Positions 1 through 64,000 of a stretch of DNA of 64,000 nt are shown piece by piece (positions within the stretch are counted from its first letter, which is position 1; every line of letters starts with the position of its first letter). The stretch is from the NCBI RefSeq assembly GCF_001618865.1, contig NZ_CP015136.1, positions 248,001 to 312,000 of the forward strand. Direction: 5' to 3'. This DNA is from Luteitalea pratensis (GTDB taxonomy: Bacteria > Acidobacteriota > Vicinamibacteria > Vicinamibacterales > Vicinamibacteraceae). Under the pieces are notes generated by a model. The model had not been told where the DNA came from, made no database searches, and was given only the letters and a program-made list of their open reading frames with translations. Both the position numbers and the translations under genes were made by a program.

Positions 1-305
1 ACGGCTGTGCCTCCGTCCATACCGGGGCCTGCGCGGCTGCGGCGAGGCGGCCTCGCGCAAAACCGGACAGTGGCCACAAGGCCAACAACGAACGGAGGAG
101 TCGGCGTCGCTGCATGGCCTGCATCCTACCTGCGATTGTTGACTCCGCAAACGCTGCGGCCTACCCTTCCCGAAGGGCGCACAAACGGCGCCTGCGGGTT
201 CGCGCGAAGGGCCAAGCCCACGGTCAGCAGTCCCACGAGGACGTCGGTCGTACACCGCCGTGCCGCCTGCTTGCGAACCGCAGGAGAAGGCATGGAGGTC
301 GTACG
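1..305. other. Upstream region without a supported gene
   Basis: Leader region of the ankyrin gene. Open frames here are arginine-rich shadows with no recognisable domain. A weak sigma-70-like pair can be drawn (TTGACT at 139-144, TACCCT at 162-167, 17-base spacer), but the -10 is poor. A clear GGAGGT at 294-299 belongs to the gene starting at 306. I see no RNA gene. Confidence 0.5.
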
Positions 306-1883
306 ATGCCACGCTCACTCCCCGAACGCCCCGATCTCGAGAACCTCAAGACCCAGGCGAAATCGCTGCTGCGCGCCGCGCGTGAGGGCGACACCGCAGC
401 CGTCAGCCGCTTCACGATCCTGCCCGCTTTCGGCAACAGGCCACCGGCTCAGTGGCCGGTGACCGATCTCGCCCTGCACGACGCGCAGTCGGTCCTCGCG
501 CGTGAGCACGGGTTCGTGTCGTGGAATGCCATGCGCGAGGAGGTCGAGGCGCGCACGCTGACGTTCGACGCCGCGAAGGACGAGTTCGTCCGTTGCGCCA
601 CGGGTGGCGCGTCCGGACGCGCCGAACGCATCCTCGCCCTGCACCCGCGCATCGCGACGGCGTCGTTGCAAACCGCGATCGTGCTCGGCGACGCCGCGAC
701 CGTGAGCGCGCGCCTGCAGGCGCATTCCGAGCTCGCGACGCAACCCGGCGGCCCCCAGGAGTGGGAGCCACTGCTCTATGCCTGCCACACGTGCCTGTGC
801 GGTCGCGACGCGTCGCGGCTCGACGGACTGGTCGCCATCGCGCGGCAGTTGTGCATCCTTGGTGCGAATCCGAACGGTGAGTATCACTGGAACTGGCATC
901 CCGAGCTGCCACGCACCGTGCTGTGGGGCGCCCTGTGCGCGGTGTCGCACCTGCCCCTCGCGGAGGTGCTGCTCGAGGCCGGCGCGAATCCCACCGATGG
1001 CGTCTCCGCGCACATCACCGGCGGCGGTGGCAACATCGCGGCACTCGAGTTGTTGCACCGGTACGGCTTGTGCGCCGACGGCATTGCCGGCGCAGTCCCG
1101 CCGCTCCTGCACATGATGTTGTGGGCGACCAATCCCACCGGGCCGCGTTGGCTACTCGAGCACGGCGCGGACGCCAACCTGTCCTGGGGCCTCGACGGAG
1201 AGGCGCCCCTGCACGTCGCGGCGCGCCGCTGGGACGTCGCCATGGTCGACATCCTGCTCAATCACGGAGCTGATCTCCATCGGCGCCGCAAGGATGGCCG
1301 CACCGCGCATGCGCTCGCGGAGCTGCACGGCAATCGCGATATCGCCCAGCACCTGCTGGCCACGGGCGCGCACGACGAACTGTCGGCGCTCGACCGCTTC
1401 GTTGCCGCATGCGCGCGTGGCGATCGCCACGACGCCGCCGCCATGCTCGTGGCGCAGCCGTCCTTGCGCGGCCAGCTGCGACCAGACCATCACCTGCTGC
1501 TGCATCGGCCCGCCGAAAGCGGCGATAGCGCCGCGCTCGAGACGATGCTGGCATCCGGATTCGATCCGGACGCCCGTGACCAGGACAACGTCACACCACT
1601 GCATCGCGCGGCCATGGGCGGCCACCCGGACGCGGTACGCGTCCTCCTCGCCCACGGCGCCGACATCGGCGCGCTCGACGGCATGTTCGCTGCTTCGCCG
1701 CTCGTGTGGGCGGTAGAGGGTCGGGATCACGCCAGTCCTGGCTCCGATCACGTGGCTGTCGCGCGAATCCTGATCGACGCGGGCTGCTCACTCGACTGGC
1801 AGCCACCGCCTGGCGCGCCTGACCAGGAGCGTACCTTCGAGCGGCTGATCGATCTGCGCCGGGCGGCGCTCGAATCGGCCTGA
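306..1883 (+). CDS. Ankyrin-repeat protein
   Basis: A 525-residue soluble protein made mostly of ankyrin repeats, so probably a protein-protein interaction scaffold; no enzymatic domain is visible. The N-terminal ~110 residues are helical (ENLKTQAKSLLRAAREGD) and contain the HDAQSVLAREHGF segment typical of acidobacterial ankyrin proteins. Repeats with the LLLxxGAD/N signature follow (LLEAGANPTDG, LLEHGADANLSW, ILLNHGADLHRRR, VLLAHGADIGALD). The start at 306 was preferred over an upstream in-frame ATG at 114 because GGAGGT lies six bases before it and the upstream extension is low-complexity and basic. No signal peptide. It is monocistronic, and a strong stem-loop follows at 1905-1937. The partner is unknown. 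Confidence 0.85.
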   Translation: MPRSLPERPDLENLKTQAKSLLRAAREGDTAAVSRFTILPAFGNRPPAQWPVTDLALHDAQSVLAREHGFVSWNAMREEVEARTLTFDAAKDEFVRCATGGASGRAERILALHPRIATASLQTAIVLGDAATVSARLQAHSELATQPGGPQEWEPLLYACHTCLCGRDASRLDGLVAIARQLCILGANPNGEYHWNWHPELPRTVLWGALCAVSHLPLAEVLLEAGANPTDGVSAHITGGGGNIAALELLHRYGLCADGIAGAVPPLLHMMLWATNPTGPRWLLEHGADANLSWGLDGEAPLHVAARRWDVAMVDILLNHGADLHRRRKDGRTAHALAELHGNRDIAQHLLATGAHDELSALDRFVAACARGDRHDAAAMLVAQPSLRGQLRPDHHLLLHRPAESGDSAALETMLASGFDPDARDQDNVTPLHRAAMGGHPDAVRVLLAHGADIGALDGMFAASPLVWAVEGRDHASPGSDHVAVARILIDAGCSLDWQPPPGAPDQERTFERLIDLRRAALESA

Positions 1884-1904
1884 CCGTCGTCGGAACCGCC
1901 GAGC

Positions 1905-1937
1905 GGCGTCGTCCTTCGGGGTCCGAAGGGGGACGCC
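1905..1937 (+). terminator. Stem-loop after the ankyrin gene
   Basis: GGCGTC and CCTTCG on the left pair with CGAAGG and GACGCC on the right around a short loop, about 20 bases after the stop codon. There is no uridine run, so this may be a weak terminator or an mRNA-end-stabilising hairpin. Confidence 0.4.
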
Positions 1938-2030
1938 CTCGGTCGCGGTGGCATAATCGGCAATCCATCGACCTTTGTCAGCCGGCCTTCGGCCTTCGAT
2001 TCGCAAGCGTTGGACATCCAACGTGCTCGT

Positions 2031-2063
2031 CAGGTCGTCAAGCGTCAAGCGTCAAGACGTCAG
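2031..2063 (+). repeat. Short heptamer array (AGCGTCA units)
   Basis: Units of AGCGTCA repeat with period seven, with degenerate flanks, just upstream of the ThuA-like gene. It belongs to the same family as the larger arrays elsewhere in the window. Confidence 0.55.
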
Positions 2064-2099
2064 TGTTTTGATTCGGGCGCGCATCCCGAAGGAATTCGC

Positions 2100-2912
2100 A
2101 TGCACCGGCTCATCGTCCTGCTCGCAGCACTCGTCCTCGTCGTCGGATCGGCGACAGAGACCGGCCGCACGGCCTTGATCGCAGCGGCGCCGCCGGTGCG
2201 ACCGATCCGGGCGCTGTATGTGACTGGTGGCGGCTTCCACGAGTTCGTCAAGCAGGAGGCGATCGTGCCTCCCGCCGTGGCACGGCAGGCCAACGTCGAG
2301 TGGACCATCGATCACACGGCGGGGAAGTCCACGGAGGTGCTGATCGATCGGCACAAGGACAGTGCCTGGACGAAGGACTTCGATGTCGTGCTCTACAACA
2401 TGTCGTTCTCCAACGTCGTCGACGTTCCCTGGATCGAACGCCTGGCGCACGCGCATCGCGACAGTGGCGTCGGCGCCGTGATCCTGCATGGCGCGGTGCA
2501 CAGTTACCGGCGGTCGACCAGCCGGGCCTGGGGAGAACTCATGGGGGCGTTCAGCATGCGCCACGACGCGCAGCGTCCGCTGGATGTGCAGACGGTGGCG
2601 CCGGATCATCCGATCATGAAGGGCGTGCCGGCGAGGTGGGTGACGATTCCCGAGGAGCTGTACGAACTGGAGCGTGTCTGGCCCGGAATGACGCCACTCG
2701 CACAGGCCTACAGCGAGGAGACGAAGAAGACCTCGCCTCTGATCTGGACCAACACCCACGGCAAGGCGCGCGTGTTCGTCACCTCGCTCGGGCACAACAC
2801 CGCGATGATTGAGGACCCCGTGTACCTGGCCCTCGTCACCCGTGGCGTCCTGTGGACGACCGGCCACCTCGATGACGACGGCAAGCCCGCCGAGGGATAT
2901 GGGGCACGCTGA
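2100..2912 (+). CDS. ThuA-domain (class-I glutamine-amidotransferase-like) secreted protein
   Basis: A 270-residue exported protein with a ThuA fold, a glutamine-amidotransferase-like family often found near sugar oxidoreductases and DUF1080 proteins; its reaction is not established. A signal peptide covers about residues 1-25 (MHRLIVLLAALVLVVG). Family landmarks are RALYVTGGGFHEF near residue 37, AVILHGAVHSY, DHPIMKGVP and VFVTSLGHN. The start at 2100 was chosen because the hydrophobic leader begins there; the ORF extends 30 codons upstream without a leader. The following GNAT gene overlaps its 3' end by 14 bases, so the two are probably co-transcribed. Confidence 0.85.
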   Translation: MHRLIVLLAALVLVVGSATETGRTALIAAAPPVRPIRALYVTGGGFHEFVKQEAIVPPAVARQANVEWTIDHTAGKSTEVLIDRHKDSAWTKDFDVVLYNMSFSNVVDVPWIERLAHAHRDSGVGAVILHGAVHSYRRSTSRAWGELMGAFSMRHDAQRPLDVQTVAPDHPIMKGVPARWVTIPEELYELERVWPGMTPLAQAYSEETKKTSPLIWTNTHGKARVFVTSLGHNTAMIEDPVYLALVTRGVLWTTGHLDDDGKPAEGYGAR

Positions 2913-3342
2913 CGTGATCACCTGGTCGCAGTCGATCGCCGGCATCGATTGGCACGAACTGGAGGCGCTGTACCGGGCGGCACCGCTCGGCAACAAGGAC
3001 GCGGCCGGCCTGCAGGTCGTCTACGGCAACAGCCGGTACTGCTGTTTCGCGTTCGATCAGGGCAAGCTCGTTGGCGCGGGAAGGGCACTGGCCGACGGGC
3101 TCGACTGGTCGTACGTGTGCGACGTGGCCGTGCTGCCGAGCCACCAGGGGACCGGCGTCGGCAAGCAGATTGTTGCCACGCTGGTGGAGCTCTCGCAGGG
3201 GCATCGCAAGATCATCCTGTACGCCGTTCCCGGCAAGGAGCCGTTCTACAGGAAGTTCGGTTTCCGCCGCATGCTCACAGCCATGGCAATCTTTCCGGAC
3301 GTGCAGGACGCGATGGCACGCGGTTACGTGACCGAGGACTAA
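2899..3342 (+). CDS. GNAT-family N-acetyltransferase
   Basis: A 147-residue acetyltransferase that would use acetyl-CoA on an unknown amine. The GNAT core is clear: VCDVAVLPSHQGTGVGKQIV carries the Q/R-x-x-G-x-G/A pyrophosphate-binding loop, and FYRKFGFR is the usual C-terminal motif. It starts inside the ThuA-like gene; a GTG at 2914 in the same frame is an alternative start that would give an N-terminus of ITWSQSI, closer to homologues I recall. The substrate cannot be read from context. Confidence 0.85.
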   Translation: MGHADVITWSQSIAGIDWHELEALYRAAPLGNKDAAGLQVVYGNSRYCCFAFDQGKLVGAGRALADGLDWSYVCDVAVLPSHQGTGVGKQIVATLVELSQGHRKIILYAVPGKEPFYRKFGFRRMLTAMAIFPDVQDAMARGYVTED

Positions 3343-3368
3343 CTTAGGTTCGGCGCTGCTGCGGTGCG

Positions 3369-3391
3369 CGTCGAGCAAGCTCGACGCCTAC
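3369..3391 (-). repeat. GTAG-headed REP palindrome
   Basis: Read on the minus strand this is GTAGGCGTCGAGC, then TT, then GCTCGACG. It is a palindrome with a 5' GTAG head, the hallmark of bona fide REP elements mobilised by RAYT transposases. Confidence 0.75.
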
Positions 3392-3422
3392 ACATCAGAC
3401 GTTCGACGTGAACGCGTTAGAC

Positions 3423-3456
3423 GTAGCCGTCGACCTTCCATCTTCGCCAAGGCTAC
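3423..3456. repeat. REP-like doublet with outward GTAG heads
   Basis: GTAGCCGTCGACCTT on the plus strand and GTAGCCTTGGCG on the minus strand face outward from one another, with imperfect inner complementarity. Probably a decayed REP pair. Confidence 0.5.
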
Positions 3457-3518
3457 GGTGGACAAGTCAGGTCGAGGGACGCGCGGGTCGGCGATCGAAA
3501 ATCGCCTGCAGGATGTGT

Positions 3519-3542
3519 GTAGCTGTCGACCTTGGTCGACAG
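3519..3542 (+). repeat. GTAG-headed REP palindrome
   Basis: GTAG head followed by the perfect palindrome CTGTCGACC-TT-GGTCGACAG. This is a second sequence class of REP, distinct from the GTCGAGC-type at 3369 and 3555. A small hairpin (GGCGAT/ATCGCC) lies just upstream at 3490-3506. Confidence 0.75.
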
Positions 3543-3554
3543 ACGAGAATCGAC

Positions 3555-3577
3555 CGTCGAGCAAGCTCGACGCCTAC
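3555..3577 (-). repeat. GTAG-headed REP palindrome
   Basis: Second copy of the GTAGGCGTCGAGC/GCTCGACG element, same orientation as the one at 3369. The 3343-3614 gap between the GNAT and VOC genes is therefore filled by REPs and a heptamer array and holds no gene. Confidence 0.75.
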
Positions 3578-3597
3578 GTTCTGCCTGACGTTTTCAG

Positions 3598-3624
3598 CGT
3601 TCGGCGTTCGGCGTTCAGCGTTCG
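3598..3624 (-). repeat. Heptamer array overlapping the VOC gene stop
   Basis: GAACGCC/GAACGCT heptamers on the minus strand. The TGA stop of the VOC gene (3615-3617) lies inside a GAACGCTGAACGCC unit, so the array supplies the stop codon. Confidence 0.65.
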
Positions 3625-4547
3625 TTCAAGACGCGCACCGCAGTGCCCCACGGGTCTCGCGTGATGAATGCGTCGCCGGAGTGCTCCACGTCGAAACCGG
3701 CTGCATCCAGGCTCGCGCGCACCGCGGCGACGGCGGTGGCGTCGGGCAGCGCGAGTGTCCACTCCAGCAATCGCGCGTCGCCCGGACCAGCCGGTGGGGC
3801 ACCAGGGCCTGCCCACGTGTTGACGCCCACGTGGTGGTGGTAGCCCCCGGCGCCAAGGAACAGCGCCCCGGGATAGCTCCAGGTCGTCTTGTCGAAGCCG
3901 AGGCCAGCGGCATAGAACGCCGCCGCGCGATCGAGATCGCCGACGTGCAGGTGCACGTGCCCCATGACCGTGCCTGCGGGCATGCCTTCCCAGGGGGCAT
4001 CACCCGCGGTGGCGAGCAGGCCTTGTACGTCCACGGGGTCGGTGGCCATCTTCAACTGGCGTCCGAGACGACGCCAGGACGTCCGCGGGCGATCGGCGTA
4101 CACCTCGATGCCGAGACCATCCGGATCCGAGATGTAGAACGCCTCGCTCACGAGGTGATCGCCTGCGCCGACGTGGAGGCCGGTACTCGAGAGATGGCGA
4201 ACCAATCGTGCGAGTCCCGGGCGATCGGGTAGCAGGATGGCGTAGTGGTACAAGCCGAGCCTGTCGCCCCGCGCGGCCGTTTGCGATCCGGGCCGCTCTA
4301 CCAGGTGGACGAGCATGCGATCGTCGCCGCGGGCCGCGAGTGACGCCTCATCGGCCGTCTGCCCGACGACGCGCAGCCCGAGCACGTCCTGGTAGAAGGG
4401 CAGCGAGCGGTCGAGATCGGCCACCTGCAGCCGCACACCGCCGAGCGCGGTGGCCTCGGGCAGCCGGAATCCTCGCGGCGGCTCCCCGTAGCTGCCGGGT
4501 GTGGCGGGTTGCTCGCCCTGGGCCTCGCGCTCGACGTCGTCGCTCAT
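3615..4547 (-). CDS. Two-domain VOC protein, catechol-2,3-dioxygenase-like
   Basis: A 310-residue protein with two vicinal-oxygen-chelate modules, arranged as in CatE-type extradiol dioxygenases. Domain 1 (about 30-165) shows LGGVRLQVADLDRSLPFY, a metal-ligand His in LYHYAILLP and a Glu in GLGIEVYADRP. Domain 2 (about 180-310) starts GHVHLHVGDLDRAAAFY and has YHHHVGVNTW. The likely reaction is Fe(II)-dependent cleavage of a catecholic substrate, but many family members are glyoxalase- or isomerase-like. No signal peptide. The start overlaps the stop of the upstream DUF1080 gene as ATGA, indicating translational coupling. Confidence 0.85.
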   Translation of the reverse strand: MSDDVEREAQGEQPATPGSYGEPPRGFRLPEATALGGVRLQVADLDRSLPFYQDVLGLRVVGQTADEASLAARGDDRMLVHLVERPGSQTAARGDRLGLYHYAILLPDRPGLARLVRHLSSTGLHVGAGDHLVSEAFYISDPDGLGIEVYADRPRTSWRRLGRQLKMATDPVDVQGLLATAGDAPWEGMPAGTVMGHVHLHVGDLDRAAAFYAAGLGFDKTTWSYPGALFLGAGGYHHHVGVNTWAGPGAPPAGPGDARLLEWTLALPDATAVAAVRASLDAAGFDVEHSGDAFITRDPWGTAVRVLNER

Positions 4548-5284
4548 GGCAGTTCGCGTACGCGGATGTTCCTGAACTCGACCGGCGACCCTTCCGCCTC
4601 GAGACAGAGGAACCCGGTCCGCGGATCGGCGCCGCGTCCGCCAGAGACTTCTTCACCGTTCACCCATAGCCGGATCTCGCCGTTCACGCCGCGGACGTAG
4701 TAGTGATTCCACTCGCCGACGCCGTGGCTGTGTTCCGACCGGGGGTAGCTGCGCGAGCCGTCGGGCGAGCGTGGCTCGAACGGTTCCAGCTTCGAGTTGC
4801 CCACCGCGAAGATGTCGCCGTTGGTGGTGAACCAGTTGTCCGGTTTGCCGGGATTGCGCTCGCGGAACCACTGCCGGTACCCGTGGTCGAGCATCTGGAT
4901 CTCGATGCCCCACCGCGGCAGGTGATCGGGCTTGAGGTCGTCGAGCGCCTTCATCGGCACCCACGCGAAGACACCCGAATTCCCGGCAGACTTCATGTGC
5001 CGCCACTCGATCACCAATTCGAAGTTCAGGAACTGATCGCGCGTGCGCATGACGCCGATCGGCACGCCCGTCGACTTCAGGATCTCGCCCTCCCACTTCC
5101 ACGTGTCTGGATGGCCGTTGACCGGGGCGAAATCGGCGGCTCCGAGCGTGCGCCAGCCGGGGCCCGTGCCGTCGATGTACGCCTTTGCCGTGACCGTCGA
5201 GGCCGGCGCCTGGCCGGCGACGTCGACGCCGAGCACGCCGGCGGTGAACAAGGACACCGAGAGCAGGAGGGTAGGGATCCGCAT
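4544..5284 (-). CDS. Secreted DUF1080 (3-keto-disaccharide hydrolase-type) protein
   Basis: A 246-residue exported protein of the DUF1080 family, a concanavalin/LamG-like fold found in 3-keto-glycoside hydrolases and carbohydrate-binding proteins. The signal peptide is MRIPTLLLSVSLFTAGVLG. Fold landmarks are FELVIEWRHMKSAGNSGVF, WGIEIQMLDHG, GEWNHYYVRGVNGEIRLWVNG and the C-terminal GFLCLEAEGSPVEFRNIRVREL. The ORF stays open 174 codons upstream, but residues there are low-complexity and the signal peptide fixes the start at 5284. It shares ATGA with the downstream VOC gene and is divergent from the cupin gene across 5285-5405. Confidence 0.85.
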   Translation of the reverse strand: MRIPTLLLSVSLFTAGVLGVDVAGQAPASTVTAKAYIDGTGPGWRTLGAADFAPVNGHPDTWKWEGEILKSTGVPIGVMRTRDQFLNFELVIEWRHMKSAGNSGVFAWVPMKALDDLKPDHLPRWGIEIQMLDHGYRQWFRERNPGKPDNWFTTNGDIFAVGNSKLEPFEPRSPDGSRSYPRSEHSHGVGEWNHYYVRGVNGEIRLWVNGEEVSGGRGADPRTGFLCLEAEGSPVEFRNIRVRELP

Positions 5285-5405
5285 CCGGCGACGGTACGGC
5301 GAGGTCGGAGGTGCCGTCAATGGCTGGGCGTCCGCTCGCGGCCCGGCCGCCACCGTGAATCCGCCTGGACCTGCTACAGTGCGCGGCACACGCAGGGAGC
5401 GATCC

Positions 5406-5867
5406 ATGACCACCCGTACCTTCTCGCTGGCTCTGGCACTTGCAGCCGCCACCGGCGCCGCGGCCGCGGTGCAACGACCCGCAAGCGATGGCCTGCTGAT
5501 GAAGTCGGCCCTGTTCACCTGGGAGTCGGTGCCCGAACGTCCGACCGAGCAGGGCGCACGCCGGACCGTGTTCGCCGCACCGACCGCCACGCTCGACGAA
5601 CTCGAATACCACACGACGACGCTGAAGCCGGGTGCGTCGCCGCACGCGCCGCACACGCACAAGAACGAGGAACTGCTGATCATCAAGGCCGGCGAGGTCG
5701 AGGCGTACGTGAATGGCGAGTGGAAGCTGGCACCGACCGGCTCTCTGGTGTTCTTCGCCTCGATGGTGCCGCACACGGTCCGCAATCGCGGTACGGTGCC
5801 GGCCACCTATCACGTGGTGAACTGGGCCGCGCCTGGCACGAAGGCGGTGTCAGCGGAGGCGAAGTGA
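5406..5867 (+). CDS. Secreted cupin-domain protein
   Basis: A 153-residue exported single-domain cupin. The leader is MTTRTFSLALALAAATGAAAA. Cupin motif 1 is HAPHTHKNEELLIIKAGEVEAYVNG (metal ligands H-x-H and E), and motif 2 is GSLVFFASMVPHTVRNRG. AGGGAG precedes the ATG. The next gene begins inside its stop codon as GTGA, so it heads a two-gene operon with the TolB-like protein. A small-molecule-binding or oxidative role is likely; the substrate is unknown. Confidence 0.85.
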   Translation: MTTRTFSLALALAAATGAAAAVQRPASDGLLMKSALFTWESVPERPTEQGARRTVFAAPTATLDELEYHTTTLKPGASPHAPHTHKNEELLIIKAGEVEAYVNGEWKLAPTGSLVFFASMVPHTVRNRGTVPATYHVVNWAAPGTKAVSAEAK

Positions 5868-7465
5868 CACGCCCGCCGTCGCCGCTGACGTGTGGCACTG
5901 CGCTGCTGTTGGTCCTCCTCGCGTTGCCGGTCACCGCCGCGCAGCAAGCGCCCGGCGCCGCACCAGTCGCACCCGTCGCACCCGTCAACAACGCCGCGCC
6001 GACGGTCAGGGCCGCGGGCGTCGGCCACTTCGAGGCGAGTGCCGACATCGGCGCGCCCGCCATCAGTGGCTCCACGACGTACGACGTCGCCACGCAGACA
6101 TACACGCTCTCCGCTGGTGGAGCCAACATGTGGGCCGCGCGTGATGAGTTCCAGTTCGCGTGGCGACGGATGTCGGGCGACTTCGTCATGCGCGCACACG
6201 TACGGTTCCTCGGCGAGGGCACCGATCCGCACCGCAAGATCGGCATCATCGTCCGCAAGGGACTCGAAGCGGATTCTCCATACGTCGATGCCGTGCGTCA
6301 CGGTGACGGCCTGACGTCCCTGCAGCGCCGCGACGAGCCCGGCGGCGTGACCACGCAGGCCATCGCGTCGATTACCCACGCAGAGGTCCTCGAACTGAAG
6401 CGGGAGGGAAAACGGTACGTGATGGGCGTGGCGAAGTTCGGCGAGCCGATGGTCCATACCGAGGTGTTCGGGCCCGAATTGGGCGAGCAGGTGTACGTGG
6501 GGTTGTTCGCGTGTGCGCACAACGCGACTGTCAAGGAGACGGCCGTCTTCAGCAACGTCAGGATCGTCGTGCCGCCGAAGGCCGGATGGGTGCCGTATCG
6601 CGACTACATCGGCAGCAATCTCGAAGTGATGGATATCAGGACCGGCGCACGCACCGTGGTGCACACGTCGCCGATCTCGATCCAGGCGCCGAACTGGACG
6701 CCGGACGGCAAGACGCTCATCTTCAACGGCAGCGGCAAGCTGTGGACGTTCGATCTCGCCACGCGGGCCGTTGCCGAGTTGCCGACCGGGCGTGCCACCC
6801 GCAACAACAACGATCACGTCCTCTCGACCGACGGCACGATGCTCGGGATCAGCAGCCAACACAGCCAGGAACCTGGAGACAACGGCCGCTCGGTCATCTA
6901 CGTGGTGCCGACCACCGGCGGCGAGCCGACTCGCGTGACGCCCAATTCGCCGTCCTACCTGCACAGCTGGTCACTCGACAAGCAGTGGCTCTTCTATACC
7001 GGTCAACGCAACAACGAGCTCGACATCTACAAGATTGCAGTGAGCGGGGGCGAGGAAGTCCGCCTCACCACCACGGAAGGCGTCGACGACGGATCGGAGC
7101 TGACCCCGGACGGGCAGTGGCTGTACTTCAACTCGAACCGATCCGGCCACATGCAGATCTGGCGCATGAAGCCGGACGGGTCGAATCAGCAGCAGATCAC
7201 GTTCGACCGCTTCAACAACTGGTTCCCGCACATCTCGCCCGATGGCAAGTCGATGGTGATCATCTCCTACGGCGAGGACATCGCGTCGGGCGACCACCCG
7301 TTCTACAAACACGTCTACCTCAGGCACATGGCCCTCGACGGCTCGAACGCGAAGGTGATTGCCTACGTGTACGGCGGCCAGGGGACGATCAACGTGCCGT
7401 CGTGGTCGCCCGACGGCACCCGGATCGCGTTTGTCAGCAACTCGGCACTGCCGGCGCCGCACTGA
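5864..7465 (+). CDS. Exported DUF1349/LamG-like plus TolB-type beta-propeller protein
   Basis: A 533-residue exported protein with two parts. After a signal peptide (about 1-26) and a short Pro-Ala-Val linker, residues ~50-240 form a jelly-roll of the kind annotated DUF1349 (FQFAWRRMSGDFVMRAHVRF; VYVGLFACAHNATVKE). Residues ~255-533 are PD40/TolB-like propeller blades, each with an SPDGK-like signature (APNWTPDGKTLIFNG, SELTPDGQWLYFNSNRSG, PHISPDGKSMVIISYG, PSWSPDGTRIAFVS). Such proteins are periplasmic or surface glycan-associated. The start is GTG at 5864, overlapping the cupin stop; much longer in-frame extensions were rejected because they run antisense to the DUF1080 gene. Confidence 0.8.
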   Translation: MTRPPSPLTCGTALLLVLLALPVTAAQQAPGAAPVAPVAPVNNAAPTVRAAGVGHFEASADIGAPAISGSTTYDVATQTYTLSAGGANMWAARDEFQFAWRRMSGDFVMRAHVRFLGEGTDPHRKIGIIVRKGLEADSPYVDAVRHGDGLTSLQRRDEPGGVTTQAIASITHAEVLELKREGKRYVMGVAKFGEPMVHTEVFGPELGEQVYVGLFACAHNATVKETAVFSNVRIVVPPKAGWVPYRDYIGSNLEVMDIRTGARTVVHTSPISIQAPNWTPDGKTLIFNGSGKLWTFDLATRAVAELPTGRATRNNNDHVLSTDGTMLGISSQHSQEPGDNGRSVIYVVPTTGGEPTRVTPNSPSYLHSWSLDKQWLFYTGQRNNELDIYKIAVSGGEEVRLTTTEGVDDGSELTPDGQWLYFNSNRSGHMQIWRMKPDGSNQQQITFDRFNNWFPHISPDGKSMVIISYGEDIASGDHPFYKHVYLRHMALDGSNAKVIAYVYGGQGTINVPSWSPDGTRIAFVSNSALPAPH

Positions 7466-7563
7466 ACCCGACGCCGGTGACCCGGGTGCCGGAGCTCGAC
7501 CTTGCCCCTTCGCGCGCCGGGGCCGTGTCGCCTTTCGGCCGCCGATCTCGATGACTCCGGTAC

Positions 7564-7583
7564 GGGCCCCCTTTTCCGGGCCC
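7564..7583 (+). terminator. Possible GGGCCC stem-loop
   Basis: Two GGGCCC hexamers flank an eight-base loop and are followed by CATCTTT, about 100 bases after the propeller gene and 20 bases before the methyltransferase start. The stem is short; this could equally be part of the methyltransferase leader. Confidence 0.25.
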
Positions 7584-7602
7584 CATCTTTCAGGGAGTCA
7601 TC

Positions 7603-8412
7603 ATGAGCTCGACCATTCAGCCGCACAACCTTCGCGCCGCCGCCGTCTGGAGCCGGGGCGGCAAGGCCTACGACGAAATCAGCAGGGGCATCGCCGATGC
7701 AATCGAGCACTGCGTGCTTCGGCTCGATCCCCAGCCCATCGAGCGCGTGCTCGACCTCTCGACCGGCACCGGCTGGACGTCCCGGCTCGTCGCGCGGCGC
7801 GGCGCGACCGTCGTCGGCGCCGACATCGCGGAAGACCTCCTCGAGGCAGCTCGCGCGCGGGCGATAGCCGACGGCCTGGACATCGAGTACCGGCTCGCCG
7901 ACGCGGAGCGCATGCCATTCGGGGATGGGACATTCGACGCCGTCGTCTCGACATTCGGCGTCATGTTCGCCGCCAACCCCGAGGCGGCGGCGTCCGAACT
8001 CGCGCGCGTCGTCCGCCCTGGCGGCCGCATGGCGCTGTCCACATGGGCGCCTGACGGCACGGTGTTCGGCATGTTCCGGGTGATGCGGGCGTACATGCCG
8101 GAGCCGCCCTCTCCCGCACCGCCCTCGCCGTTTGCCTGGGGTCGTCCGGAGCGCGTCCGCGAGTTGCTGGGCGAGGCATTCGACCTGCGTTTCGAGAGCG
8201 GGACGTCGTTCTACCGGGAGCCGAGCCCGCAAGCGGCGTGGCACACGTTCTCGACCGGCTACGGACCGACGCGCACGTTGTACGAGAACCTCGACGACGA
8301 GCGCCGCGAGGGGCTGCGCAACGATTTCATCGCGTTCCATGCCGGCTTCGCGAACGACCTAGGGATCTGCGTCCCTCGCGAGTACTGCATCACGATCGGC
8401 ACGCGACGCTAG
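7603..8412 (+). CDS. Class-I SAM-dependent methyltransferase
   Basis: A 269-residue methyltransferase of the UbiE/Methyltransf_11 type. Motif I is VLDLSTGTGWTSRLVARRGA (about 48-67), with the acidic loop after it (VVGADIAEDLLEAARARA), motif II FDAVVSTFGVMF and the post-motif ELARVVRPGGRMALSTWAPDG. GGGAG precedes the ATG. There is no transmembrane segment. The acceptor molecule cannot be inferred; homologous proteins include ubiquinone/menaquinone and small-molecule methylases. It is monocistronic and convergent with the kinase gene. Confidence 0.85.
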   Translation: MSSTIQPHNLRAAAVWSRGGKAYDEISRGIADAIEHCVLRLDPQPIERVLDLSTGTGWTSRLVARRGATVVGADIAEDLLEAARARAIADGLDIEYRLADAERMPFGDGTFDAVVSTFGVMFAANPEAAASELARVVRPGGRMALSTWAPDGTVFGMFRVMRAYMPEPPSPAPPSPFAWGRPERVRELLGEAFDLRFESGTSFYREPSPQAAWHTFSTGYGPTRTLYENLDDERREGLRNDFIAFHAGFANDLGICVPREYCITIGTRR

Positions 8413-8434
8413 ATCGCGCGCAACCAGGGCGCGA

Positions 8435-10888
8435 CTATCGCGCCGAGACCGACAACGACGCCGACGCGAGCGCGCGTCGCGCGGCGTCGAGCGACCAGTC
8501 GTCCTGGGGCATGGTGCGCCGGCGGCTCGGGACGACATCGGGAGCCAGCTCGCGCAACCGTAGCCCTTCGCGAAGCAATGACTCCGCTTCCGTTGGTTCG
8601 CCGAGCGCGAGGCACACGGCCCCGGCGTTCAGCGTGAAGATCGCCACGAGTTGGTGTGTCTCGCCCAGCGACGCGCGCGCCACGCCGATCGCGGTGCGCA
8701 GCGTGGCCAGCGCCTCGCGATGCCGCCCCCGGGCCGCCTGTACACGCGCGAGCGAGTTCAGCGTCAGGGCGACGGTCGGATGATCCGGACCGACCGACTC
8801 ACGCTGCAGTTCCAGCGACGTACGCAGTTGGGCATCGGCGCCCGCGAGGTCGCCGCGTGCGTACGCGATCAGCGCCAGGTCGTGTCGCGTCGTCGCCGCG
8901 TTCGGATGCCGTGGACCATGCGTCTCGATGCTCACGCCGAGCGCGTGTCGGAGCAACGCCTCTGCGGCGTCGAGGTCGCCCCGGAGGCGTAGCACCGATG
9001 CCAGGTTGTTCTCGCTGACGGCTGTCTCGCTATGCCGATCGCCGAGCAGCCGTCGCCGCACCGCAAGACCTTCGCGATGCGCCGCTTCGGCGCGGTCATC
9101 CAGGCGCAGGTCCTGATACAGGCGCCCGAGTTCGGCCAGCACAACGCCCGTTTCGGCACTTCCCTCGGGCTGCAACCGCTGACGCATCGCCAGGGCATCC
9201 TCGAGGCTGCGGCGCGCATCCGGATAGCGTCCACGCTCGCTGAGCACGACGCCCAGATCCTGGAGCGCCTGCGCGACGCGCAGGTGCTCGGGTCCGAATG
9301 CGACTCGCGCTCCAGCGAGTGCCTGCTCGAGCAGTGCCTCCGCCCTGGCATACGACCCGAGGCGGCGATAGGTCCGGCCCATCATCGTCAGCAGCTCGGC
9401 CTGCAGTCCGGGTTCGCCGGCGAGTTCGCGCTGAACCTGATCGGCGCCGGTATCGAGCAACTGCCGCGCGTTCGGTTGGTTGCCGGCAGAGGAGTTCAGG
9501 TAAGGATCGGCGCTCGAGAGCGCACCCATCAGCATCCCGCTCACCTTTACGGCCTTGGCCGATTCACGTTGTGCACGGTCCCTCGCCATGGCGAGGCGAT
9601 GCGTGTACATCGCCGTCATCGTGCCCACGAGCAGCAGCGTGCCGAGCGCCAGCGCGACGCCGACGATGTGGCGGCGCAGGAAGCGGGCCGTCCGGTAACT
9701 CACCGTATCCGGCCGCGCGCCGATCGGTTCGCGCCGCAGGTAGCGGCGTACGTCGTCGGCCAGCGCGGTGATCGAGGCGTAACGTTCGGTCACGTCCTTC
9801 TTGAGTGCCTTGGCGACGATCGTGTCGAGGTCGCCGCGCAGTTGACGACGCAGCCGAGATGGGCTCGTGCCGCAACGCGCCGCATGTGTATCGGCCAACT
9901 CCTCGTCACCTGCGGCGTCCGCGATCGCCTCCGAGACGCGTGGAGGCTCCTCGTCGACGATCGCGCGGATCAGCGTATTGGGCGAGCGCAACGCGCGTCC
10001 GGCGGGATGGCGACCCGAGAGCAGGACGTACAGGAGCACGCCGAGCGCGTAGATGTCGGTGGCAGTGGTCACCGGTGCGCCCACCAGTTGCTCGGGGGCG
10101 GCATACTCCGGCGTCAGCGCCCGGCTCAGCTCGCGCGTGAGGGCGGTTGCCTCCGGGCTGCGCGCGGCATCGACGTCAGCATCGGTGTCAATCAGCTTCG
10201 CGATGCCGAAGTCGAGGAGCTTGACGCTCCCGTCCACGCTCACCAGGACGTTGGCCGGCTTGATGTCGCGGTGCACGATCAGGTTGGCATGCGCGTGGGT
10301 CACACCGTCGAGCACATCGAGGAACAGGCGCAGCCGCGACTCGACATCGAGACCTCGCGCATCGGCGTACTGGTCGATGGGCCGGCCATCCACGTACTCG
10401 AGCACGAGGTAGGGCTGGCCGCTGGGCGAGATGCCCGCGTCGACGAGATGGGCGATGCGCGGATGCTGGAGGCGGGCGAGGATGGTGCCTTCGCGCCGGA
10501 ATCGCTCCTGGCCGGAACGGCCGACGAGCGCCAGGTTCAGCAGTTTGACGGCGGCGCGGCCTTCGAAGCGACCGTCGCAGCGTTCGGCGAGCCACACACT
10601 GCCCGAACCGCCTTCACCGAGCGGTTTCAGCAGGCGATAGGCGCCCATGACCTGACCGGCCAGCGACGGCGGCGTGGCGAGGCGGGCATCGACCGCAACG
10701 CCATCGAGAAACGGCTCGTCGCGGATCTGGTCGTGTTCGGCCAGCCAGGCTGCCATGTCGGCTGCGAGGGCGGCGTCGCGGGCGCCGAGCGCACTGAGCC
10801 AGGCGGCGCGGTCGTCAGGCGCGAGATCGAGCGCTTCGTCGAGGCACGCGCTCAGGGCACGCCAGCGGTCAGCGTCGAGCGAGCGCAT
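8435..10888 (-). CDS. PknB-type Ser/Thr kinase with transmembrane segment and TPR sensor region
   Basis: An 817-residue membrane kinase. The kinase domain (about 84-360) has the P-loop GEGGSGSVW (91-99), the catalytic Lys in RAAVKLL, HRDIKPAN from 206 and DFG at 226-228. It is followed by one transmembrane helix (HIVGVALALGTLLLVGTMTAMY) and extracytoplasmic kinesin-light-chain-like TPRs to the C-terminus (ARAEALLEQALAGARVAFGPEH and repeats). It probably phosphorylates regulators in response to an envelope signal bound by the TPRs. The start at 10888 overlaps the upstream sigma-factor gene by 20 bases, a pairing repeated throughout acidobacterial and planctomycete genomes. Confidence 0.9.
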   Translation of the reverse strand: MRSLDADRWRALSACLDEALDLAPDDRAAWLSALGARDAALAADMAAWLAEHDQIRDEPFLDGVAVDARLATPPSLAGQVMGAYRLLKPLGEGGSGSVWLAERCDGRFEGRAAVKLLNLALVGRSGQERFRREGTILARLQHPRIAHLVDAGISPSGQPYLVLEYVDGRPIDQYADARGLDVESRLRLFLDVLDGVTHAHANLIVHRDIKPANVLVSVDGSVKLLDFGIAKLIDTDADVDAARSPEATALTRELSRALTPEYAAPEQLVGAPVTTATDIYALGVLLYVLLSGRHPAGRALRSPNTLIRAIVDEEPPRVSEAIADAAGDEELADTHAARCGTSPSRLRRQLRGDLDTIVAKALKKDVTERYASITALADDVRRYLRREPIGARPDTVSYRTARFLRRHIVGVALALGTLLLVGTMTAMYTHRLAMARDRAQRESAKAVKVSGMLMGALSSADPYLNSSAGNQPNARQLLDTGADQVQRELAGEPGLQAELLTMMGRTYRRLGSYARAEALLEQALAGARVAFGPEHLRVAQALQDLGVVLSERGRYPDARRSLEDALAMRQRLQPEGSAETGVVLAELGRLYQDLRLDDRAEAAHREGLAVRRRLLGDRHSETAVSENNLASVLRLRGDLDAAEALLRHALGVSIETHGPRHPNAATTRHDLALIAYARGDLAGADAQLRTSLELQRESVGPDHPTVALTLNSLARVQAARGRHREALATLRTAIGVARASLGETHQLVAIFTLNAGAVCLALGEPTEAESLLREGLRLRELAPDVVPSRRRTMPQDDWSLDAARRALASASLSVSAR

Positions 10889-11462
10889 CGGTGTCGCCCG
10901 TCGCGCCGGCGTCCGCAACCACGGCGTGATGCAGATAGAGACGGCCCTTCTCCCAGCCGCGCTGGATGGTCCGTTCCGAAACCCCGCGCATCGCGGCAAT
11001 CTCCACGAACGAGAAGCCGCAGAAGAACTTCAGTTCGATGATTTCGGCCACGCCCGGATCGATCTCGGCGAGCGTATCGAGCGCGTCACTGATGCCGATG
11101 AGCTCATCGGGACCCGCAAGGCGGCCCATGTGATCGGTGTCCAGCGCCGTGATGTGGAACTGCCCGCCGCGCTTTTCCGATCGCTTGCGACGCACGTCGT
11201 CGATGATCAGGCCCCGCATCACCCGCGCCGCGTAGCCCATGAACCGCGCGTGGTCGACGAAGGACGCGCCGTCCTTGCCGGCGATCGACAGGTATGCCTC
11301 GTGGAGCAGCGTGGTCACCCCGAGGCCCGACAGTGAGCCGCGACGGTTGAGCTCACGCCGTGCCAGCCGATGCAATTCCGCGTACAGCGTCACGAACAGG
11401 GCGTCGGTCGCACCTTGGGGGGGCACGTCGAGGTCGGGCGAGGCAGTGATTACGTATGACAT
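10869..11462 (-). CDS. ECF-type RNA polymerase sigma factor (kinase-associated family)
   Basis: A 197-residue ECF sigma factor of the family usually coupled to Ser/Thr kinases (TIGR02999-like). Region 2 lies at about 25-95 (LYAELHRLARREL, LLHEAYLSI, FMGYAARVMRGLIIDDVRR), and region 4 at about 130-180 (IIELKFFCGFSFVEIAAMRGVSERTIQR, a helix-turn-helix). AGGAAGGG precedes the ATG. There is no anti-sigma gene; the kinase encoded immediately downstream with an overlapping start is the expected regulator, probably by phosphorylation. The 11463-11699 gap between this gene and the divergent haloperoxidase holds their promoters, but I see no strong consensus. Confidence 0.9.
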   Translation of the reverse strand: MSYVITASPDLDVPPQGATDALFVTLYAELHRLARRELNRRGSLSGLGVTTLLHEAYLSIAGKDGASFVDHARFMGYAARVMRGLIIDDVRRKRSEKRGGQFHITALDTDHMGRLAGPDELIGISDALDTLAEIDPGVAEIIELKFFCGFSFVEIAAMRGVSERTIQRGWEKGRLYLHHAVVADAGATGDTDALARR

Positions 11463-11699
11463 GGGTCCCTTCCTGGCGCCGCGGACCTCACCCGATGGCC
11501 CGTGACCTAGGAATCAACGTCCCCGCGTACCTCGAGCGAACGCGTCGGGTTCCCGTCGGCGATTTCGATTTGCTGTGACGAGCCGCTGATTGCGTGGGCG
11601 CCACGAGGTGTCCGGTCGCGGGCTCAGCCATATATCCGCGGATCGCGCCACCTCATCCTGCTCGACCGGCGCGTTCACGCTCGTGACGAAGGAGCCATC

Positions 11700-13001
11700 A
11701 TGAACGCCCGTCTATTCCTCGTGGGATTCGTCCTGCTCATGTTGCCGGTGCGGGCCATCGCGGCCGTGACGCCCAATGCCGTGACCGACTGGGCCGCCAT
11801 CGTCCAGCAGGCCATCCACAATCCGCCTGCCGCGCCCCGGTCGGCCGGCACGTCGGAGATCCTGCATGCGATGGTGATGCTGGCGGTGTACGACGCCGCC
11901 GTCGCCGTCGAGGGCGGCTTCCAGCCCTACGTGGCGGAGATCCGTCGATTGCCGTACGCCGACGTGCGTGCGGCAGTCGCCACCGCGGCATATCGCACCG
12001 CCCGGGCCCGGGTCGCGTCCTCGCAGGTCGCCTACCTGGACCAGCAATACGCCACGTACCTTGCGGGCATCGGCGAGAGCCTCGGCAAGGCCGAGGGCAT
12101 CCGCGTCGGCGAAGCAGCCGCGCAGGCCGTCCTCACCTTACGGGCGAATGATGGCTTCGATGCGGTCTTGCCCTACGAGTGCAGCGGTCCGCAGGTCGCG
12201 CCGGGGGAGTTCGAGCCAGACGCCGGTTGCCCGGCCGGTCCGACCTCGCCGCAGCCGGTCGACGTCAAGGTCGGCCGGATCCGCCCGTTCGCCATCGACA
12301 GCACCGCGCGCTATCGCCCCGACGGACCGGATCCCCTGAGCTCGAGTGCGTTTGCGGAGGACTTCCAGGAGACGCGTGACTACGGCCGTGTGGACAGCGT
12401 GTTCCGCTCGCCGGCGCAGACCGACCTGGCGTACTTCTGGTCCGAGAATCCTTACGTGTTCTGGAACCGCAACCTGATCGCCCTGGCGAACAGCCAGGGG
12501 CTGCGCCTGCTCGAGACGGCGCGGCTCTTCGCGATGGCGCATACGGCCGCCGCCGACGCGGTCATCGTCGGCTTCGACGCCAAGTACGCCTACGCCGCCT
12601 GGCGGCCGCGAACGGCCATCCCGCGGGCCGACACCGATGGCAATCCCGACACCGAGGCGGACCCGACGTGGCGACCCCTCCTGATGGTAAACCATCCCGA
12701 GTACCCGTCCGGTCACGGCTTCTGGTCCACGGCGCTGACCGATAGCGTGGCCGCGTACTTCGGGACGAACAAGGTCACGTGGACGCTGTCGGTCCCGAAG
12801 ACCGCCGTGCCGGCCCTGAACCAGACCGAATACACCTACGACCAGCTCAATGCCCTGATGCGCGACGTGGATGACGCGCGAGTGTTTGGCGGCCTGCACT
12901 GGCGTCATTCCATGCGGCACGGCGCGCAGGTCGGACGCCGGGTCTCCGCGTACGTGACACGGAACTACTTTGCCCCGACTGACGACGATCGGGGCCGCTG
13001 A
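11700..13001 (+). CDS. Exported vanadium-dependent haloperoxidase / PAP2-fold protein
   Basis: A 433-residue exported protein with the vanadate/phosphate site of the haloperoxidase-PAP2 superfamily. The signal peptide is about residues 1-22. The three conserved blocks are K295-x6-R302-P (KYAYAAWRPRTAIP), PSGH at 336-339 and GLHWRHSMRHGAQVG with the candidate catalytic His400 and Arg402. Bacterial members oxidise halides with peroxide or act as phosphatases; the sequence alone does not decide. AAGGAG lies before the ATG. The stop codon is followed directly by a polypurine heptamer tract. Confidence 0.85.
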   Translation: MNARLFLVGFVLLMLPVRAIAAVTPNAVTDWAAIVQQAIHNPPAAPRSAGTSEILHAMVMLAVYDAAVAVEGGFQPYVAEIRRLPYADVRAAVATAAYRTARARVASSQVAYLDQQYATYLAGIGESLGKAEGIRVGEAAAQAVLTLRANDGFDAVLPYECSGPQVAPGEFEPDAGCPAGPTSPQPVDVKVGRIRPFAIDSTARYRPDGPDPLSSSAFAEDFQETRDYGRVDSVFRSPAQTDLAYFWSENPYVFWNRNLIALANSQGLRLLETARLFAMAHTAAADAVIVGFDAKYAYAAWRPRTAIPRADTDGNPDTEADPTWRPLLMVNHPEYPSGHGFWSTALTDSVAAYFGTNKVTWTLSVPKTAVPALNQTEYTYDQLNALMRDVDDARVFGGLHWRHSMRHGAQVGRRVSAYVTRNYFAPTDDDRGR

Positions 13002-13157
13002 AAAAAGCGAAGAGGGAGAAGGGAGAAGGGACAAGGAAATCAAAAGGAGCAAGGCAAAAGGGAGTAGGGAAAACGACGCCCGGGTGCGCCTGTTCCCTTT
13101 CCCCTCTGTCTCGCAACTTTGGTATTCCCTTTCCCTTCTCCCTCTTCCGTTTTCCCT
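13002..13157. repeat. Polypurine/polypyrimidine heptamer inverted repeat between convergent genes
   Basis: A purine-rich half (GGGAGAA heptamers) is followed by a pyrimidine-rich half. A perfect 16-base inverted repeat pairs 13009-13024 with 13132-13147, and further partial pairing exists inside. It occupies the whole gap between the haloperoxidase (stop at 13001) and the minus-strand hydrolase (stop at 13165), so it could act as a bidirectional terminator. Confidence 0.65.
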
Positions 13158-13164
13158 TGAGCAC

Positions 13165-14112
13165 CTAGGCCACGACGACGGTCTGGCCGATCTCGCGCCA
13201 CGCGAGTCGGCCAGACTCCCTGGCCAACATCGCCTCGGCACGTTCAATCGGTTCGCGAACCGGTTCCCGACTGAGCCTGAAGGCCTGGTGATGGATCGGG
13301 ACGAACAATCGCGCGCCGGCGGCGTCGGCCATATGAATGGCCTGCTCGGGCGTGCAGTGATGACGAATCCATGGGTCGTACGCGCCAATTGGCATCAACG
13401 CCGCATCGAATGGACCGAGGCGGCGATGGTCCCGGAACACCGGCGTGTCGGCCGTGTCGCCGCCGATCAGCAGGCGCCGGCCCTCACGTTCGACGACGAA
13501 ACCCGCGTAACCGCGCCACGTATCGCGCTGCACCCGCGCCCCCCAGTGGCGCACCTCGATGGCGTGGACCTGCACTTCGCCGCGCGGCGTTCGAACGCGG
13601 GCCGACTCGTTCCAGCGCAGTTCGTGAATCGCGGCGGTTCGGCGCCGCGGCAGCAGGTCCGACGTGCCCTGGGCCATCACCACCGCTGGAGTGCCCGGCA
13701 CCGCGGCCAACGACGGCGTGTCCAGGTGATCGAAGTGCGCGTGCGTCACGAGCAGCAGATCGATGTCGGGCACCGCCTCTGGGGTGAGGGCACATCCCAC
13801 CAGGCGCTGCGGGCCGAGCGTCCCCAGCCCCAGGCTCACGCCGATGCGGGGGAAGAAGGTCGGGTCGGTCAGGATCCGCAGCCCGTAGAAGTTGATCAGG
13901 ACCGTGGCATGTCCCAGCCAGGCCAGCGTCAGGGCGTTGTCCGCCCAACGCTCCGGTGTCGGCGTGAACGGCGCTGCGGGCATGGGCTTGCCGATCTCTC
14001 CGATGCGTTCGCGGATGAACCGCGCCCCCCACGACGATGACAGGCCAGTCCACGTGCCGGCTCCGGCGGTGGCCGCGAGACCGGTGGCAAGGAAGGTACG
14101 GCGGCTAGGCAT
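13165..14112 (-). CDS. Tat-exported metallo-beta-lactamase-fold hydrolase (UlaG/NAPE-PLD-like)
   Basis: A 315-residue MBL-fold enzyme with a twin-arginine leader (PSRRTFLATGLAATAGAG). The metal-binding signature is HAHFDHLD in LLLVTHAHFDHLDTPS; the fold also shows LAWLGHATVLINFYGLRILTDP, LLIGGDTADTP and a late His in LFVPIHHQAF. Relatives include L-ascorbate-6-phosphate lactonase-like proteins and N-acyl-phosphatidylethanolamine phospholipase D. The export signal argues for an envelope lipid or lactone substrate, which is inference. It is divergent from the PEGA gene across 14113-14264. Confidence 0.85.
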   Translation of the reverse strand: MPSRRTFLATGLAATAGAGTWTGLSSSWGARFIRERIGEIGKPMPAAPFTPTPERWADNALTLAWLGHATVLINFYGLRILTDPTFFPRIGVSLGLGTLGPQRLVGCALTPEAVPDIDLLLVTHAHFDHLDTPSLAAVPGTPAVVMAQGTSDLLPRRRTAAIHELRWNESARVRTPRGEVQVHAIEVRHWGARVQRDTWRGYAGFVVEREGRRLLIGGDTADTPVFRDHRRLGPFDAALMPIGAYDPWIRHHCTPEQAIHMADAAGARLFVPIHHQAFRLSREPVREPIERAEAMLARESGRLAWREIGQTVVVA

Positions 14113-14264
14113 GCTCTAGCAGTGACGCCAGCGAAGGACGCGGTGTTCCCCGGCCGCTGGACTCGCCGGACAACACAAGGTTGCCGCCTGAGGAGTATGC
14201 TTCGGGTAGCGCGACTTCGCCATCCGGCCCAGCAATTGATGGCGTGAGCGGGAGCCCTCAGATC

Positions 14265-15263
14265 ATGTCCAGACAAGTGGTCACCGCCGCACTGCTCTCC
14301 GCAATCCTCGCGATCGCCTCACCGGTCGCGGCCCAGCGCCAGCGCAATCCCGGCGGTGGCGGCGGCGCCGTCAACCGCGGCAGCCAGGGCCAGGGCGGTC
14401 GCCCATCCGGCGCAACTCCGTATCGCGGCGGCGGACGGGCCGTCGCGCAGGACCGTGGCGGCCGGCCACAAGCCAGTGGTCGTTACCAGCAACCGAGGCA
14501 ATACGCCGCACCGCAGCAGTATGCCGCGCGGCCGCAGTACGCCACGCGGCAGCCGGCAACGCCCGCCGGTTCCATGGGACGCTACGCGGCCCCGCGCAAT
14601 CCGGGCGCCGCGACGACTGGTAACGGAGGCTACGTCAACCGGGGCTACACCGGCCGAGATGTGGACCCTCGCTATTCACGCCCCGGCTACGCACCGCCCG
14701 CATACGCGCGCCCCGGTTACGCGCGTCCCGGTTACGTCGCGCCTCACGGGTATGCCGTCCCACGCGGCTACGTCAAGCCGTATGGGTATGCTGCCCCTCG
14801 TGCGTACGCCGGTCATGGCTACTACGGTCCGCCACGGTACATCGCGCCGGGGCACGGGTGGGGCCACGGCTATGTCGTCGTCGCGCCGCGCTACGTGTCG
14901 CCGTACGTGATTGGCTACAGCCCGTGGTACCCCTACTACTACCGTCCCAGCATCGGCATCGGGATCTACTACGGCGCGTCCGGTCTCTATCCGTTCGGCG
15001 CCGTTGCTCCGACGTACTACGACCCTGCTCCGGGGGCCGTGTATGGCGGATTGCGGATCATCGAGGCTCCGCGTGATGCCCAGGTCTTTGCCGACGGGAA
15101 CTACGTCGGCATCGTCGACGACTTCGACGGCGCGTCCCAGCACCTGAATCTCGAGCCGGGGCAACACCACATCGAGATCCACGCCCCCGGGCTCACGCCG
15201 ATCTCCTTCGACGTGGTCATACAGGCCGGCAGCACGATCACGCTGCGCGCCGAGATTTACTGA
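14265..15263 (+). CDS. Secreted Tyr/Pro/Gly-rich protein with C-terminal PEGA domain
   Basis: A 332-residue exported protein. After the signal peptide (MSRQVVTAALLSAILAIASPVAAQ) comes a long low-complexity region rich in Gln, Gly, Tyr, Pro and Arg, with imperfect repeats of the RPGYARPGYVAPHGYA type. The last ~75 residues form a PEGA-like beta-sandwich (LRIIEAPRDAQVFADGNYVGIVDDFDG; HHIEIHAPGLTPISF). Such proteins are surface or periplasmic, and the PEGA domain is usually linked to cell-wall or polymer contact. The start at 14265 is set by the signal peptide. A strong bias for Tyr-Gly dipeptides makes it unlike its neighbours. Confidence 0.8.
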   Translation: MSRQVVTAALLSAILAIASPVAAQRQRNPGGGGGAVNRGSQGQGGRPSGATPYRGGGRAVAQDRGGRPQASGRYQQPRQYAAPQQYAARPQYATRQPATPAGSMGRYAAPRNPGAATTGNGGYVNRGYTGRDVDPRYSRPGYAPPAYARPGYARPGYVAPHGYAVPRGYVKPYGYAAPRAYAGHGYYGPPRYIAPGHGWGHGYVVVAPRYVSPYVIGYSPWYPYYYRPSIGIGIYYGASGLYPFGAVAPTYYDPAPGAVYGGLRIIEAPRDAQVFADGNYVGIVDDFDGASQHLNLEPGQHHIEIHAPGLTPISFDVVIQAGSTITLRAEIY

Positions 15264-15375
15264 GCACGGTCGGTCACCTCGCATTCTCGGCGACGTCGGG
15301 ACACAATACGGCCCTGTCGCGGGCAGGGCTCCGGAAGCGTGCCGCTGGACCGGTGTGTCCCGAACGAGGAATGCG

Positions 15376-16797
15376 ATGACGTGCGATATCGGGGTGGTGG
15401 GACTTGGCGTGATGGGCGGCAATCTCGCCCGCAACATCGAGAGCCGCGGATTTACCGTGGCCGGTTACGACCTCAGCGCGGCCAAGACCGAGGCCTTCGC
15501 CGCCGGCGAAGGTCGCCGCGTGGTGGGCGCCGTATCCGCCGAGGCGCTGGCCGAGGTGCTCGCGCGTCCCCGCAAGGTCCTGCTGATGGTCCCGGCCGGC
15601 AAGCCGGTGGACGACGTCATCGCCCACGTCGCGCCTCACCTCGGTGCGGGCGACATCCTGATCGACGCAGGCAACTCGTACTTCAAGGACACCGATCGCC
15701 GCGAAGCCGAGCTGGCCACCCGCGGGCTACAGTACCTGGGCACCGGCGTGTCGGGTGGCGAGGAGGGTGCGCTGCGTGGCCCGGCGATCATGCCTGGCGG
15801 CTCACGTGCCGCGTGGGATGCGGTGGCGGCGATCTTCCAGGCCATCTCCGCGAAGGCCGACGATGGCGAGCCGTGCGTCGGGTACGTGGGCGCGCGCGGT
15901 GCCGGGCACTACGTGAAGATGGTGCACAACGGCATCGAGTACGGCGACATGCAGCTCATCGCCGAGACGTACGACCTGTTCAGCCGCGGCCTCGGCATGA
16001 GTGCGAGCGAGATCTCCGACATCTTCGCCGAGTGGAATCGCGGCGAGTTGAAGTCGTACCTCGTCGAGATCACCGCCGACGTCCTGGCACAAGGCGACCC
16101 CGACACTGGTGCACCCCTGGTGGACGTCATCCTCGACGAGGCCCAGCAGAAGGGCACCGGCAAGTGGATGAGCCAGAACGCCTTCGACGTCGGCGCGCCG
16201 ATCCCGACGGTCAACTCCGCCGTCGAGTCGCGCCTGATCTCGGCCCAGAAGTCCGAGCGCGTCGCCGCCAGTCGCCTGCTGACGGGGCCCTCGTCAACGT
16301 TCTCGGGTGGTCGCACCCGCCTGATCGAAGCCGCCAAGCATGCGCTGTACGCAAGCAAGGTGACGTCGTACGCGCAGGGCATGGCGCTGCTGCGGATGGC
16401 GTCGGCCGAGTACGGCTACGACATCGATCCCGGCGAGGTGGCCCGGATCTGGCGCGCCGGCTGCATCATCCGCGCGACCCTCCTCAACGACATCCGGGCC
16501 GCGTTCGGACGCGATCCGCAACTGGTGAACCTGCTGCTCGATCGCGCGTTCAGCGACGCCGTCGGCGCGCGTCAGCAGGCATGGCGCGAGATGGTGCAGG
16601 TGGCGGTAGGCCTTGGCATCCCCGTCCCGGCCACGGCGGCGTCGCTTGCCTACTACGATGCCTACCGCAGCGCCAGGCTCCCAGCCAACCTCACGCAGGG
16701 ACAGCGCGATTATTTCGGCGCGCACACATACCGACGGACCGACCGTGAGGGAAGTTTCCATACACAGTGGGGCCAGCGCTTAACGCCTAACGCCTGA
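15376..16797 (+). CDS. gnd: 6-phosphogluconate dehydrogenase, decarboxylating
   Basis: A 473-residue enzyme, full length for the family, converting 6-phosphogluconate to ribulose-5-phosphate with NADP reduction in the oxidative pentose-phosphate pathway. The Rossmann loop is GLGVMGGN (9-16), the catalytic Lys/His region is GAGHYVKMVHNGIEYGDMQL, and the signature ILDEAQQKGTGKWM has Gln where Asn is usual. GAGGA lies five bases before the ATG. The last residues (GQRLTPNA) and the stop codon are encoded by the start of a heptamer array, so the C-terminal tail has been altered by the repeat. It is followed by a KDG-type kinase. Confidence 0.93.
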   Translation: MTCDIGVVGLGVMGGNLARNIESRGFTVAGYDLSAAKTEAFAAGEGRRVVGAVSAEALAEVLARPRKVLLMVPAGKPVDDVIAHVAPHLGAGDILIDAGNSYFKDTDRREAELATRGLQYLGTGVSGGEEGALRGPAIMPGGSRAAWDAVAAIFQAISAKADDGEPCVGYVGARGAGHYVKMVHNGIEYGDMQLIAETYDLFSRGLGMSASEISDIFAEWNRGELKSYLVEITADVLAQGDPDTGAPLVDVILDEAQQKGTGKWMSQNAFDVGAPIPTVNSAVESRLISAQKSERVAASRLLTGPSSTFSGGRTRLIEAAKHALYASKVTSYAQGMALLRMASAEYGYDIDPGEVARIWRAGCIIRATLLNDIRAAFGRDPQLVNLLLDRAFSDAVGARQQAWREMVQVAVGLGIPVPATAASLAYYDAYRSARLPANLTQGQRDYFGAHTYRRTDREGSFHTQWGQRLTPNA

Positions 16798-16832
16798 CGC
16801 CTGACGCTTGACGCTTGACGCCGAACGCTGAC
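16777..16832 (+). repeat. Heptamer array TAACGCC/TGACGCC at the gnd stop codon
   Basis: About seven units of TAACGCC, TGACGCC and TGACGCT run in register across the end of gnd; the gnd TGA (16795-16797) is part of the array. Because seven is not a multiple of three, the repeated TGA/TAA falls in every reading frame on the plus strand. Confidence 0.75.
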
Positions 16833-16837
16833 GTCGA

Positions 16838-16877
16838 CTCCCGTTTCCCGTTTCCCGATTCCCGTCTCCCGTCTCCG
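16838..16877 (+). repeat. Heptamer array CCCGTTT/CCCGTCT
   Basis: A second array of unrelated unit sequence but the same period, immediately following the first and ending about a dozen bases before the sugar kinase ATG. No Shine-Dalgarno is visible between the array and that ATG. Confidence 0.7.
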
Positions 16878-16889
16878 TTGTACCCGCCC

Positions 16890-17969
16890 ATGACCAACCT
16901 GACCATTCCCGCGCAAGGCGAGCTCGATCTCCTGTCCCTCGGTGCCATCATTCATCGCCTGGATCCGGGCCGCCTCCCGTTCCGGAAGGCGCACACCCTG
17001 GACATCCATGTCAGCGGCGGCGAGTTCAATGTCGCCGCTAACCTGGCCGACTGTTTCGGGCTGCGCACCGGCATCGCGACCGCGATGGTGAAGTACCCGG
17101 TCGGCGATCTCATCGCCGAGCGCGTGCGGGCGATGGGCGTGACGCCCTTCTACAAGTACTTCGAGCACGACGGCGCCCGCGGGCCGAACATGGCGACGGT
17201 GTACAGCGACCAGGGCATGGGCATCCGTCCGCCGGTGGTCTTCTACAACCGCGCCAACGAGGCCGCGGCGCTGCTCAAGCCGGGTGACTTCGACTGGAAC
17301 GCGATCTTCGGCAAGGGCGTGCGCTGGTTCCACAGCGGCGGGTTGTTCGCGTCGCTGTCTGCCACGACTGCCGAAGTCATCATCGAGGCCATGCAGGCGG
17401 CCCGGAAGGCCGGAGTCGTCACGTCCTTCGATCTCAACTACCGCGAGAAGCTCTGGAAGGCGCAGGGCGCGCTGGACAAGGCGCAGTCGATCTTCAAGCG
17501 GATCGTCGAGAACGTGGACGTGCTGGTCGGCAACGAGGAGGACCTTCAGAAGGCCCTCGGCGTCGCAGGGCCCGAGGCCGGCAAGGGCGCCGCGCTCGAC
17601 ACGGCAGCCTTCTTCGACACGATCGGCCGCGTCGTCGAGCAGTACCCGAACGTCAAGGTCGTCGCGACGACACTCCGCGAGGTGCACTCGACCAACCGCC
17701 ACACGTGGTCAGCAGTGGCGTGGTTCGAGGGCGAGCAGGTCGTCGCTCCGACGATCCAACTCGACGTGCTCGATCGCGTCGGCGGTGGCGACGGCTTCGC
17801 CTCCGGAATGCTCTACGGTCTGCTCACGGGCGCCTCGCCAGAGCAGAGCGTGCGCCTGGGCTGGGCGCACGGGGCGCTGATCACCACGTTCCCCGGCGAC
17901 ACGACGATGGCGACCGTGGACGACGTCAAGGCATTCGCGAAGGGCGGGTCGGCCCGCATCCAGCGCTGA
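16890..17969 (+). CDS. kdgK: PfkB-family sugar kinase, 2-keto-3-deoxygluconate kinase-like
   Basis: A 359-residue ribokinase-fold kinase. The N-terminal substrate motif is VSGGEFNVAANLA (about 38-50), and the C-terminal PfkB signature DRVGGGDGFASGMLYGLL (about 290-307) contains the catalytic Asp and anion hole. Sequence resemblance is best to 2-keto-3-deoxygluconate kinases, which feed KDG into the Entner-Doudoroff pathway; fructokinase or a related specificity is possible. Lying after gnd, and near a galactonate-dehydratase-like enzyme, it fits sugar-acid catabolism. The start at 16890 directly follows a heptamer array and has no visible ribosome-binding site. Confidence 0.8.
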   Translation: MTNLTIPAQGELDLLSLGAIIHRLDPGRLPFRKAHTLDIHVSGGEFNVAANLADCFGLRTGIATAMVKYPVGDLIAERVRAMGVTPFYKYFEHDGARGPNMATVYSDQGMGIRPPVVFYNRANEAAALLKPGDFDWNAIFGKGVRWFHSGGLFASLSATTAEVIIEAMQAARKAGVVTSFDLNYREKLWKAQGALDKAQSIFKRIVENVDVLVGNEEDLQKALGVAGPEAGKGAALDTAAFFDTIGRVVEQYPNVKVVATTLREVHSTNRHTWSAVAWFEGEQVVAPTIQLDVLDRVGGGDGFASGMLYGLLTGASPEQSVRLGWAHGALITTFPGDTTMATVDDVKAFAKGGSARIQR

Positions 17970-17970
17970 T

Positions 17971-18040
17971 CTGCAGGAGCACAGGAACACAGGAGCACAG
18001 GAACACAAGAGCCCAGGCTCGCAGGAGCCCGGGCTCAGGG
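17971..18040. repeat. Octamer tandem array (ACAGGAGC/ACAGGAAC)
   Basis: Units of eight bases alternate ACAGGAGC and ACAGGAAC and decay rightwards into CCAGGCTC-like units. The array starts two bases after the kinase stop and fills the gap between convergent genes. Confidence 0.65.
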
Positions 18041-18048
18041 AGTGGTCG

Positions 18049-19473
18049 TCACAGTGCGCGCAGGAACGCCAGCAGGTCGGCCTTCTCGCTTGCGGTGAAG
18101 CCAATCAAGAAGCGGGTGTCGTAGAACGCGATCACGTCCTCGAGGCTCGATGCCGAGCCATCGTGGAAGTAGGGCGCCCTGGATGCCAGCGCCCGCAGGA
18201 TCGGGCCCTTGAACTTGCTGATGTCGTCCCAGCGGCCGGTCACCATCGCGCGCCCCGGGTCGGTCGTCTGCACGGTCTCACCCGTCTGCAGGTGTCGCAG
18301 TGTGTACAGCGGCACGTCGGGTGCGCGCCTGGACGCGGCCGTGATGCCGATGTCGAGCGGCATGGAGACGGAGTGGTTCCCGGCGTTGGGCGTGTCGTGG
18401 CACACGGTGCACGTGCCGGCGGTCAGTGGTGCCTGTAACGGATCGCTCGCCTTGCCGTTCAGTCCGGGCACGTTGGTGATCGCGAACTGACGCGTGTTGA
18501 AGATCGCCTCGCCTCGCGCGATCGCCTGCCGTTCGGGTGACGGCGCCTCGCTCCATCCACTGAACAGCGTGAAGACCTTCGGGTCGAATCCCGTCACGAC
18601 GCCGCAGGCGTCTGGCATCGCCGGCAGCATGCCGAGCGGGTCGTTGATGCCGACGCAGAAGGGCTCATGGCTGAGCGGCCTTGGTCCACCGCGGGCATTC
18701 CGCTCGCCAAGTGGTCCGGCCTGTTTGTCGCGCAGTTGCGCGGTGAACAGTCCGAGTTCGAAATCGACGATGGCGCGTACCTGTGAGGGTGACGGGGGCA
18801 CGCCCTCTGCATGGCGCACCGTCGCTTCGCTCGCCTGCGCGAGCAGACCGTCCCGGATGGCGTGCCCGGCGATGGTGTGGCGCCCGTCCCACATCACCGT
18901 GCTGAGGAATCCGAGGTTGGATGTCGGCAGCGGCCGGCGGAACATCGATGCGCCGGTCAGCGGTGCGCCACAGTCGTGCGGATCGTCGACCGACTCGATC
19001 AGGAACTCGGCCTGCGCCGGCACGTCGAGATCGATGCGGATCACGCCCTTCTCGAGCAGCTGGCTGTACGCCACGCGACGCTGCTCGATCGTGGAGGTCT
19101 CCTCTGCCGCGCAGTTCGATCCATCGACCGTGCGGAAGATCGGATCGAGGCCGCTGGTGGCGTCGAAGCGAGCCTGCACACCGCCCGGCGTGATCGTCCA
19201 ACCCTCCGCGGACTGGTGACACGTCACGCACCGCCGGCCGTTGGTCCCCAGGTCTTCGAAGAAGGGATTGTCACGGTCGATGGCGCCGGCGGCACTCACG
19301 GTGCGATGTGCGCCGTCGCCGTTGTCGAACGTCTGCTCGACGATCGGCGTGCTGTCGGCGAGCGTGTGTGACGTGAGACCGATGGCCGCGGCAAGCCCCG
19401 CCGCCGAGGCGAACAGCAGGCGCGTGAGGCCGCGTTGCAAGCCTCCGGCACGAGAAACGTGTGTGGCAGTCAT
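18049..19473 (-). CDS. Exported di-heme cytochrome c peroxidase-like protein
   Basis: A 474-residue exported protein of the cytochrome c peroxidase/MauG superfamily. After the leader (about 1-40) come two CxxCH heme sites: CVTCH (82-86) and CTVCH near residue 355, followed by the conserved late block GPILRALASRAPYFHDGSASSLEDVIAFYDTRF. It is larger than canonical di-heme peroxidases (about 330 residues), with an insert between the hemes containing SMFRRPLPTSN and FLSTVMWDGRH. Possible roles are peroxide reduction or oxidative protein modification. GAGGGAG precedes the ATG. The secreted 191-residue protein upstream on the same strand probably shares its operon. Confidence 0.85.
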   Translation of the reverse strand: MTATHVSRAGGLQRGLTRLLFASAAGLAAAIGLTSHTLADSTPIVEQTFDNGDGAHRTVSAAGAIDRDNPFFEDLGTNGRRCVTCHQSAEGWTITPGGVQARFDATSGLDPIFRTVDGSNCAAEETSTIEQRRVAYSQLLEKGVIRIDLDVPAQAEFLIESVDDPHDCGAPLTGASMFRRPLPTSNLGFLSTVMWDGRHTIAGHAIRDGLLAQASEATVRHAEGVPPSPSQVRAIVDFELGLFTAQLRDKQAGPLGERNARGGPRPLSHEPFCVGINDPLGMLPAMPDACGVVTGFDPKVFTLFSGWSEAPSPERQAIARGEAIFNTRQFAITNVPGLNGKASDPLQAPLTAGTCTVCHDTPNAGNHSVSMPLDIGITAASRRAPDVPLYTLRHLQTGETVQTTDPGRAMVTGRWDDISKFKGPILRALASRAPYFHDGSASSLEDVIAFYDTRFLIGFTASEKADLLAFLRAL

Positions 19474-19566
19474 GGCGTGCTCCCTCGTCCTGGATGGTGG
19501 CCGGTGGCGACCGTGTGTGGCCCCGAACGGCAGGGGCGACGCCGACCCGCGCACCGGCCCGCAGCG

Positions 19567-20142
19567 TCATTGCGCCGGTGAATGGCTGTCGCAGGACACG
19601 TTGCGGTGCCAGTTGACGTAGGTACCGGCGGGGTTCTCCTTCCACGCCCAGACGTGCAGCGTGTAGAAGGCCGGCAGGCCGAACCGGTTCGGCGACGGGA
19701 ACAGGTGCATGAGCTGCCCCATGATCTGCGGCGTCTCCGCGTGCTTCGCGTGCCAGTCCTGCGCGAACACCAGGTAGTCGGCGCCGATCAGGCTCACGCG
19801 GCCGTTGCCCTTCGGCTCGTAGATGACGATCTCCGGACGGGTCGGATCGAGCTCCCCATCACCGACGAGCCCGAGGTTGACGTAGTGCAGGCCCATTGCG
19901 CCGGCTTCGTCGCCAGTCACGCAGCCGAACAGCAGCGAGTAGCCCTCGCTCTCGGCAACCGCGACATCCTTGAACCGCGCCGTGGACTCGCGGACGGTGT
20001 CGAGCAGGGCACCGGATACGCGCTGGTCATCACCATGGGCGTGCCCGGTTTGCGCAAGACCGACGCGGGCGGCAGGGCTCGAGCACAGCAGGATCCCGGC
20101 CAGCGCCACCTTCAGAGCGATCGATTGATGAGTGAATGACAT
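19567..20142 (-). CDS. Secreted conserved hypothetical protein
   Basis: A 191-residue exported protein I recognise only as a conserved family of soil bacteria. The leader is about residues 1-30 (KVALAGILLCSSPAARVGLAQ), followed by a short His-containing stretch (TGHAHGDD). Conserved-looking blocks are YSLLFGCVTGDEAGAMGLHYVNLGLVGDG, PEIVIYEPKGNG, DWHAKHA and FYTLHVWAWKENPAGTYVNWHRNVSC. The His, Trp and Cys content suggests metal or ligand binding, but no motif is diagnostic. AGGAGG lies before the ATG. It precedes the di-heme peroxidase gene on the same strand by about 95 bases. Confidence 0.75.
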   Translation of the reverse strand: MSFTHQSIALKVALAGILLCSSPAARVGLAQTGHAHGDDQRVSGALLDTVRESTARFKDVAVAESEGYSLLFGCVTGDEAGAMGLHYVNLGLVGDGELDPTRPEIVIYEPKGNGRVSLIGADYLVFAQDWHAKHAETPQIMGQLMHLFPSPNRFGLPAFYTLHVWAWKENPAGTYVNWHRNVSCDSHSPAQ

Positions 20143-20316
20143 GACGACTGCCTCCTGTGCCTGAGCGACGCTCCGGCACGGCCTACGGCGGCGTCGCGCT
20201 CGAAGATGGGATCGCCGGCGCACGACCGTGGATGATGTAAGCGGCACCGACCACCGGCCCGCACCATGGAGATCGCGAAGGAGATGGAGAAGGCGACAGG
20301 GGGAGGAAGAGCCAGA

Positions 20317-20364
20317 CGAACGCCGAACGCCTACTAACGCCGAACGCTTAACGCCTAACGCTGA
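20317..20364 (+). repeat. Heptamer array AACGCCG/AACGCCT
   Basis: Degenerate units of AACGCCG, AACGCCT and AACGCTT run in period seven, upstream of the methyltransferase gene. The surrounding 20143-20492 region holds no gene. Confidence 0.65.
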
Positions 20365-20378
20365 AGGGGAAAGTCAAA

Positions 20379-20411
20379 AGGCGAAGGCCGAAGGCCGATG
20401 GCCCAGGGCCG
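20379..20411 (+). repeat. Heptamer array GAAGGCC
   Basis: Units GCGAAG-GCCGAAG-GCCGATG-GCCCAGG, a third heptamer type in the same intergenic region. It is separated from the preceding array by fifteen bases. Confidence 0.5.
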
Positions 20412-20492
20412 AACGCCGGCCCGCCGCCAGGCTCAACGCCCGGGTGTCAGGTTCAGGCCGCGGATCGCGATCTTTCAGACGGGAGGGTCACG

Positions 20493-21275
20493 ATGGTCAA
20501 GCGGCTTTCATTCTTCGTCTATGGGCTGGTGTCTTACCTGGTGTTTCTCGGCACGTTTCTCTATGCGATGGCGTTTGTCGGCGGGTTCGTGGTGCCGACG
20601 CGGCTCGACGGGCCGGCGACCGGCGCGTTTGCCGTATCGCTCGCGATCGACGTCGCGCTCTTGAGCGTGTTCGCCATCCAGCACAGCGTGATGGCGCGGC
20701 GGTGGTTCAAGGCGTGGCTGACGCGGTACCTGCCGGACGTGATCGAGCGCTCCACCTACGTGCTCTGCGCGAGCCTCGCGCTCATCCTGGTCTTCTGGCA
20801 ATGGCGTCCGCTCGGTGGCGTCGTGTGGTCGATAGAGGATCCGGTGGCTCGGCTCGCCTTGTGGACGGCGTTCGCCTTTGGCTGGGGCCTGGTCCTCGCG
20901 GTGACGTGGCTGATCAACCACTTCGATCTGTTCGGCCTGCGCCAGGTGTGGCTGTACCTGCTCGGACGGCCGTACACGAAGGTCACGTTCACGGTGCCCG
21001 GCCCGTATCGCGTGATCCGACACCCGCTGTATTTCGGGTTCATCGTCGGCTTCTGGATGACGCCGACGATGACGGCCGCGCACCTGGTGTTTGCCGTGGT
21101 GACGACGGGTTACATCGTGGTGGCCATTCAACTGGAGGAGCGGGACCTCGTCGCCGAGCACGCGGCCACGTACGAGCGTTACCGGCGCCGGGTGCCGATG
21201 CTCGTCCCTGGCACCACGCCCCGGCGCCGCTCGGAGGCGTCGACCGAACCGGTTCGCGTGGCGGCGCGCGACTGA
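20493..21275 (+). CDS. mddA: MddA-like methanethiol S-methyltransferase (membrane NnrU/ICMT family)
   Basis: A 260-residue integral membrane protein with about five to six helices. It resembles MddA, which methylates methanethiol to dimethylsulfide using S-adenosylmethionine. Landmarks are VDVALLSVFAIQHSVMAR-type helix 2, ERSTYVLCASLALILVFWQW, LINHFDLFGLRQVWLYLLG and the SAM-binding end PGPYRVIRHPLYFGF with LEERDLVAEHAATYERYRRRVPML. GGGAGG precedes the ATG. NnrU or isoprenylcysteine methyltransferase relatives are the alternative. If the assignment holds, the organism can make DMS from thiols independently of DMSP. It is monocistronic and flanked by repeats. Confidence 0.8.
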   Translation: MVKRLSFFVYGLVSYLVFLGTFLYAMAFVGGFVVPTRLDGPATGAFAVSLAIDVALLSVFAIQHSVMARRWFKAWLTRYLPDVIERSTYVLCASLALILVFWQWRPLGGVVWSIEDPVARLALWTAFAFGWGLVLAVTWLINHFDLFGLRQVWLYLLGRPYTKVTFTVPGPYRVIRHPLYFGFIVGFWMTPTMTAAHLVFAVVTTGYIVVAIQLEERDLVAEHAATYERYRRRVPMLVPGTTPRRRSEASTEPVRVAARD

Positions 21276-21294
21276 TGATGCAGGCATCGAGCAT

Positions 21295-21320
21295 GGCCGG
21301 GCTCGGAGGTCCGGCCCTAC
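21295..21320 (-). repeat. GTAG-headed REP palindrome
   Basis: Minus-strand GTAG-GGCCGGACC...GAGCCCGGCC, a GC-rich REP class also seen near 27812, 53405 and 63877. It lies 20 bases after the mddA stop. Confidence 0.6.
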
Positions 21321-21403
21321 CTGTTTCGCCCGGCGATCGCACGTTCGACGCTGACCAGGGTCGGCGCCACATCACCTTCGACGCGGACATCCACACGGAT
21401 GAT

Positions 21404-21477
21404 GTAGGCGTCGAGCTTGCTCGACGCTGACGGGTCGCCCCACGCTGACGCACCTGCCTGCCGACCAAGGTCGGCAG
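21404..21477. repeat. REP (GTCGAGC class) plus degenerate partner
   Basis: A plus-strand GTAGGCGTCGAGC/GCTCGACGC element at 21404-21427 is followed at 21458-21477 by CTGCCGACC-AA-GGTCGGCAG, whose minus-strand head is GCAG rather than GTAG. The outward arrangement mimics the complete doublets at 52107 and 52235. Confidence 0.6.
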
Positions 21478-21505
21478 CTGCACCGACTGCGCTGGCCGCG
21501 GCCGT

Positions 21506-22750
21506 TCACCAGTGCGTCAGCGATCCATCCGGCCGCCGGAACACGTTGCGGCGGCCCGGCTGGGTCACCTCGCCGATCTGGGTGAGCCGCGACATGTCGG
21601 CGGTCACGCCAAGACCCGGGCGGTCGTTCGCATAGGCCTTGCCATTCTTGAAGTCCAGGCACTCGGGCAGGTGCTCGATCGGCTGTCCGCCGTAGTTGTA
21701 TTCGAACAGCACGGGGCCGGAGAACGTCGACAGGCAGTTGACGAGCGCGGCGGTCGCGATCGGGCCAGTGAAATGCGGCACGATGCCGACGGCGTGGGTC
21801 TCGCAGATGGCCGCGATCTTCATCATCTCGGTGACGCCGCCGACGTTTGGCAACGTCGCGCGGATGAAGTCGACGTCGTGTGCCTCGACGAGGCGGTTGA
21901 AGTCCCAGCGCAGGCCCCATTCCTCGCCGTGGGTCAGCGGCACGTCGGTCATCTGGCGCAGCTTCGGGATGTCCATCAGTGCGTGCTCGTCCCGGACCGG
22001 ATCCTCGACGAAGAACGGATCGAAGGGCTCCATCACCTTGCACACGCGCACCGCGTCGTTGAAGTCGAACCGCTGGTGCAGGTCGATGCACCAGTTGCCG
22101 TCGGGCCCAACGGCCTCCCGGACGTCGCGACAGTCCTGCTCGATGCGGCGCACCACCGAGCGGGTGTCGAACACGGCGTCGATCGGCACGTCGCCGGCGC
22201 CCATGCGGAACGCCCGGTACCCGGCCTCCATGGTCGCTTTCGCGCGCTCCTTCAGGCTGAGTGTTGCCGTGTCCGGAACGCCGGCAGGACGTGCGCCGCC
22301 GGTGGCGTAGCACTCACAGTAGTCACGCGTGGCGCCGCCGAGCAGCTCGTGCACGGGCAGGCCGAGTGCCTTGCCCTTGATGTCCCACAACGCGAGATCC
22401 AGTGCGCCGAGGGCGTGCGTCTTCTCGCGACCCGGCGGGTAGAACCAGGCGATGTAGGCTTCCTGCCAGATCCGCTCGATGTGGAACGGGTTCTTGCCGA
22501 TGAGCGTGCCCGCCACCTGCTCGAGGGTGTCCTTCGCGCCGCCCTCGCCGATGCCGGTGATGCCGATGTCGGTCTCGACGGTCACCACCATGTTGCTCTG
22601 GTTGAACAACGGGTTGAGATTGGGCGGATGGTAGATCCGCACGCGGGTGACCTTCGCCTTGGGCAGCGCGGCAGCGGCGGGTCGAGGCCGCAGCGCGGAG
22701 AGGACGGGCGCCGCTGCCATGGCGGCGAGAAATGTTCGTCGATCAATCAC
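21506..22750 (-). CDS. Mandelate racemase/muconate-lactonizing-family enzyme, galactonate-dehydratase-like
   Basis: A 414-residue enolase-superfamily enzyme. Metal ligands are in CIDLHQRFDF, FFVEDPVRDE and THGEEWGLRW, with a late active-site His in GIVPHFTGPIATAA. The barrel resembles sugar-acid dehydratases such as D-galactonate dehydratase. Unusually for that reaction, it carries an N-terminal DRRTFLAAMAAAPVLSALRP leader, so export by Tat or Sec is predicted. The start is GTG at 22750 with GAGGTGA before it. The sugar acid is unknown; the nearby KDG-type kinase is a plausible downstream step, though on the opposite strand. Confidence 0.85.
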   Translation of the reverse strand: MIDRRTFLAAMAAAPVLSALRPRPAAAALPKAKVTRVRIYHPPNLNPLFNQSNMVVTVETDIGITGIGEGGAKDTLEQVAGTLIGKNPFHIERIWQEAYIAWFYPPGREKTHALGALDLALWDIKGKALGLPVHELLGGATRDYCECYATGGARPAGVPDTATLSLKERAKATMEAGYRAFRMGAGDVPIDAVFDTRSVVRRIEQDCRDVREAVGPDGNWCIDLHQRFDFNDAVRVCKVMEPFDPFFVEDPVRDEHALMDIPKLRQMTDVPLTHGEEWGLRWDFNRLVEAHDVDFIRATLPNVGGVTEMMKIAAICETHAVGIVPHFTGPIATAALVNCLSTFSGPVLFEYNYGGQPIEHLPECLDFKNGKAYANDRPGLGVTADMSRLTQIGEVTQPGRRNVFRRPDGSLTHW

Positions 22751-22843
22751 AGGTCACCTCACGCGTCGCGGGACGCGACGCGGGGCACGATCGCGTCGGT
22801 TGCATGCGCGAGATTCTGCCACGCGGACGTGGCAACGCTGGCG

Positions 22844-25513
22844 TCAGCTGTCGCGCAGGACGCTGGCCGGCGCCACCCGGGCCGCCCGCCAGGCCGGGAT
22901 CCACGCCGCGATCAAGGCGACTGCTGTCAGTGTGGCCGCCGAGCCGATGAAGGTTGCCGCGTCGTGCGGCTGCAACTGGAACAGCATCGTCGCGACGAAG
23001 CGCGATGCCCATAACGCACCAGCGAGGCCGACCGCGACGCCGACGGCGACCAATACCATCACGGAGCGAAGGATCAGGCCGACGATCCGCCCGGGGCCGG
23101 CGCCGAGTGCCACGCGCACGCCAATCTCGGACTGACGAGCGCGCACGGCATGGCTGACGATGCCGTACACGCCAATCGCGGCCAGCAGCAGGGCAAGCGC
23201 ACCGAAGAATCCCGACAACAACGCGACGAGTCGCTCCTGGGCAATCGTCGCGGCCTGCAGTTGGTCGAAGGCCCTGAAGGTCACAGCGACCAGGGGGTCG
23301 GCCTGCGCCAGCCGTTCGGCGACGGCTCGCTGGACGGCACCTCGTTGGGCCGGCGACGTGCGAAGCGTCAGCCCGATCGTCGCCGTGATCTGTGGCTGCT
23401 GCGCGATGGACAGGTAGGCAGTGGGCACACGGCCCTCGCGCGGAGACTGATAGAGCGTGTCGCGCACCAGCCCAACGACTTCGTAGGGGGTGCCGCCGTC
23501 GCGACTGCCAAGCCGCATGACCTGCCCGATCGGTGACGTACCGCCCAGGAAACGCTCGGCGAACGACTCGTTGACGATGGCGACCTTCGGCGCGCCGGCG
23601 CGATCGTCGGCGTCGAAGTCGCGCCCGGCGATGCGCTCGATTCCCATCGCTTCGAACCAGCCAGGCGTCGTGGCATTGAGCCACGTCATCAGGCGGCGGG
23701 AGGCCGGAGGTGTGGGCGAGGACCCGACCCAATTGTTCCACGAGCTACCGCCCATTGGCGTCTTGAGGGAAGCCGCCATCGAGGTGATACCAGGCGTGCC
23801 GGCAATCGCCTGCAACAGATACTCGACGCGGGCGCCCCGCGCATCAGCTCGTGCCTCGCTTCGCTGCAGGTTCAGCTGCGCCACCAGGACCGATTCGGGC
23901 TCGAAGCCCAACGGCACGCGGTGAAGTGATGCGAAAGTCCGGAGGAACAGGCCCGCGGCGGCAACGAGCAGCAGCGAGAGGGCGATCTGGGTGACAACGA
24001 GCGCACCACGGATCGCGAATCTGCGATCGCCGGCGACGCCTCTGCCGCCAGCACGCAGGCCCGCCGAAGGCGCAACGCTCTTCACGCCCAGCACTGGCGC
24101 GCTGCCGGCGACGATCGCGGCCGTGCACGCCACGCCTGCGGCAAATAGCAGGACACGCCAATCCAGTGTCAGGGGCAGCACGACGGTCTCGCGCCAGGTC
24201 GCGAGTTGCGCGACCAGTACGGCGCCGGCCCACTGCGCGATCACGAGCCCGAGTGCGGCGCCGGCTGCCGCCACGATGGCGCTTTCGGTGAACAGCAGGC
24301 GCGCCACCCGCCACCGCGACGCGCCGAGTGCCAGCCGCACGCTCAGTTCCCGCTGACGCGATACCGCGCGTGCCAGCAGCACGCCGGCGATGTTCGCGCA
24401 GGCGACGAGCAGCACCAGGCAGACCGCCACGAGCATCGCGGTCAATGGCGTCGCGAAGCGGTCCCGCAACGTCGATCGCCCGGTCTCGGCCGAGACGAGC
24501 TCGAACGGTTCGGTCAGGTACTTCGCGAGCATCGCCTCGGGCCATTCGGGAAGCGTCGCCTGCCGGATGTGCGGTTGCACCGCGCGCAGAGCCGCGTTGG
24601 CCTGGCTGAGGTGCTGGCCGGGCTTGAGGCGCAGCATGATCTGGACCCACCAGTCCGACCGCGCGCGCAGCGAGCTCTCGCCGCGCGTGATGGTCGGCTC
24701 GGATGCAAAAGGAACGGCGACATCCATGCGTCGACCCACCTCGGTGCCGGCAAACTCCGGCGGCATGACGCCAACGATGGTGAAGGGCACTCGCTCGAGC
24801 GTGAGCCGCTGCCCGATCACGTCATCGCCGGCGCCGAAGCGATCCACCCAGAGGCTGTGGCTGATGACCGCGACCATGCCGTCCGCGGCCGCCCCCGTGT
24901 CGTCGTCGGCTGCCAGCATGCGGCCCCTGACCGGGCTCACGCCGAGGACGTCGAAGTAACGTCCGTTGACGTACGCGCCGTCGAGGGGAGCCGTTTCGCC
25001 TCGCTCGGACGTGTCGAAGCTCTCGTTCGACCACGCGATGGCGCCATCCGCAAGGTCGCCATCGAGGCGGCGGATCTCTTCCCAGATCGGGAAGGTCCAC
25101 GAGCCGTCGGCCAGGAGCACCAGCTGCTCTGGCGCGCGCACCGGCAGGGGCCGGAGCAGCAGGCTGCTGAAGATCGAGAACAGGGCCGTGTTGGCGCCGA
25201 TGCCGAGCGCCAGCGTACCGATGGCGACCGCCGCGAATCCCGGACTTCTCCGGAGGCCGCGCACCGCGGTGTGCACGTCCTGTCGCAAGGCCTCCCAGAC
25301 GCGGACCACCCACACATCGCGAGCCTCCTCGATTGCGAGCGAGACGTTTCCGAGCGCGCGGCGGCTCATGTCGTGCGCGGTGTGGGACGGGATGCCGTCG
25401 CGCTCGAGGGCCTCCTGCCGCAAGGTGCGGTGCGTCTCGATCTCCTCCCGAAGGTCAGCATCGAGCCGACTGCGATGCAGCAGGTGACGGATCCGCGACA
25501 GGAGTGCGTTCAT
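22844..25513 (-). CDS. ADOP-family MacB/FtsX-type ABC transporter permease
   Basis: An 889-residue membrane protein of the acidobacterial duplicated orphan permease (ADOP) type: a FtsX/MacB permease duplicated in one chain, with no ATPase gene next to it. The N-terminal ~70 residues (SRIRHLLHRSRLDADLREEIETH) form the family-specific helical head. The first helix is SPGFAAVAIGTLALGIGANTALF, then a MacB-like periplasmic domain, and paired permease domains with late helices at GFFGALALLLAAIGVYGIVSHAV and AATLTAVALIAAWIPAWRAARV. It may export or mechanotransmit on an unknown substrate. A dedicated promoter with two palindromic operators lies at 25574-25643. Confidence 0.9.
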   Translation of the reverse strand: MNALLSRIRHLLHRSRLDADLREEIETHRTLRQEALERDGIPSHTAHDMSRRALGNVSLAIEEARDVWVVRVWEALRQDVHTAVRGLRRSPGFAAVAIGTLALGIGANTALFSIFSSLLLRPLPVRAPEQLVLLADGSWTFPIWEEIRRLDGDLADGAIAWSNESFDTSERGETAPLDGAYVNGRYFDVLGVSPVRGRMLAADDDTGAAADGMVAVISHSLWVDRFGAGDDVIGQRLTLERVPFTIVGVMPPEFAGTEVGRRMDVAVPFASEPTITRGESSLRARSDWWVQIMLRLKPGQHLSQANAALRAVQPHIRQATLPEWPEAMLAKYLTEPFELVSAETGRSTLRDRFATPLTAMLVAVCLVLLVACANIAGVLLARAVSRQRELSVRLALGASRWRVARLLFTESAIVAAAGAALGLVIAQWAGAVLVAQLATWRETVVLPLTLDWRVLLFAAGVACTAAIVAGSAPVLGVKSVAPSAGLRAGGRGVAGDRRFAIRGALVVTQIALSLLLVAAAGLFLRTFASLHRVPLGFEPESVLVAQLNLQRSEARADARGARVEYLLQAIAGTPGITSMAASLKTPMGGSSWNNWVGSSPTPPASRRLMTWLNATTPGWFEAMGIERIAGRDFDADDRAGAPKVAIVNESFAERFLGGTSPIGQVMRLGSRDGGTPYEVVGLVRDTLYQSPREGRVPTAYLSIAQQPQITATIGLTLRTSPAQRGAVQRAVAERLAQADPLVAVTFRAFDQLQAATIAQERLVALLSGFFGALALLLAAIGVYGIVSHAVRARQSEIGVRVALGAGPGRIVGLILRSVMVLVAVGVAVGLAGALWASRFVATMLFQLQPHDAATFIGSAATLTAVALIAAWIPAWRAARVAPASVLRDS

Positions 25514-25573
25514 GGTGTCCGGGGACGTGGGTCAGGTAGTCGCAGGGCGCACTGAATCGCCCCGACAGTAGCT

Positions 25574-25593
25574 CCCATCAGTCGTTGATGGAG
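25574..25593. promoter_or_regulatory. Operator 1 (CCATCA...TGATGG palindrome)
   Basis: An inverted repeat with six-base perfect arms CCATCA/TGATGG around five bases. It overlaps the downstream edge of the -10 of the minus-strand promoter and is a variant of operator 2, so one regulator probably binds both. Confidence 0.6.
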
Positions 25594-25622
25594 TCTAGGC
25601 ATCGTCTGCCGGTCCGGTCAAG
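25593..25622 (-). promoter_or_regulatory. Sigma-70-type promoter for the ADOP permease
   Basis: On the minus strand, TTGACC (25617-25622) and TAGACT (25593-25598) are 18 bases apart. Transcription would start near 25586 and give a leader of roughly 70 bases. The promoter is sandwiched between the two operators, a layout typical of repression. Confidence 0.55.
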
Positions 25623-25643
25623 TCCCATCAATGCTTGATGGGA
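25623..25643. promoter_or_regulatory. Operator 2 (TCCCATCAA/TTGATGGGA palindrome)
   Basis: Perfect nine-base arms TCCCATCAA and TTGATGGGA separated by three bases, centred about 49 bases from operator 1. It lies just upstream of the -35 element. ADOP genes are often paired with PadR regulators, but no PadR gene is present nearby. Confidence 0.7.
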
Positions 25644-25741
25644 ACAACTGGTGACGAATCGCGGCGCCGTGCGGGCCTCGCCGACGACGCAGGGGGCCCG
25701 CGACGGTCGGCCGCCTCGCTGCACGCTATGCTGTGCCGACG

Positions 25742-27088
25742 ATGCTTCTGTCCGGGGTGATCGAGGGCTTCTACGGCCCGCCGTGGAGCCAGGCCGAACG
25801 TGCCGCGCTATTTGCGCAGATGGCGGCCTGGGGACTCGACACCTATCTGTACTGCCCGAAGGACGACCTGCACCACCGAGCCGTGTGGCGCGAGACTTAT
25901 GGCGAGACGGACGGCGCCGCCATGGCGGCGCTCGTCGAGGCATGCCATGCACGCGGCATCCGCTTCATGTATGGCATCGGGCCCGGACTGGATATCCAGT
26001 ACGGCAGCGATACGGATCGCGGCCACCTGCGCGATCGCTGCGCGCAGGTGATCGCGATCGGTTGCGACGGCCTGGCGCTGCTCTTCGACGACATCCCGGA
26101 CCGTCTCGACGTGACCGATCTGGACCGGTGGGGCAGTCTTGCGGCCGCACAGGCCGACGTCGCCAACGATGTCGTGCAGTGGGCGCGAGCGCAGCGGGGC
26201 GATCTCGCCGCGGCCTTCTGTCCGACCCCGTACTGCGGCCGGATGGTCGCCGCCGGGCATGGCGGCCTCGGGTATCTCGATGCGCTCGGCGCGTCACTCG
26301 ACACCTCGATCGACGTCTTCTGGACCGGCCCGGAAATCGTGTCTGGCGAGATCTCCGTGGCACACGTGCGTGAGGTCGCTGCGCAGCTGCGGCGCAAGCC
26401 GATCCTGTGGGATAACCTCCACGCCAACGACTACGACGGCCGGCGGATCCATCTCGGGCCATACGCGGGCCGGCGGCTCGAGCTGCGCGAGGAGGTGCGC
26501 GGGATCCTCACCAATCCCAACACGGAGTTCCCGCTGAACTTCATGGCCCTCCGCACGCTGGCGATGTACCTGCAGGCACACGGCGCGTGGCAGGAACGCG
26601 ACGTATACCTGGCGGCGCTGAGCGAGTGGCTGCCGTCCTTCGAGACGATGAGCGGCGGCCTGCCGTTTGACGACCTCGTCCTCCTGGCCGACTGCTACTA
26701 CCTGCCGTATCACGAAGGGCCCGAAGCCGAGGCGTTCCTGTCGAGCGCGCATCGTGCCCTCGCCGATCGATCTCCGGAGTGGCGCGTGCACGCGACCAGG
26801 TTCATCGAGCAGGGCACTCGACTTCGCGATCTCTGCGGGCGCCTGGCCACGCTGCGTCACCGCCCGCTGTTTCACGCGTTGAGCCGCCGCGTCTGGGATC
26901 TGCGGGAAGAAATCGACCTCCTCGTCCGCGGCGCACAGGCCCGTCTCGCGACTGCGGACGGCAACGTCTCCTTCCGATCGGACTTCCACCTGCCATGTAC
27001 GTTCCGTGGCGGCACCGTCGCGCGGCTCCAACGCCTGCTCACGCCACACGCCGACGGCATGTTCACGCCCACTGGTGATCCCGCATGA
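25742..27088 (+). CDS. GH84 beta-N-acetylglucosaminidase, O-GlcNAcase (OGA)-like
   Basis: A 448-residue family-84 glycosidase without a signal peptide, so cytoplasmic. Motifs match the human O-GlcNAcase catalytic domain closely from memory: SGVIEGFYGPPW, TYLYCPKDD, the catalytic Asp pair in LLFDDIP (D116/D117), FCPTPYCG, FWTGPEIVSGEI, WDNLHANDYD (223-232) with LGPYAGR, and TNPNTEF. Residues after ~290 are helical, like the OGA stalk. It should remove GlcNAc from glycoproteins or glycosides by substrate-assisted catalysis. The next gene, a GNAT, overlaps as ATGA and matches the other half of human OGA. No O-GlcNAc transferase is in the window. GTG at 25733 is an alternative start. Confidence 0.9.
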   Translation: MLLSGVIEGFYGPPWSQAERAALFAQMAAWGLDTYLYCPKDDLHHRAVWRETYGETDGAAMAALVEACHARGIRFMYGIGPGLDIQYGSDTDRGHLRDRCAQVIAIGCDGLALLFDDIPDRLDVTDLDRWGSLAAAQADVANDVVQWARAQRGDLAAAFCPTPYCGRMVAAGHGGLGYLDALGASLDTSIDVFWTGPEIVSGEISVAHVREVAAQLRRKPILWDNLHANDYDGRRIHLGPYAGRRLELREEVRGILTNPNTEFPLNFMALRTLAMYLQAHGAWQERDVYLAALSEWLPSFETMSGGLPFDDLVLLADCYYLPYHEGPEAEAFLSSAHRALADRSPEWRVHATRFIEQGTRLRDLCGRLATLRHRPLFHALSRRVWDLREEIDLLVRGAQARLATADGNVSFRSDFHLPCTFRGGTVARLQRLLTPHADGMFTPTGDPA

Positions 27089-27711
27089 GTGGCAACGCGA
27101 TCATCCGGCCTGCACGCGCGAGCGACGAGGCTGCCGCGTATCACGTCTGCCTCAAGACTGGTGATGCCGGTGGCGATGGCGAGCCTGTCTATCGAGACGA
27201 TCCCGATGCGCTCGGCCGGCTCTTCGTCGGCCCGTATCTGGCCTTTGCCCCCGAGTTGAGCCTGATGCTCGAGGACGCCGGCGGTGTCTGCGGCTACGCG
27301 CTGGCGGCGCTCGACTCGCGCGCGTTCTACGCCCGCTACGATGCCGAGTGGCGGCCGGGCCTCTGCGCACGCTACCCGGATCCGCAGGGCGATCCGTCGA
27401 CGTGGACCCGCGTGCAGGAGGCATACGGCTGGTACCACCATCCGGACTACTTCTGCCCCGAGCCCTACGATCAGTACCCGTCGCACCTGCACATCGACCT
27501 GCTGCCCCGTGCCCAGGGGCATGGCCACGGCAGGCGCATGATGGAGGGGCTCATGGATCGCCTCCGCCACCATGGTTCACCGGGCGTGCACCTCGGCATG
27601 TGGGCTCGCAACGAGCGGGCCTACGCCTTCTACGTGCGGTTGGGCTTCCACGAACTCGCCCGCGTCGGCTCGCCCGAGGACGGCAGCATCTACATGGGGA
27701 AACGGCTTTGA
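27085..27711 (+). CDS. GNAT acetyltransferase, counterpart of the OGA C-terminal domain
   Basis: A 208-residue GNAT protein translated from an ATGA overlap with the GH84 gene. Blocks VCLKTGDAGGDG, LVGPYLAF-like GRLFVGPYLAF, MLEDAGGVCGYAL and AYAFYVRLGFHEL resemble the human OGA histone-acetyltransferase-like domain. Unlike that pseudo-enzyme, it retains an acetyl-CoA loop RAQGHGHGRR (from 142), so it may be catalytically active. The natural substrate could be an amino sugar or a protein; this is inference. The stop codon at 27709-27711 runs straight into a heptamer array. Confidence 0.88.
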   Translation: MSGNAIIRPARASDEAAAYHVCLKTGDAGGDGEPVYRDDPDALGRLFVGPYLAFAPELSLMLEDAGGVCGYALAALDSRAFYARYDAEWRPGLCARYPDPQGDPSTWTRVQEAYGWYHHPDYFCPEPYDQYPSHLHIDLLPRAQGHGHGRRMMEGLMDRLRHHGSPGVHLGMWARNERAYAFYVRLGFHELARVGSPEDGSIYMGKRL

Positions 27712-27761
27712 CGAACGCCGAACGCCGAACGCAGAACGTCGAACGCCGAACGCAGGGCGCC
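27711..27761 (+). repeat. Heptamer array GAACGCC
   Basis: About seven units of CGAACGC, with variants CAGAACG and TCGAACG, begin with the last base of the GNAT stop codon. Confidence 0.7.
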
Positions 27762-27811
27762 AGGGCCGCAAACCAGATGGTGCCGGCGACGAGGTCAGTG
27801 CCCGCTCCGAG

Positions 27812-27837
27812 GCAGGGCCGGCTCTCCGAGCCCGGCC
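27812..27837 (+). repeat. REP-like palindrome with GCAG head
   Basis: GCAGGGCCGGCTCTCC then GAGCCCGGCC. It is the GC-rich class with a one-base change in the GTAG head, so probably decayed. Confidence 0.5.
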
Positions 27838-27863
27838 ATCGGCCTTCGTTCCAGGTTCGTATG

Positions 27864-27951
27864 AAGCCGTAAGCCGTAATCCGTAAGGCGTCAGCGTTAG
27901 GCGTCAGGCGTCAGGCGTTAATGAGGCATTAGGCATTAGGCATCAGGCATG
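27864..27951 (+). repeat. Heptamer arrays (GTAAGCC, GCGTCAG, TAGGCAT) running into a start codon
   Basis: Three unit types follow one another in period seven: AGCCGTA/TCCGTAA, GGCGTCA and AGGCATT. The final AGGCATG unit contains the ATG of the aminotransferase gene (27949-27951). No Shine-Dalgarno is present. Confidence 0.7.
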
Positions 27952-29196
27952 ACTACGACCCTTGCACTGTTTGGTGGCGCACCAGTTCGCACTCGTCCGT
28001 TTCCGACATGGCCGATCCTCGACGAAGCCGACGAGGCACGTGTGCTCGGCGCCTTGCGCAGCGGCAAATGGGGCCGGCTGGCCGGCGAGCAGGTCGCCGA
28101 GTTCGAGCGGCGGTTCGCGGCGATGCACGGCTGCCGTCATGGCATCGCCGTCGTCAACGGCACGGTCTCGCTGCGCATCGCGTTGATGGCCGCGGGCCTG
28201 CAGGCCGAAGACGAGGTCATCGTTCCCGCGTACACGTTCCTCTCTACGGCCACCGCGGTCGTCGAGGCCAACTGCGTGCCGGTGTTCGTCGACATCGACC
28301 TGGCGACCTTCAACATGGATCCGCATGCGGTCGAAGCGGCGATCACGCCGCGCACGCGGGCGATCATCCCGGTGCACTTCGCGGGGCAGCCCGCGGACAT
28401 GGACGCGCTGCTCGCCATTGCCAAGCGGCACGGACTCTTCGTGCTCGAAGACGCCGCGCATGCGCACGGCGCCAGTTGGCGCGATCAGCCCGCCGGCAGC
28501 ATCGGCGCTTGCGGTTCGTTCTCCTTCCAGTCCAGCAAGAACCTCACGGCGGGCGAGGGCGGAATCATCGTCACCAGCGACGACGCACTCGCGGCCGCAT
28601 GCCGGTCCATCCACAACTGTGGGCGCGTGCCGGGGGGTATCTGGTACGAGCATCACGTCATCTCGGGCAATTACCGCCTCAGTGAACTCCAGGGCGCGCT
28701 GCTCAACAGCCAGCTCGATCGACTGGAGGACCAGACGGCCAGGCGAGGCGAGAACGGCGTGTACCTCGCTGTGCGGCTCGCAGCGATCCCGGGCCTGTTC
28801 CCACAGGCGCGACCGGAGTGGTGCACCCGCCACAGTCAGCACCTGTTCATGCTGCGCATCGATGCCGCCGCATTCGGCGCGTCGCGCGAGGCCGTGCTCG
28901 CCGCCTTGCACGCCGAGGGCATTCCCTGCGCCGGTGGCTATGGCTATCCGCTCCCCGATCAGCCCCTGTTCAGGAACAAGGCCTTCGGGCCGTACCTGGC
29001 GCACGTCCGCGATCGCCTGGACTACTCGCGCGTCTCGTGTCCCAACAGCCAGCGCATCTGTCGCGAGCAGGGACTCTGGCTCGACCAGTCGATGATGCTC
29101 GGCACGCGCGACGACATGGACGACATCGTCGCGGCGTTCCAGAAGGTGCACGCTGGCCGCGACGCGCTTGCCGGCCACCAGGCCCAGGCGCGCTGA
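27949..29196 (+). CDS. DegT/DnrJ/EryC1/StrS-family PLP aminotransferase
   Basis: A 415-residue fold-type-I PLP enzyme of the sugar aminotransferase family, which aminates keto-sugars or, in some members, dehydrates them. The PLP lysine is K197 in SFQSSKNLTAGEGG; other landmarks are GTVSLRIAL, PAYTFLSTATAV, VLEDAAHAHGA and ISGNYRLSELQGAL. Substrate is not evident; a scyllo-inosose or amino-sugar role would fit the GlcNAc-related genes upstream. The start codon is the last heptamer of an array, so initiation is leader-atypical. It is followed four bases later by the EIIC gene. Confidence 0.88.
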   Translation: MTTTLALFGGAPVRTRPFPTWPILDEADEARVLGALRSGKWGRLAGEQVAEFERRFAAMHGCRHGIAVVNGTVSLRIALMAAGLQAEDEVIVPAYTFLSTATAVVEANCVPVFVDIDLATFNMDPHAVEAAITPRTRAIIPVHFAGQPADMDALLAIAKRHGLFVLEDAAHAHGASWRDQPAGSIGACGSFSFQSSKNLTAGEGGIIVTSDDALAAACRSIHNCGRVPGGIWYEHHVISGNYRLSELQGALLNSQLDRLEDQTARRGENGVYLAVRLAAIPGLFPQARPEWCTRHSQHLFMLRIDAAAFGASREAVLAALHAEGIPCAGGYGYPLPDQPLFRNKAFGPYLAHVRDRLDYSRVSCPNSQRICREQGLWLDQSMMLGTRDDMDDIVAAFQKVHAGRDALAGHQAQAR

Positions 29197-29200
29197 CGCC

Positions 29201-30433
29201 GTGACGCGACTCACGGCCCTGCTGAACCGTCACGTCGTTCCGGCGCTCACCGCGCTCAGCGAGAACACCTACATGTCGGCGATTCGGGCCGGCATGGTCT
29301 CGGTGGTGCCGCTCACGATCATCGGCGGCCTGTTCCTCGTCATTTCCTACCTGCCCGTGCCCGGCTGGACGACGCTGGTCGCGCCGTGGCTGCCGCTGTT
29401 GCAGATACCGGTCACGGCCACCTTCGGCATCCTCGGGCTCGTCGCGTGCCTTGCGATCGCGTACGACCTCGGCGCGCGCTTCAGGCAGGAGGCCCTGGTG
29501 AGCGCGACCATGGCCCTGGCCGTGTTCCTGCTGATCCAGGTCGAGCCTGCCGATCTCACGTTCAGGACGCCCGGCCTCGGATCGCAGGGACTCTTCACCG
29601 CGATCATCGTCGCGCTCGTCGTCGTCCGCGTGCAGAAACTGTTCACCGACCGCGGCATCGTCATCACGATGCCCGAGACCGTGCCGTCGGTCGTGTACCA
29701 GTCGTTCCTCTCACTGGTGCCACTGCTGTTCCTGGTGGTGACGTTCTGGCTGATCAGGTTCGTTGCCGGCGTGGACATCAACCATGTGGTGCAGGCGGCC
29801 TTCCGCCCGCTGGTGTTCGCGTTGAACACGCTGCCGGGGATCCTGGTGTACGCATTCCTGGTCAGCCTGTTGTGGTCGGTGGGCATCCATGGCGACAACG
29901 CGCTCGACGCGATCGTGGCGCCGATCTTCCTGCAGTACCTGGCCGAGAACGTCGCCGCGATGACCGGCGGACAGCCGCTTCCCTACGTCACCGCCAACGG
30001 CTTCTTCACGACGTTCGTGAACGTCGGCGGCACCGGCGCGACGCTCGCGCTCGCGCTGATTCTCGTCCGCTCACCGGACGCCGCGTTCCGGCAGGTCGGG
30101 CGCGTCTCGCTGCCGACGCAGGTGTTCCAGATCAACGAGCCGATCTTCTTCGGGCTGCCGATCGTCCTCAACCCGGTGTTCATGGTGCCGTACGTGCTGA
30201 ACGCGATGATCCTCACGACGGGCAGCTACCTGCTCATGTCGTGGGGCCTCATCCAGCGCCCGTTCATCAACGTCCCGTGGACGACGCCGCCGATCATCGG
30301 GCACTACCTGGTGACCGGTGGCGACTGGCGTGCGGCAGCATGGGGTGTCGTGTCCCTCGCGATCGCGGTCGTGGTGTACTACCCGTTTGCACGAGCTGCC
30401 GAGCGGGCGCGCGCACAGCACCGCGCCGTGTGA
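29201..30433 (+). CDS. Orphan PTS EIIC-like sugar permease (lactose/cellobiose type)
   Basis: A 410-residue polytopic membrane protein of the lactose/cellobiose/N,N'-diacetylchitobiose EIIC family. Landmarks are the N-terminal AIRAGMVSVVPLTIIGGLF, SLLWSVGIHGDNALDAI with the conserved HG, and FQINEPIFFGLPIVLNPVFMVPY. No EIIA, EIIB, HPr or EI gene is nearby, so it may work as a non-phosphorylating transporter or rely on distant components. The start is GTG at 29201, four bases after the aminotransferase stop, so the two are probably co-transcribed. A chitobiose-like substrate is suggested by the GH84 gene but unproven. Confidence 0.85.
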   Translation: MTRLTALLNRHVVPALTALSENTYMSAIRAGMVSVVPLTIIGGLFLVISYLPVPGWTTLVAPWLPLLQIPVTATFGILGLVACLAIAYDLGARFRQEALVSATMALAVFLLIQVEPADLTFRTPGLGSQGLFTAIIVALVVVRVQKLFTDRGIVITMPETVPSVVYQSFLSLVPLLFLVVTFWLIRFVAGVDINHVVQAAFRPLVFALNTLPGILVYAFLVSLLWSVGIHGDNALDAIVAPIFLQYLAENVAAMTGGQPLPYVTANGFFTTFVNVGGTGATLALALILVRSPDAAFRQVGRVSLPTQVFQINEPIFFGLPIVLNPVFMVPYVLNAMILTTGSYLLMSWGLIQRPFINVPWTTPPIIGHYLVTGGDWRAAAWGVVSLAIAVVVYYPFARAAERARAQHRAV

Positions 30434-30460
30434 CCCCGTCGGATACATCGGCTTTTGGCC

Positions 30461-33400
30461 ATGACTGCTCGCCCGATGGCCCCGCTTGCGGGCCCAGTTC
30501 TCGCGCTCCTGGCGGCGTTCGGCGCCGGGTGCGGCGTACCGGGGCCAACGGTCGACAACCTTCCCGAGCGTGTCGACTTCGCGCTCCACGTGCGGCCGAT
30601 CCTTTCGGACCGCTGCTTCAAGTGCCACGGCCCGGATGGCGCCGCGCGGAAGAGCGAATTGCGTCTGGACCGCGAGGACGTGGTGTTCAAGCGCCTCGCC
30701 TCGGGCGCCACGGCCGTGGTTCGTGGCCGGCCGCGCAGCAGCGAGCTCGTGCGTCGCATCCTCAGCGACGACCCGGCGGTACTGATGCCGCTTCCGGACT
30801 CGCATCTCGAGCTCAGCGATTACGCGAAGGCCGTCCTGGTCCGATGGATCGACCAGGGGGCGGAGTGGAAGCCGCACTGGTCGTTCACCGCTCCGAGGAT
30901 GCCAGAGCTCCCGCCGATGCCCGTGCATGAGGCGCAGAGCGCTCCGATCGACCGCTTCGTGCGGGCGCGGCTCCGCGCGCACGGCCTCGAGCCGCATCCG
31001 GAAGCGCCGAAGGAAGTCCTGATCCGACGCGTGTCGCTGGCGCTGACGGGATTGCCGCCGACAACCGGACGAAGCGGACGCCTTCGTTCGGGACCCGTCA
31101 CCGGATGCGTACGAACGCGTCGTCGATCGCCTCCTGGCATCGCCGGCCTACGGTGAGCGGATGGCCGCCGACTGGCTCGACATCGCGCGCTTCGCGGACA
31201 CGCACGGCTACCAGGACGACGTGCCGCGCGACAATTCGCCGTGGCGCGACTGGGTGATCGCGGCGTTCAACCGCAACATGCCGGTGGATCAGTTCATCAC
31301 CTGGCAGCTGGCGGGCGACCTGCTGCCCAACGCCACGCGCGAGCAGCGGCTCGCGACCGCCTTCAACCGGTATCACATGCAGAGCCAGGAAGGCGGCATC
31401 GTACCGGAGGAGTACCGCGTCGAGTACGTCGCGGACCGGTGCGGACGCTCGGGCGGGCGTTCCTCGGGGTGACACTCGAGTGCGCGCGGTGCCACGACCA
31501 CAAGTACGACCCGATCCAGCAGCGCGAGTACTTCCAGCTGTTCGCGTTCTTCAACAGCATCAACGAGGCAGGACAGGCGCCGTACTCGGGCATGGCCAGT
31601 CCCACGGTCATCCTGCCGTCGGCCGAGGCCGATGCTCGCCTCGACGCCCTGCGCGCCGAACGCTTGGCCCTCGAACAGGCCATGACCGCGGCTGCGACTG
31701 GGTACGACGCCGGGTTCGACGCCTGGCTGCGCGGAAGCGCCCGTACCGCGTCGTCGCTACCCTCCACCGACGGCCTCGTCGTGCACCTGCCGCTCGACGG
31801 CAACCGTCCCGGCAAGATCCTGGTCAAGGACAAGGAGGGCAAGGGCAAGCTGGTGCCGATGCTGACCTTTGCCAACCTCGGATCGTCGCGGACGCCGGCC
31901 TTCCTCGGTGGCGACGAGGACCGTGCTCCCGAGACGGTGCCCGGTCGCCTCGGCGGCGCACAGCGGCTGCGCGGCGACAGCGAGATCAAGTCACCCGAGG
32001 GCGCGGCGTTCTTCGAGCGGAATCAGCCGTTCTCGCTCGCCACGTGGTTCCGGATCGACAAGGCTGGCACCGCCGGGCCACTGATCGCACGGTCGGGGAG
32101 CTTCGCGAACGGGTATCGGGGCTACCTCGTGCGCCTCGAGGCTGATGGCACGCTCACTGCCGCGTTGCACCACGTGGCGCCTGACGATTCCATCGAGATT
32201 CGCACCGCCGATCCCATGCCGGTGACGCAGTGGCGTCACTTGTCGCTGACCTACGACGGATCGAGCCGCGCCGCCGGGCTGCGCCTGTTCCTCGATGGCC
32301 GTCCCGTCCCCACGAAGACGGTCGTCGACAACCTGCAGCGCAGCCTCATCAACAGCGGCATCGAGGGGCGGCAGATGTCGGGGGCGCCGCTGGGGCTGCG
32401 TCTCGGCAGCCTCGGCGAGTTGAGCAAGGAATCGTTGCGCGACGTCACAGTCGAGGACTTCCGCGCCTACGGCCGACAGCTCAGTGATCTCGAAGTCGCC
32501 ACGCTGGCCACCGGTACCGATGCGCTGCCGGCCCTGCTCGCCGCGCCGGGTGCCGAACTTCTGGCGAGCGATCGCGCGCGGCTGCGCCAGCACTACCTGC
32601 TACGTGTCGACGCGGCCTACCGCACGCGCCTGGATGCCATCACCAAGGTCCGCGGTGAAGAGAACACGATCCTGACCGCCCAGCCCAGCGTGATGGCGAT
32701 GCGTGAGTTGCCCGCGGCCCGGCCGACGTTCATCCTCGCGCGTGGCGCGTACGACGCGCCCCCCGAGCCGGTCACTCCCGGTACGCCGAAAGCGATCCTG
32801 CCGTTGCACCCGGGCCTGCCGCGCAACCGTCTCGGCCTCGCGCGCTGGCTGCTGGCGCCGGCCAATCCGCTGACGGCACGGGTGTTCGTCAATCGTACTG
32901 GGCGATGGCCTTCGGTCGCGGCCTGGTGGCCACTGCCGACGACTTCGGCAGCCAGGGGCGGATGCCGAGCCATCCCGAGCTGCTCGACTGGCTGGCCACC
33001 AGGTTCGTGAAGTCCGGCTGGAATGCCAAGGCGCTGCAAAAGCACATCGTGATGTCGGCGACTTACCGCCAGTCGTCACTCGCCGCCGAGCAGGCGCGCG
33101 CCGCCGACCCCGAGAACATCTGGCTCGGTCGCGGGCCGGCATTCCGGATGCCGATCGAGGAGGTGCGCGATACGGCCCTGGCCGCGAGCGGCCTGCTCGT
33201 GCGTCGCATCGGTGGGCCGAGCGTGTATCCCTACCAGCCAGACGGCGTGTGGGAGTCGCTTGCCGCCGGAGCCAAGTACCCGCTGTCCACAGGCGCGGAC
33301 CTGTACCGGCGCAGCCTTTACACGGCGTGGAAGCGAGCCGCGCCGCCGCCATCGGCGATCGGCTTCGACGCGTCCGAGCGGCTCACCTGCATCGTCACGC

Positions 33401-33759
33401 GGCAGCGCACGAACACCCCGCAGCAGGCGTTGATCCTGCTCAACGATCCGCAGTTTGTCGAGGGCGCCCGCATCCTCGCCGAGCAGCTGATGCGCGATGG
33501 CACGACCCCTGCCGATCGCGTGACACTCGCCTTCCGGCGCGTGATCACCCGAGGGCCGTCAGCGTCCGAGGTGACCCAGCTCACCCGCCTCTACGAGACG
33601 ACGCGCGAAGGCTTCGCGGCCGCACCCGACAGCGCCGTCGCGCTGCTCGCGACCGGCGAGCGTCCGCGCGATCCCACACTCGCCCCGACCGAACTCGCGG
33701 CGTGGACGATCGTGGCCAGCACGATCATGAACCTCGACGAAGCGGTGTTCTCCCGCTGA
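30461..33759 (+). pseudogene. DUF1549/DUF1553 planctomycete-type cytochrome protein, broken by three single-base indels
   Basis: A lipoprotein (LLAAFGAGCG lipobox) with a PSCyt1 heme site (CFKCH), DUF1549 ([13 protein letters not shown]), a second CxxCH (CARCHDHKYDP), a LamG/concanavalin insert and DUF1553 (LGLARWLLAPANPLTARVFVNR; TPQQALILLNDPQFVE). The reading frame shifts three times: one extra base at about 31061-31064 (between LPPT and [10 protein letters not shown]), one missing base near 31438 (before [10 protein letters not shown]) and one missing near 32896 (between VNR and YWAMAFGRG). Joined, the three frames give an uninterrupted family-like protein of about 1100 residues. The neighbouring genes are intact, so genuine decay is more likely than random assembly error. 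Confidence 0.85.
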
Positions 33760-33761
33760 TG

Positions 33762-33849
33762 GTAGGGGCACGTCCCCGCCTGGCGCGCCGAAGCCTTTGG
33801 CGGAGGCGGAAGCGGCCCGAGGCCAGGCGCGTTCGGGAACGCGCCCTAC
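33762..33849. repeat. REPIN-like doublet with outward GTAG heads
   Basis: GTAGGGGCACGTCCCC on the plus strand and GTAGGGCGCGTTCCC on the minus strand bracket an inner inverted repeat CGCCTGGC/GCCAGGCG. The element fills most of the gap between the broken gene and the cytochrome gene. Confidence 0.65.
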
Positions 33850-33900
33850 CCGCGAGATGGCGGTACATCCCGACATCGTGATATACCGCCCGCAATCGCC

Positions 33901-34734
33901 ATGCGTGCCCATGTCCTCACGCGCTGTCGTCGTGTGGCCCTCGCACTCGGCCTGGCCGGGAGCGCCGCAGTCGTCACTGCACGCGGACAAGTGCCACCAC
34001 CGCTGGCGCAGCCGACTGCGGCCGACCTGGCGAGCGGTGCGAAGGTCTTCGAGGTCTATTGCGCGCGCTGTCATGGCATGGACGGCTCGGGCGGGTCGGG
34101 GCCGCCGCTGACTCGCCCGCGATTGCGCCGAGCGGCCGACGAGGCCGGCGTGATCGCGATCGTCTCGGAAGGAGTGCCCGGGACATCCATGATGGGCGCC
34201 TGGTCACTGTCCGAGATCGAGACGCAGCAGGTCGCGGCCTACGTTCGATCGCTCGGGCAGCGGCCACCCGAGACGTTGACAGGCGATGCCGATAGCGGCC
34301 GCCGCGTCTACGACAGCGCCGGCTGCGCGGCGTGCCACATCCTCGAGGGCGGGGGAACGGCCTTCGGCCCCGATCTGACCGACGTGGGCGTGCTTCGCGG
34401 GACAGCCTACCTGCGTGAGTCACTGATCAATCCCGCCGCTGCCCGGCCCGAGCGGCCTCTCCCCTATGAGCCGTACGGGTACCCGGCGTACGTGCAGGTG
34501 CGTGCGCGCCCGCGGCGCGGCGACGAGGTCGTCGGCGTGCGGGTCAACGAGGACACCTTCACCATCCAGCTGCGCGACAAGACCGGCCGGCTGGTCTCGT
34601 TCCGCAAGGCGGACCTGCAGCAACTGGCCTTCGAGCCGGAGACGAGCGTGATGCCCAGCTATCGCGGACAGCTCGACGACACGCAACTGAACGACCTGGT
34701 CGCGTACCTGATGACGCGCACGGGCCGGCCATGA
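33901..34734 (+). CDS. Exported di-heme cytochrome c, partner of a PQQ dehydrogenase
   Basis: A 277-residue exported cytochrome with two heme c sites, CARCH (54-58) and CAACH (142-146), and Met-rich candidates for distal ligands (GTSMMGAW, TSVMPSYRG). The stretch after the second heme (YPAYVQVRARPRRGDEVVGVRVNEDTFTIQLRD) is an inserted beta domain seen in acidobacterial cytochrome/PQQ pairs. It overlaps the PQQ dehydrogenase start as ATGA and is the obvious electron acceptor for that enzyme. Signal peptide about residues 1-29. Confidence 0.88.
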   Translation: MRAHVLTRCRRVALALGLAGSAAVVTARGQVPPPLAQPTAADLASGAKVFEVYCARCHGMDGSGGSGPPLTRPRLRRAADEAGVIAIVSEGVPGTSMMGAWSLSEIETQQVAAYVRSLGQRPPETLTGDADSGRRVYDSAGCAACHILEGGGTAFGPDLTDVGVLRGTAYLRESLINPAAARPERPLPYEPYGYPAYVQVRARPRRGDEVVGVRVNEDTFTIQLRDKTGRLVSFRKADLQQLAFEPETSVMPSYRGQLDDTQLNDLVAYLMTRTGRP

Positions 34735-36338
34735 CGAGTCCAGTGGCGCGACGGTGCCTCCTCGCGTGGCTGACCGCCCTCGCCCTCGTGCCTGGGGTGC
34801 GTGCCCAGGTGACGCCCGCTCGAATCACCTCGGCCGTCCAGGAGCCGGGAGCGTGGCTGACCTACTCGGGGACCTACGACGGGCATCGCTACTCGCCGCT
34901 GGCCGAGATCACGCCCGACAACGTGGCCCGCTTGCGCCCGACATGGGTCTACCAGGCCCAGGAGGCAGGCGGCCTCCAGACCACACCTCTCGTGGCCGAT
35001 GGCGTGATGTACATCACCGAGGCGCGCAGTCGCGTCGCCGCGCTCGACGTCCGCACGGGACGCACGCTGTGGCGCTACGAGCCGTCGATCCCGAGCAAAG
35101 TGCGCGTCATCGGCTTCGGGCCGTCCAACCGCGGTGTCGCGCTGCTGGACGGACGCGTCTACGTTGGCACGCTCGACGCGCGACTTGTGGCGCTCGACGC
35201 CGTGTCTGGAGCCGTTCGCTGGACCGTCCAGGTCGCCGACAACGCGCTCGGCTACGCCATCACCTCGGCGCCGCTCGCCATCGCCGGCACGATCATCATT
35301 GGCGTCAGCGGCGGGGAGGCGGGTGTCCGGGGCTTTGTGGATGCCTACGATGCGGCGACGGGCGCCAGGGTCTGGCGCTTCCACACCGTGCCTGGGCCTG
35401 GCGAGAAGGGACACGACACGTGGAGCGGCGACAGCTGGAAGACCGGCGGCGCTCCGACGTGGCTGACCGGCAGCTACGACCCGGAGCTGAACCTGCTCTA
35501 CTGGGGCGTCGGCAACCCGGCGCCCGACTGGAACGGCGACGTCCGCCCTGGCGACAACCTGTACAGCTGCTCGCTGATCGCGATCGACGCGGCGAACGGC
35601 ACGTTGCGATGGCACTTCCAGTTCACCCCGCACGACACGCACGACTGGGACGCCAACCAGATTCCGGTGCTCGTGGACGCCGAGATCGCCGGTCGCGCGC
35701 GCAAGCTCGTGGTCACGGCGAATCGCAACGGCTTCTACTACGTGCTCGACCGCACCTCCGGGGAGTTCCTGAAGGGCACCGCCTATGCGAAGCAGACGTG
35801 GGCGAGCGGGCTCGACGCGCGAGGCCGGCCCATCCTGATTCCCGGGATGGAGCCGTCGGCGACCGGCACGGCGGTGTGGCCGAGCCTGCAAGGGGCCACC
35901 AACTGGTTCAGCCCGGCGTACGACTCGCAACGGCGCCTGCTGTTTGTCCCGGTCCGCGAGATGGGCTCACGCTACTTCAAGGCCGACGCCAAGTACGAGC
36001 CCGGCAAGCCCTTCATGGGCGGCGGCGAAATCGTGGAGGCCCCCGGCGAGGCCTACGGCGCGGTGCGCGCGCTCGACCTGCTGACAGGCGAGCGGCGCTG
36101 GGAGCATCGCCTGCTGTCGCCACTCTGGGCCGGCGTCATGGCCACTGCCGGCGGACTCGTGTTCGGCAGCACCAATGAGGGCAACGTCTACGCCCTCGAT
36201 GCCGAAACGGGGCGACCGCTGTGGGACTTCCAGGCCGGAGCCCCGTGCTCGGGCAACCCGATCGCCTTCCAGATCGACGGGCGGCAACACATCGCCACTG
36301 CGTGCGGGCGAGCCCTGTTCGCGTTCGCGCTGCCCTGA
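34731..36338 (+). CDS. Exported PQQ-dependent quinoprotein dehydrogenase
   Basis: A 535-residue eight-bladed quinoprotein with a signal peptide (about 1-25). PQQ-family blades are visible (WLTYSGTYDGHRYSPLAEI, VAALDVRTGRTLWRYEP, LVALDAVSGAVRW, VYALDAETGRPLWDF). Candidate metal ligands are Glu in GVSGGEAGVRGF and Asn in GVGNPAPDWNG; the catalytic region is TPHDTHDWDANQ. No vicinal Cys-Cys pair is seen. It would oxidise an alcohol or sugar in the periplasm and pass electrons to the co-encoded di-heme cytochrome. A DWD at the catalytic site leaves a lanthanide cofactor possible. Confidence 0.88.
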   Translation: MTSPVARRCLLAWLTALALVPGVRAQVTPARITSAVQEPGAWLTYSGTYDGHRYSPLAEITPDNVARLRPTWVYQAQEAGGLQTTPLVADGVMYITEARSRVAALDVRTGRTLWRYEPSIPSKVRVIGFGPSNRGVALLDGRVYVGTLDARLVALDAVSGAVRWTVQVADNALGYAITSAPLAIAGTIIIGVSGGEAGVRGFVDAYDAATGARVWRFHTVPGPGEKGHDTWSGDSWKTGGAPTWLTGSYDPELNLLYWGVGNPAPDWNGDVRPGDNLYSCSLIAIDAANGTLRWHFQFTPHDTHDWDANQIPVLVDAEIAGRARKLVVTANRNGFYYVLDRTSGEFLKGTAYAKQTWASGLDARGRPILIPGMEPSATGTAVWPSLQGATNWFSPAYDSQRRLLFVPVREMGSRYFKADAKYEPGKPFMGGGEIVEAPGEAYGAVRALDLLTGERRWEHRLLSPLWAGVMATAGGLVFGSTNEGNVYALDAETGRPLWDFQAGAPCSGNPIAFQIDGRQHIATACGRALFAFALP

Positions 36339-36360
36339 AGGGCGTAGCTCCCTGAGAGGC

Positions 36361-36386
36361 GTAGCCGCCGGACTTCAGTCCGGCGG
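36361..36386 (+). repeat. GTAG-headed REP, also a strong hairpin between convergent genes
   Basis: GTAG head then CCGCCGGACT-TC-AGTCCGGCGG, a perfect ten-base stem. It lies between the stop of the PQQ gene (36338) and the stop of the response regulator (36471), so it may also act as a bidirectional terminator. Another GTAG sits 17 bases upstream without a palindrome. Confidence 0.7.
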
Positions 36387-36470
36387 TCACCGACACCGTG
36401 TCCGAGTCGACGGCAGCGGTGCCCGTCAGACCTGGAGCCCGACGACGGGTGTCGGTGTCCGGCGCCCGGC

Positions 36471-37827
<1,357 letters not shown>

Positions 37828-37856
<29 letters not shown>

Positions 37857-39699
37857 CGATGGCCGGAAGCACGATGGAGAAGGTCGAACCGCGATCGACC
37901 GAGCTCCGCACGAGGATGTCGCCTCCCCAGTGCCGCACGAAGTTCTTCGACAGGAACAGGCCCAGGCCCGTGCCGCCTGCCCGCATGCTGAAGAAGGGCT
38001 CGAAGATGTGCGCCTGATGCTCCGGGGTGATGCCGCAGCCGTTGTCGCTCACGTCGATCGTCACCTGCTGACCCGCGTGTGCGGTCGCGCCGACGCGAAC
38101 CGTGCCACCTGGCGGACTCGCCTGCACCGCGTTCAGGAGCAGGTTGATCAGGGCGTGCTGGAGTTCCGATTCCGCCGCCTTCACGCGCAATCGACGGGCG
38201 CCAGGGGCGTCGAGCACCAGCGCCACGCCACGCTCCCGTGCGGTGGGCGTCACAAGGCGCGTGGCCATCGCCATGGCCTCGCCGACGTCCACCACCTGTG
38301 CGACCGACGGATCCCCGCGCGCCATCCGGAGGAACTGCTGGGTGATGCCCCGGCAGCGCAGGACCTGCTCGCGCGCGGTGGCGGCATAGTCGCGGACATA
38401 TGCCCAGTCGGAGTTCTCGCCGTTGTGCGTCATCTCGCGCCCGATGCCCTCGACGCACGCGAGCACGGTGCCGAGGGGCGTGTTGAGTTCGTGCGAGAAT
38501 CCCGATGCGAGCAGGCCCAGCGATGCGAGCTTGTGCGACTCGGCCAGCTGCGCCTCGGCGGCACGTCGTTCCGAGATGTCACGCCAGACCTCGACGACGT
38601 GGACGTTGCCGTCGGGCAGTCGCGTCACGGGCGAGGCGTGTACCTCCTCCCAGGCGACCGAGCCGTCGGGGGTGTGCCGTTCGCAGATGCGGATTTGTGG
38701 TTGTCCCGACTCGAGGCACGCCATTGTCGGGCAGTCGACGACCGCGCACGCGGCCGCGCCATCCCTTCGGCAGGAGTCGCCGAGCAGGGTCTCGCGCGAC
38801 GTGCCGAACCGCGTGATGAAGGCGGTATTGGCGGCCACCACCTTCCGGTCGGCATCGAGGACGACGATTCCGTCCTCGATACTGTTGATGATCGTCTCGA
38901 GACGCTCGCGTTCTCCCTGGACCTGCCCGACGAGCGAGCTCACCGAGTCGGCCATGGTGTTGAACTCGCGCGCCAGCCGCGAGATGGTGTCGCTTCCGGT
39001 CACTGGCACGCGCCTGTCGAGGTTTCCCTGCGCGATCTGCCGCGCCGCCGCCTCGAAGCGCTGCAGCCGCCGGAGCACGAGCACGCGCACGATGAGGCCG
39101 AGCGCCGCCACCAGCAGGATGGTGATGGCGGCGGTGACACCGACCATCCACCGGAGGTCGCGTCCGGCGGCCGCATGAATCTCCGCCGCGTCGAGATCCG
39201 AGATCAGGACGCCGTTGATGGCGTGCCTGGAGTCGTGACATTCGTGACATTCGGCGCGATTGCGGATGGGTACCACGGTCCGCAGGATCTGGCTGCCGGC
39301 GGTGTCGATGACGCGGCTCGAGGTGCGCGCCGCGGGTGGGTACCGGTGACACGCCTGGCAGGTGGGCGATGCGATATCGAGGTCGTCGTCCGCGATCGGT
39401 CGGCCCGAGAAGTGCACCTTCCCCTGACGATCGAGCAGCATCACGTTGATCACGTGCGGCTCACGGCCGAAGGTCGCGATCATCCGCGAGATCAGCGTGC
39501 GGTCGTCCTCGAGCATTGCGTGCTCGAGCGCACCCCGAATCAGCTCCGACCGGGCGACCGCGTCGCGCCGCGCCGTCTCGATCAGCGTCTCTGTGTGGCG
39601 GAGTGAATAGAGGTAGGCTCCCGCGGCCGAGGCGATGCTTGCCGCTGCCGTGATGCCGAGGGCCAGACCAACCGTCGTGCTGGTCAACCGCGGTCGCAT
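37828..39699 (-). CDS. Membrane histidine kinase with extracytoplasmic di-CxxCH (heme c) sensor
   Basis: A 623-residue sensor kinase. Order: TM1 (about 7-31), an extracytoplasmic domain (32-183) with two c-type heme motifs CQACH (114-118) and CHECH (151-155), TM2 (about 184-208), HAMP (about 206-258), a PAS domain containing a cysteine-rich insert (SCRRDGAAACAVVDCPTMAC), HisKA (FSHELNTPLGT) and HATPase (NLLLNAVQAS, DNGCGI, GTGLGLFLSK). It probably senses redox state or a heme ligand outside the cytoplasm and phosphorylates the adjacent sigma-54 regulator. The start is ATG at 39699; a TTG 20 codons upstream is less likely because it reaches into the operator region. Confidence 0.88.
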
Positions 39700-39762
39700 G
39701 ACACCGCCTGCCCGCGCGAAGCGCGAGCGTATCGTGGCAGAGTCCGAATGCCCCGTCAACGA

Positions 39763-39777
39763 CTGACGGAACGTCAG
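39763..39777. promoter_or_regulatory. Inverted-repeat activator site upstream of the sigma-54 promoter
   Basis: CTGACG-GAA-CGTCAG, a perfect six-base inverted repeat, about 90 bases upstream of the -24 element. Related half-sites flank it (GTCA...TGAC at 39755-39767 and TCAG...CTGA just to the right), suggesting several bound dimers of the NtrC-type regulator. Confidence 0.6.
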
Positions 39778-39860
39778 CGTCGGCCTGACACATTGGCAGG
39801 CAAGGGTGGAATCTGCGCCCCGCGTCCCGCGGGATCACGGCGTTGACGACTCCTCAACGC

Positions 39861-39876
39861 TGGCACCCATCGTGCT
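39861..39876 (+). promoter_or_regulatory. Sigma-54 (-24/-12) promoter of the electron-transfer operon
   Basis: TGGCAC-CCATC-GTGCT matches the TGGCAC-N5-TTGCW consensus with the invariant GG and GC correctly ten bases apart. Transcription should start near 39887, just ahead of the AAGGAGG ribosome-binding site (39898-39904) and the ATG at 39910. A sigma-54 response regulator is encoded divergently. Confidence 0.8.
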
Positions 39877-39909
39877 CCTTCACGAGGCAACGTCTGCAAG
39901 GAGGCCCCG

Positions 39910-40227
39910 ATGGGAGTGCTACTGATGCTCGGTCTGGCCGTGATCGTCACTGCGTTGCAGGCTGTGATCCTGGCCTATCTCTGGCGCGAGTCACAGGTTT
40001 CGACGCCACCGGTCCTCCACGCCGCCGACGTGCTGGGCCCACCGCGGTTCTTCCAGGTCAGTGTCGGCCCCGCGGCTCACGGCGCGCCTGCCAGCGCCCA
40101 CCTACCGCTGCTGCTGCAACGGCTCGAACAGCACATTCGTCTCGAAAAGGCCGCCGCGGAGTCGTTCCACCGGTACCCGACGGTCGCGTCCCTCCACAAG
40201 CACACCGACTCTCCACTCCTGCACTGA
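39910..40227 (+). CDS. Small single-pass membrane protein leading the sigma-54 operon
   Basis: A 105-residue protein with one N-terminal membrane helix (VLLMLGLAVIVTALQAVILAYLW) and a polar C-terminus ending in a His-rich helix (LLLQRLEQHIRLEKAAAESFHRYP, SLHKHTDSPLLH). I do not recognise the family. As first gene of the operon, with a strong AAGGAGG site, it is probably an assembly or anchoring subunit of the complex. It has no Cys and so no c-type heme site. Being N-in or N-out is not decided by the sequence. Confidence 0.75.
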   Translation: MGVLLMLGLAVIVTALQAVILAYLWRESQVSTPPVLHAADVLGPPRFFQVSVGPAAHGAPASAHLPLLLQRLEQHIRLEKAAAESFHRYPTVASLHKHTDSPLLH

Positions 40228-40230
40228 GGT

Positions 40231-40704
40231 ATGGCCATGACACCGCACCCGGAACTCTTCTCCGGCCTCTCCGATTCGGACGCGACAGCGCTCGAGGCCC
40301 GGGGTTCGCGACTCACGCTCGAGCCCGGGCAGGTGCTGTTCCGCATCGGTGACGACGCCACTCGCCTGTACATCGTCGCTCACGGTGTGATCGAGCTGCG
40401 GATGCCGATGCAGGTGGAGGGGCACGACGAGGACGTGCGCATCGAGGACTGCGCGGCAGGCCAGACGCTGGGGTGGTCCACGCTCGTCCCGCCACATCGC
40501 TTCACGCTCAAGGCCGAGGCGCGGCAGCCCACGGAGTTGCTCGCGTTTCCGCGCGACATGCTGCTGGCCTACTTCACGAGCCGTCCCGACGTGGGCTACG
40601 TGGTACTGGGCAACATCGCTGCCCTCCTCGGACAGCGTCTCCAGGTGTTCCAGACCATGTGGGTCCGCGAGGTCCAGCACGTCGTGGATCTCGCTCATGG
40701 CTAG
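40231..40704 (+). CDS. Stand-alone cyclic-nucleotide-binding-fold protein (no HTH)
   Basis: A 157-residue protein with a Crp-type beta-roll (FSGLSDSDATALEARGSRLTLEPGQVLFRIGDDATRLYIVAHGVIELRM) but no DNA-binding domain. The phosphate-binding cassette is degenerate: AGQTLGWSTLVPPHRFTLKAEA lacks the usual GE and the R-x-A-T/S pattern, so cAMP binding is doubtful. Residues ~120-157 form a helix that could be an interaction surface. Lying within the electron-transfer operon, it could regulate the complex post-translationally. The start follows the previous stop by three bases; ATG at 40237 is an alternative, and the next gene overlaps by eight bases. Confidence 0.82.
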   Translation: MAMTPHPELFSGLSDSDATALEARGSRLTLEPGQVLFRIGDDATRLYIVAHGVIELRMPMQVEGHDEDVRIEDCAAGQTLGWSTLVPPHRFTLKAEARQPTELLAFPRDMLLAYFTSRPDVGYVVLGNIAALLGQRLQVFQTMWVREVQHVVDLAHG

Positions 40705-41278
40705 CAGGCTCGTCGCACCGTGTCGGTCTATCGCGGCGATCGCCCTGATGGCCTGCCTGTCCGGATGCAGCGACGCCGTGTCGGCCCGCGACACGACCCG
40801 CGACGCGGCCGGCGGCGCCCAGGCGCGCGCCGTCGCCTCGTCGGCCCCGACGCTGGTGGAAGTGCCACCACCGCCGTTCTCCGAGGGCGTCTTTCCCTGC
40901 TCCGGGTGCCACGCGGAGCCCGATCTTCCGCCCAATCGGATACGACGGCCCCTGGTGGACGCGCACGACGAGATCGTGCTGAAGCACGACGAGCAGCATC
41001 GCTGGTGCCTCGACTGCCACGACGCGACCAATCGCGACCAGCTCCATCTCGCGAGCGGCGAACTCCTGCCATTCGCCCAGTCGTACGACCTGTGCGGTCA
41101 GTGCCACGGCGAGAAGGTGCGTGACTGGCGAGCCGGCGTGCACGGGCGCCGGACCGGCTCCTGGAACGGCCGGAAGGAATACTTGCTGTGCGTGCACTGT
41201 CACGACCCGCACGCGCCGCGTTTCAAGGCCCTGGCCCCGAAGCCTGCGCCGATGCGGCCGGACCGCATGACGCGGTAG
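40697..41278 (+). CDS. Tetraheme c-type cytochrome lipoprotein
   Basis: A 193-residue exported lipoprotein (lipobox LSGC after MASRLVAPCRSIAAIALMAC). It has four CxxCH sites: CSGCH, CLDCH, CGQCH and CVHCH, the last in LLCVHCHDPHAP, and several other His residues as distal ligands. It resembles the DsrJ/Nrf-type or Cbc-type small multiheme subunits of membrane quinone-oxidising complexes. It probably receives electrons from, or donates to, the iron-sulfur subunit encoded next. It overlaps the upstream gene by eight bases and is separated from the next start by about 30 bases. Confidence 0.9.
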   Translation: MASRLVAPCRSIAAIALMACLSGCSDAVSARDTTRDAAGGAQARAVASSAPTLVEVPPPPFSEGVFPCSGCHAEPDLPPNRIRRPLVDAHDEIVLKHDEQHRWCLDCHDATNRDQLHLASGELLPFAQSYDLCGQCHGEKVRDWRAGVHGRRTGSWNGRKEYLLCVHCHDPHAPRFKALAPKPAPMRPDRMTR

Positions 41279-41309
41279 CGCGGTGTCGGCCTCGTCAAGG
41301 GAGCTTGCT

Positions 41310-42182
41310 GTGGACACCACACCCGAGCCGGTCTCACGGCGGACCTTCGCGACCTGCGCCGCCGCCGCGGCAGCCGGCTTCGTGTTGACCGCGTGCGGCC
41401 CGAAACGGCTGTACGACGTGCCTCGTGAGCGCCTGCGACAGCTGGTGCGCGACATGGAGCGCGAGTATTCCTCCAAGTACGGCAAGGACGTGACGGTGTC
41501 GGATGCCGGGCCGCAACCCGGGGTCCTGTTCGGATACGCCCTCGACATCTCGCGATGCATCGGCTGCCGCCGCTGCGTCTACGCCTGCGTCGAGGAGAAC
41601 AACCAGTCTCGCGATCCGCAGGTGCACTGGATCCGCGTCCTCCAGATGGACAAGGCACACGGGGTCGACTTCGCGCACGCCGACGAGTACTACGAGCCCG
41701 AGCTGGTGCCCGAGGACGGCAAGTTCTACGTGCCGGTGCAGTGCCAGCAGTGCGAGGACCCGCCGTGCACCAAGGTGTGTCCGACCGGCGCGACGTGGAA
41801 AGAGAAGGACGGCATCGTGGTGATCGACTACGACTGGTGCATCGGCTGCCGCTGCTGCATGGCCGCCTGCCCGTACGGGGCCCGGCACTTCAACTGGAAG
41901 GCGCCGTCGATCGCCAGCAAGGACGTCAATCCGTCCATGCACTATCTGGGCAACCGGCCGCGGCCGAAGGGCGTGGTCGAGAAGTGCACGTTCTGCATCC
42001 AGCGCGTCCGCGCCGGACGTTATCCCGCCTGCGTCGAAGTGTGTCCGGTCGGCGCCCGCAAGTTCGGCAACCTGCTCGATCCCGACAGCGAAATCCGCTA
42101 CATCATCGAGCACAAGCGTGTGATGGTGCTGAAGGAAGAACTCAACACCATGCCGAAGTTCTTCTACTTCTACGCAACGTGA
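41310..42182 (+). CDS. Tat-exported four-[4Fe-4S] ferredoxin subunit (DsrO/HmeA/NrfC-like)
   Basis: A 290-residue iron-sulfur protein with a twin-arginine leader (SRRTFATCAAAAAAGFVLTACG) ending in a possible lipobox. Sixteen cysteines form four clusters in the DMSO-reductase B-subunit arrangement: CIGCRRCVYAC, CQQCEDPPCTKVCP, CIGCRCCMAACPYG and CTFCIQRV with CVEVCPVGA. It links a membrane quinone-interacting protein to periplasmic cytochromes. The start was moved to GTG 41310 because AAGGGAG lies six bases before it; an earlier in-frame GTG at 41283 lacks a site. NrfD-like subunit follows. Confidence 0.9.
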   Translation: MDTTPEPVSRRTFATCAAAAAAGFVLTACGPKRLYDVPRERLRQLVRDMEREYSSKYGKDVTVSDAGPQPGVLFGYALDISRCIGCRRCVYACVEENNQSRDPQVHWIRVLQMDKAHGVDFAHADEYYEPELVPEDGKFYVPVQCQQCEDPPCTKVCPTGATWKEKDGIVVIDYDWCIGCRCCMAACPYGARHFNWKAPSIASKDVNPSMHYLGNRPRPKGVVEKCTFCIQRVRAGRYPACVEVCPVGARKFGNLLDPDSEIRYIIEHKRVMVLKEELNTMPKFFYFYAT

Positions 42183-42189
42183 GGCGGCC

Positions 42190-43449
42190 GTGGAGACCAT
42201 GCGCGCGTTCGTCGGGTTCGGCACCACCAGCCTGCGGCTCGTCTCACGGGGCGACGCGCTCTACTGGGGCTGGATTGGCGTGCTCCTGCTGCTGGTGGCG
42301 TCGGGGATGCTGGCCTACGTGGACCAGTTCCGCGTCGGCCTGGCGGTCACGGCGATGCGCGACCCGGTGAGCTGGGCCTTCTACATCGGCAACTTCACGT
42401 TCATGGTGGGGGTCGCAGCTGCCGCCGTGGTGCTGGTGATCCCGGCCTACGTCTACGACTGGAAGCCGATCCGCGAGGTCGTGATCATCGGTGAGCTGCT
42501 GGCGGTGAGCGCCATCCTGATCTGCCTGCTGTTCGTCCTGGTCGACATCGGCCGCCCGGAGCGTTTCTGGCACGTCCTTCCCGTGATCGGGTACCTCAAC
42601 TTCCCGCGCTCGGTCATGGCCTGGGACGTGATCGTGCTCAACCTCTATCTGCTGATCAACCTGATCGTCGTGACGCACGTGCTGTTCAGCACGTTCCGCG
42701 GCCGGCACTACTCGATGCGGCTGGTGCTGCCGCTGGTGCTGCTCTCGATCCCGATGGCGATAGGGATTCACACGGTGACGGCGTTCCTCTACACGGGCAT
42801 GGCGGCGCGGCCCTACTGGAACGCCTCGATCCTGGCGCCGCAGTTCCTGGCCTCGGCGTTCAGCTCCGGCCCGGCCATCCTGCTGATCGTGCTGCAGTTG
42901 CTGCGGCGCTTCACCGCCTTCGAGATCCGTGACGAGGCCATTCAGAAGATCGCCGAGCTGATGGCCTACGCGATCTTCCTCAATCTGTTCTTCCACGGCG
43001 CCGAGGTGTTCAAGGAGTACTACTCGAACACCGAGCACTCGCTCTACACGCGGTACTGGTTCGAGGGAATCGGCGCACACCGTACGCTGGTCCCGTACGC
43101 ATGGGCGGCGGTGGGGCTCCAGGCCCTGGCGCTGGTCCTGTTCGTCGTGCCGGCGCTGCGGCGACACCCGGTCATGCTCAACGTCGGCGCGATGGCGACC
43201 TACGCCGGCGGCTACATCGAGAAGGGCATGGGCCTGATCATCCCCGGCTTCACGCCCGACACGTTGGGCGCCATCTACGAGTACTCGCCGACGATCCACG
43301 AACTGCGCGTGGCGGCCGGCGTGTTCGCGGTCGGATTCCTGGTCTTCACGTTCCTGCTTCGAGTGGCGGTGCCAATCCTGCTCGGGCAGGAGCGCCTGGC
43401 AGGCAGCTCACATCCGATGGAGAGTCAGCGCCCATGGACGCGCGCGTGA
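42190..43449 (+). CDS. NrfD/DsrP-like polytopic quinone-interacting membrane subunit
   Basis: A 419-residue protein with about ten membrane helices of the NrfD/PsrC superfamily, closest in my reading to DsrP/HmeB (DIGRPERFWHVLP, GYLNFPRSVMAWDVIVLNLYLL, IPMAIGIHTVTAFLYTGM). Such subunits oxidise or reduce menaquinone and pass electrons to the partner iron-sulfur protein. The operon lacks a catalytic molybdoenzyme and the DsrMK subunits, so the complex probably exchanges electrons between quinone and the tetraheme cytochrome. The start is GTG at 42190 with GAGGCGG upstream; ATG 42199 is an alternative. It is the last gene of the operon, convergent with the hybrid kinase. Confidence 0.9.
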   Translation: METMRAFVGFGTTSLRLVSRGDALYWGWIGVLLLLVASGMLAYVDQFRVGLAVTAMRDPVSWAFYIGNFTFMVGVAAAAVVLVIPAYVYDWKPIREVVIIGELLAVSAILICLLFVLVDIGRPERFWHVLPVIGYLNFPRSVMAWDVIVLNLYLLINLIVVTHVLFSTFRGRHYSMRLVLPLVLLSIPMAIGIHTVTAFLYTGMAARPYWNASILAPQFLASAFSSGPAILLIVLQLLRRFTAFEIRDEAIQKIAELMAYAIFLNLFFHGAEVFKEYYSNTEHSLYTRYWFEGIGAHRTLVPYAWAAVGLQALALVLFVVPALRRHPVMLNVGAMATYAGGYIEKGMGLIIPGFTPDTLGAIYEYSPTIHELRVAAGVFAVGFLVFTFLLRVAVPILLGQERLAGSSHPMESQRPWTRA

Positions 43450-43460
43450 CGCGCTCGGCG

Positions 43461-46427
43461 TCAGGTTCCCGACGCGACCGCCTGCCCGCCATCGAGCAGC
43501 TCGCGAACCTTGCGCGCCAGGGCTTGAGGCGTGAACGGCTTCTGCAGGAACGCGTCGGCCGCGGCGTCCAGACCGTGCCGCACGACGGCGTCGTCGGTGT
43601 AACCACTGATGTACAGCACGCGCAGCGCCGGCCAGCGCCCACGCAAGGCCTGCGCCAGTTGACGGCCGCCGATCCCTGGCATGATCACGTCGGTGATCAA
43701 CAGCTTCACGTGCGCGAGCTCGTGTTCCATCGACCGCGCTTCGCGCGCCGATGCGGCCACGCGCACGCGATAGCCCTGTAGCTCGAGGGACACTCTCGTG
43801 AAGCGTCGTACGGCTTCTTCGTCCTCGACGAGGAGCACCGTCTCGTGCCCCCGCGGCGACGCCTGCGCGCTTGCCTTCGGGGGAGGCTCGCTCGCCGACT
43901 CCAGCGCCGGGAACATGACGTGGAACGCCGTTCCGCGTCCCACCTCGCTGTCGACCAGCACGGTGCCGCCCGCCTGGCGGACGATGCCGTAGACCGTGGC
44001 CAGACCGAGTCCGGTGCCTTTGCCGATGCCCTTGGTCGTGAAGAACGGCTCGAACAGGTGCGACTTCACCTCGTCGGACATGCCGATACCGGTATCGGAG
44101 ACGATCAAGCGCACGTAGCGGCCCGATGTCGTGTCAGAGGACTCGCCTTTCAGCCCGACCGGCAGCAACGTTTCCTTCGTGGCCACCCGCAACTGGCCGC
44201 CGGTCGGCATCGCATCGCGGGCGTTGACGACGAGGTTCATCAGCACCTGTTCGAGCTGGCCCGGATCGATGCGGATCTTCGGCAACGAGGGCGCGAATGT
44301 GGCCTCGAAGCGCACGTCCTCGCCCACGAGCCGCTTGAGGAGGCGGACAGCCGAGGCGGTGGCCTCGTTGAGGTCGAGCACCTTCGGTTCGACAATGGCC
44401 TTGCGACTGAACGCGAGTAATTGTGCGGTCAGGGCGGCGGCCCGTTCACCGGCATCGCGGACTTCCGCCAGCGACTCGCGTCGGGGCGACAGCGGCGGCT
44501 CGTCGTCGAGCAGCAACGCGGTGTAGCCGTTGATCACCGTGAGCAGGTTGTTGAAGTCGTGGGCGACGCCTCCCGCCAGCTGTCCGATCGCCTCCATCTT
44601 CTGTGCCTGCCGGATCTGCTCGCCGAGCCGGCGCTCTTCGGTGATGTCGCGGGTGAAGCCGTAGATGGACTGCTGGTCGAGGAACGCAATCGCGTTCCAC
44701 GAGAACCAGCGGTACGAACCATCCCTGGCCCGATAGCGGTTCACGAACCCGTACACGCGTTCACCGCGGCGCAGTTGATCGCCGACGATCCTGGTTGCCT
44801 CGACGTCGTCGGGGTGGACGAACGACAGCCAGGGTTCCGCTTGCAGTTCCTCGGCCGTCCAGCCCAGGCGCTCCGTCCACGCCGGGTTGAGATGATGCAG
44901 GTAGCCATCGAAGCCGGCGATGCACACCGGGTCGGGCGAGTTGTTCCAGAGATAGTCCCGCTCCTGCTGTGCAGCCTTGCGGTCGGTGATGTCGGTCGAG
45001 ATGCCGCAGAGCGCGTAGGGTACGCCGTTGCCCCGAAACAGTGGAAACTGCGTCGAAAGCATCGTGATGTGGCGACCGTCCCGGTCAGTGCCTGTCTCCT
45101 CGACCTGACGCGGGCGCAACGTCTCTCGCACGATCTGGTCGTTGCGTTCGAACTGGTCGGCCATCTCCGGCGTCACGAGTTCCCGTGCGGTGCGGCCCAT
45201 CCAGTGGTCGTAGGGCAGGCCGAGCAACTCCACCACCTGCCGATTCACGAACTGGTAGCGTCCGTCGAGATCCTTCAGGTAGACGAGCGCCGGCGAGGCG
45301 TCGAGTACGTTCCGGAAGCGCTCTTCACTGTCGCGGACGGCCTGCCGTACGAGCCCCGCCTCGATCGCCGCCCGCGCCAGGTGCGCCGCGCCGGCCACGG
45401 CGAGCGCATTCGTCGAACCATCAACGGCGGTGTCTGAACCGGAACCGCCCGACTGCGCACCGGCCACGATCGCGAAGGCGTGTGGATTGGGCGGGCCGGC
45501 CTCGTGTCGGTACACGGCGAACGTGCCGAGCACCCGCCCGGTCTCCATGCCAGGCACGTTGCCGCTGGCCAGGATCGGCACGGAAATGCACGAGCGCAGA
45601 TCGTGCGCCAGGGCCAGTTCGCTGAAGCTCTGCCACACCGGGTCGGTGGCGATGTCCGACGTGACCACGGTACGACCGAAAAATGCCGCGGAGCCGCACG
45701 ACCCCTGGTCTGGCCCGATGGGCTGCCCCTGGATCGCCGTGTTGTACGCGGACGGCAGCGAAGGCGCCGCGCCGACGCGCAGGCATCCGGTCCGGTCGAG
45801 CAGCAACACGGAGCAGAAGGAGCCAGGCAACTGCGCCTCGACCATCTGCACCACGTCGGCGAGCGTCTCCTCGAGCGGTGTGTCGCGCGCGATCAGCTCG
45901 AGGATGCGGTTGTGCCAGATGAGCGCATCTTCCGTCCGGCGGCGCGCGTTCGCGGCGCTGGCGGCATCACGGGCGCCGCGCCGGCGCTCCTCGGTCTGGC
46001 GAGACGTGTCCGGCGCGATCCGCGCCGCGGACTTCCCGTCCTTGCGCGCCGTGATGTCCTCCGCGATCCCCACCACGCCGCCCGTCGTGCCATCGGGATG
46101 CCGCAGGAGCCGGACCCGCGCGTCGAGCCAGAGGCGCGAGCCGTCGCTCCGCAGGTCCTCGCACTCGCCATCCCAGTCGACGCCATCGAGCATGGCCCGC
46201 ATCAGGGTGGGCAGATCGGTTCGCGAGTGTTGGGGGAGGCGCTCGAGCAGCGGCCGTCCGACGATCTGCTCGGCGCTGCAGCCGAACACGCACACGGCGC
46301 CGTCGTTCCAGTAGGTGATACGGCCCGTCGTATCGGTGACGACGACGGCCTGACGGACGGCCGTCAAGACCAACGCTGCGAGCGCGGTCGCCTGCTCAGG
46401 CAGCGGGAGCGTGCGCGACGGAGTCAT
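43461..46427 (-). CDS. Cytoplasmic multi-PAS/GAF hybrid histidine kinase with receiver
   Basis: A 988-residue kinase without membrane helices. Order: PAS1 ([23 protein letters not shown]), GAF ([41 protein letters not shown]), PAS2 ([18 protein letters not shown]), PAS3 ([22 protein letters not shown]), HisKA of the AHDFNNLLT type, HATPase ([31 protein letters not shown]) and a C-terminal receiver ([10 protein letters not shown]). It is a one-component hybrid that needs a separate phosphotransfer partner, none of which is nearby. The start at 46427 was preferred over 46529, which would overlap the divergent esterase start. Confidence 0.88.
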
Positions 46428-46527
46428 CGATGGGGATCGTGGCCGATCATCGACTGTGGCTATCGGAGGTGAGTATAGACCTACCCGTTCCGGAGGGCGC
46501 CGGCATGCCGCCAACGTATAGTCGGCC

Positions 46528-47820
46528 ATGCCCGCCAGCCTCCCTGTGACACGCCGTCAGTTCCTGGATACGCTCGCCGCAGCGCCAGCGACCGCTGCAT
46601 GGAGTCGCGGCCTGGAACGTCCATCGTCGAGGGCGCAGCCGGGGGCTGTCGCTGAAGGGGCGCCGCCGGACCTGCCGCGCAGCCTCCGCCCCGCGGAGGC
46701 CGACCTCGGCGCCAACTTCGAGGCCGTCCGCGCCATCGATCCCGGCGCGTCCTATCCGGGGTCCTTTCTCTCCGGGCGGTTCGCATCGCTCGACGCCTTC
46801 ACGACCCAGGGTCGCGCGTCCATCCTCGACGCGTACGGTTATCGTCCCCCGCCTGTCGCGCCTGCTGCCGAGGTGCTGGACCGGTTCGAAGGGGCCGATT
46901 TCATTCGCGAGAAGGTCCTGTTCTCCACGACGCCGCAGTTCCGCGTGCCCGCGTACGTGCACATCCCGAAGCGACTGACCGGGCCGGCGCCGGCCATCGT
47001 CGACCTCCACTCGCACGGTGGAATGTTCCTGTTCGGCAAGGAGAAGGTCATCGACTTCGGGCGCAACCATCCGGCGATGACCACCTACCACACCGGCAAC
47101 TACGAGAGCCGGCCCACCGCGACGGCCCTGGTCAAGCGCGGCTACGTCGTGATCACCATCGACGCATTCATGTTCGGCGAACGCCGCGTGCTGATGGACG
47201 GCGACTTGTCAGCGGGCTGGGAGCGCGCGGCCTACACCGTCGACGATGTGCAACGTCTCAACCAGGTGTGCCGGGCGAAGGAGTCGACGCTGGCCAAGAC
47301 GCTGACCGTTCTCGGCATCAGCTGGCCCGGGATCGTCGCGTGGGACGACATGCGGACGGTGGACTACCTGCTCACCAGGCCGGAGGTGGATCCTGCACGC
47401 GTGGGGTGCGTCGGCGTGTCGTTCGGCGGCTGGCGGTCACTGTTCCTCTCCGCGCTCGATCCGCGCATCCGCGCGGGCTGCATCGTCGGCTTCATGTCCA
47501 CGATCCGGTCGATGTTGCGGCGGCATGTCGATACGCACTCGTGGGTCCACTTCGTGCCAGGCCTGCACCGGCACCTCGATCTGCCCGATGTCGTGAGCCT
47601 GAACGCGCCGCGGCCGCTGCTCGTGCAGCAGTGCCGTCGCGACGGGCTGTTTCCGCTCGAGGGGATGGAGGCGGCGGTGAAGACGGTGGCGGAGGCCTAT
47701 GCGAAGGCAGGCATCGCAGAGCGCTTCACGAGCCGGTTCTACGACGTCCCGCACCAGTTCAACGTGCAGATGCAGGAGGATGCCTTCGCGTGGTTCGACA
47801 CGCAGTTGCGTCGCGACTGA
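46528..47820 (+). CDS. Tat-exported alpha/beta hydrolase (acetylxylan-esterase-like)
   Basis: A 430-residue alpha/beta hydrolase with a twin-arginine leader (VTRRQFLDTLAAAPATAAW). Catalytic triad candidates are Ser in CVGVSFGGWRS, Asp in QCRRDGLFPL and His in FYDVPHQFN. The core strands IVDLHSHGGMFLFGKEK and GYVVITIDAFMFGERR resemble the DLH/acetylxylan esterase group. A secreted esterase acting on plant or microbial polysaccharide ornaments is plausible. No SD is obvious before the ATG. It is divergent from the hybrid kinase and convergent with the serine hydrolase. Confidence 0.82.
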   Translation: MPASLPVTRRQFLDTLAAAPATAAWSRGLERPSSRAQPGAVAEGAPPDLPRSLRPAEADLGANFEAVRAIDPGASYPGSFLSGRFASLDAFTTQGRASILDAYGYRPPPVAPAAEVLDRFEGADFIREKVLFSTTPQFRVPAYVHIPKRLTGPAPAIVDLHSHGGMFLFGKEKVIDFGRNHPAMTTYHTGNYESRPTATALVKRGYVVITIDAFMFGERRVLMDGDLSAGWERAAYTVDDVQRLNQVCRAKESTLAKTLTVLGISWPGIVAWDDMRTVDYLLTRPEVDPARVGCVGVSFGGWRSLFLSALDPRIRAGCIVGFMSTIRSMLRRHVDTHSWVHFVPGLHRHLDLPDVVSLNAPRPLLVQQCRRDGLFPLEGMEAAVKTVAEAYAKAGIAERFTSRFYDVPHQFNVQMQEDAFAWFDTQLRRD

Positions 47821-47845
47821 TCGAGTCGGACGCCCTACCGCCCTC

Positions 47846-49294
47846 CTACGGCTGGCGCTGCCCGGCCGGGCCGGTCGTCGCGGGCGCTGCCGACGGCGCG
47901 GTGTCGGAGATGCGTCGGCTCCGCTCGGGTGTGTCGCTGCCGTCGCCGTAATAGAGGAGCGTCGCGTCCTTGCCGTCTGCGCTGACGTCGAAGCGAACGA
48001 ACGTCAGGCTGTTCTCGAGAAAGAACTCGGTAGCGGATGCGGCTTTGATCTCCACCTTCGGCCGGCCTCCGCGCTGCAGATAGATCCTGGAGCCCTCGAC
48101 TGTCACTGTACGCCGTACGTCGCGCGCGTCGTTGCTGTACGTGCCGACGTACCGTGCCAGGACGGATGACTCGACGGTGATCGCCGTGCGCTCCGGAAAG
48201 GGCTTGCCGATGGCCATGGCGGCGAGCCGCCGGGCAAGGTAGCCCGGTGCCACCCTGGGGTTGTCGCTGTTGCACAAAACGACGACGTAGACGTGTTCCT
48301 GCGGCAGGCGCAACGCGTACGTCGAGAAGCCGGGGATTCCGCCCCCATGCTCGATGGCCTGTTGCCCGCGCATGTCGCCCACCTGGAAGCCGTAGCCGTA
48401 CCGGGTGGAGGAGCCGTCTTTCAGCAGGTACGGCGTCCACATCCGTGCCAGTGACTCCGCTTTCACCACGCGATCGGTGTAGAGCGCCGCATCCCAGCGG
48501 GCGAGGTCGTCGAGGGTCGAGACCAGCGAGCCGGCTGCGTAAGGCTGCGTCATGCTGAGGAACTGGCTGTTCTTCACGACGCCGTCATCGCGCGTGTAGC
48601 CTTGCGCACGGCCGCGGATGATTGGCTCGTTGCTGCCGTAGAAAGTGCGCGTCATGCCGAGTGGCGTGAAGATCCGCGTGGTGAGGAACTGCTCGTAGGT
48701 GGTGCCCGCCGCCTTCTCGATGATCGCGCCGAGCAGCACGTACGCGGAGTTGTTGTACGCGTAACGAGTCCCGGGGGCGAACTGCATCGGCTCCTTCTTG
48801 AACGCATCGACGAGATCCAGGACCGCCATGTCGGCCCGGATGCGACCCGGGAACCAGCCGGGAATGTCGGTGTAGCTCTGGATGCCCGAGGTGTGGGTGA
48901 GCAGGTGCTCCACCGTGATCACGTGTCCCTGGGTCGGATAGCCCGGAACGTATTTCTCGACCGGATCCGTCAGCGAGACCTTGCCCTCCTCGACCAGCAT
49001 CATGATCGCCGCGGCCGTGAACTGCTTGGTGATCGACCCGAGCCGGAAAATGGTGTCGGGCTGCAGCGGCACGCCGAGTTCCATGCTGGCCATGCCGATG
49101 GCCTTGCGGAAGAGCACCTTGCCATCCTTGACCACCAGGACCGCCCCACCCGGCTGATCGGGCACGAAGGCGGCAGTGACGACGGCATCCAGTTCCGCCG
49201 CGGCGGGCTGCGCGAACGCCGGTGCGGCGGGCAGTGAGACCAGCAGGGCAGCCAGCGAGCAGGTGGTGGCCAGGGCGTGCAGCAATCGAGTCAT
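47846..49294 (-). CDS. Exported beta-lactamase-class-C-like serine hydrolase
   Basis: A 482-residue exported protein of the penicillin-binding/class C serine hydrolase fold. The signal peptide is about residues 1-30. The nucleophile motif is SITK at 87-90, the YxN motif is YAYNNSAY, and the third box is HGGG in QAIEHGGGIPGF. A C-terminal extension from about residue 390 (YVGTYSNDARDVRRTVTVEGSRIYLQRGG) is a beta-sandwich usual in this group. Family members are esterases, D-aminopeptidases or beta-lactamases; no choice can be made here. Confidence 0.88.
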   Translation of the reverse strand: MTRLLHALATTCSLAALLVSLPAAPAFAQPAAAELDAVVTAAFVPDQPGGAVLVVKDGKVLFRKAIGMASMELGVPLQPDTIFRLGSITKQFTAAAIMMLVEEGKVSLTDPVEKYVPGYPTQGHVITVEHLLTHTSGIQSYTDIPGWFPGRIRADMAVLDLVDAFKKEPMQFAPGTRYAYNNSAYVLLGAIIEKAAGTTYEQFLTTRIFTPLGMTRTFYGSNEPIIRGRAQGYTRDDGVVKNSQFLSMTQPYAAGSLVSTLDDLARWDAALYTDRVVKAESLARMWTPYLLKDGSSTRYGYGFQVGDMRGQQAIEHGGGIPGFSTYALRLPQEHVYVVVLCNSDNPRVAPGYLARRLAAMAIGKPFPERTAITVESSVLARYVGTYSNDARDVRRTVTVEGSRIYLQRGGRPKVEIKAASATEFFLENSLTFVRFDVSADGKDATLLYYGDGSDTPERSRRISDTAPSAAPATTGPAGQRQP

Positions 49295-49411
49295 CGCGTC
49301 TCCGGACCATGCCGACGGGCGTCGCAGGCAGGGCCGCTGGCTCTACCTACGTCGACCGTCCGGCACTGGTTCAGTTGACACCCTGCGTGGGCGCCGAAGG
49401 TGGCCGAGCCA

Positions 49412-49432
49412 GGCCCTCCGTTCCGGGCCTAC
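49412..49432 (-). repeat. Possible GTAG-headed REP
   Basis: Minus-strand GTAG-GCCCGGAACGGAGGGCC. Its arms are shorter and less perfect than in the other copies, and it abuts the stop of the hypothetical gene at 49429. Confidence 0.35.
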
Positions 49433-49929
49433 TCGAATCGATGCCCCGTGGCCGTCGAGCAGCCCGAACGGTACAGTGTGCCGTCGGTCCGGTAGAACGC
49501 GTTGGTGCCTGCTGACGACAAGGTGTCACGGTCGAGCAACTCGGCAGACTGCTCGACCGTCTGCCATCCCGCTTCCTGGAAGCCGGGCACCGTCGTGAAG
49601 TTGATCAGCGCCGTGAACTTCTGGCTGAAGGTCTGCCCCGCCTCGTGGCGCCACTTCCCATGTCCAGGGCTGCGCTGCCCCGGCGCGAACCCGGTGCCGC
49701 CAGCGGTCTCGCTCATCGTGCCCCCCGCGTGAAACGTCACGAGCCCCGTGATTGGCGTGACGCCGGGCACCGGCGCGCCGGTCGCGCAGATGATCGGCGT
49801 CACCTGGATGTACCACGTGCCCTCGATCGTTCGTCCTTCAGACCCACTCGGCTGCGCCATTGCCACGCCGCCCGTCGTCAGCCCGGCGAGCATCGTTGCC
49901 ATCCCGATCTTGTGAAATGTCGAGGCCAT
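49429..49929 (-). CDS. Secreted hypothetical protein, lipocalin-like
   Basis: A 166-residue exported protein. After a leader (KIGMATMLAGLTTGGVAMAQ) the mature region begins GRTIEGTWYIQVTPIICATGAPVPG and continues with beta-rich segments (ITGLVTFHAGGTMSET; GKWRHEAGQTFSQKFTALINF), the pattern of small lipocalin-type barrels. I do not know its ligand. GGGAGAAG lies before the ATG at 49929. It is divergent from the winged-helix regulator, across a 172-base gap (49930-50101) that must hold both promoters. Confidence 0.7.
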   Translation of the reverse strand: MASTFHKIGMATMLAGLTTGGVAMAQPSGSEGRTIEGTWYIQVTPIICATGAPVPGVTPITGLVTFHAGGTMSETAGGTGFAPGQRSPGHGKWRHEAGQTFSQKFTALINFTTVPGFQEAGWQTVEQSAELLDRDTLSSAGTNAFYRTDGTLYRSGCSTATGHRFE

Positions 49930-50101
49930 GCGTGTCTTCTCCCGTCGAATCTCTCGCACCTGTGCGGGGCGAGGCGGGGAGAGTGTGATCGTCCACGCGC
50001 CCGGTCGCCATGGAGCGCGACTGGAGAAGATCTGGCGATTTCCTGACGCCGTAAGTGGTGCGCTCTCAGCGGCTTGTGAGATGGTTGTGGCGCACACCAC
50101 C

Positions 50102-52051
50102 ATGTCCCAGCCCGGTCCACGCGCGTCGTACCGCCTGCGGGACGTCGTCCTCGACGTCGGCGCCTACACCCTGCGCCGCGACGGACGCGTCATCCGCCTC
50201 GAGCGGCAGCCCATGGACCTGCTGATCCTGCTGGTCGAACGCCGCGGGCAACTGGTCACGCGAGCGGAGATCGTCGACGCCCTGTGGGGGCAGGACGTCT
50301 TCGTTGACGTCGAAACCGGCGTCCACACGGCGATCCGCAAGATCCGCCAGGCCTTGCGTGACGCGCCTGACGCGCCCACGTTCATCGAGACCGTTCCGGG
50401 GAAGGGCTATCGGTTCGTCGCTCCCGTCGAGGCCACGGCGATGGCGGCCGTCTCACCCTCCGCGGCACCGGCCGGCAGCCCAGTCGCGCAGGTGGCGCAG
50501 GAGCTTCCACTCCTGGCCGATGAGGTGACTCCGGGCCGGACTCGTCGCGAGTGGGTGCGATCGGTCGCGGCGGTTGCCAGCCTCCTCGTGGCCCTCGCTG
50601 CCCTGGCAAGCTTCGTCGGCTGGCCGGCGACCCGCCGCGTGGGGGTCACCGAACCTGACGCGGCGCTGACCATCGCGGTGCTGCCCTTCGAACTCCTGGG
50701 TGGCGACCCGGCCAACGCCTATCTCGCCGACGGCCTGATGGAGGACACCATCGCGTCGCTGGGCCGGATCGATCCCGGCTGCATCACGGTGATCGGCCGC
50801 ACGTCCATGCAGGCCTATCGTCGCACGACCAAGTCGATCGCCGAGATCGGTCGCGAGCTCGGCGCCGACTATCTCGTGGAGGGCTCGGTGCGCGCCGAGG
50901 GGGAGCGATTGCGGATCACGAGCCGGTTGGTTCGCCCGGCCGACCAGGTCCAGGTGTGGTCGCAGTCCTTCGATCGGGTCGTGGGCAGCACGTTTGGCAT
51001 CCAGCAGGAGTTGAGCCGGTCGATCGCGGACCAAGTGCACATCCGGCTCTCACCCGCCGCCAGTGAGGCGCTCGACCGCCGGCATTCGCGCAACGAGGAG
51101 GCGTTCGACCAGTTCCTGCGTGGCCGGGCTGCGTTCCATCACCGCACGCCCGAAGGCATGCGGGATGCCGTCGCCGCGTTCCAGCGGGCCACCGAGCTTG
51201 ATCCGGAGTACGCCCTGGCCTGGGCGAGTCTCGGCATGTCTCACGCGACCCGCGCCATCAACGCCGACGCCGACCCCCGCGTCGCGCTCCGGTTGTCGCG
51301 AGAGGCCGCGCAACAGGCGGTGAAGCTCGATTCCGATCTGGCCGAAGCACAGTACACGCTCGGCTACGTGCGCTGGCTGCTCGAATGGGACTGGGACGGT
51401 GCCGAGACGGCATTCCGTCGCGCCACTGCGCTCGATCCGAGCTTCGGCCTCGTACACCAGTCGCTGGGACGTTTGCTCTCGCAATCGGGCCGACACGCCG
51501 ACGCGAACGCGGAACTGCGCCGCGCACGAGAACTCGATCCCCTCGATCCGGTACCGGCGGCGATGTCGTCGCAGGCGGCGTTCCAGGCAAGGGACTTCCG
51601 TGCGGCGCTCGAGCTCGCCCATCGGACGATCGCGATCAATCCTGGCTTCTGGTACGGCTACCAGATGCAGGCACAGGCCGAAGCACAACTCGACTCGACC
51701 GCCTCGGCGATGCAGTCCGTGCAGCGCGCGATTCAGCTATCCGGACGCAACAGCAAGCCCGTCTCGCTACACGGCTACTTGCTCGGCCGGAACGGTCAGG
51801 CCGCCGAGGCGCGGGCGCTGATTGCCTCGCTCGAGGCGCAAGCGGCAAAGACGTACGTGCCTCCTTACACGATGGCGCTCATCCAGGCCGGTCTCGGCGA
51901 CCGCGACGGCGTGTTCGACTGGCTCGAACGTGCCTACGCCGTGCGCGACGTCCACCTGATCTACCTGCCCGTCGACGTGAAGTGGGACCCCTATCGCTCC
52001 GATCCGCGTTTCGCCTCGATCCTCGCGCGCTGCGGCTTCACGACCCGCTAG
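50102..52051 (+). CDS. CadC-like winged-helix regulator with membrane helix, FlgO-like domain and TPRs
   Basis: A 649-residue membrane regulator. Residues 10-110 are an OmpR/PhoB-type winged helix (FDG-like YRLRDVVLDVGAYTLRRDG, RAEIVDALWGQDVFVDVETGVHTAIRKIRQALRD, VPGKGYRFVAPV). One helix follows (VRSVAAVASLLVALAALASFVGW), then a TolB/FlgO-like domain (IAVLPFELLGG, GRELGADYLVEGSVR) and TPRs to the end (AFQRATELDPEYALAWASLGMSH and repeats). It likely couples an extracytoplasmic signal to direct DNA binding without a kinase. ATG at 50081 is an alternative start. Target genes are not evident; the divergent lipocalin-like gene is a candidate. Confidence 0.85.
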   Translation: MSQPGPRASYRLRDVVLDVGAYTLRRDGRVIRLERQPMDLLILLVERRGQLVTRAEIVDALWGQDVFVDVETGVHTAIRKIRQALRDAPDAPTFIETVPGKGYRFVAPVEATAMAAVSPSAAPAGSPVAQVAQELPLLADEVTPGRTRREWVRSVAAVASLLVALAALASFVGWPATRRVGVTEPDAALTIAVLPFELLGGDPANAYLADGLMEDTIASLGRIDPGCITVIGRTSMQAYRRTTKSIAEIGRELGADYLVEGSVRAEGERLRITSRLVRPADQVQVWSQSFDRVVGSTFGIQQELSRSIADQVHIRLSPAASEALDRRHSRNEEAFDQFLRGRAAFHHRTPEGMRDAVAAFQRATELDPEYALAWASLGMSHATRAINADADPRVALRLSREAAQQAVKLDSDLAEAQYTLGYVRWLLEWDWDGAETAFRRATALDPSFGLVHQSLGRLLSQSGRHADANAELRRARELDPLDPVPAAMSSQAAFQARDFRAALELAHRTIAINPGFWYGYQMQAQAEAQLDSTASAMQSVQRAIQLSGRNSKPVSLHGYLLGRNGQAAEARALIASLEAQAAKTYVPPYTMALIQAGLGDRDGVFDWLERAYAVRDVHLIYLPVDVKWDPYRSDPRFASILARCGFTTR

Positions 52052-52062
52052 GACCCGCTACG

Positions 52063-52092
52063 CAATGCCGGAATGCCGGAATGCCGGGAATG
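52063..52092 (+). repeat. Octamer array GAATGCCG
   Basis: Three to four units of AATGCCGG with period eight, beginning about a dozen bases after the stop of the regulator. It opens a 404-base gene-free region (52052-52455) made almost wholly of repeats. Confidence 0.6.
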
Positions 52093-52106
52093 TCGAAGGC
52101 CCGGGT

Positions 52107-52167
52107 GTAGGCGTCGAGCTTGCTCGACGCTCGCTGCGATCGCCCGTCGACCAAGGTCGACGGCTAC
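52107..52167. repeat. REPIN-like doublet with outward GTAG heads
   Basis: Plus-strand GTAGGCGTCGAGC/GCTCGACGC (52107-52130) and minus-strand GTAGCCGTCGACC/GGTCGACGG (52144-52167) face outward, combining two REP classes in one doublet. Confidence 0.75.
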
Positions 52168-52170
52168 GTG

Positions 52171-52230
52171 AGAATGCCGAACGCCGAATAGCGAAGGCCC
52201 AAGGCCCAAGGCCGATGGCCGAAGGCCCTG
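52171..52230 (+). repeat. Heptamer arrays (GAACGCC, AAGGCCC)
   Basis: Short GCCGAAC units give way to AAGGCCC/AAGGCCG/ATGGCCG units of period seven, ending just before the next REP. Confidence 0.6.
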
Positions 52231-52234
52231 TGGT

Positions 52235-52295
52235 GTAGGCGTCGAGCTTGCTCGACGCGATAGATCGACGTCGGGCTGGGACAGCCCGACGCTAC
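52235..52295. repeat. REPIN-like doublet with outward GTAG heads
   Basis: Plus-strand GTAGGCGTCGAGC/GCTCGACGC (52235-52257) and minus-strand GTAGCGTCGGGCTG/CAGCCCGACG (52269-52295). The minus partner is a third REP class with a TCC loop. Confidence 0.75.
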
Positions 52296-52300
52296 CTCGG

Positions 52301-52346
52301 CGAATCCCGAATCCCGACTCCCGACTCCCGACTCCCGACTCCCGAA
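52301..52346 (+). repeat. Heptamer array CCCGACT/CCCGAAT
   Basis: Six units of CCCGACT or CCCGAAT in exact period seven, the most regular array in the window. No gene is seen between it and the DUF899 gene at 52456. Confidence 0.75.
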
Positions 52347-52455
52347 TTGGCCCACCGATGATTCCGTGCCCCGGCGCCGGTCAATCAGGCAGACGGACGT
52401 GTCAGGGCTCAGTCCAGACCGTGCGTCTCATCGAGAAGAAACGGAGGCCATCGCC

Positions 52456-53397
52456 ATGTGTCCAGCGTGCATCACGTCGTCCACCACCCTGCTTGCGGGC
52501 GGACTGTCCGCTGGCGGACTGGTGGCCTTCCTTGCCACGGCGTTCGGCGGCCGAGTCCGCGCGTCGACGTCAGGCCAGGCCGGTAATGCGGAGCCCAGAT
52601 CGGAGCACACCATGGAAGGTCCAGCAATCGTGACCCACGACAAGTGGCTGACGGCGCGTATTGCGCTGCTCGAGAAGGAAAAGGCGCTGACGCGCGCCAG
52701 GGACGCGCTCGCGGCCGAACGTCGGCAGTTGCCGATGGTGAAGGTCGAGAAGCGATATGTCTTCGACACCCCCGACGGCCCGCGCACGCTTGCCGAGCTG
52801 TTCGATGGTCGGAACCAGCTGGTGGTGTACCACTTCATGTTCGCGCCGGGGTGGGTGGAGGGGTGCCCGAGTTGCTCGCTGCTCGGCGATCACCTCGATC
52901 CGAGTGCCGTCCACCTCGCGCAGCGGGACGTCACGGTTGCCGTCGTCTCGCGGGCGACGTTGCCGGAGATCAACCGCTTCAAGCGGCGCATGGGATGGCA
53001 GTTCACCTGGGTGTCATCGCATGCGTCGGACTTCAATCGTGACTTCCATGTCTCGTTCACGCCCGATGACGTTGCCAGCGGACGGGGCATCTACAACTTC
53101 CGCGAGCAGGGATTCCCAGCCGAAGAGGCGCCGGGCTTCAGCGTCTTCTTCAAGGACGACGCCGGGCAGGTCTACCACACGTACTCGACGTACGCGCGCG
53201 GCGGCGAGCCCTTCATCGGCGTGTACACGTTCCTGGACATGGTGCCGAAAGGTCGTGACGAGGACGGCCTCGCGTTCACGATGTCGTGGGTACGCCATCA
53301 CGACCGATACGACGAGTCGTATCGCGTGGATCGGTCGCGCCAGTACGCCCAGCCTGCCGCGAAGGCCGACTGTTGTGACCCACTGCAGCCCGCATGA
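52456..53397 (+). CDS. DUF899 thioredoxin-like protein with N-terminal CPAC membrane segment
   Basis: A 313-residue protein. Residues 1-28 (MCPACITSSTTLLAGGLSAGGL) look like the small CPxC-plus-membrane-helix proteins found as free-standing genes in other soil bacteria; here it continues in frame into DUF899 (from about residue 53: MEGPAIVTHDKWLTAR), a thioredoxin-like fold with YVFDTPDGPRTLAELF, VVYHFMFAPGW and GCPSCSLL, a candidate redox motif. Internal ATG at 52612 would give the usual DUF899 alone. The function of DUF899 is unproven; a thiol-redox role is likely. It is convergent with a REP and the MBL gene. Confidence 0.8.
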   Translation: MCPACITSSTTLLAGGLSAGGLVAFLATAFGGRVRASTSGQAGNAEPRSEHTMEGPAIVTHDKWLTARIALLEKEKALTRARDALAAERRQLPMVKVEKRYVFDTPDGPRTLAELFDGRNQLVVYHFMFAPGWVEGCPSCSLLGDHLDPSAVHLAQRDVTVAVVSRATLPEINRFKRRMGWQFTWVSSHASDFNRDFHVSFTPDDVASGRGIYNFREQGFPAEEAPGFSVFFKDDAGQVYHTYSTYARGGEPFIGVYTFLDMVPKGRDEDGLAFTMSWVRHHDRYDESYRVDRSRQYAQPAAKADCCDPLQPA

Positions 53398-53404
53398 GGG
53401 AGTT

Positions 53405-53431
53405 GGGCCGGGCTCGCAGAGCCAGCCCTAC
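53405..53431 (-). repeat. GTAG-headed REP palindrome
   Basis: Minus-strand GTAGGGCTGGCTCTGC then GAGCCCGGCCC. It sits between two convergent gene ends (53397 and 53462). Confidence 0.6.
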
Positions 53432-53461
53432 CAGCGCGTTCGCACGAGTCCGATGTCGGCG

Positions 53462-54289
53462 TCAGATGGCGCTGCTGGACCACTGTTCGCCGCAGTGCAG
53501 GACGACGGCGCGCTGACCGGCGGCACGGCAGGCCTCGACGAACGTCGCCGGGTCTGCCGTGTTGAACGCGAACATCTCGTAGTGGCAGGGAATGGCCACA
53601 CGCGCCCCGATGTCGTGCGCGAGCGCGGCCGCCTCGCCGGCGTCGAGGTTCCCGGCGACGCGACGCTCCGGCGCCCGTCCGTTGATCGGGAGCAGGGCGA
53701 CGTCGACGGCGTGAGGGCGCAGCGCGTCGGCCATGCCCTCGAAACGCACGGTGTCGCCCGAGTGATACAGCGTCCAGGCGCCGCAGCGAACGACGTAGCC
53801 GACGTATTGCGGATCGAGCGCCTCGTGCGCTGCTGGAACGGCCTCGATGCGGAATGGGCCGACGTCCACGTGCTGGCCGATGGCGAGCCCCACCAGCACC
53901 TGGGGGTCGATCTGCAGGCGGCTCGCCACCAAGCCCCTGTTCGGTTCGGCGACGACGATCGCCAGGCCGGGATTGGCGTGCCGCAGCGGCCCCAGCGTCT
54001 CCGCGTCCAGATGGTCGGTGTGGTTGTGGCTCGACGTGACGATGTCGATGAAGTCGAGGCGAGCGGGATCGATCAGACGTTCGGTCATCCGCACATGCGG
54101 CTTGTCGGTGTTCGCGTACTTGGCGGTGAGTGCATCCGACAGGTACGGATCCAGCAGGAGGTGGGCGCCGTCGAACTGCACAAGGAAGCCACTCTGCCCG
54201 AGCCACCAGAGGCGCACGTGTCCGTCGCGCGCGTCAGCGGCGCCGATGTCGAGCAACAGTTCGTCGTCCTTCTGCACCGGCACGATCAC
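53462..54289 (-). CDS. Cytoplasmic metallo-beta-lactamase-fold hydrolase (UlaG-like)
   Basis: A 275-residue MBL-fold enzyme without a signal peptide. Metal motif HNHTDHLD in TSSHNHTDHLDAETL; fold landmarks VRLWWLGQSGFLVQFDGAHLLLDPYLSD, TLYHSGDTVRFEGM and AIPCHYEMFAFN. It resembles L-ascorbate-6-phosphate lactonases and related hydrolases. It starts at GTG 54289, overlapping the methionine-synthase-like gene stop as GTGA, so the two are translationally coupled. The coupling suggests action on a methyl-donor or thioether-related metabolite, which is inference. Confidence 0.85.
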   Translation of the reverse strand: MIVPVQKDDELLLDIGAADARDGHVRLWWLGQSGFLVQFDGAHLLLDPYLSDALTAKYANTDKPHVRMTERLIDPARLDFIDIVTSSHNHTDHLDAETLGPLRHANPGLAIVVAEPNRGLVASRLQIDPQVLVGLAIGQHVDVGPFRIEAVPAAHEALDPQYVGYVVRCGAWTLYHSGDTVRFEGMADALRPHAVDVALLPINGRAPERRVAGNLDAGEAAALAHDIGARVAIPCHYEMFAFNTADPATFVEACRAAGQRAVVLHCGEQWSSSAI

Positions 54290-55320
54290 GGCAGCGCGAG
54301 CTCCTCGCGCACCCGCCGGACGCCCTCGACCATGGTCGCGAGCTTGCGTTTCGCCGCCCAGCGCGCGGTCTGGCTGAGGCCGCAATCCGGCGCGAAGGCC
54401 AGCCGCTCCGGGCGTGCGAACGCCAGGCAGCGGCGAACGCGGGCGGCCACATCCTCGGGCGTCTCGATGTAGTAGCTCTTCACGTCGATGATGCCAACCG
54501 CGACGTCCATGCGCTCTGCGATGCCTTCGATCACCTCGAGCTCCGCGAACTCGCGACTTGCCATCTCCACGTGCAGCTCGTCGACGTGCGCGTCGAGGAA
54601 CGCCGGGAAGAGCGGCGCATAGCTGCGCGGCGCCACCGCGCGGGCCTTGAAATTGCCGAAGCACAGGTGCGTCGAGAGCCGCGTGCGGCCACGCACGCCC
54701 TCGACCGTGTCGTTGAACAGGGTCACGAACCGTCGTGGATCCTCGCGATGCGCGTAGCAGCTCATCGACGGCTCGTCGACGCAGACATCGCGGCAGCCTG
54801 CGGCCACCAGCGCCTCCAGTTCCGCACGCACGATCGGCATCAGGGCCTCGGCGACTGCCCAGCGATCCGGATAATGACCCCCGGGCACGAGGCGGCCGCT
54901 CAGCGTGTACGGGCCGGGCACGCTGGCCTTGAGTCCGACACCGGCTGGCGCGAGGCGTTGCAGCCGCCGAAAGTCCTCGACGGTACCGAGGCCTCGCGGC
55001 GCCAACAGGTCTCCGATGACTGCGTGCTTGCCTCGTTGATCGTGCCCGGGCGGCCCGAACCGCCGCCGCGACGCCCCTTCGGGCGCCAGCCCCTCGAGGA
55101 AGCCATAGAAGGACAGGTTGAAGTCGAGGCGCGTCTGCTCGCCGTCACTGATGGCGTCGAGCCCGGCGTCCGCCTGATCCTTCACGGCGACCGCGACCGC
55201 ATCCTCCACCATCTCGGCGACATCATCGACGCCGAAGGCCTCCATGTGTCCGGTGGCGAACTCGAGCCACGCGGGGAACGGGTAGCTGCCGATGACGGTC
55301 GTGCGCAGGGCGTGCGGCAT
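54286..55320 (-). CDS. Core-type cobalamin-independent methionine synthase-like protein
   Basis: A 344-residue protein equivalent to the catalytic C-terminal barrel of MetE, lacking its N-terminal barrel, as in archaeal and bacterial core-MetE proteins. Zinc ligands are conserved: His and Cys in STHLCFGNF, Glu in LHVEMASRE and Cys in FAPDCGLSQ. The N-terminus TTVIGSYPFP and DEPSMSCYAH match the family. Core enzymes methylate homocysteine from donors other than methyl-tetrahydrofolate-glutamate. Start ATG 55320. The next gene is divergent, across 55 bases. Confidence 0.85.
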   Translation of the reverse strand: MPHALRTTVIGSYPFPAWLEFATGHMEAFGVDDVAEMVEDAVAVAVKDQADAGLDAISDGEQTRLDFNLSFYGFLEGLAPEGASRRRFGPPGHDQRGKHAVIGDLLAPRGLGTVEDFRRLQRLAPAGVGLKASVPGPYTLSGRLVPGGHYPDRWAVAEALMPIVRAELEALVAAGCRDVCVDEPSMSCYAHREDPRRFVTLFNDTVEGVRGRTRLSTHLCFGNFKARAVAPRSYAPLFPAFLDAHVDELHVEMASREFAELEVIEGIAERMDVAVGIIDVKSYYIETPEDVAARVRRCLAFARPERLAFAPDCGLSQTARWAAKRKLATMVEGVRRVREELALP

Positions 55321-55375
55321 GCCCGTAGTGTAGAAGGCTTTGACGAGGGTGGATGCCTGTTCCACACTGTCGCGC

Positions 55376-56158
55376 ATGCAGACCGGGCGTCTCGATGGCC
55401 TGTCGGTCGTGGTCGTCGGCGGGACGTCCGGCATGGGCCTGTCGTCCGCCCTCGCGTGCCTCCGTGAAGGCGCGCAGGTGACGGTGGCCGGACGCGACGA
55501 CATCCATGCGGCGAACGCTGCGGAGCGGCTCGGCCCGGAGACGCCCTGCGTCCTCGGCGATGCCACCGATGCTGAGCTCGCCCCCCGCGTATTCGCAGCC
55601 GCGCTCGAGCGGTTCGGGCGTGTGGACGGCGTCTTCCACGTCGCCGGCGGCAGCGGCCGACGGTTCGGCGACGGCCGCCTGGATCAGCTCAGCGATGAGG
55701 GCTGGCAGCAGACCATCGACCTGAACCTCACGACGCTGTTCCACACCAATCGAGCAGCCGTGCGGTATTTCCTGGGCGCCGCGCACGGTGGCTCGATCGT
55801 CAACATGGCGTCGGTACTGGCGTTTGCGCCCGCGTCGGCACATTTCGGGACGCATGCGTACGCGGCTGCCAAGGCAGCAGTCATCGGGCTGACGACCAGT
55901 TGCGCCGCCTGCTACGCGAGTCGGGACATCCGCTTCAACGTCGTCGCACCGGCGCTCGTGGATACGCCCATGGCACGGCGTGCGGTCGGTGACCCGGAGA
56001 TCTCCGCCTACATCGCCCACAGGCAACCGCTCGACGGCGGCCGGGCCGCCAGGCCCGACGACGTGGATGGCGCGGTGGTGTTCCTGCTGTCGCACGAGGC
56101 GCGATTCGTGACCGGCCAGGTGCTCGCCGTCGACGGTGGCTGGTGCGTGAGCGCATGA
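55376..56158 (+). CDS. Short-chain dehydrogenase/reductase (classical SDR)
   Basis: A 260-residue NAD(P)-dependent oxidoreductase. The nucleotide loop is VVVGGTSGMGLSSA, the NAG-equivalent is HVAGGSG, and catalytic Ser, Tyr and Lys lie in NMASVLAFAPASAHFGTHAYAAAK. It ends in VTGQVLAVDGGWCV typical of sugar or polyol dehydrogenases. It begins an operon in which each next start overlaps as ATGA (ROK kinase, then SIS protein), pointing to a carbohydrate substrate. No regulator is adjacent. Confidence 0.88.
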   Translation: MQTGRLDGLSVVVVGGTSGMGLSSALACLREGAQVTVAGRDDIHAANAAERLGPETPCVLGDATDAELAPRVFAAALERFGRVDGVFHVAGGSGRRFGDGRLDQLSDEGWQQTIDLNLTTLFHTNRAAVRYFLGAAHGGSIVNMASVLAFAPASAHFGTHAYAAAKAAVIGLTTSCAACYASRDIRFNVVAPALVDTPMARRAVGDPEISAYIAHRQPLDGGRAARPDDVDGAVVFLLSHEARFVTGQVLAVDGGWCVSA

Positions 56159-57051
56159 GTGCCACGGCGATCGGCATCGACATCGGCGGCACCTTCACCA
56201 AGATCGTCGTGCTCGATGGCGACGGGGCGGTCGTCCATCGCGAGCGCATGCCAACCGACCCCGGCACGGCCAGTCGCCTGCCTGGCGACGTCGGTCGCGC
56301 GATCGAACGCATCGAGTCTGCGTTCGGTGCAACCGATGCCATCGGCATCGCGTGTCCGGGGCTGGTCCGGCGGCAGGGTGACGCGGTCCACTGGATGCGC
56401 GGCCGCCTCGATGTGCTCGAGGGCCTCGACTGGACTCGCGCGTTGGACCGGCGCGCCCCGGTACGCGTCATCAACGACGCACAGGCGGCCCTGGCGGGGG
56501 AGTGCGCGATCGGCGCCGGCCGCGGCTGCCGCGACGTCGTGCTGATCACGATTGGCACCGGCGTCGGCGGCGCGATCATGTGTGATGGCCGCGTGCTCTC
56601 GGGCCACGTCGGCCGTGCCGGTCACCTCGGGCATATCGCCCTCCAGGTCCCTGGCGACAAGGACATCGTCAACACGCCGGGAAGCCTCGAGGACGCGATC
56701 GGCAACTGCACGATCGCGGCGCGCACGGGTGGGCGTTTCACGACGACGGCCGACCTGGTGGCGGCACACCGGCAGGGCGACGTGGACGCCACGCGGGCCT
56801 GGGAAAAGAGCGTGATGCTGCTGGGCGCCGGCCTGGCGTCGATCGTGAACGCGGTCGATCCGGCGCGGATCATCCTCGGCGGCGGCATCGCCACGCACGC
56901 CGGTGATGCGCTGCTGGTGCCATTGCGACACTGGATGGATGAATTCGAATGGCGCCCGTGCGGCACGGGTGTCGAGATCGTCATCGCCACACTCGGCGAA
57001 GAAGCGGGCGCCATCGGGGCCGCGGCGCACGCGAGGGAGCAGATCACATGA
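56155..57051 (+). CDS. ROK-family sugar kinase-like protein lacking the zinc motif
   Basis: A 298-residue actin-fold protein. Phosphate 1 is AIGIDIGGTFTKIVVLDG, the catalytic Asp region is VRVINDAQAALAGE, and phosphate 2 is LITIGTGVGGAIM; adenosine motif LASIVNAVDPARIILGGGIA. The usual ROK zinc cluster (C-x-C-G-x-x-G-C) is absent: the region after GHLGHIAL reads DKDIVNTPGSLEDAIGN. Glucose or N-acetylmannosamine-type kinases normally have it. It overlaps both neighbours as ATGA. A sugar kinase of altered specificity is the best guess. Confidence 0.86.
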   Translation: MSATAIGIDIGGTFTKIVVLDGDGAVVHRERMPTDPGTASRLPGDVGRAIERIESAFGATDAIGIACPGLVRRQGDAVHWMRGRLDVLEGLDWTRALDRRAPVRVINDAQAALAGECAIGAGRGCRDVVLITIGTGVGGAIMCDGRVLSGHVGRAGHLGHIALQVPGDKDIVNTPGSLEDAIGNCTIAARTGGRFTTTADLVAAHRQGDVDATRAWEKSVMLLGAGLASIVNAVDPARIILGGGIATHAGDALLVPLRHWMDEFEWRPCGTGVEIVIATLGEEAGAIGAAAHAREQIT

Positions 57052-57830
57052 CCCCGTCGGATCAATACCTCCTGGCCTGTGCGGGCCTCGTGGACACAGT
57101 GCGACGCCAGCACCAGGCCATCGTCACGGCCGCGGACTGGTTCGCGCGCAGTATCGTCGCGGGGCGCATGGTCCACGTGTTCGGATCGGGCCACAGCCGG
57201 ATCATGGTCGAGGAGATGTGGCCGCGCTATGGGTCGTTCCCGGGTTTCAACCCGATCGTCGAACTCTCGCTCACGTTCCACAATCCGGTGGTCGGAGCCA
57301 ACGGGCAACGGCAGGCGATGTTCCTGGAGAACGTCTCGGGGCTGGCCGAGCGGATCCTGCGCAACTTCGCCCTCTCGCCGCAGGACTCGGCACTCGTGAT
57401 CAGCTCGAGCGGGTGCAACGTCGTACCGATCGAGATGGCGGAGGAGTTCCAGCGCCGGGGCGTCCGCGTCGTGTCGATCATCAGTCGCGCCCACAGCGAC
57501 GCGAGCACGAGCCGGCGTCAGGACGGCCGAAAGCTGCAGGACTTCTCCGACGTGGTCCTCGACACCGGGGCGCCCGTGGGCGATGCGATGGTACGGGTGG
57601 AGGGCCTCGACACGCCGGTCGCGCCTGGCTCGACCGTGGGCGGCTGCCTGCTCGTGAATTGCCTGAAGGCGGAGATCGCGCACCGGCTCACGCAAGCCGG
57701 CCACGCCCCGCGGGTGCTCACGGCAAGTGCGCTCATCGGCGCCGAGCGGGCCACGACGTTGTTCGAGTCGGCTTACGACGAGCACGCCCACCGGCTGTCG
57801 CGCCTCTTTGCGACCGCCGGGCCCTCTTGA
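57048..57830 (+). CDS. SIS-domain protein of the UPF0309 type
   Basis: A 260-residue sugar-isomerase-fold protein. Landmarks are MVHVFGSGHSRIMVEEMWPRYG, the sugar-phosphate loop SALVISSSGCNVVPIEMAEE and the end VEGLDTPVAPGSTVGGCLLVN, matching UPF0309 SIS proteins that bind phospho-sugars, often next to ROK kinases or PTS genes. Probably the isomerase or sensor acting on the kinase product. It is the last gene of the SDR-ROK-SIS cassette and ends ten bases from the convergent DUF5655 gene. Confidence 0.86.
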   Translation: MTPSDQYLLACAGLVDTVRRQHQAIVTAADWFARSIVAGRMVHVFGSGHSRIMVEEMWPRYGSFPGFNPIVELSLTFHNPVVGANGQRQAMFLENVSGLAERILRNFALSPQDSALVISSSGCNVVPIEMAEEFQRRGVRVVSIISRAHSDASTSRRQDGRKLQDFSDVVLDTGAPVGDAMVRVEGLDTPVAPGSTVGGCLLVNCLKAEIAHRLTQAGHAPRVLTASALIGAERATTLFESAYDEHAHRLSRLFATAGPS

Positions 57831-57840
57831 CGGTTCGGCG

Positions 57841-58341
57841 TCAGCGCTTCTTCGCGCCTCGTGCCTGCGGTGGTGGGGTGGTCCTGGTCGCGGCCACGCG
57901 GCCACGCGCCTTGTTCACCATCGCACCGCTCTCGGCGACGAGTTCATAGGCCTCGCGCATCCAGTCCGTGATCGGGGCTTCGACCTCGTCCCGGTGCGTC
58001 ACGCGCAGCAGGTTCGCGACCCGGGTGCTCGACGCTCGATCGGCGCGGCGAATCCTTGGCCCGGTCAACGCCCGATCGAGGAAGATGCAGACCTCCAGCC
58101 ACGCGCGTTTCGGGCGCACGAAGAAGTAGCAGGCACGCCGCGCGAACATGATCGAGTGGTGCGACGCGTAGATCCGCTGCTCGCCCAGCTCCGTCGCGGC
58201 CTCGCGCAGCCGGTCATACGCGTCCTGCAGGTCCTCGTGCAGGTCCCGCGTCAGCGCCGTTTCGGTGGCCGACCAGCAGTCGTGCGTCTCGCCTGCGGCG
58301 ATCCACTGCTTGCAGTGATGGCACTCGTGTCCGCGCTCCAT
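57841..58341 (-). CDS. DUF5655-type protein with N-terminal zinc-binding segment
   Basis: A 166-residue basic protein. The N-terminus has CHHCKQW and ETHDCWS, a probable zinc site, and the middle (IYASHHSIMFARRACYFFVRPKRAWLEV; NLLRVTHRDEVEAPITDWMREAY) matches the DUF5655 family as I recall it. It ends in a Lys/Arg-rich tail. Function unknown. It starts eight bases after the stop of the decarboxylase gene on the same strand, so the two are probably co-transcribed. Confidence 0.72.
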   Translation of the reverse strand: MERGHECHHCKQWIAAGETHDCWSATETALTRDLHEDLQDAYDRLREAATELGEQRIYASHHSIMFARRACYFFVRPKRAWLEVCIFLDRALTGPRIRRADRASSTRVANLLRVTHRDEVEAPITDWMREAYELVAESGAMVNKARGRVAATRTTPPPQARGAKKR

Positions 58342-58349
58342 GGTCGACC

Positions 58350-59891
58350 TCAGGCGCCCGCCCCTCCGGCGCGCCGCTTCGCGTGCAACTCACGGCCGAT
58401 GCCGACGACGATCCCGGGCAGCGCGTCGACGTCGGCCTCACCGGTGTTGATGTTGACGATGCAGGCGCGCAGCAGGTAGCGGCCGCGAACGACTGCGTTG
58501 GAGACGAATGCTTCGCCGGACCGCTGCACACAATCGAGCAGGTCCTCGTTCAGCGCGTCGAGATACGCGTCGGTGTCCGCGGTGCCGATGGTGTCGCGCA
58601 CGTCCGGCGGCACGTACCGGAACGTGGCGATGCTGAGACCGAGCGTGCCGGCGTCGAGCTCTGGATGCGCCTCGGCCGTCGCGTACAGGCGGGCGGCGAG
58701 GGCGCAATCGTCGCCGATCATGCGGCGGTAACCGTCGGCCCCGGCGTGCTGCAACGCGAGCCAGACCTTCAGGGCGCGGAAGCCGCGGGAGTTCTGCGGC
58801 CCGAGGTCCACGTAGTTGATCCCGTCACCGTCGGAGAAGTGGTAGTACGCCGGGTGATACGAGAACGCCGCCCGGAGCACGTCGGGATCGCGCGCGAGCA
58901 GGCATCCGGCCTCGAGCGGCGCGTACAGCCACTTGTGCGGATCGATGGCGACCGAGTCGGCCAGATGGAGCGCCTGCAGGTCACGCGGTGCGTCTGGCAG
59001 AGCGGCCGCGAGTGCGCCGTAGGCGCCGTCGACGTGGAACCACGTGCCCATCTCGCGGCAGATGTCGGCGATCGCGAACAGCGGATCGACCGCACCCGTG
59101 CTCACCGATCCGGCCGTGCCAATCACGATCATCGGCACATCGCCGGCAGCGACGTCAGCGGCCATCGTCTCGCGCAGCATCGCCGTGTCGAGTCGCAGGG
59201 TGTCGTCGGTGGCGATCCAGCGGATGGCGTCGGTGCCGAGGCCAGACAGGTCAGCTGCCTTCTGCACCCACGTGTGCGTTTCCGCCGAGGCGTACACGCG
59301 CAGCCTGCGGGCATCGGCGGCGGCCACGCCGGCACTGCGAATGCGCCACGCCTCACCCGCCGCAGCGCGTGCCGCGTAGAACCCGACGATGTTGGCCATG
59401 TTGCCGCCGCTCACGAACAGGCCACCACAGCCAGGGCGGTACCCGAGCAACTCGGCGATCCATCGCACCGCCTGACCCTCGACTTCACTGGCCATCGGCG
59501 CCAGGCGCCATGCGCCGGCGTTGGCATTGATGGCGGCGGCCAGCAAGTCGCCGAGCATCCCGATCGGCGCCGGAGACGACGTGATGTAGCCGAAGAAGCG
59601 GGGATGTCCGTTGACGAGCGAATGATCGAACAGCAGGCGCGCCGCCTTCTCGAGGAGTGGCCCTGCCGCCACGCCAGCCGCGGGCAGGGAGCGGGACGCG
59701 TCGAGGGCGTCACGCACCTGTGTCGGCGTTTCGGCGCGTGTCACCGGTTGGCTGGGCAGCGCCTCGAGCCATTGCGCGACCATGTCGATCAGCGTGTGTC
59801 CGATCGCACGGAACTCTGCCGGCGCCATGGTGAGCGCGGCGTGGCGAGGCGAAGCCGCCGAACCTTCGGAGGAGAGTGGCACCTGTGTCAT
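58350..59891 (-). CDS. PLP-dependent aromatic-L-amino-acid-type decarboxylase
   Basis: A 513-residue group-II PLP decarboxylase. The PLP lysine lies in VAIDPHKWLYAPLEAG, and other motifs are HPRFFGYITSS, WFHVDGAYGALAA, and GLFVSGGNMANIVGFYAARAA. The family removes carboxyl groups from tryptophan, tyrosine, DOPA or related amino acids. No signal peptide. Start ATG 59891; a GTG nine bases upstream is an alternative. Product amine and its use are unknown. Confidence 0.88.
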   Translation of the reverse strand: MTQVPLSSEGSAASPRHAALTMAPAEFRAIGHTLIDMVAQWLEALPSQPVTRAETPTQVRDALDASRSLPAAGVAAGPLLEKAARLLFDHSLVNGHPRFFGYITSSPAPIGMLGDLLAAAINANAGAWRLAPMASEVEGQAVRWIAELLGYRPGCGGLFVSGGNMANIVGFYAARAAAGEAWRIRSAGVAAADARRLRVYASAETHTWVQKAADLSGLGTDAIRWIATDDTLRLDTAMLRETMAADVAAGDVPMIVIGTAGSVSTGAVDPLFAIADICREMGTWFHVDGAYGALAAALPDAPRDLQALHLADSVAIDPHKWLYAPLEAGCLLARDPDVLRAAFSYHPAYYHFSDGDGINYVDLGPQNSRGFRALKVWLALQHAGADGYRRMIGDDCALAARLYATAEAHPELDAGTLGLSIATFRYVPPDVRDTIGTADTDAYLDALNEDLLDCVQRSGEAFVSNAVVRGRYLLRACIVNINTGEADVDALPGIVVGIGRELHAKRRAGGAGA

Positions 59892-59971
59892 GAGCGGCAC
59901 CCGGCAGGGGATGGAGGTCGTCGGAATGGTACATGGCTGCCACCCCTGGCCCCTGTGCTACCGTCCCGCCC

Positions 59972-61615
59972 ATGTGCTATTCGCTGCCCGGGTCGCGTGC
60001 GACCTCGACCGTCGCGCTGGCCTCCCTGGCCCTGCTGATTGCTGGCCTCGCGCGGCCGCAAACGCCGGCGCCGTCGGCCGCGTGGAGTGCCACCAGCCCG
60101 GCCGCGACCCGCTGGTTCTCACACGTCGAGATGCTGGCCAAAGACGAAATGCGCGGGCGCGAGACGGGCAGTCCGGAGCACCGGCAGGCGGCCGACTACA
60201 TCGCCGCACAGTTCAAGGCGGCCGGCCTCGCCGCCGGGACGCGGGCGGGATACCTGCAGCCCGTGTCGTTCACCTCGCGTCGTCTGCTGGAGAAGGAGTC
60301 GTCGCTGGCCCTGGTCACGAAGGGCGCCGCTGTTCCCGTCACGCTCGGCGAGCAGGCAATCTTCGGGATGCGCATCGATCCGGCGGCCACCGTCGAGGCG
60401 CCGCTGGTCTTTGCCGGCTACGGCCTGCAGGTGCCGGAGACGGGGATGGACGACTTCGCGGGCCTCGACGTGAAGGGCAAGGTAGTGGTGTACCTGGTCG
60501 GGAGCCCGGCCGGAGTGCCCGGCGCGCTGAGCGCGCATTACCAGTCCGCGTGGGTCCGCGCGGAGACGCTGCGCCGGCTCGGCGCAATCGGCCTGATCAG
60601 CATCCCGAATCCGCAGGCGACCGACGTGCCCTGGGAGCGTTCCTCGGCCAATCGGCTGGCGCCTGCGATGGCCCTGGCCGACGCGTCGCTCGGCGACTCG
60701 GCGGGACAGCAACTGTCGGTCACCTTCAATCCTGCGCATGCCGATCTGTTGTTTGCCGCATCCGGCCACACGTTCGCGGAACTCCTGGCACTTGCCGGAA
60801 ACCGGCAGCCGTTGCCGCATTTCGCGCTGCCTACGTCGGTCCGCGCGCATGTCGCCGTCGAGAAGCGCGCCGTCGAGTCGCAGAACGTCGTCGGCCTCCT
60901 GCGCGGCAGCGATCCCACGCTGGCCAACGAGTACGTCGTCCTGTCCGCGCATCTCGATCACCTCGGCGTGGGGGCGGCGGTCAACGGCGACGCCATCTAC
61001 AACGGCGCCATGGACAACGCGTCTGGCATCGCCACATTGATCGAAGCCGCGTCCGCGATCGTCGCGGCAAAGCCGAAGCGATCGGTGCTGTTCGTGGCGG
61101 TCACCGGCGAGGAGAAGGGACTGCTCGGATCCCGGTACTTCGCCCGCAACCCGACGGTGCCGCGCGGGTCGATCGTGGCCGATATCAACATGGACATGTT
61201 CCTGCCGCTCTATCCGTTGCGCCAGTTGATGGTGCTGGGGCTCGATGAATCAGACCTCGGCGATGACGTGCGCGCGGTGGCGGCCGCGGTGGGCATCGGT
61301 GTGCAGGTCGACCCGCAGCCGCTGCGTAACCGCTTCACGCGCAGCGACCAGTACAGCTTCATCCGCGAGGGCGTGCCGGCGCTGGCGATGAAGGTGGGCG
61401 CGGAGCCGGATTCGCCGGAAGCGGCGATCGAGGCCGCGTGGACGAAGGACCGCTACCATGCGCCGTCGGACGACTTGCAGCAGCCGATCGACCGCGCCGC
61501 GGCGGTCGGGTTCACCGAGGTGGTCGGGCGGCTCGCGGTGCAGGTGGCCAACCGCCCGACGCGACCCGCCTGGAAACCCGCCTCGTTCTTCCGGCGTTTC
61601 GCGGGCACGCGATGA
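59972..61615 (+). CDS. Exported M28-family zinc metallopeptidase with PA domain
   Basis: A 547-residue exported peptidase. After the signal peptide (SRATSTVALASLALLIAGLA) and a PA-like insert (PLVFAGYGLQVPETGMDDF), zinc ligands appear in SAHLDHLG, MDNASGIATL, VAVTGEEKGLLG, VADINMDMF and RYHAPSDD, giving the M28 co-catalytic pair. It should act as an aminopeptidase or carboxypeptidase on secreted peptides. ATG 59972 was chosen over 59933 because the leader begins there. The ABM gene overlaps its stop as ATGA. Confidence 0.9.
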   Translation: MCYSLPGSRATSTVALASLALLIAGLARPQTPAPSAAWSATSPAATRWFSHVEMLAKDEMRGRETGSPEHRQAADYIAAQFKAAGLAAGTRAGYLQPVSFTSRRLLEKESSLALVTKGAAVPVTLGEQAIFGMRIDPAATVEAPLVFAGYGLQVPETGMDDFAGLDVKGKVVVYLVGSPAGVPGALSAHYQSAWVRAETLRRLGAIGLISIPNPQATDVPWERSSANRLAPAMALADASLGDSAGQQLSVTFNPAHADLLFAASGHTFAELLALAGNRQPLPHFALPTSVRAHVAVEKRAVESQNVVGLLRGSDPTLANEYVVLSAHLDHLGVGAAVNGDAIYNGAMDNASGIATLIEAASAIVAAKPKRSVLFVAVTGEEKGLLGSRYFARNPTVPRGSIVADINMDMFLPLYPLRQLMVLGLDESDLGDDVRAVAAAVGIGVQVDPQPLRNRFTRSDQYSFIREGVPALAMKVGAEPDSPEAAIEAAWTKDRYHAPSDDLQQPIDRAAAVGFTEVVGRLAVQVANRPTRPAWKPASFFRRFAGTR

Positions 61616-61977
61616 ATCGCCGCGTGTTCGTGCAGGGGCTTGGGGCCATGGTCACGGCCGGCACCGTCCGGCAGGAGTCGAGGATGTACGGACTGATCGG
61701 GAAGATGACGGCGACCCCGGGGTCGCGCGACGCGCTGACGGCACTCCTCCTGGAGGGCACGGCGGCGATGCCCGGCTGCCTCAGCTACGTCGTGTCACAC
61801 GATACGACGGAGCCGGATGCCATCTGGATCACCGAGGTGTGGGACAACGAGGCGAGCCACAAGGGTTCGCTGTCGCTGCCGGCCGTGCAGGCGGTCATCG
61901 CCAAGGCGCGGCCGCTGATCGCGGGCTTCAGCAATCGCGTCGTGACCAGCCCGGTTGGGGGAGTGGGGCTTCGGTAA
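61612..61977 (+). CDS. ABM-domain protein (antibiotic biosynthesis monooxygenase-like), Tat-like leader
   Basis: A 121-residue protein with a NRRVFVQGLGAMVTAGTV leader and a single ABM ferredoxin-like fold (MYGLIGKMTATPGSRDALTALL; CLSYVVSHDTTEPDAIWITEVWDNEASHK). Such small dimers act as monooxygenases or heme-degrading enzymes. It overlaps the peptidase stop and its own TAA stop is the first heptamer of an array. Confidence 0.82.
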   Translation: MNRRVFVQGLGAMVTAGTVRQESRMYGLIGKMTATPGSRDALTALLLEGTAAMPGCLSYVVSHDTTEPDAIWITEVWDNEASHKGSLSLPAVQAVIAKARPLIAGFSNRVVTSPVGGVGLR

Positions 61978-62152
61978 CGCCTAACGCTTCCCGCCATGCC
62001 TGATGCCTGATGCCTGATTCGTGATGCCTCATGCCTGATGCGTGACGACCAACTCTTCGCGTCTCGCGTCTCAACCCTCGGGCCTCACGTCCGAGACCTG
62101 AGACCTGAGACCCGGACCTGGGACCTGAGACCTGAGCCCTGATCCCTCTCAC
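61975..62152 (+). repeat. Long composite heptamer array starting in a stop codon
   Basis: TAACGCC units, then GATGCCT/GATTCGT units, then GACCTGA/GAGACCT units, all period seven, across ~175 bases. The first TAA is the stop of the ABM gene. The region is otherwise gene-free up to 62252. Confidence 0.75.
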
Positions 62153-62251
62153 CGAGCCCTCATCCGACGCAGGTAGAGTGAGACGGGTCGCGTGCTGCTG
62201 CCAGCGCCGCATGCACCGGCGACTGACGTCGCCATAGCGAAAGGGTTCGTC

Positions 62252-62689
62252 ATGCGCCTTCCGGCCCGTGTTGCCGCTTGCCTGCTCCTGCTTGGGGCCG
62301 CGGCTCCGGCCGCTTCCGCCCAGGTGAGTGGCCGTGCTGACGCTGAACCGGCGATTCCATTGCTGGCCGAGGCCTTCACGCCGCACTCGATCGCCGAGCA
62401 GCCGGTGCCCGCCGCGACCACGCCTGCGCCGGGCCTCGCCTTCGAATACAGCGAGGGCTATCGCACCCGCGCCAGGATTCACCGCGTGGCGAGCTTCGCG
62501 ACCCTGCCGCTGTTCGTGACCGAGGCATTCATCGGTCAGTCGCTCTACAACGAACCCACGGACGGCAAGCGTGACGCGCACCTCGTCGTCGCGGGCGGGA
62601 TCGGCGCCCTCTTTGCCGTCAACACCTTCACCGGCGCGTGGAACCTGCTCGAGGCCCGCAAGGATCCGCACTTCGGGAAAAGGAAGTAG
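62252..62689 (+). pseudogene. Four-helix membrane protein interrupted by an in-frame UAG (continues to 62854)
   Basis: A 145-codon reading frame ends at TAG (62687-62689), but the same frame then reads AHALLMFGGDIGMVTTAALGPG and HRAAAITTAAMATTGYLIMLFGN to TGA at 62852-62854, three bases before the next gene. Together the 200 codons make a signal peptide and four helices, each preceded by His (RIHRVASFATL, RDAHLVVAGG, AHALLMFGG, HRAAAITTA), the pattern of a heme-b-binding four-helix bundle. So the frame is either a recently inactivated gene or one translated as two halves (internal ATG at 62705). I rank a nonsense mutation first, recoding second. Confidence 0.7.
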
Positions 62690-62857
62690 GCGCACGCGCT
62701 GTTGATGTTCGGCGGCGACATCGGCATGGTCACGACGGCGGCGCTCGGGCCAGGCGAGGGCGACTCGGACGGCAAGGCCGCGCATCGCGCCGCGGCGATC
62801 ACCACGGCTGCCATGGCCACGACCGGCTACCTGATCATGTTGTTCGGGAACTGACCC

Positions 62858-63340
62858 ATGGTGCCGATCCGCGAACTTGCCGAGACCTGGGCGTCTCTCT
62901 ACTCGAACTCCGTCGCGATCCGCAGTGCCGTGTCGTTCGCCCATTTCGGCGGCATGATCACCGGCGGCGGCACCGCGATCGCGGCTGACCTGAACATGCT
63001 GTCCGCGATACGCCACGCGCACGTGCCGCCGCAGGACGAAGTCGGCCGCTTTCGTAACACGCACCTGGTGGTGATCACCAGTCTCGTCGTGGTCGTCGTC
63101 AGCGGCGTCCTCCTGCTGCTCAAGGACCTCGATGCGATGCTCGAATCGCCTCCGTTCTGGATCAAGATGGGTCTCTTCGTGGCACTGCTGCTCAACGGCG
63201 TGCTGGTCGTGCGTGCCGAAAAGCAGGCGTCTGCGGGAACTCCCGGTGCCAGGCGCCTGCTGCGGTTCGCCTCCCTGGCCAGCCTGATCCTGTGGCTCGC
63301 GGTCACGCTGGCGGGAACGGTGGTGCCCAATGCCATGTGA
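62858..63340 (+). CDS. Four-helix membrane protein, possible heme-b cytochrome
   Basis: A 160-residue integral membrane protein with four helices. His residues lie at the helix starts in SFAHFGGMITGGG, AIRHAHVP and NTHLVVITSLVVVVV, compatible with heme b ligation; the rest is LGLFVALLLNGVLVVRAEK-like. I do not recognise the exact family. It follows the interrupted protein by three bases and overlaps the Rieske gene, so all three are probably one electron-transfer unit. Start ATG 62858. Confidence 0.75.
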   Translation: MVPIRELAETWASLYSNSVAIRSAVSFAHFGGMITGGGTAIAADLNMLSAIRHAHVPPQDEVGRFRNTHLVVITSLVVVVVSGVLLLLKDLDAMLESPPFWIKMGLFVALLLNGVLVVRAEKQASAGTPGARRLLRFASLASLILWLAVTLAGTVVPNAM

Positions 63341-63344
63341 TCGC

Positions 63345-63806
63345 GTGACGCGCCGGGGATTCCTGGCCGGCAGCGCGTGCGGCATGTTCAGCCTGGCCAC
63401 ACTCCGCCTGCCGGCCGAACTCTCGGCGTTGCCCGTGCTCGAGGTCGAGGCGCAGGTCTCTGGCAACGAGCGGCGGTACCCGCTGCCCACTGCCGATGGC
63501 GCCACTGTCGACCGCGCTTCGCAGGTCATCCTCGTGCGTTACGCCGGTCACGTCTATGCGATGTCGTTGGTGTGCCCGCACGAGAATGCGGCGGTGCGCT
63601 GGCTCGCCCAGGACGGGCGGTTCCAGTGCTCGAAGCACACCTCACGCTACACCCCCGACGGGACCTTCACGTCCGGCCGCGCCACACGGAACATGGATCG
63701 CTTCCCGTTACACAGGGACGGCGCACAGATCGTGGTCACGATCGATCGCGTGTACCAGTCGGACAAGGATCCCGATGGCTGGAACGCCGCAACAGTTAAT
63801 GCCTGA
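63345..63806 (+). CDS. Tat-exported Rieske [2Fe-2S] protein
   Basis: A 153-residue Rieske protein with a twin-arginine leader (TRRGFLAGSACGMFSLATL). The cluster motifs are CPH and CSKH separated by 16 residues (CPHENAAVRW...FQCSKH), followed by TSRYTPDGTFTSGRATRNMDRFPL. It is expected to be anchored at the periplasmic face and to exchange electrons with the two neighbouring membrane proteins. GTG 63345 was preferred because it gives the RR leader; ATG 63330 in frame overlaps the previous gene by 11 bases. Its last residues and stop are encoded by a heptamer array. Confidence 0.85.
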   Translation: MTRRGFLAGSACGMFSLATLRLPAELSALPVLEVEAQVSGNERRYPLPTADGATVDRASQVILVRYAGHVYAMSLVCPHENAAVRWLAQDGRFQCSKHTSRYTPDGTFTSGRATRNMDRFPLHRDGAQIVVTIDRVYQSDKDPDGWNAATVNA

Positions 63807-63842
63807 TGCCTAACGCCTGATGCCTAACGCTTGACGCCTACA
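63797..63842 (+). repeat. Heptamer array at the Rieske stop codon
   Basis: Units TTAATGC, CTGATGC and CTAACGC in period seven. The Rieske TGA stop (63804-63806) lies within the first units. Confidence 0.7.
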
Positions 63843-63876
63843 GCCTGCGGCCTGCGGCCACATCCCGCGTCGAGAG

Positions 63877-63902
63877 GTAGGGCCCGCTCTCCGAGCGCGG
63901 CC
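63877..63902 (+). repeat. GTAG-headed REP palindrome (imperfect)
   Basis: GTAGGGCCCGCTCTCC then GAGCGCGGCCC, the GC-rich REP class with one mismatch in the stem. Confidence 0.55.
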
Positions 63903-63938
63903 CATCGCGAGGTAAGGCTCGCGCCTCACCTCTCACGT

Positions 63939-63972
63939 CAGACCTGAGATTGAGACCTGAGACCTGAGCCTT
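63939..63972 (+). repeat. Heptamer array GACCTGA
   Basis: GACCTGA/GATTGAG units of period seven near the right edge of the window. No gene is seen from 63807 to 64000. Confidence 0.6.
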
Positions 63973-64000
63973 GGGCCGACCCGGAGGGGCCGCTCCTCCG

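Follow-up and report, generated by a model that had tools for sequence, protein, structure and literature searches.

Two transcription units diverge from a short control region in the window, by which we mean the whole stretch of 64,000 nucleotides of Luteitalea pratensis DNA analysed here. The region is bounded by the start of a sensor kinase gene (39699, minus strand) and the start of an operon (39910, plus strand). The kinase gene (37831-39699, minus strand) encodes a membrane sensor histidine kinase with two CXXCH motifs and with HAMP, PAS, HisKA and HATPase domains. It is accompanied on the same strand by the gene for an NtrC/AtoC-type response regulator (36474-37856; receiver, sigma-54 AAA+ domain and Fis HTH), which we propose as the binder of the two dyads described below.

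The operon comprises five genes, all on the plus strand. The first (39910-40224) specifies a protein of 105 amino acids with, by eye, one N-terminal membrane helix and without a match in Pfam or NCBIfam. The second (40231-40701) encodes a stand-alone protein of 157 amino acids with the cyclic-nucleotide-binding (cNMP) fold (PF00027), in which no DNA-binding domain was found. It may not bind a cyclic nucleotide, because by eye the usual letters of the phosphate-binding cassette are missing from it. Then follow a lipoprotein-like c-type cytochrome with four CXXCH motifs at the position of DsrJ (40697-41275), a DsrO-like iron-sulfur protein (41283-42179; NF045797, 180.6 bits, just below the cut-off of 200) and a DsrP/NrfD-type membrane protein (42190-43446; NF045798, 399.3 bits, above the cut-off of 350). 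The operon thus resembles DsrMKJOP in its DsrP above cut-off, its DsrO-like protein, its multi-CXXCH cytochrome and the order JOP, but it differs in the four CXXCH motifs of its cytochrome and in the two extra leading genes (105-aa and cNMP-fold); DsrM and DsrK are not among its five genes. Clustering of neighbouring frames, meant to reveal conserved flanking genes that would point to the electron acceptor, returned mostly frames opposite to or overlapping the genes of the module, plus the bc-operon genes. Tail to tail with the operon lies the gene for a hybrid histidine kinase of 1022 amino acids (43464-46529, minus strand; several PAS domains, GAF and a C-terminal receiver).

The sensor part of the divergent kinase passes the Pfam model Mcp40H-20_sensor (PF21563; 29.1 bits against a cut-off of 27), with CXXCH within the domain, and both CXXCH motifs of the kinase are invariant in all 17 aligned orthologues. 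Among PDB structures, the sensor matches 3B47 (E 4.5e-4) and 3B42 (E 0.021), presumably periplasmic c-heme PAS-type sensors of chemotaxis proteins of Geobacter origin, and the second CXXCH of the kinase aligns with that of 3B47. The kinase differs from these proteins by an additional CXXCH motif (CQACH), where 3B47 has one CXXCH in the aligned part, and by its output, a histidine kinase, where theirs are chemotaxis proteins. Judging from these motifs, it is possibly a di-heme redox sensor, which would carry heme and read the periplasmic redox state.

The initial annotation had ascribed to the adjoining response regulator a GAFTGA sigma-54 contact and a Fis HTH, and both are present (the HTH as PF02954, 43.3 bits; cut-off 22). 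The regulator shares the receiver-AAA+-Fis HTH architecture with GAFTGA with NtrC, AtoC, ZraR and GlrR, a family known to act on -24/-12 promoters from dyads that lie further upstream. Nevertheless, it scores below the cut-off of each NCBIfam model among the best 25 of 120, including the equivalogs AtoC, the best scoring of all these models (435.5 bits against 714), NtrC (405.2 against 558.6) and ZraR (360.1 against 760). The operators of NtrC and GlrR are unlike the dyads found here; the site of GlrR is TGTC-N10-GACA.

Sites in the divergent control region

Read along the plus strand, the control region consists of the -10 and -35 elements of the kinase promoter (both reversed), dyad 1, 7 bases, dyad 2, 60 bases, the -24/-12 element CTGGCACCCATCGTGCT, AAGGAGG and the ATG. 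Dyad 1, the putative distal activator site CTGACGGAACGTCAG (39763-39777), is centred at about -117 from the predicted transcription start of the operon; it is the perfect inverted repeat CTGACG/CGTCAG of the initial annotation and the sole exact match to CTGACG-N3-CGTCAG in the window (chance 0.02). The same annotation had described flanking half-sites, which turned out otherwise. The left one, CGTCAA (39754-39759), is the reverse complement of the TTGACG -35 box of the kinase promoter, while the right one opens a second full dyad that had been missed as such: dyad 2, the putative proximal activator site CTGACACATTGGCAG (39785-39799), centred at about -95, 22 bp from dyad 1 and 60 bp from the -24 box. 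The motif is better given as two copies of CTGAC(A/G)-N3-(T/C)G(T/G)CAG; allowing up to two mismatches, the tandem pair occurs nowhere else in the window (chance 0.01).

The predicted sigma-54 promoter CTGGCACCCATCGTGCT (39860-39876, plus strand) has letters of the TGGCAC/TTGC type and the GG-N10-GC spacing that is right for sigma-54. It reads CTGGCAC-N6-TGCT and is the sole match in the window to CTGGCAC-N6-TGCW (chance 0.06), with a predicted transcription start at about 39887. As annotated, it stands ahead of an ideal ribosome-binding site and start: the Shine-Dalgarno sequence AAGGAGG (39898-39904) lies 5 bases before the ATG at 39910. In the other direction, a sigma-70-like promoter for the kinase and regulator genes (39731-39759, minus strand) consists of TTGACG (39759-39754), 17 nt and CACGAT (39736-39731); its -35 box begins 3 bp from dyad 1. 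With 8 of 12 positions in agreement with the sigma-70 consensus, it falls below the threshold of a generic promoter scan, and is for that reason omitted by it.

Conservation and specificity of the tandem site

Kinase orthologues with 57-73% identity were found in 16 of 79 relatives (80 genomes including that of L. pratensis), and the upstream regions of these orthologues, taken in the direction of the operon, gave the motif. Conservation was scored in 53 regions: the window and the 52 of 80 named loci, many of them from metagenome-assembled genomes, that carry the 105-aa gene on the minus strand (some of the 105-aa homologues taken with the module have low scores, 24-54 bits). The other 28 named loci, several at contig ends, are without a usable 105-aa gene and stand outside the 53; L122, with its 105-aa match on the plus strand, is one of them. 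For L049, we adjusted the start of the 105-aa gene manually; that of L100 stands uncorrected. The -24 box was searched in a wider window in L053, L056, L058 and L100, and the shuffled sequences had the same windows. We required a score of at least 14 for the -24/-12 element and of at least 8.5 out of 10 for a dyad, and used 200 dinucleotide-shuffled sets as the control.

The initial annotation had made its reading depend on conservation upstream of orthologous operons, and over the 53 regions this conservation is clear. The best -24/-12 score reaches 14 in 45 of them (shuffle mean 0.88) and stays below it in eight. Dyad 2 stands 58-63 bp away from the -24 box in 47 regions (0.055 per shuffled set), and dyad 1 stands 80-86 bp away, likewise in 47 (0.095 per shuffled set). 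These distance windows were chosen with the distances in the same loci already known; an all-distance profile gives the same two peaks (39 plus 8 and 46 loci), other bins holding 0-2. Both dyads are in register in 45 of the 53 regions and in none per shuffled set, and all three features pass in 39. Shared ancestry of the loci inflates these raw counts, and we give a non-redundant set beside them: 12 of the 80 named loci correspond to loci from which the motif was derived, and removal of the nine that are among the 53, together with the window, leaves 43 regions, thinned of near-copies to 32. Each of the two dyads is found in 26 of these 32 loci; 24 have the pair, and 19 pass on all three features. 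The near-invariance of single motif columns is in part imposed by the score used to pick the sites, and was not counted as evidence.

The distance between the two dyads is 22 bp in 29 of 45 loci and 23 bp in 11. For the spacer between dyad 2 and the -24 box (39800-39859 in the window), the length is kept and the sequence hardly so: in the 47 loci chosen for a spacer of 58-63 bp, the median pairwise identity is 0.29, against 0.26 in shuffled sequences. Within it, T is weakly conserved 15-17 bp upstream of the -24 box (47 loci; one column up to 1.3 bits), perhaps an extra contact for the polymerase. One or both dyads are missing in register in eight of the 53 regions (L048, L050, L051, L061, L066, L085, L095 and L100). 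In four of these (L061, L066, L085 and L095), dyads do occur, but elsewhere relative to the -24 box that was chosen.

A genome-wide scan, such as the initial annotation had proposed, pointed to a single target: at zero or one mismatch, the tandem site occurs once in the 7.48-Mb genome (7,480,314 bp). A regulon of several operons in this genome was considered and discarded, there being no second tandem match at that stringency. With two or three mismatches, there are 22 other places, compared to 25 in all for a reversed control pattern. Two positions 468 bp apart (G000:C1:4881965 and 4882433) each match the tandem dyad with two mismatches and are probably a repeated stretch. The looser pattern of one dyad plus a -24/-12 element is not enriched over the 80 genomes, as it gives 168 matches versus 207 for the control. 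In L. pratensis itself, it gives 12 (two of them at this locus) versus 5; we claim no further target, since the three that were inspected among the other ten matches (173,685; 424,973; 776,649) all overlap long open frames. A single rpoN gene was found in the genome (458.1 bits, cut-off 277.35), and tblastn detected no viral-contig orthologue among 50 pattern matches.

The sites and their spacing are thus kept across many related bacteria, and on this ground the sequence bound by the neighbouring regulator can be predicted, as had been suggested. The annotated divergent region with its -24/-12 promoter and activator sites is, with the corrections given above, largely right.

The probable target of the dyads and their proposed binding protein

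Taken together, we very probably deal with a compact two-way control region, in which the neighbouring NtrC-type regulator acts on two dyads to drive the sigma-54 promoter of the operon. The co-occurrence of the genes is consistent with this. Among the 79 relatives, a DsrP orthologue (at least 555 bits) is present in 13, all of which have a kinase orthologue; the kinase occurs alone in three, and 63 have neither (Fisher p 2e-12, shared ancestry not being corrected for).

The first alternative to be weighed, which we consider improbable, holds that some other regulator binds the dyads while the neighbouring response regulator acts elsewhere. Binding by the neighbour is a prediction, and the genome contains some 32 other AAA+ sigma-54-activator-like matches, 29 of which were aligned and three not. 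The 29 aligned ones, however, have different recognition helices: in the recognition region, none of them matches the neighbouring regulator at more than 8 of 14 residues. Furthermore, kinase and operon not only co-occur but adjoin in most loci that hold both. Across loci, the dyad tracks the type of helix. An ISER(N/T)LYRK helix accompanies it in most cases, in a comparison that includes truncated regulators in L086 and L098, while L109 and L115, where the helix reads IGERSLYRK, have neither a dyad pair nor any dyad near a promoter. L103 goes against this trend, for its nearly identical helix (ISERNLYRR) comes without a dyad pair and without a dyad near a -24/-12 box.

A little less probable again is that the dyads serve the kinase and regulator genes by autoregulation, and not, or not mainly, the operon. 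Two observations speak for it: a kinase promoter element of this kind, TTGAC followed by 16 to 18 nt, is present in 35 of 45 orthologous regions (0.39 on average after single-base shuffling), and in 21 of 47 loci 3 bp separate the -35 box from dyad 1 (in a 22nd, L072, the match is weak). Nevertheless, the distance from the dyads to the -24 box varies less than that to the -35 box, and the genomes in which kinase and operon have come apart are telling. The two are separated by about 7.4 kb in G055 (locus L056), by about 4 kb in G016 (L077) and by another frame in G021. All three have the dyad pair (22-23 bp apart) in front of the operon, with the -24 box 59-61 bp further on; over the 500 bp that precede the kinase, no dyad reaches a score of 8.5. 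As all three readable split genomes have the dyads at the operon and none at the kinase, we take the operon for their target. The -12 element of the displaced operon in G021 is off consensus, and a -24/-12 threshold of 14.5 misses this site. In G060, the operon is on another contig than the kinase, and one weak dyad match (8.5) lies at the kinase. No complex gene was seen behind the cNMP gene in G052, and L064 has the kinase with no operon gene in the 10 kb upstream.

That the -35 box abuts dyad 1 makes some feedback possible. As an addition to the one at the operon, such a role at the kinase promoter is quite possible, if slightly less likely than not.

The -24/-12 match could also be coincidental, with the operon read from an ordinary promoter and the dyads serving an ordinary activator or repressor. 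The eight regions scoring below 14 would fit such a coincidence, which is very unlikely in view of the 45 regions that do reach the threshold against less than one in the shuffled sets, and of the distance of 58-63 bp to dyad 2. That the dyads are chance palindromes in G+C-rich DNA is next to inconceivable: a second perfect CTGACG-N3-CGTCAG does exist in the genome, at 2,129,406, with neither a second dyad nor a -24/-12 element scoring at least 14 within 400 bp, but the conservation in the 53 regions and in the 32 non-redundant loci already refutes chance, and the tandem site with at most one mismatch is unique.

Under control of the operon by the neighbouring regulator, the switch would work as follows. 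The kinase with its heme motifs, when active, would phosphorylate the response regulator and so activate it. Dimers of the regulator would then occupy the two tandem 15-bp dyads, which at 22 bp apart are two helix turns from each other, assemble the AAA+ ring there and reach the sigma-54 polymerase at the -24/-12 promoter 60 bp away. The operon for a DsrJOP-like quinone/cytochrome electron-transfer complex would thereby be switched on, the kinase and regulator genes being transcribed in the opposite direction from a sigma-70-like promoter of their own. The direction in which electrons pass through the complex is likewise something that we infer.

An arrangement of this kind has a precedent in Desulfovibrio: the gene for the enhancer-binding protein DVU3142 stands back to back with ohcBAC, an electron-transport operon that has a sigma-54 promoter and predicted binding sites, and most regulons of that study comprise one to four operons (Kazakov et al. 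2015, PMC4641369). The likeness is one of layout; the complex is another one (octaheme cytochrome OhcA, OhcB and OhcC) and so is the phylum. The CTGACG-type dyad motif, looked for in six spellings, occurs in no paper of the literature searched, in which we also found none on Acidobacteria with Rieske, NrfD or two-component systems and none on BccR/CbcL. Among the matches listed for heme sensor kinases, DsrMKJOP/NrfD, Luteitalea pratensis and Acidobacteriota sigma54, nothing concerns this system, as judged from titles and the opening lines of abstracts. In the searched main text of a broad sigma-54 survey (PMC12316311), no word begins with Acidobacteri. The arrangement is thus known from DVU3142/ohc, while the regulator and its operator seem to be undescribed in the literature searched. 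N2O reduction has been shown in L. pratensis (PMC13122619, a 2026 paper); we claim no tie to the operon.

Related loci and apparent exchange of the complex

By operon class, the 80 named loci divide into 32 with DsrOP genes, 19 with Rieske/cytochrome b genes, five with molybdopterin genes and 24 unclassified, many of which are cut by contig ends. In one clade of Acidobacteriia (L059, L060, L062, L063, L065, L067 and others), genes for a Rieske protein, a cytochrome b and a cytochrome with nine CXXCH motifs replace the DsrJOP-like genes. Pfam backs the Rieske and multi-CXXCH proteins in two loci, L063 and L065, and the cytochrome b in the latter; the other loci were assigned by similarity to L065. 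The Rieske genes of L070 lie on the far side of the regulator instead of following the cNMP gene.

In a tree of kinase plus regulator, inferred by a quick method from 54 rows (leaving aside the 24 unclassified loci and, for a missing regulator or because of score limits, L088, L104 and L121), all 18 rows with Rieske/cytochrome b genes cluster together (SH-aLRT 100), surrounded by DsrOP rows. One replacement therefore explains the Rieske/cytochrome b loci; its direction rests on this nesting, since the root was not inferred.

Dyads also occur in more distant loci, whose assignment to Myxococcota and Gemmatimonadota follows the titles of the records, and titles of metagenome records may mislabel phyla. 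Five Myxococcota loci (L107, L108, L110, L111 and L120) have the order kinase-regulator-cytochrome-DsrO-DsrP on one strand, and in all five a dyad is located 78-79 bp from the -24/-12 box, that is, some 18 bp further than dyad 2 in Acidobacteriota. The dyads of L105 and L112 are at 74-77 bp, and L101, which has a different gene order, shows none. Of the loci that adjoin molybdopterin-NrfD genes, L106 carries two dyads 32 bp apart and L121 carries three; L103, L109 and L115 show neither a pair nor a dyad near a promoter. A pair 32 bp apart also occurs in L114, where the operon is unclassified.

Tentatively, and with rather more doubt than confidence, these loci may be read jointly. Kinases whose sensors bear two heme motifs would form a family together with their NtrC-type regulators, and at least across Acidobacteriota, Myxococcota and Gemmatimonadota its members would have the operator (CTGAC-N5-GTCAG dyads) and the type of recognition helix in common. 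Such a family would serve quinone-reactive membrane complexes as a general redox switch. The core of the Acidobacteriota-type loci would be the switch with the 105-aa and cNMP-fold genes, and the complex behind it would be exchangeable: DsrJOP-like; Rieske/cytochrome b/nonaheme cytochrome; perhaps, in more distant paralogues, molybdopterin-NrfD types. The kept distance of 60 bp would reflect a short, stiff bridge between activator and polymerase.

The analysis provides a sigma-54 activator of Acidobacteriota, which abound in soil, with a concrete predicted operator; for these bacteria there was none among the matches listed. The narrow range of its spacing can be used for testing the limits that geometry sets to short-range sigma-54 activation. 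The complex appears to have been replaced once while the switch stayed as it was, which amounts to a natural experiment on what the sensor measures, and a kinase with heme motifs tied to one electron-transfer operon suggests when these bacteria rewire their respiration.
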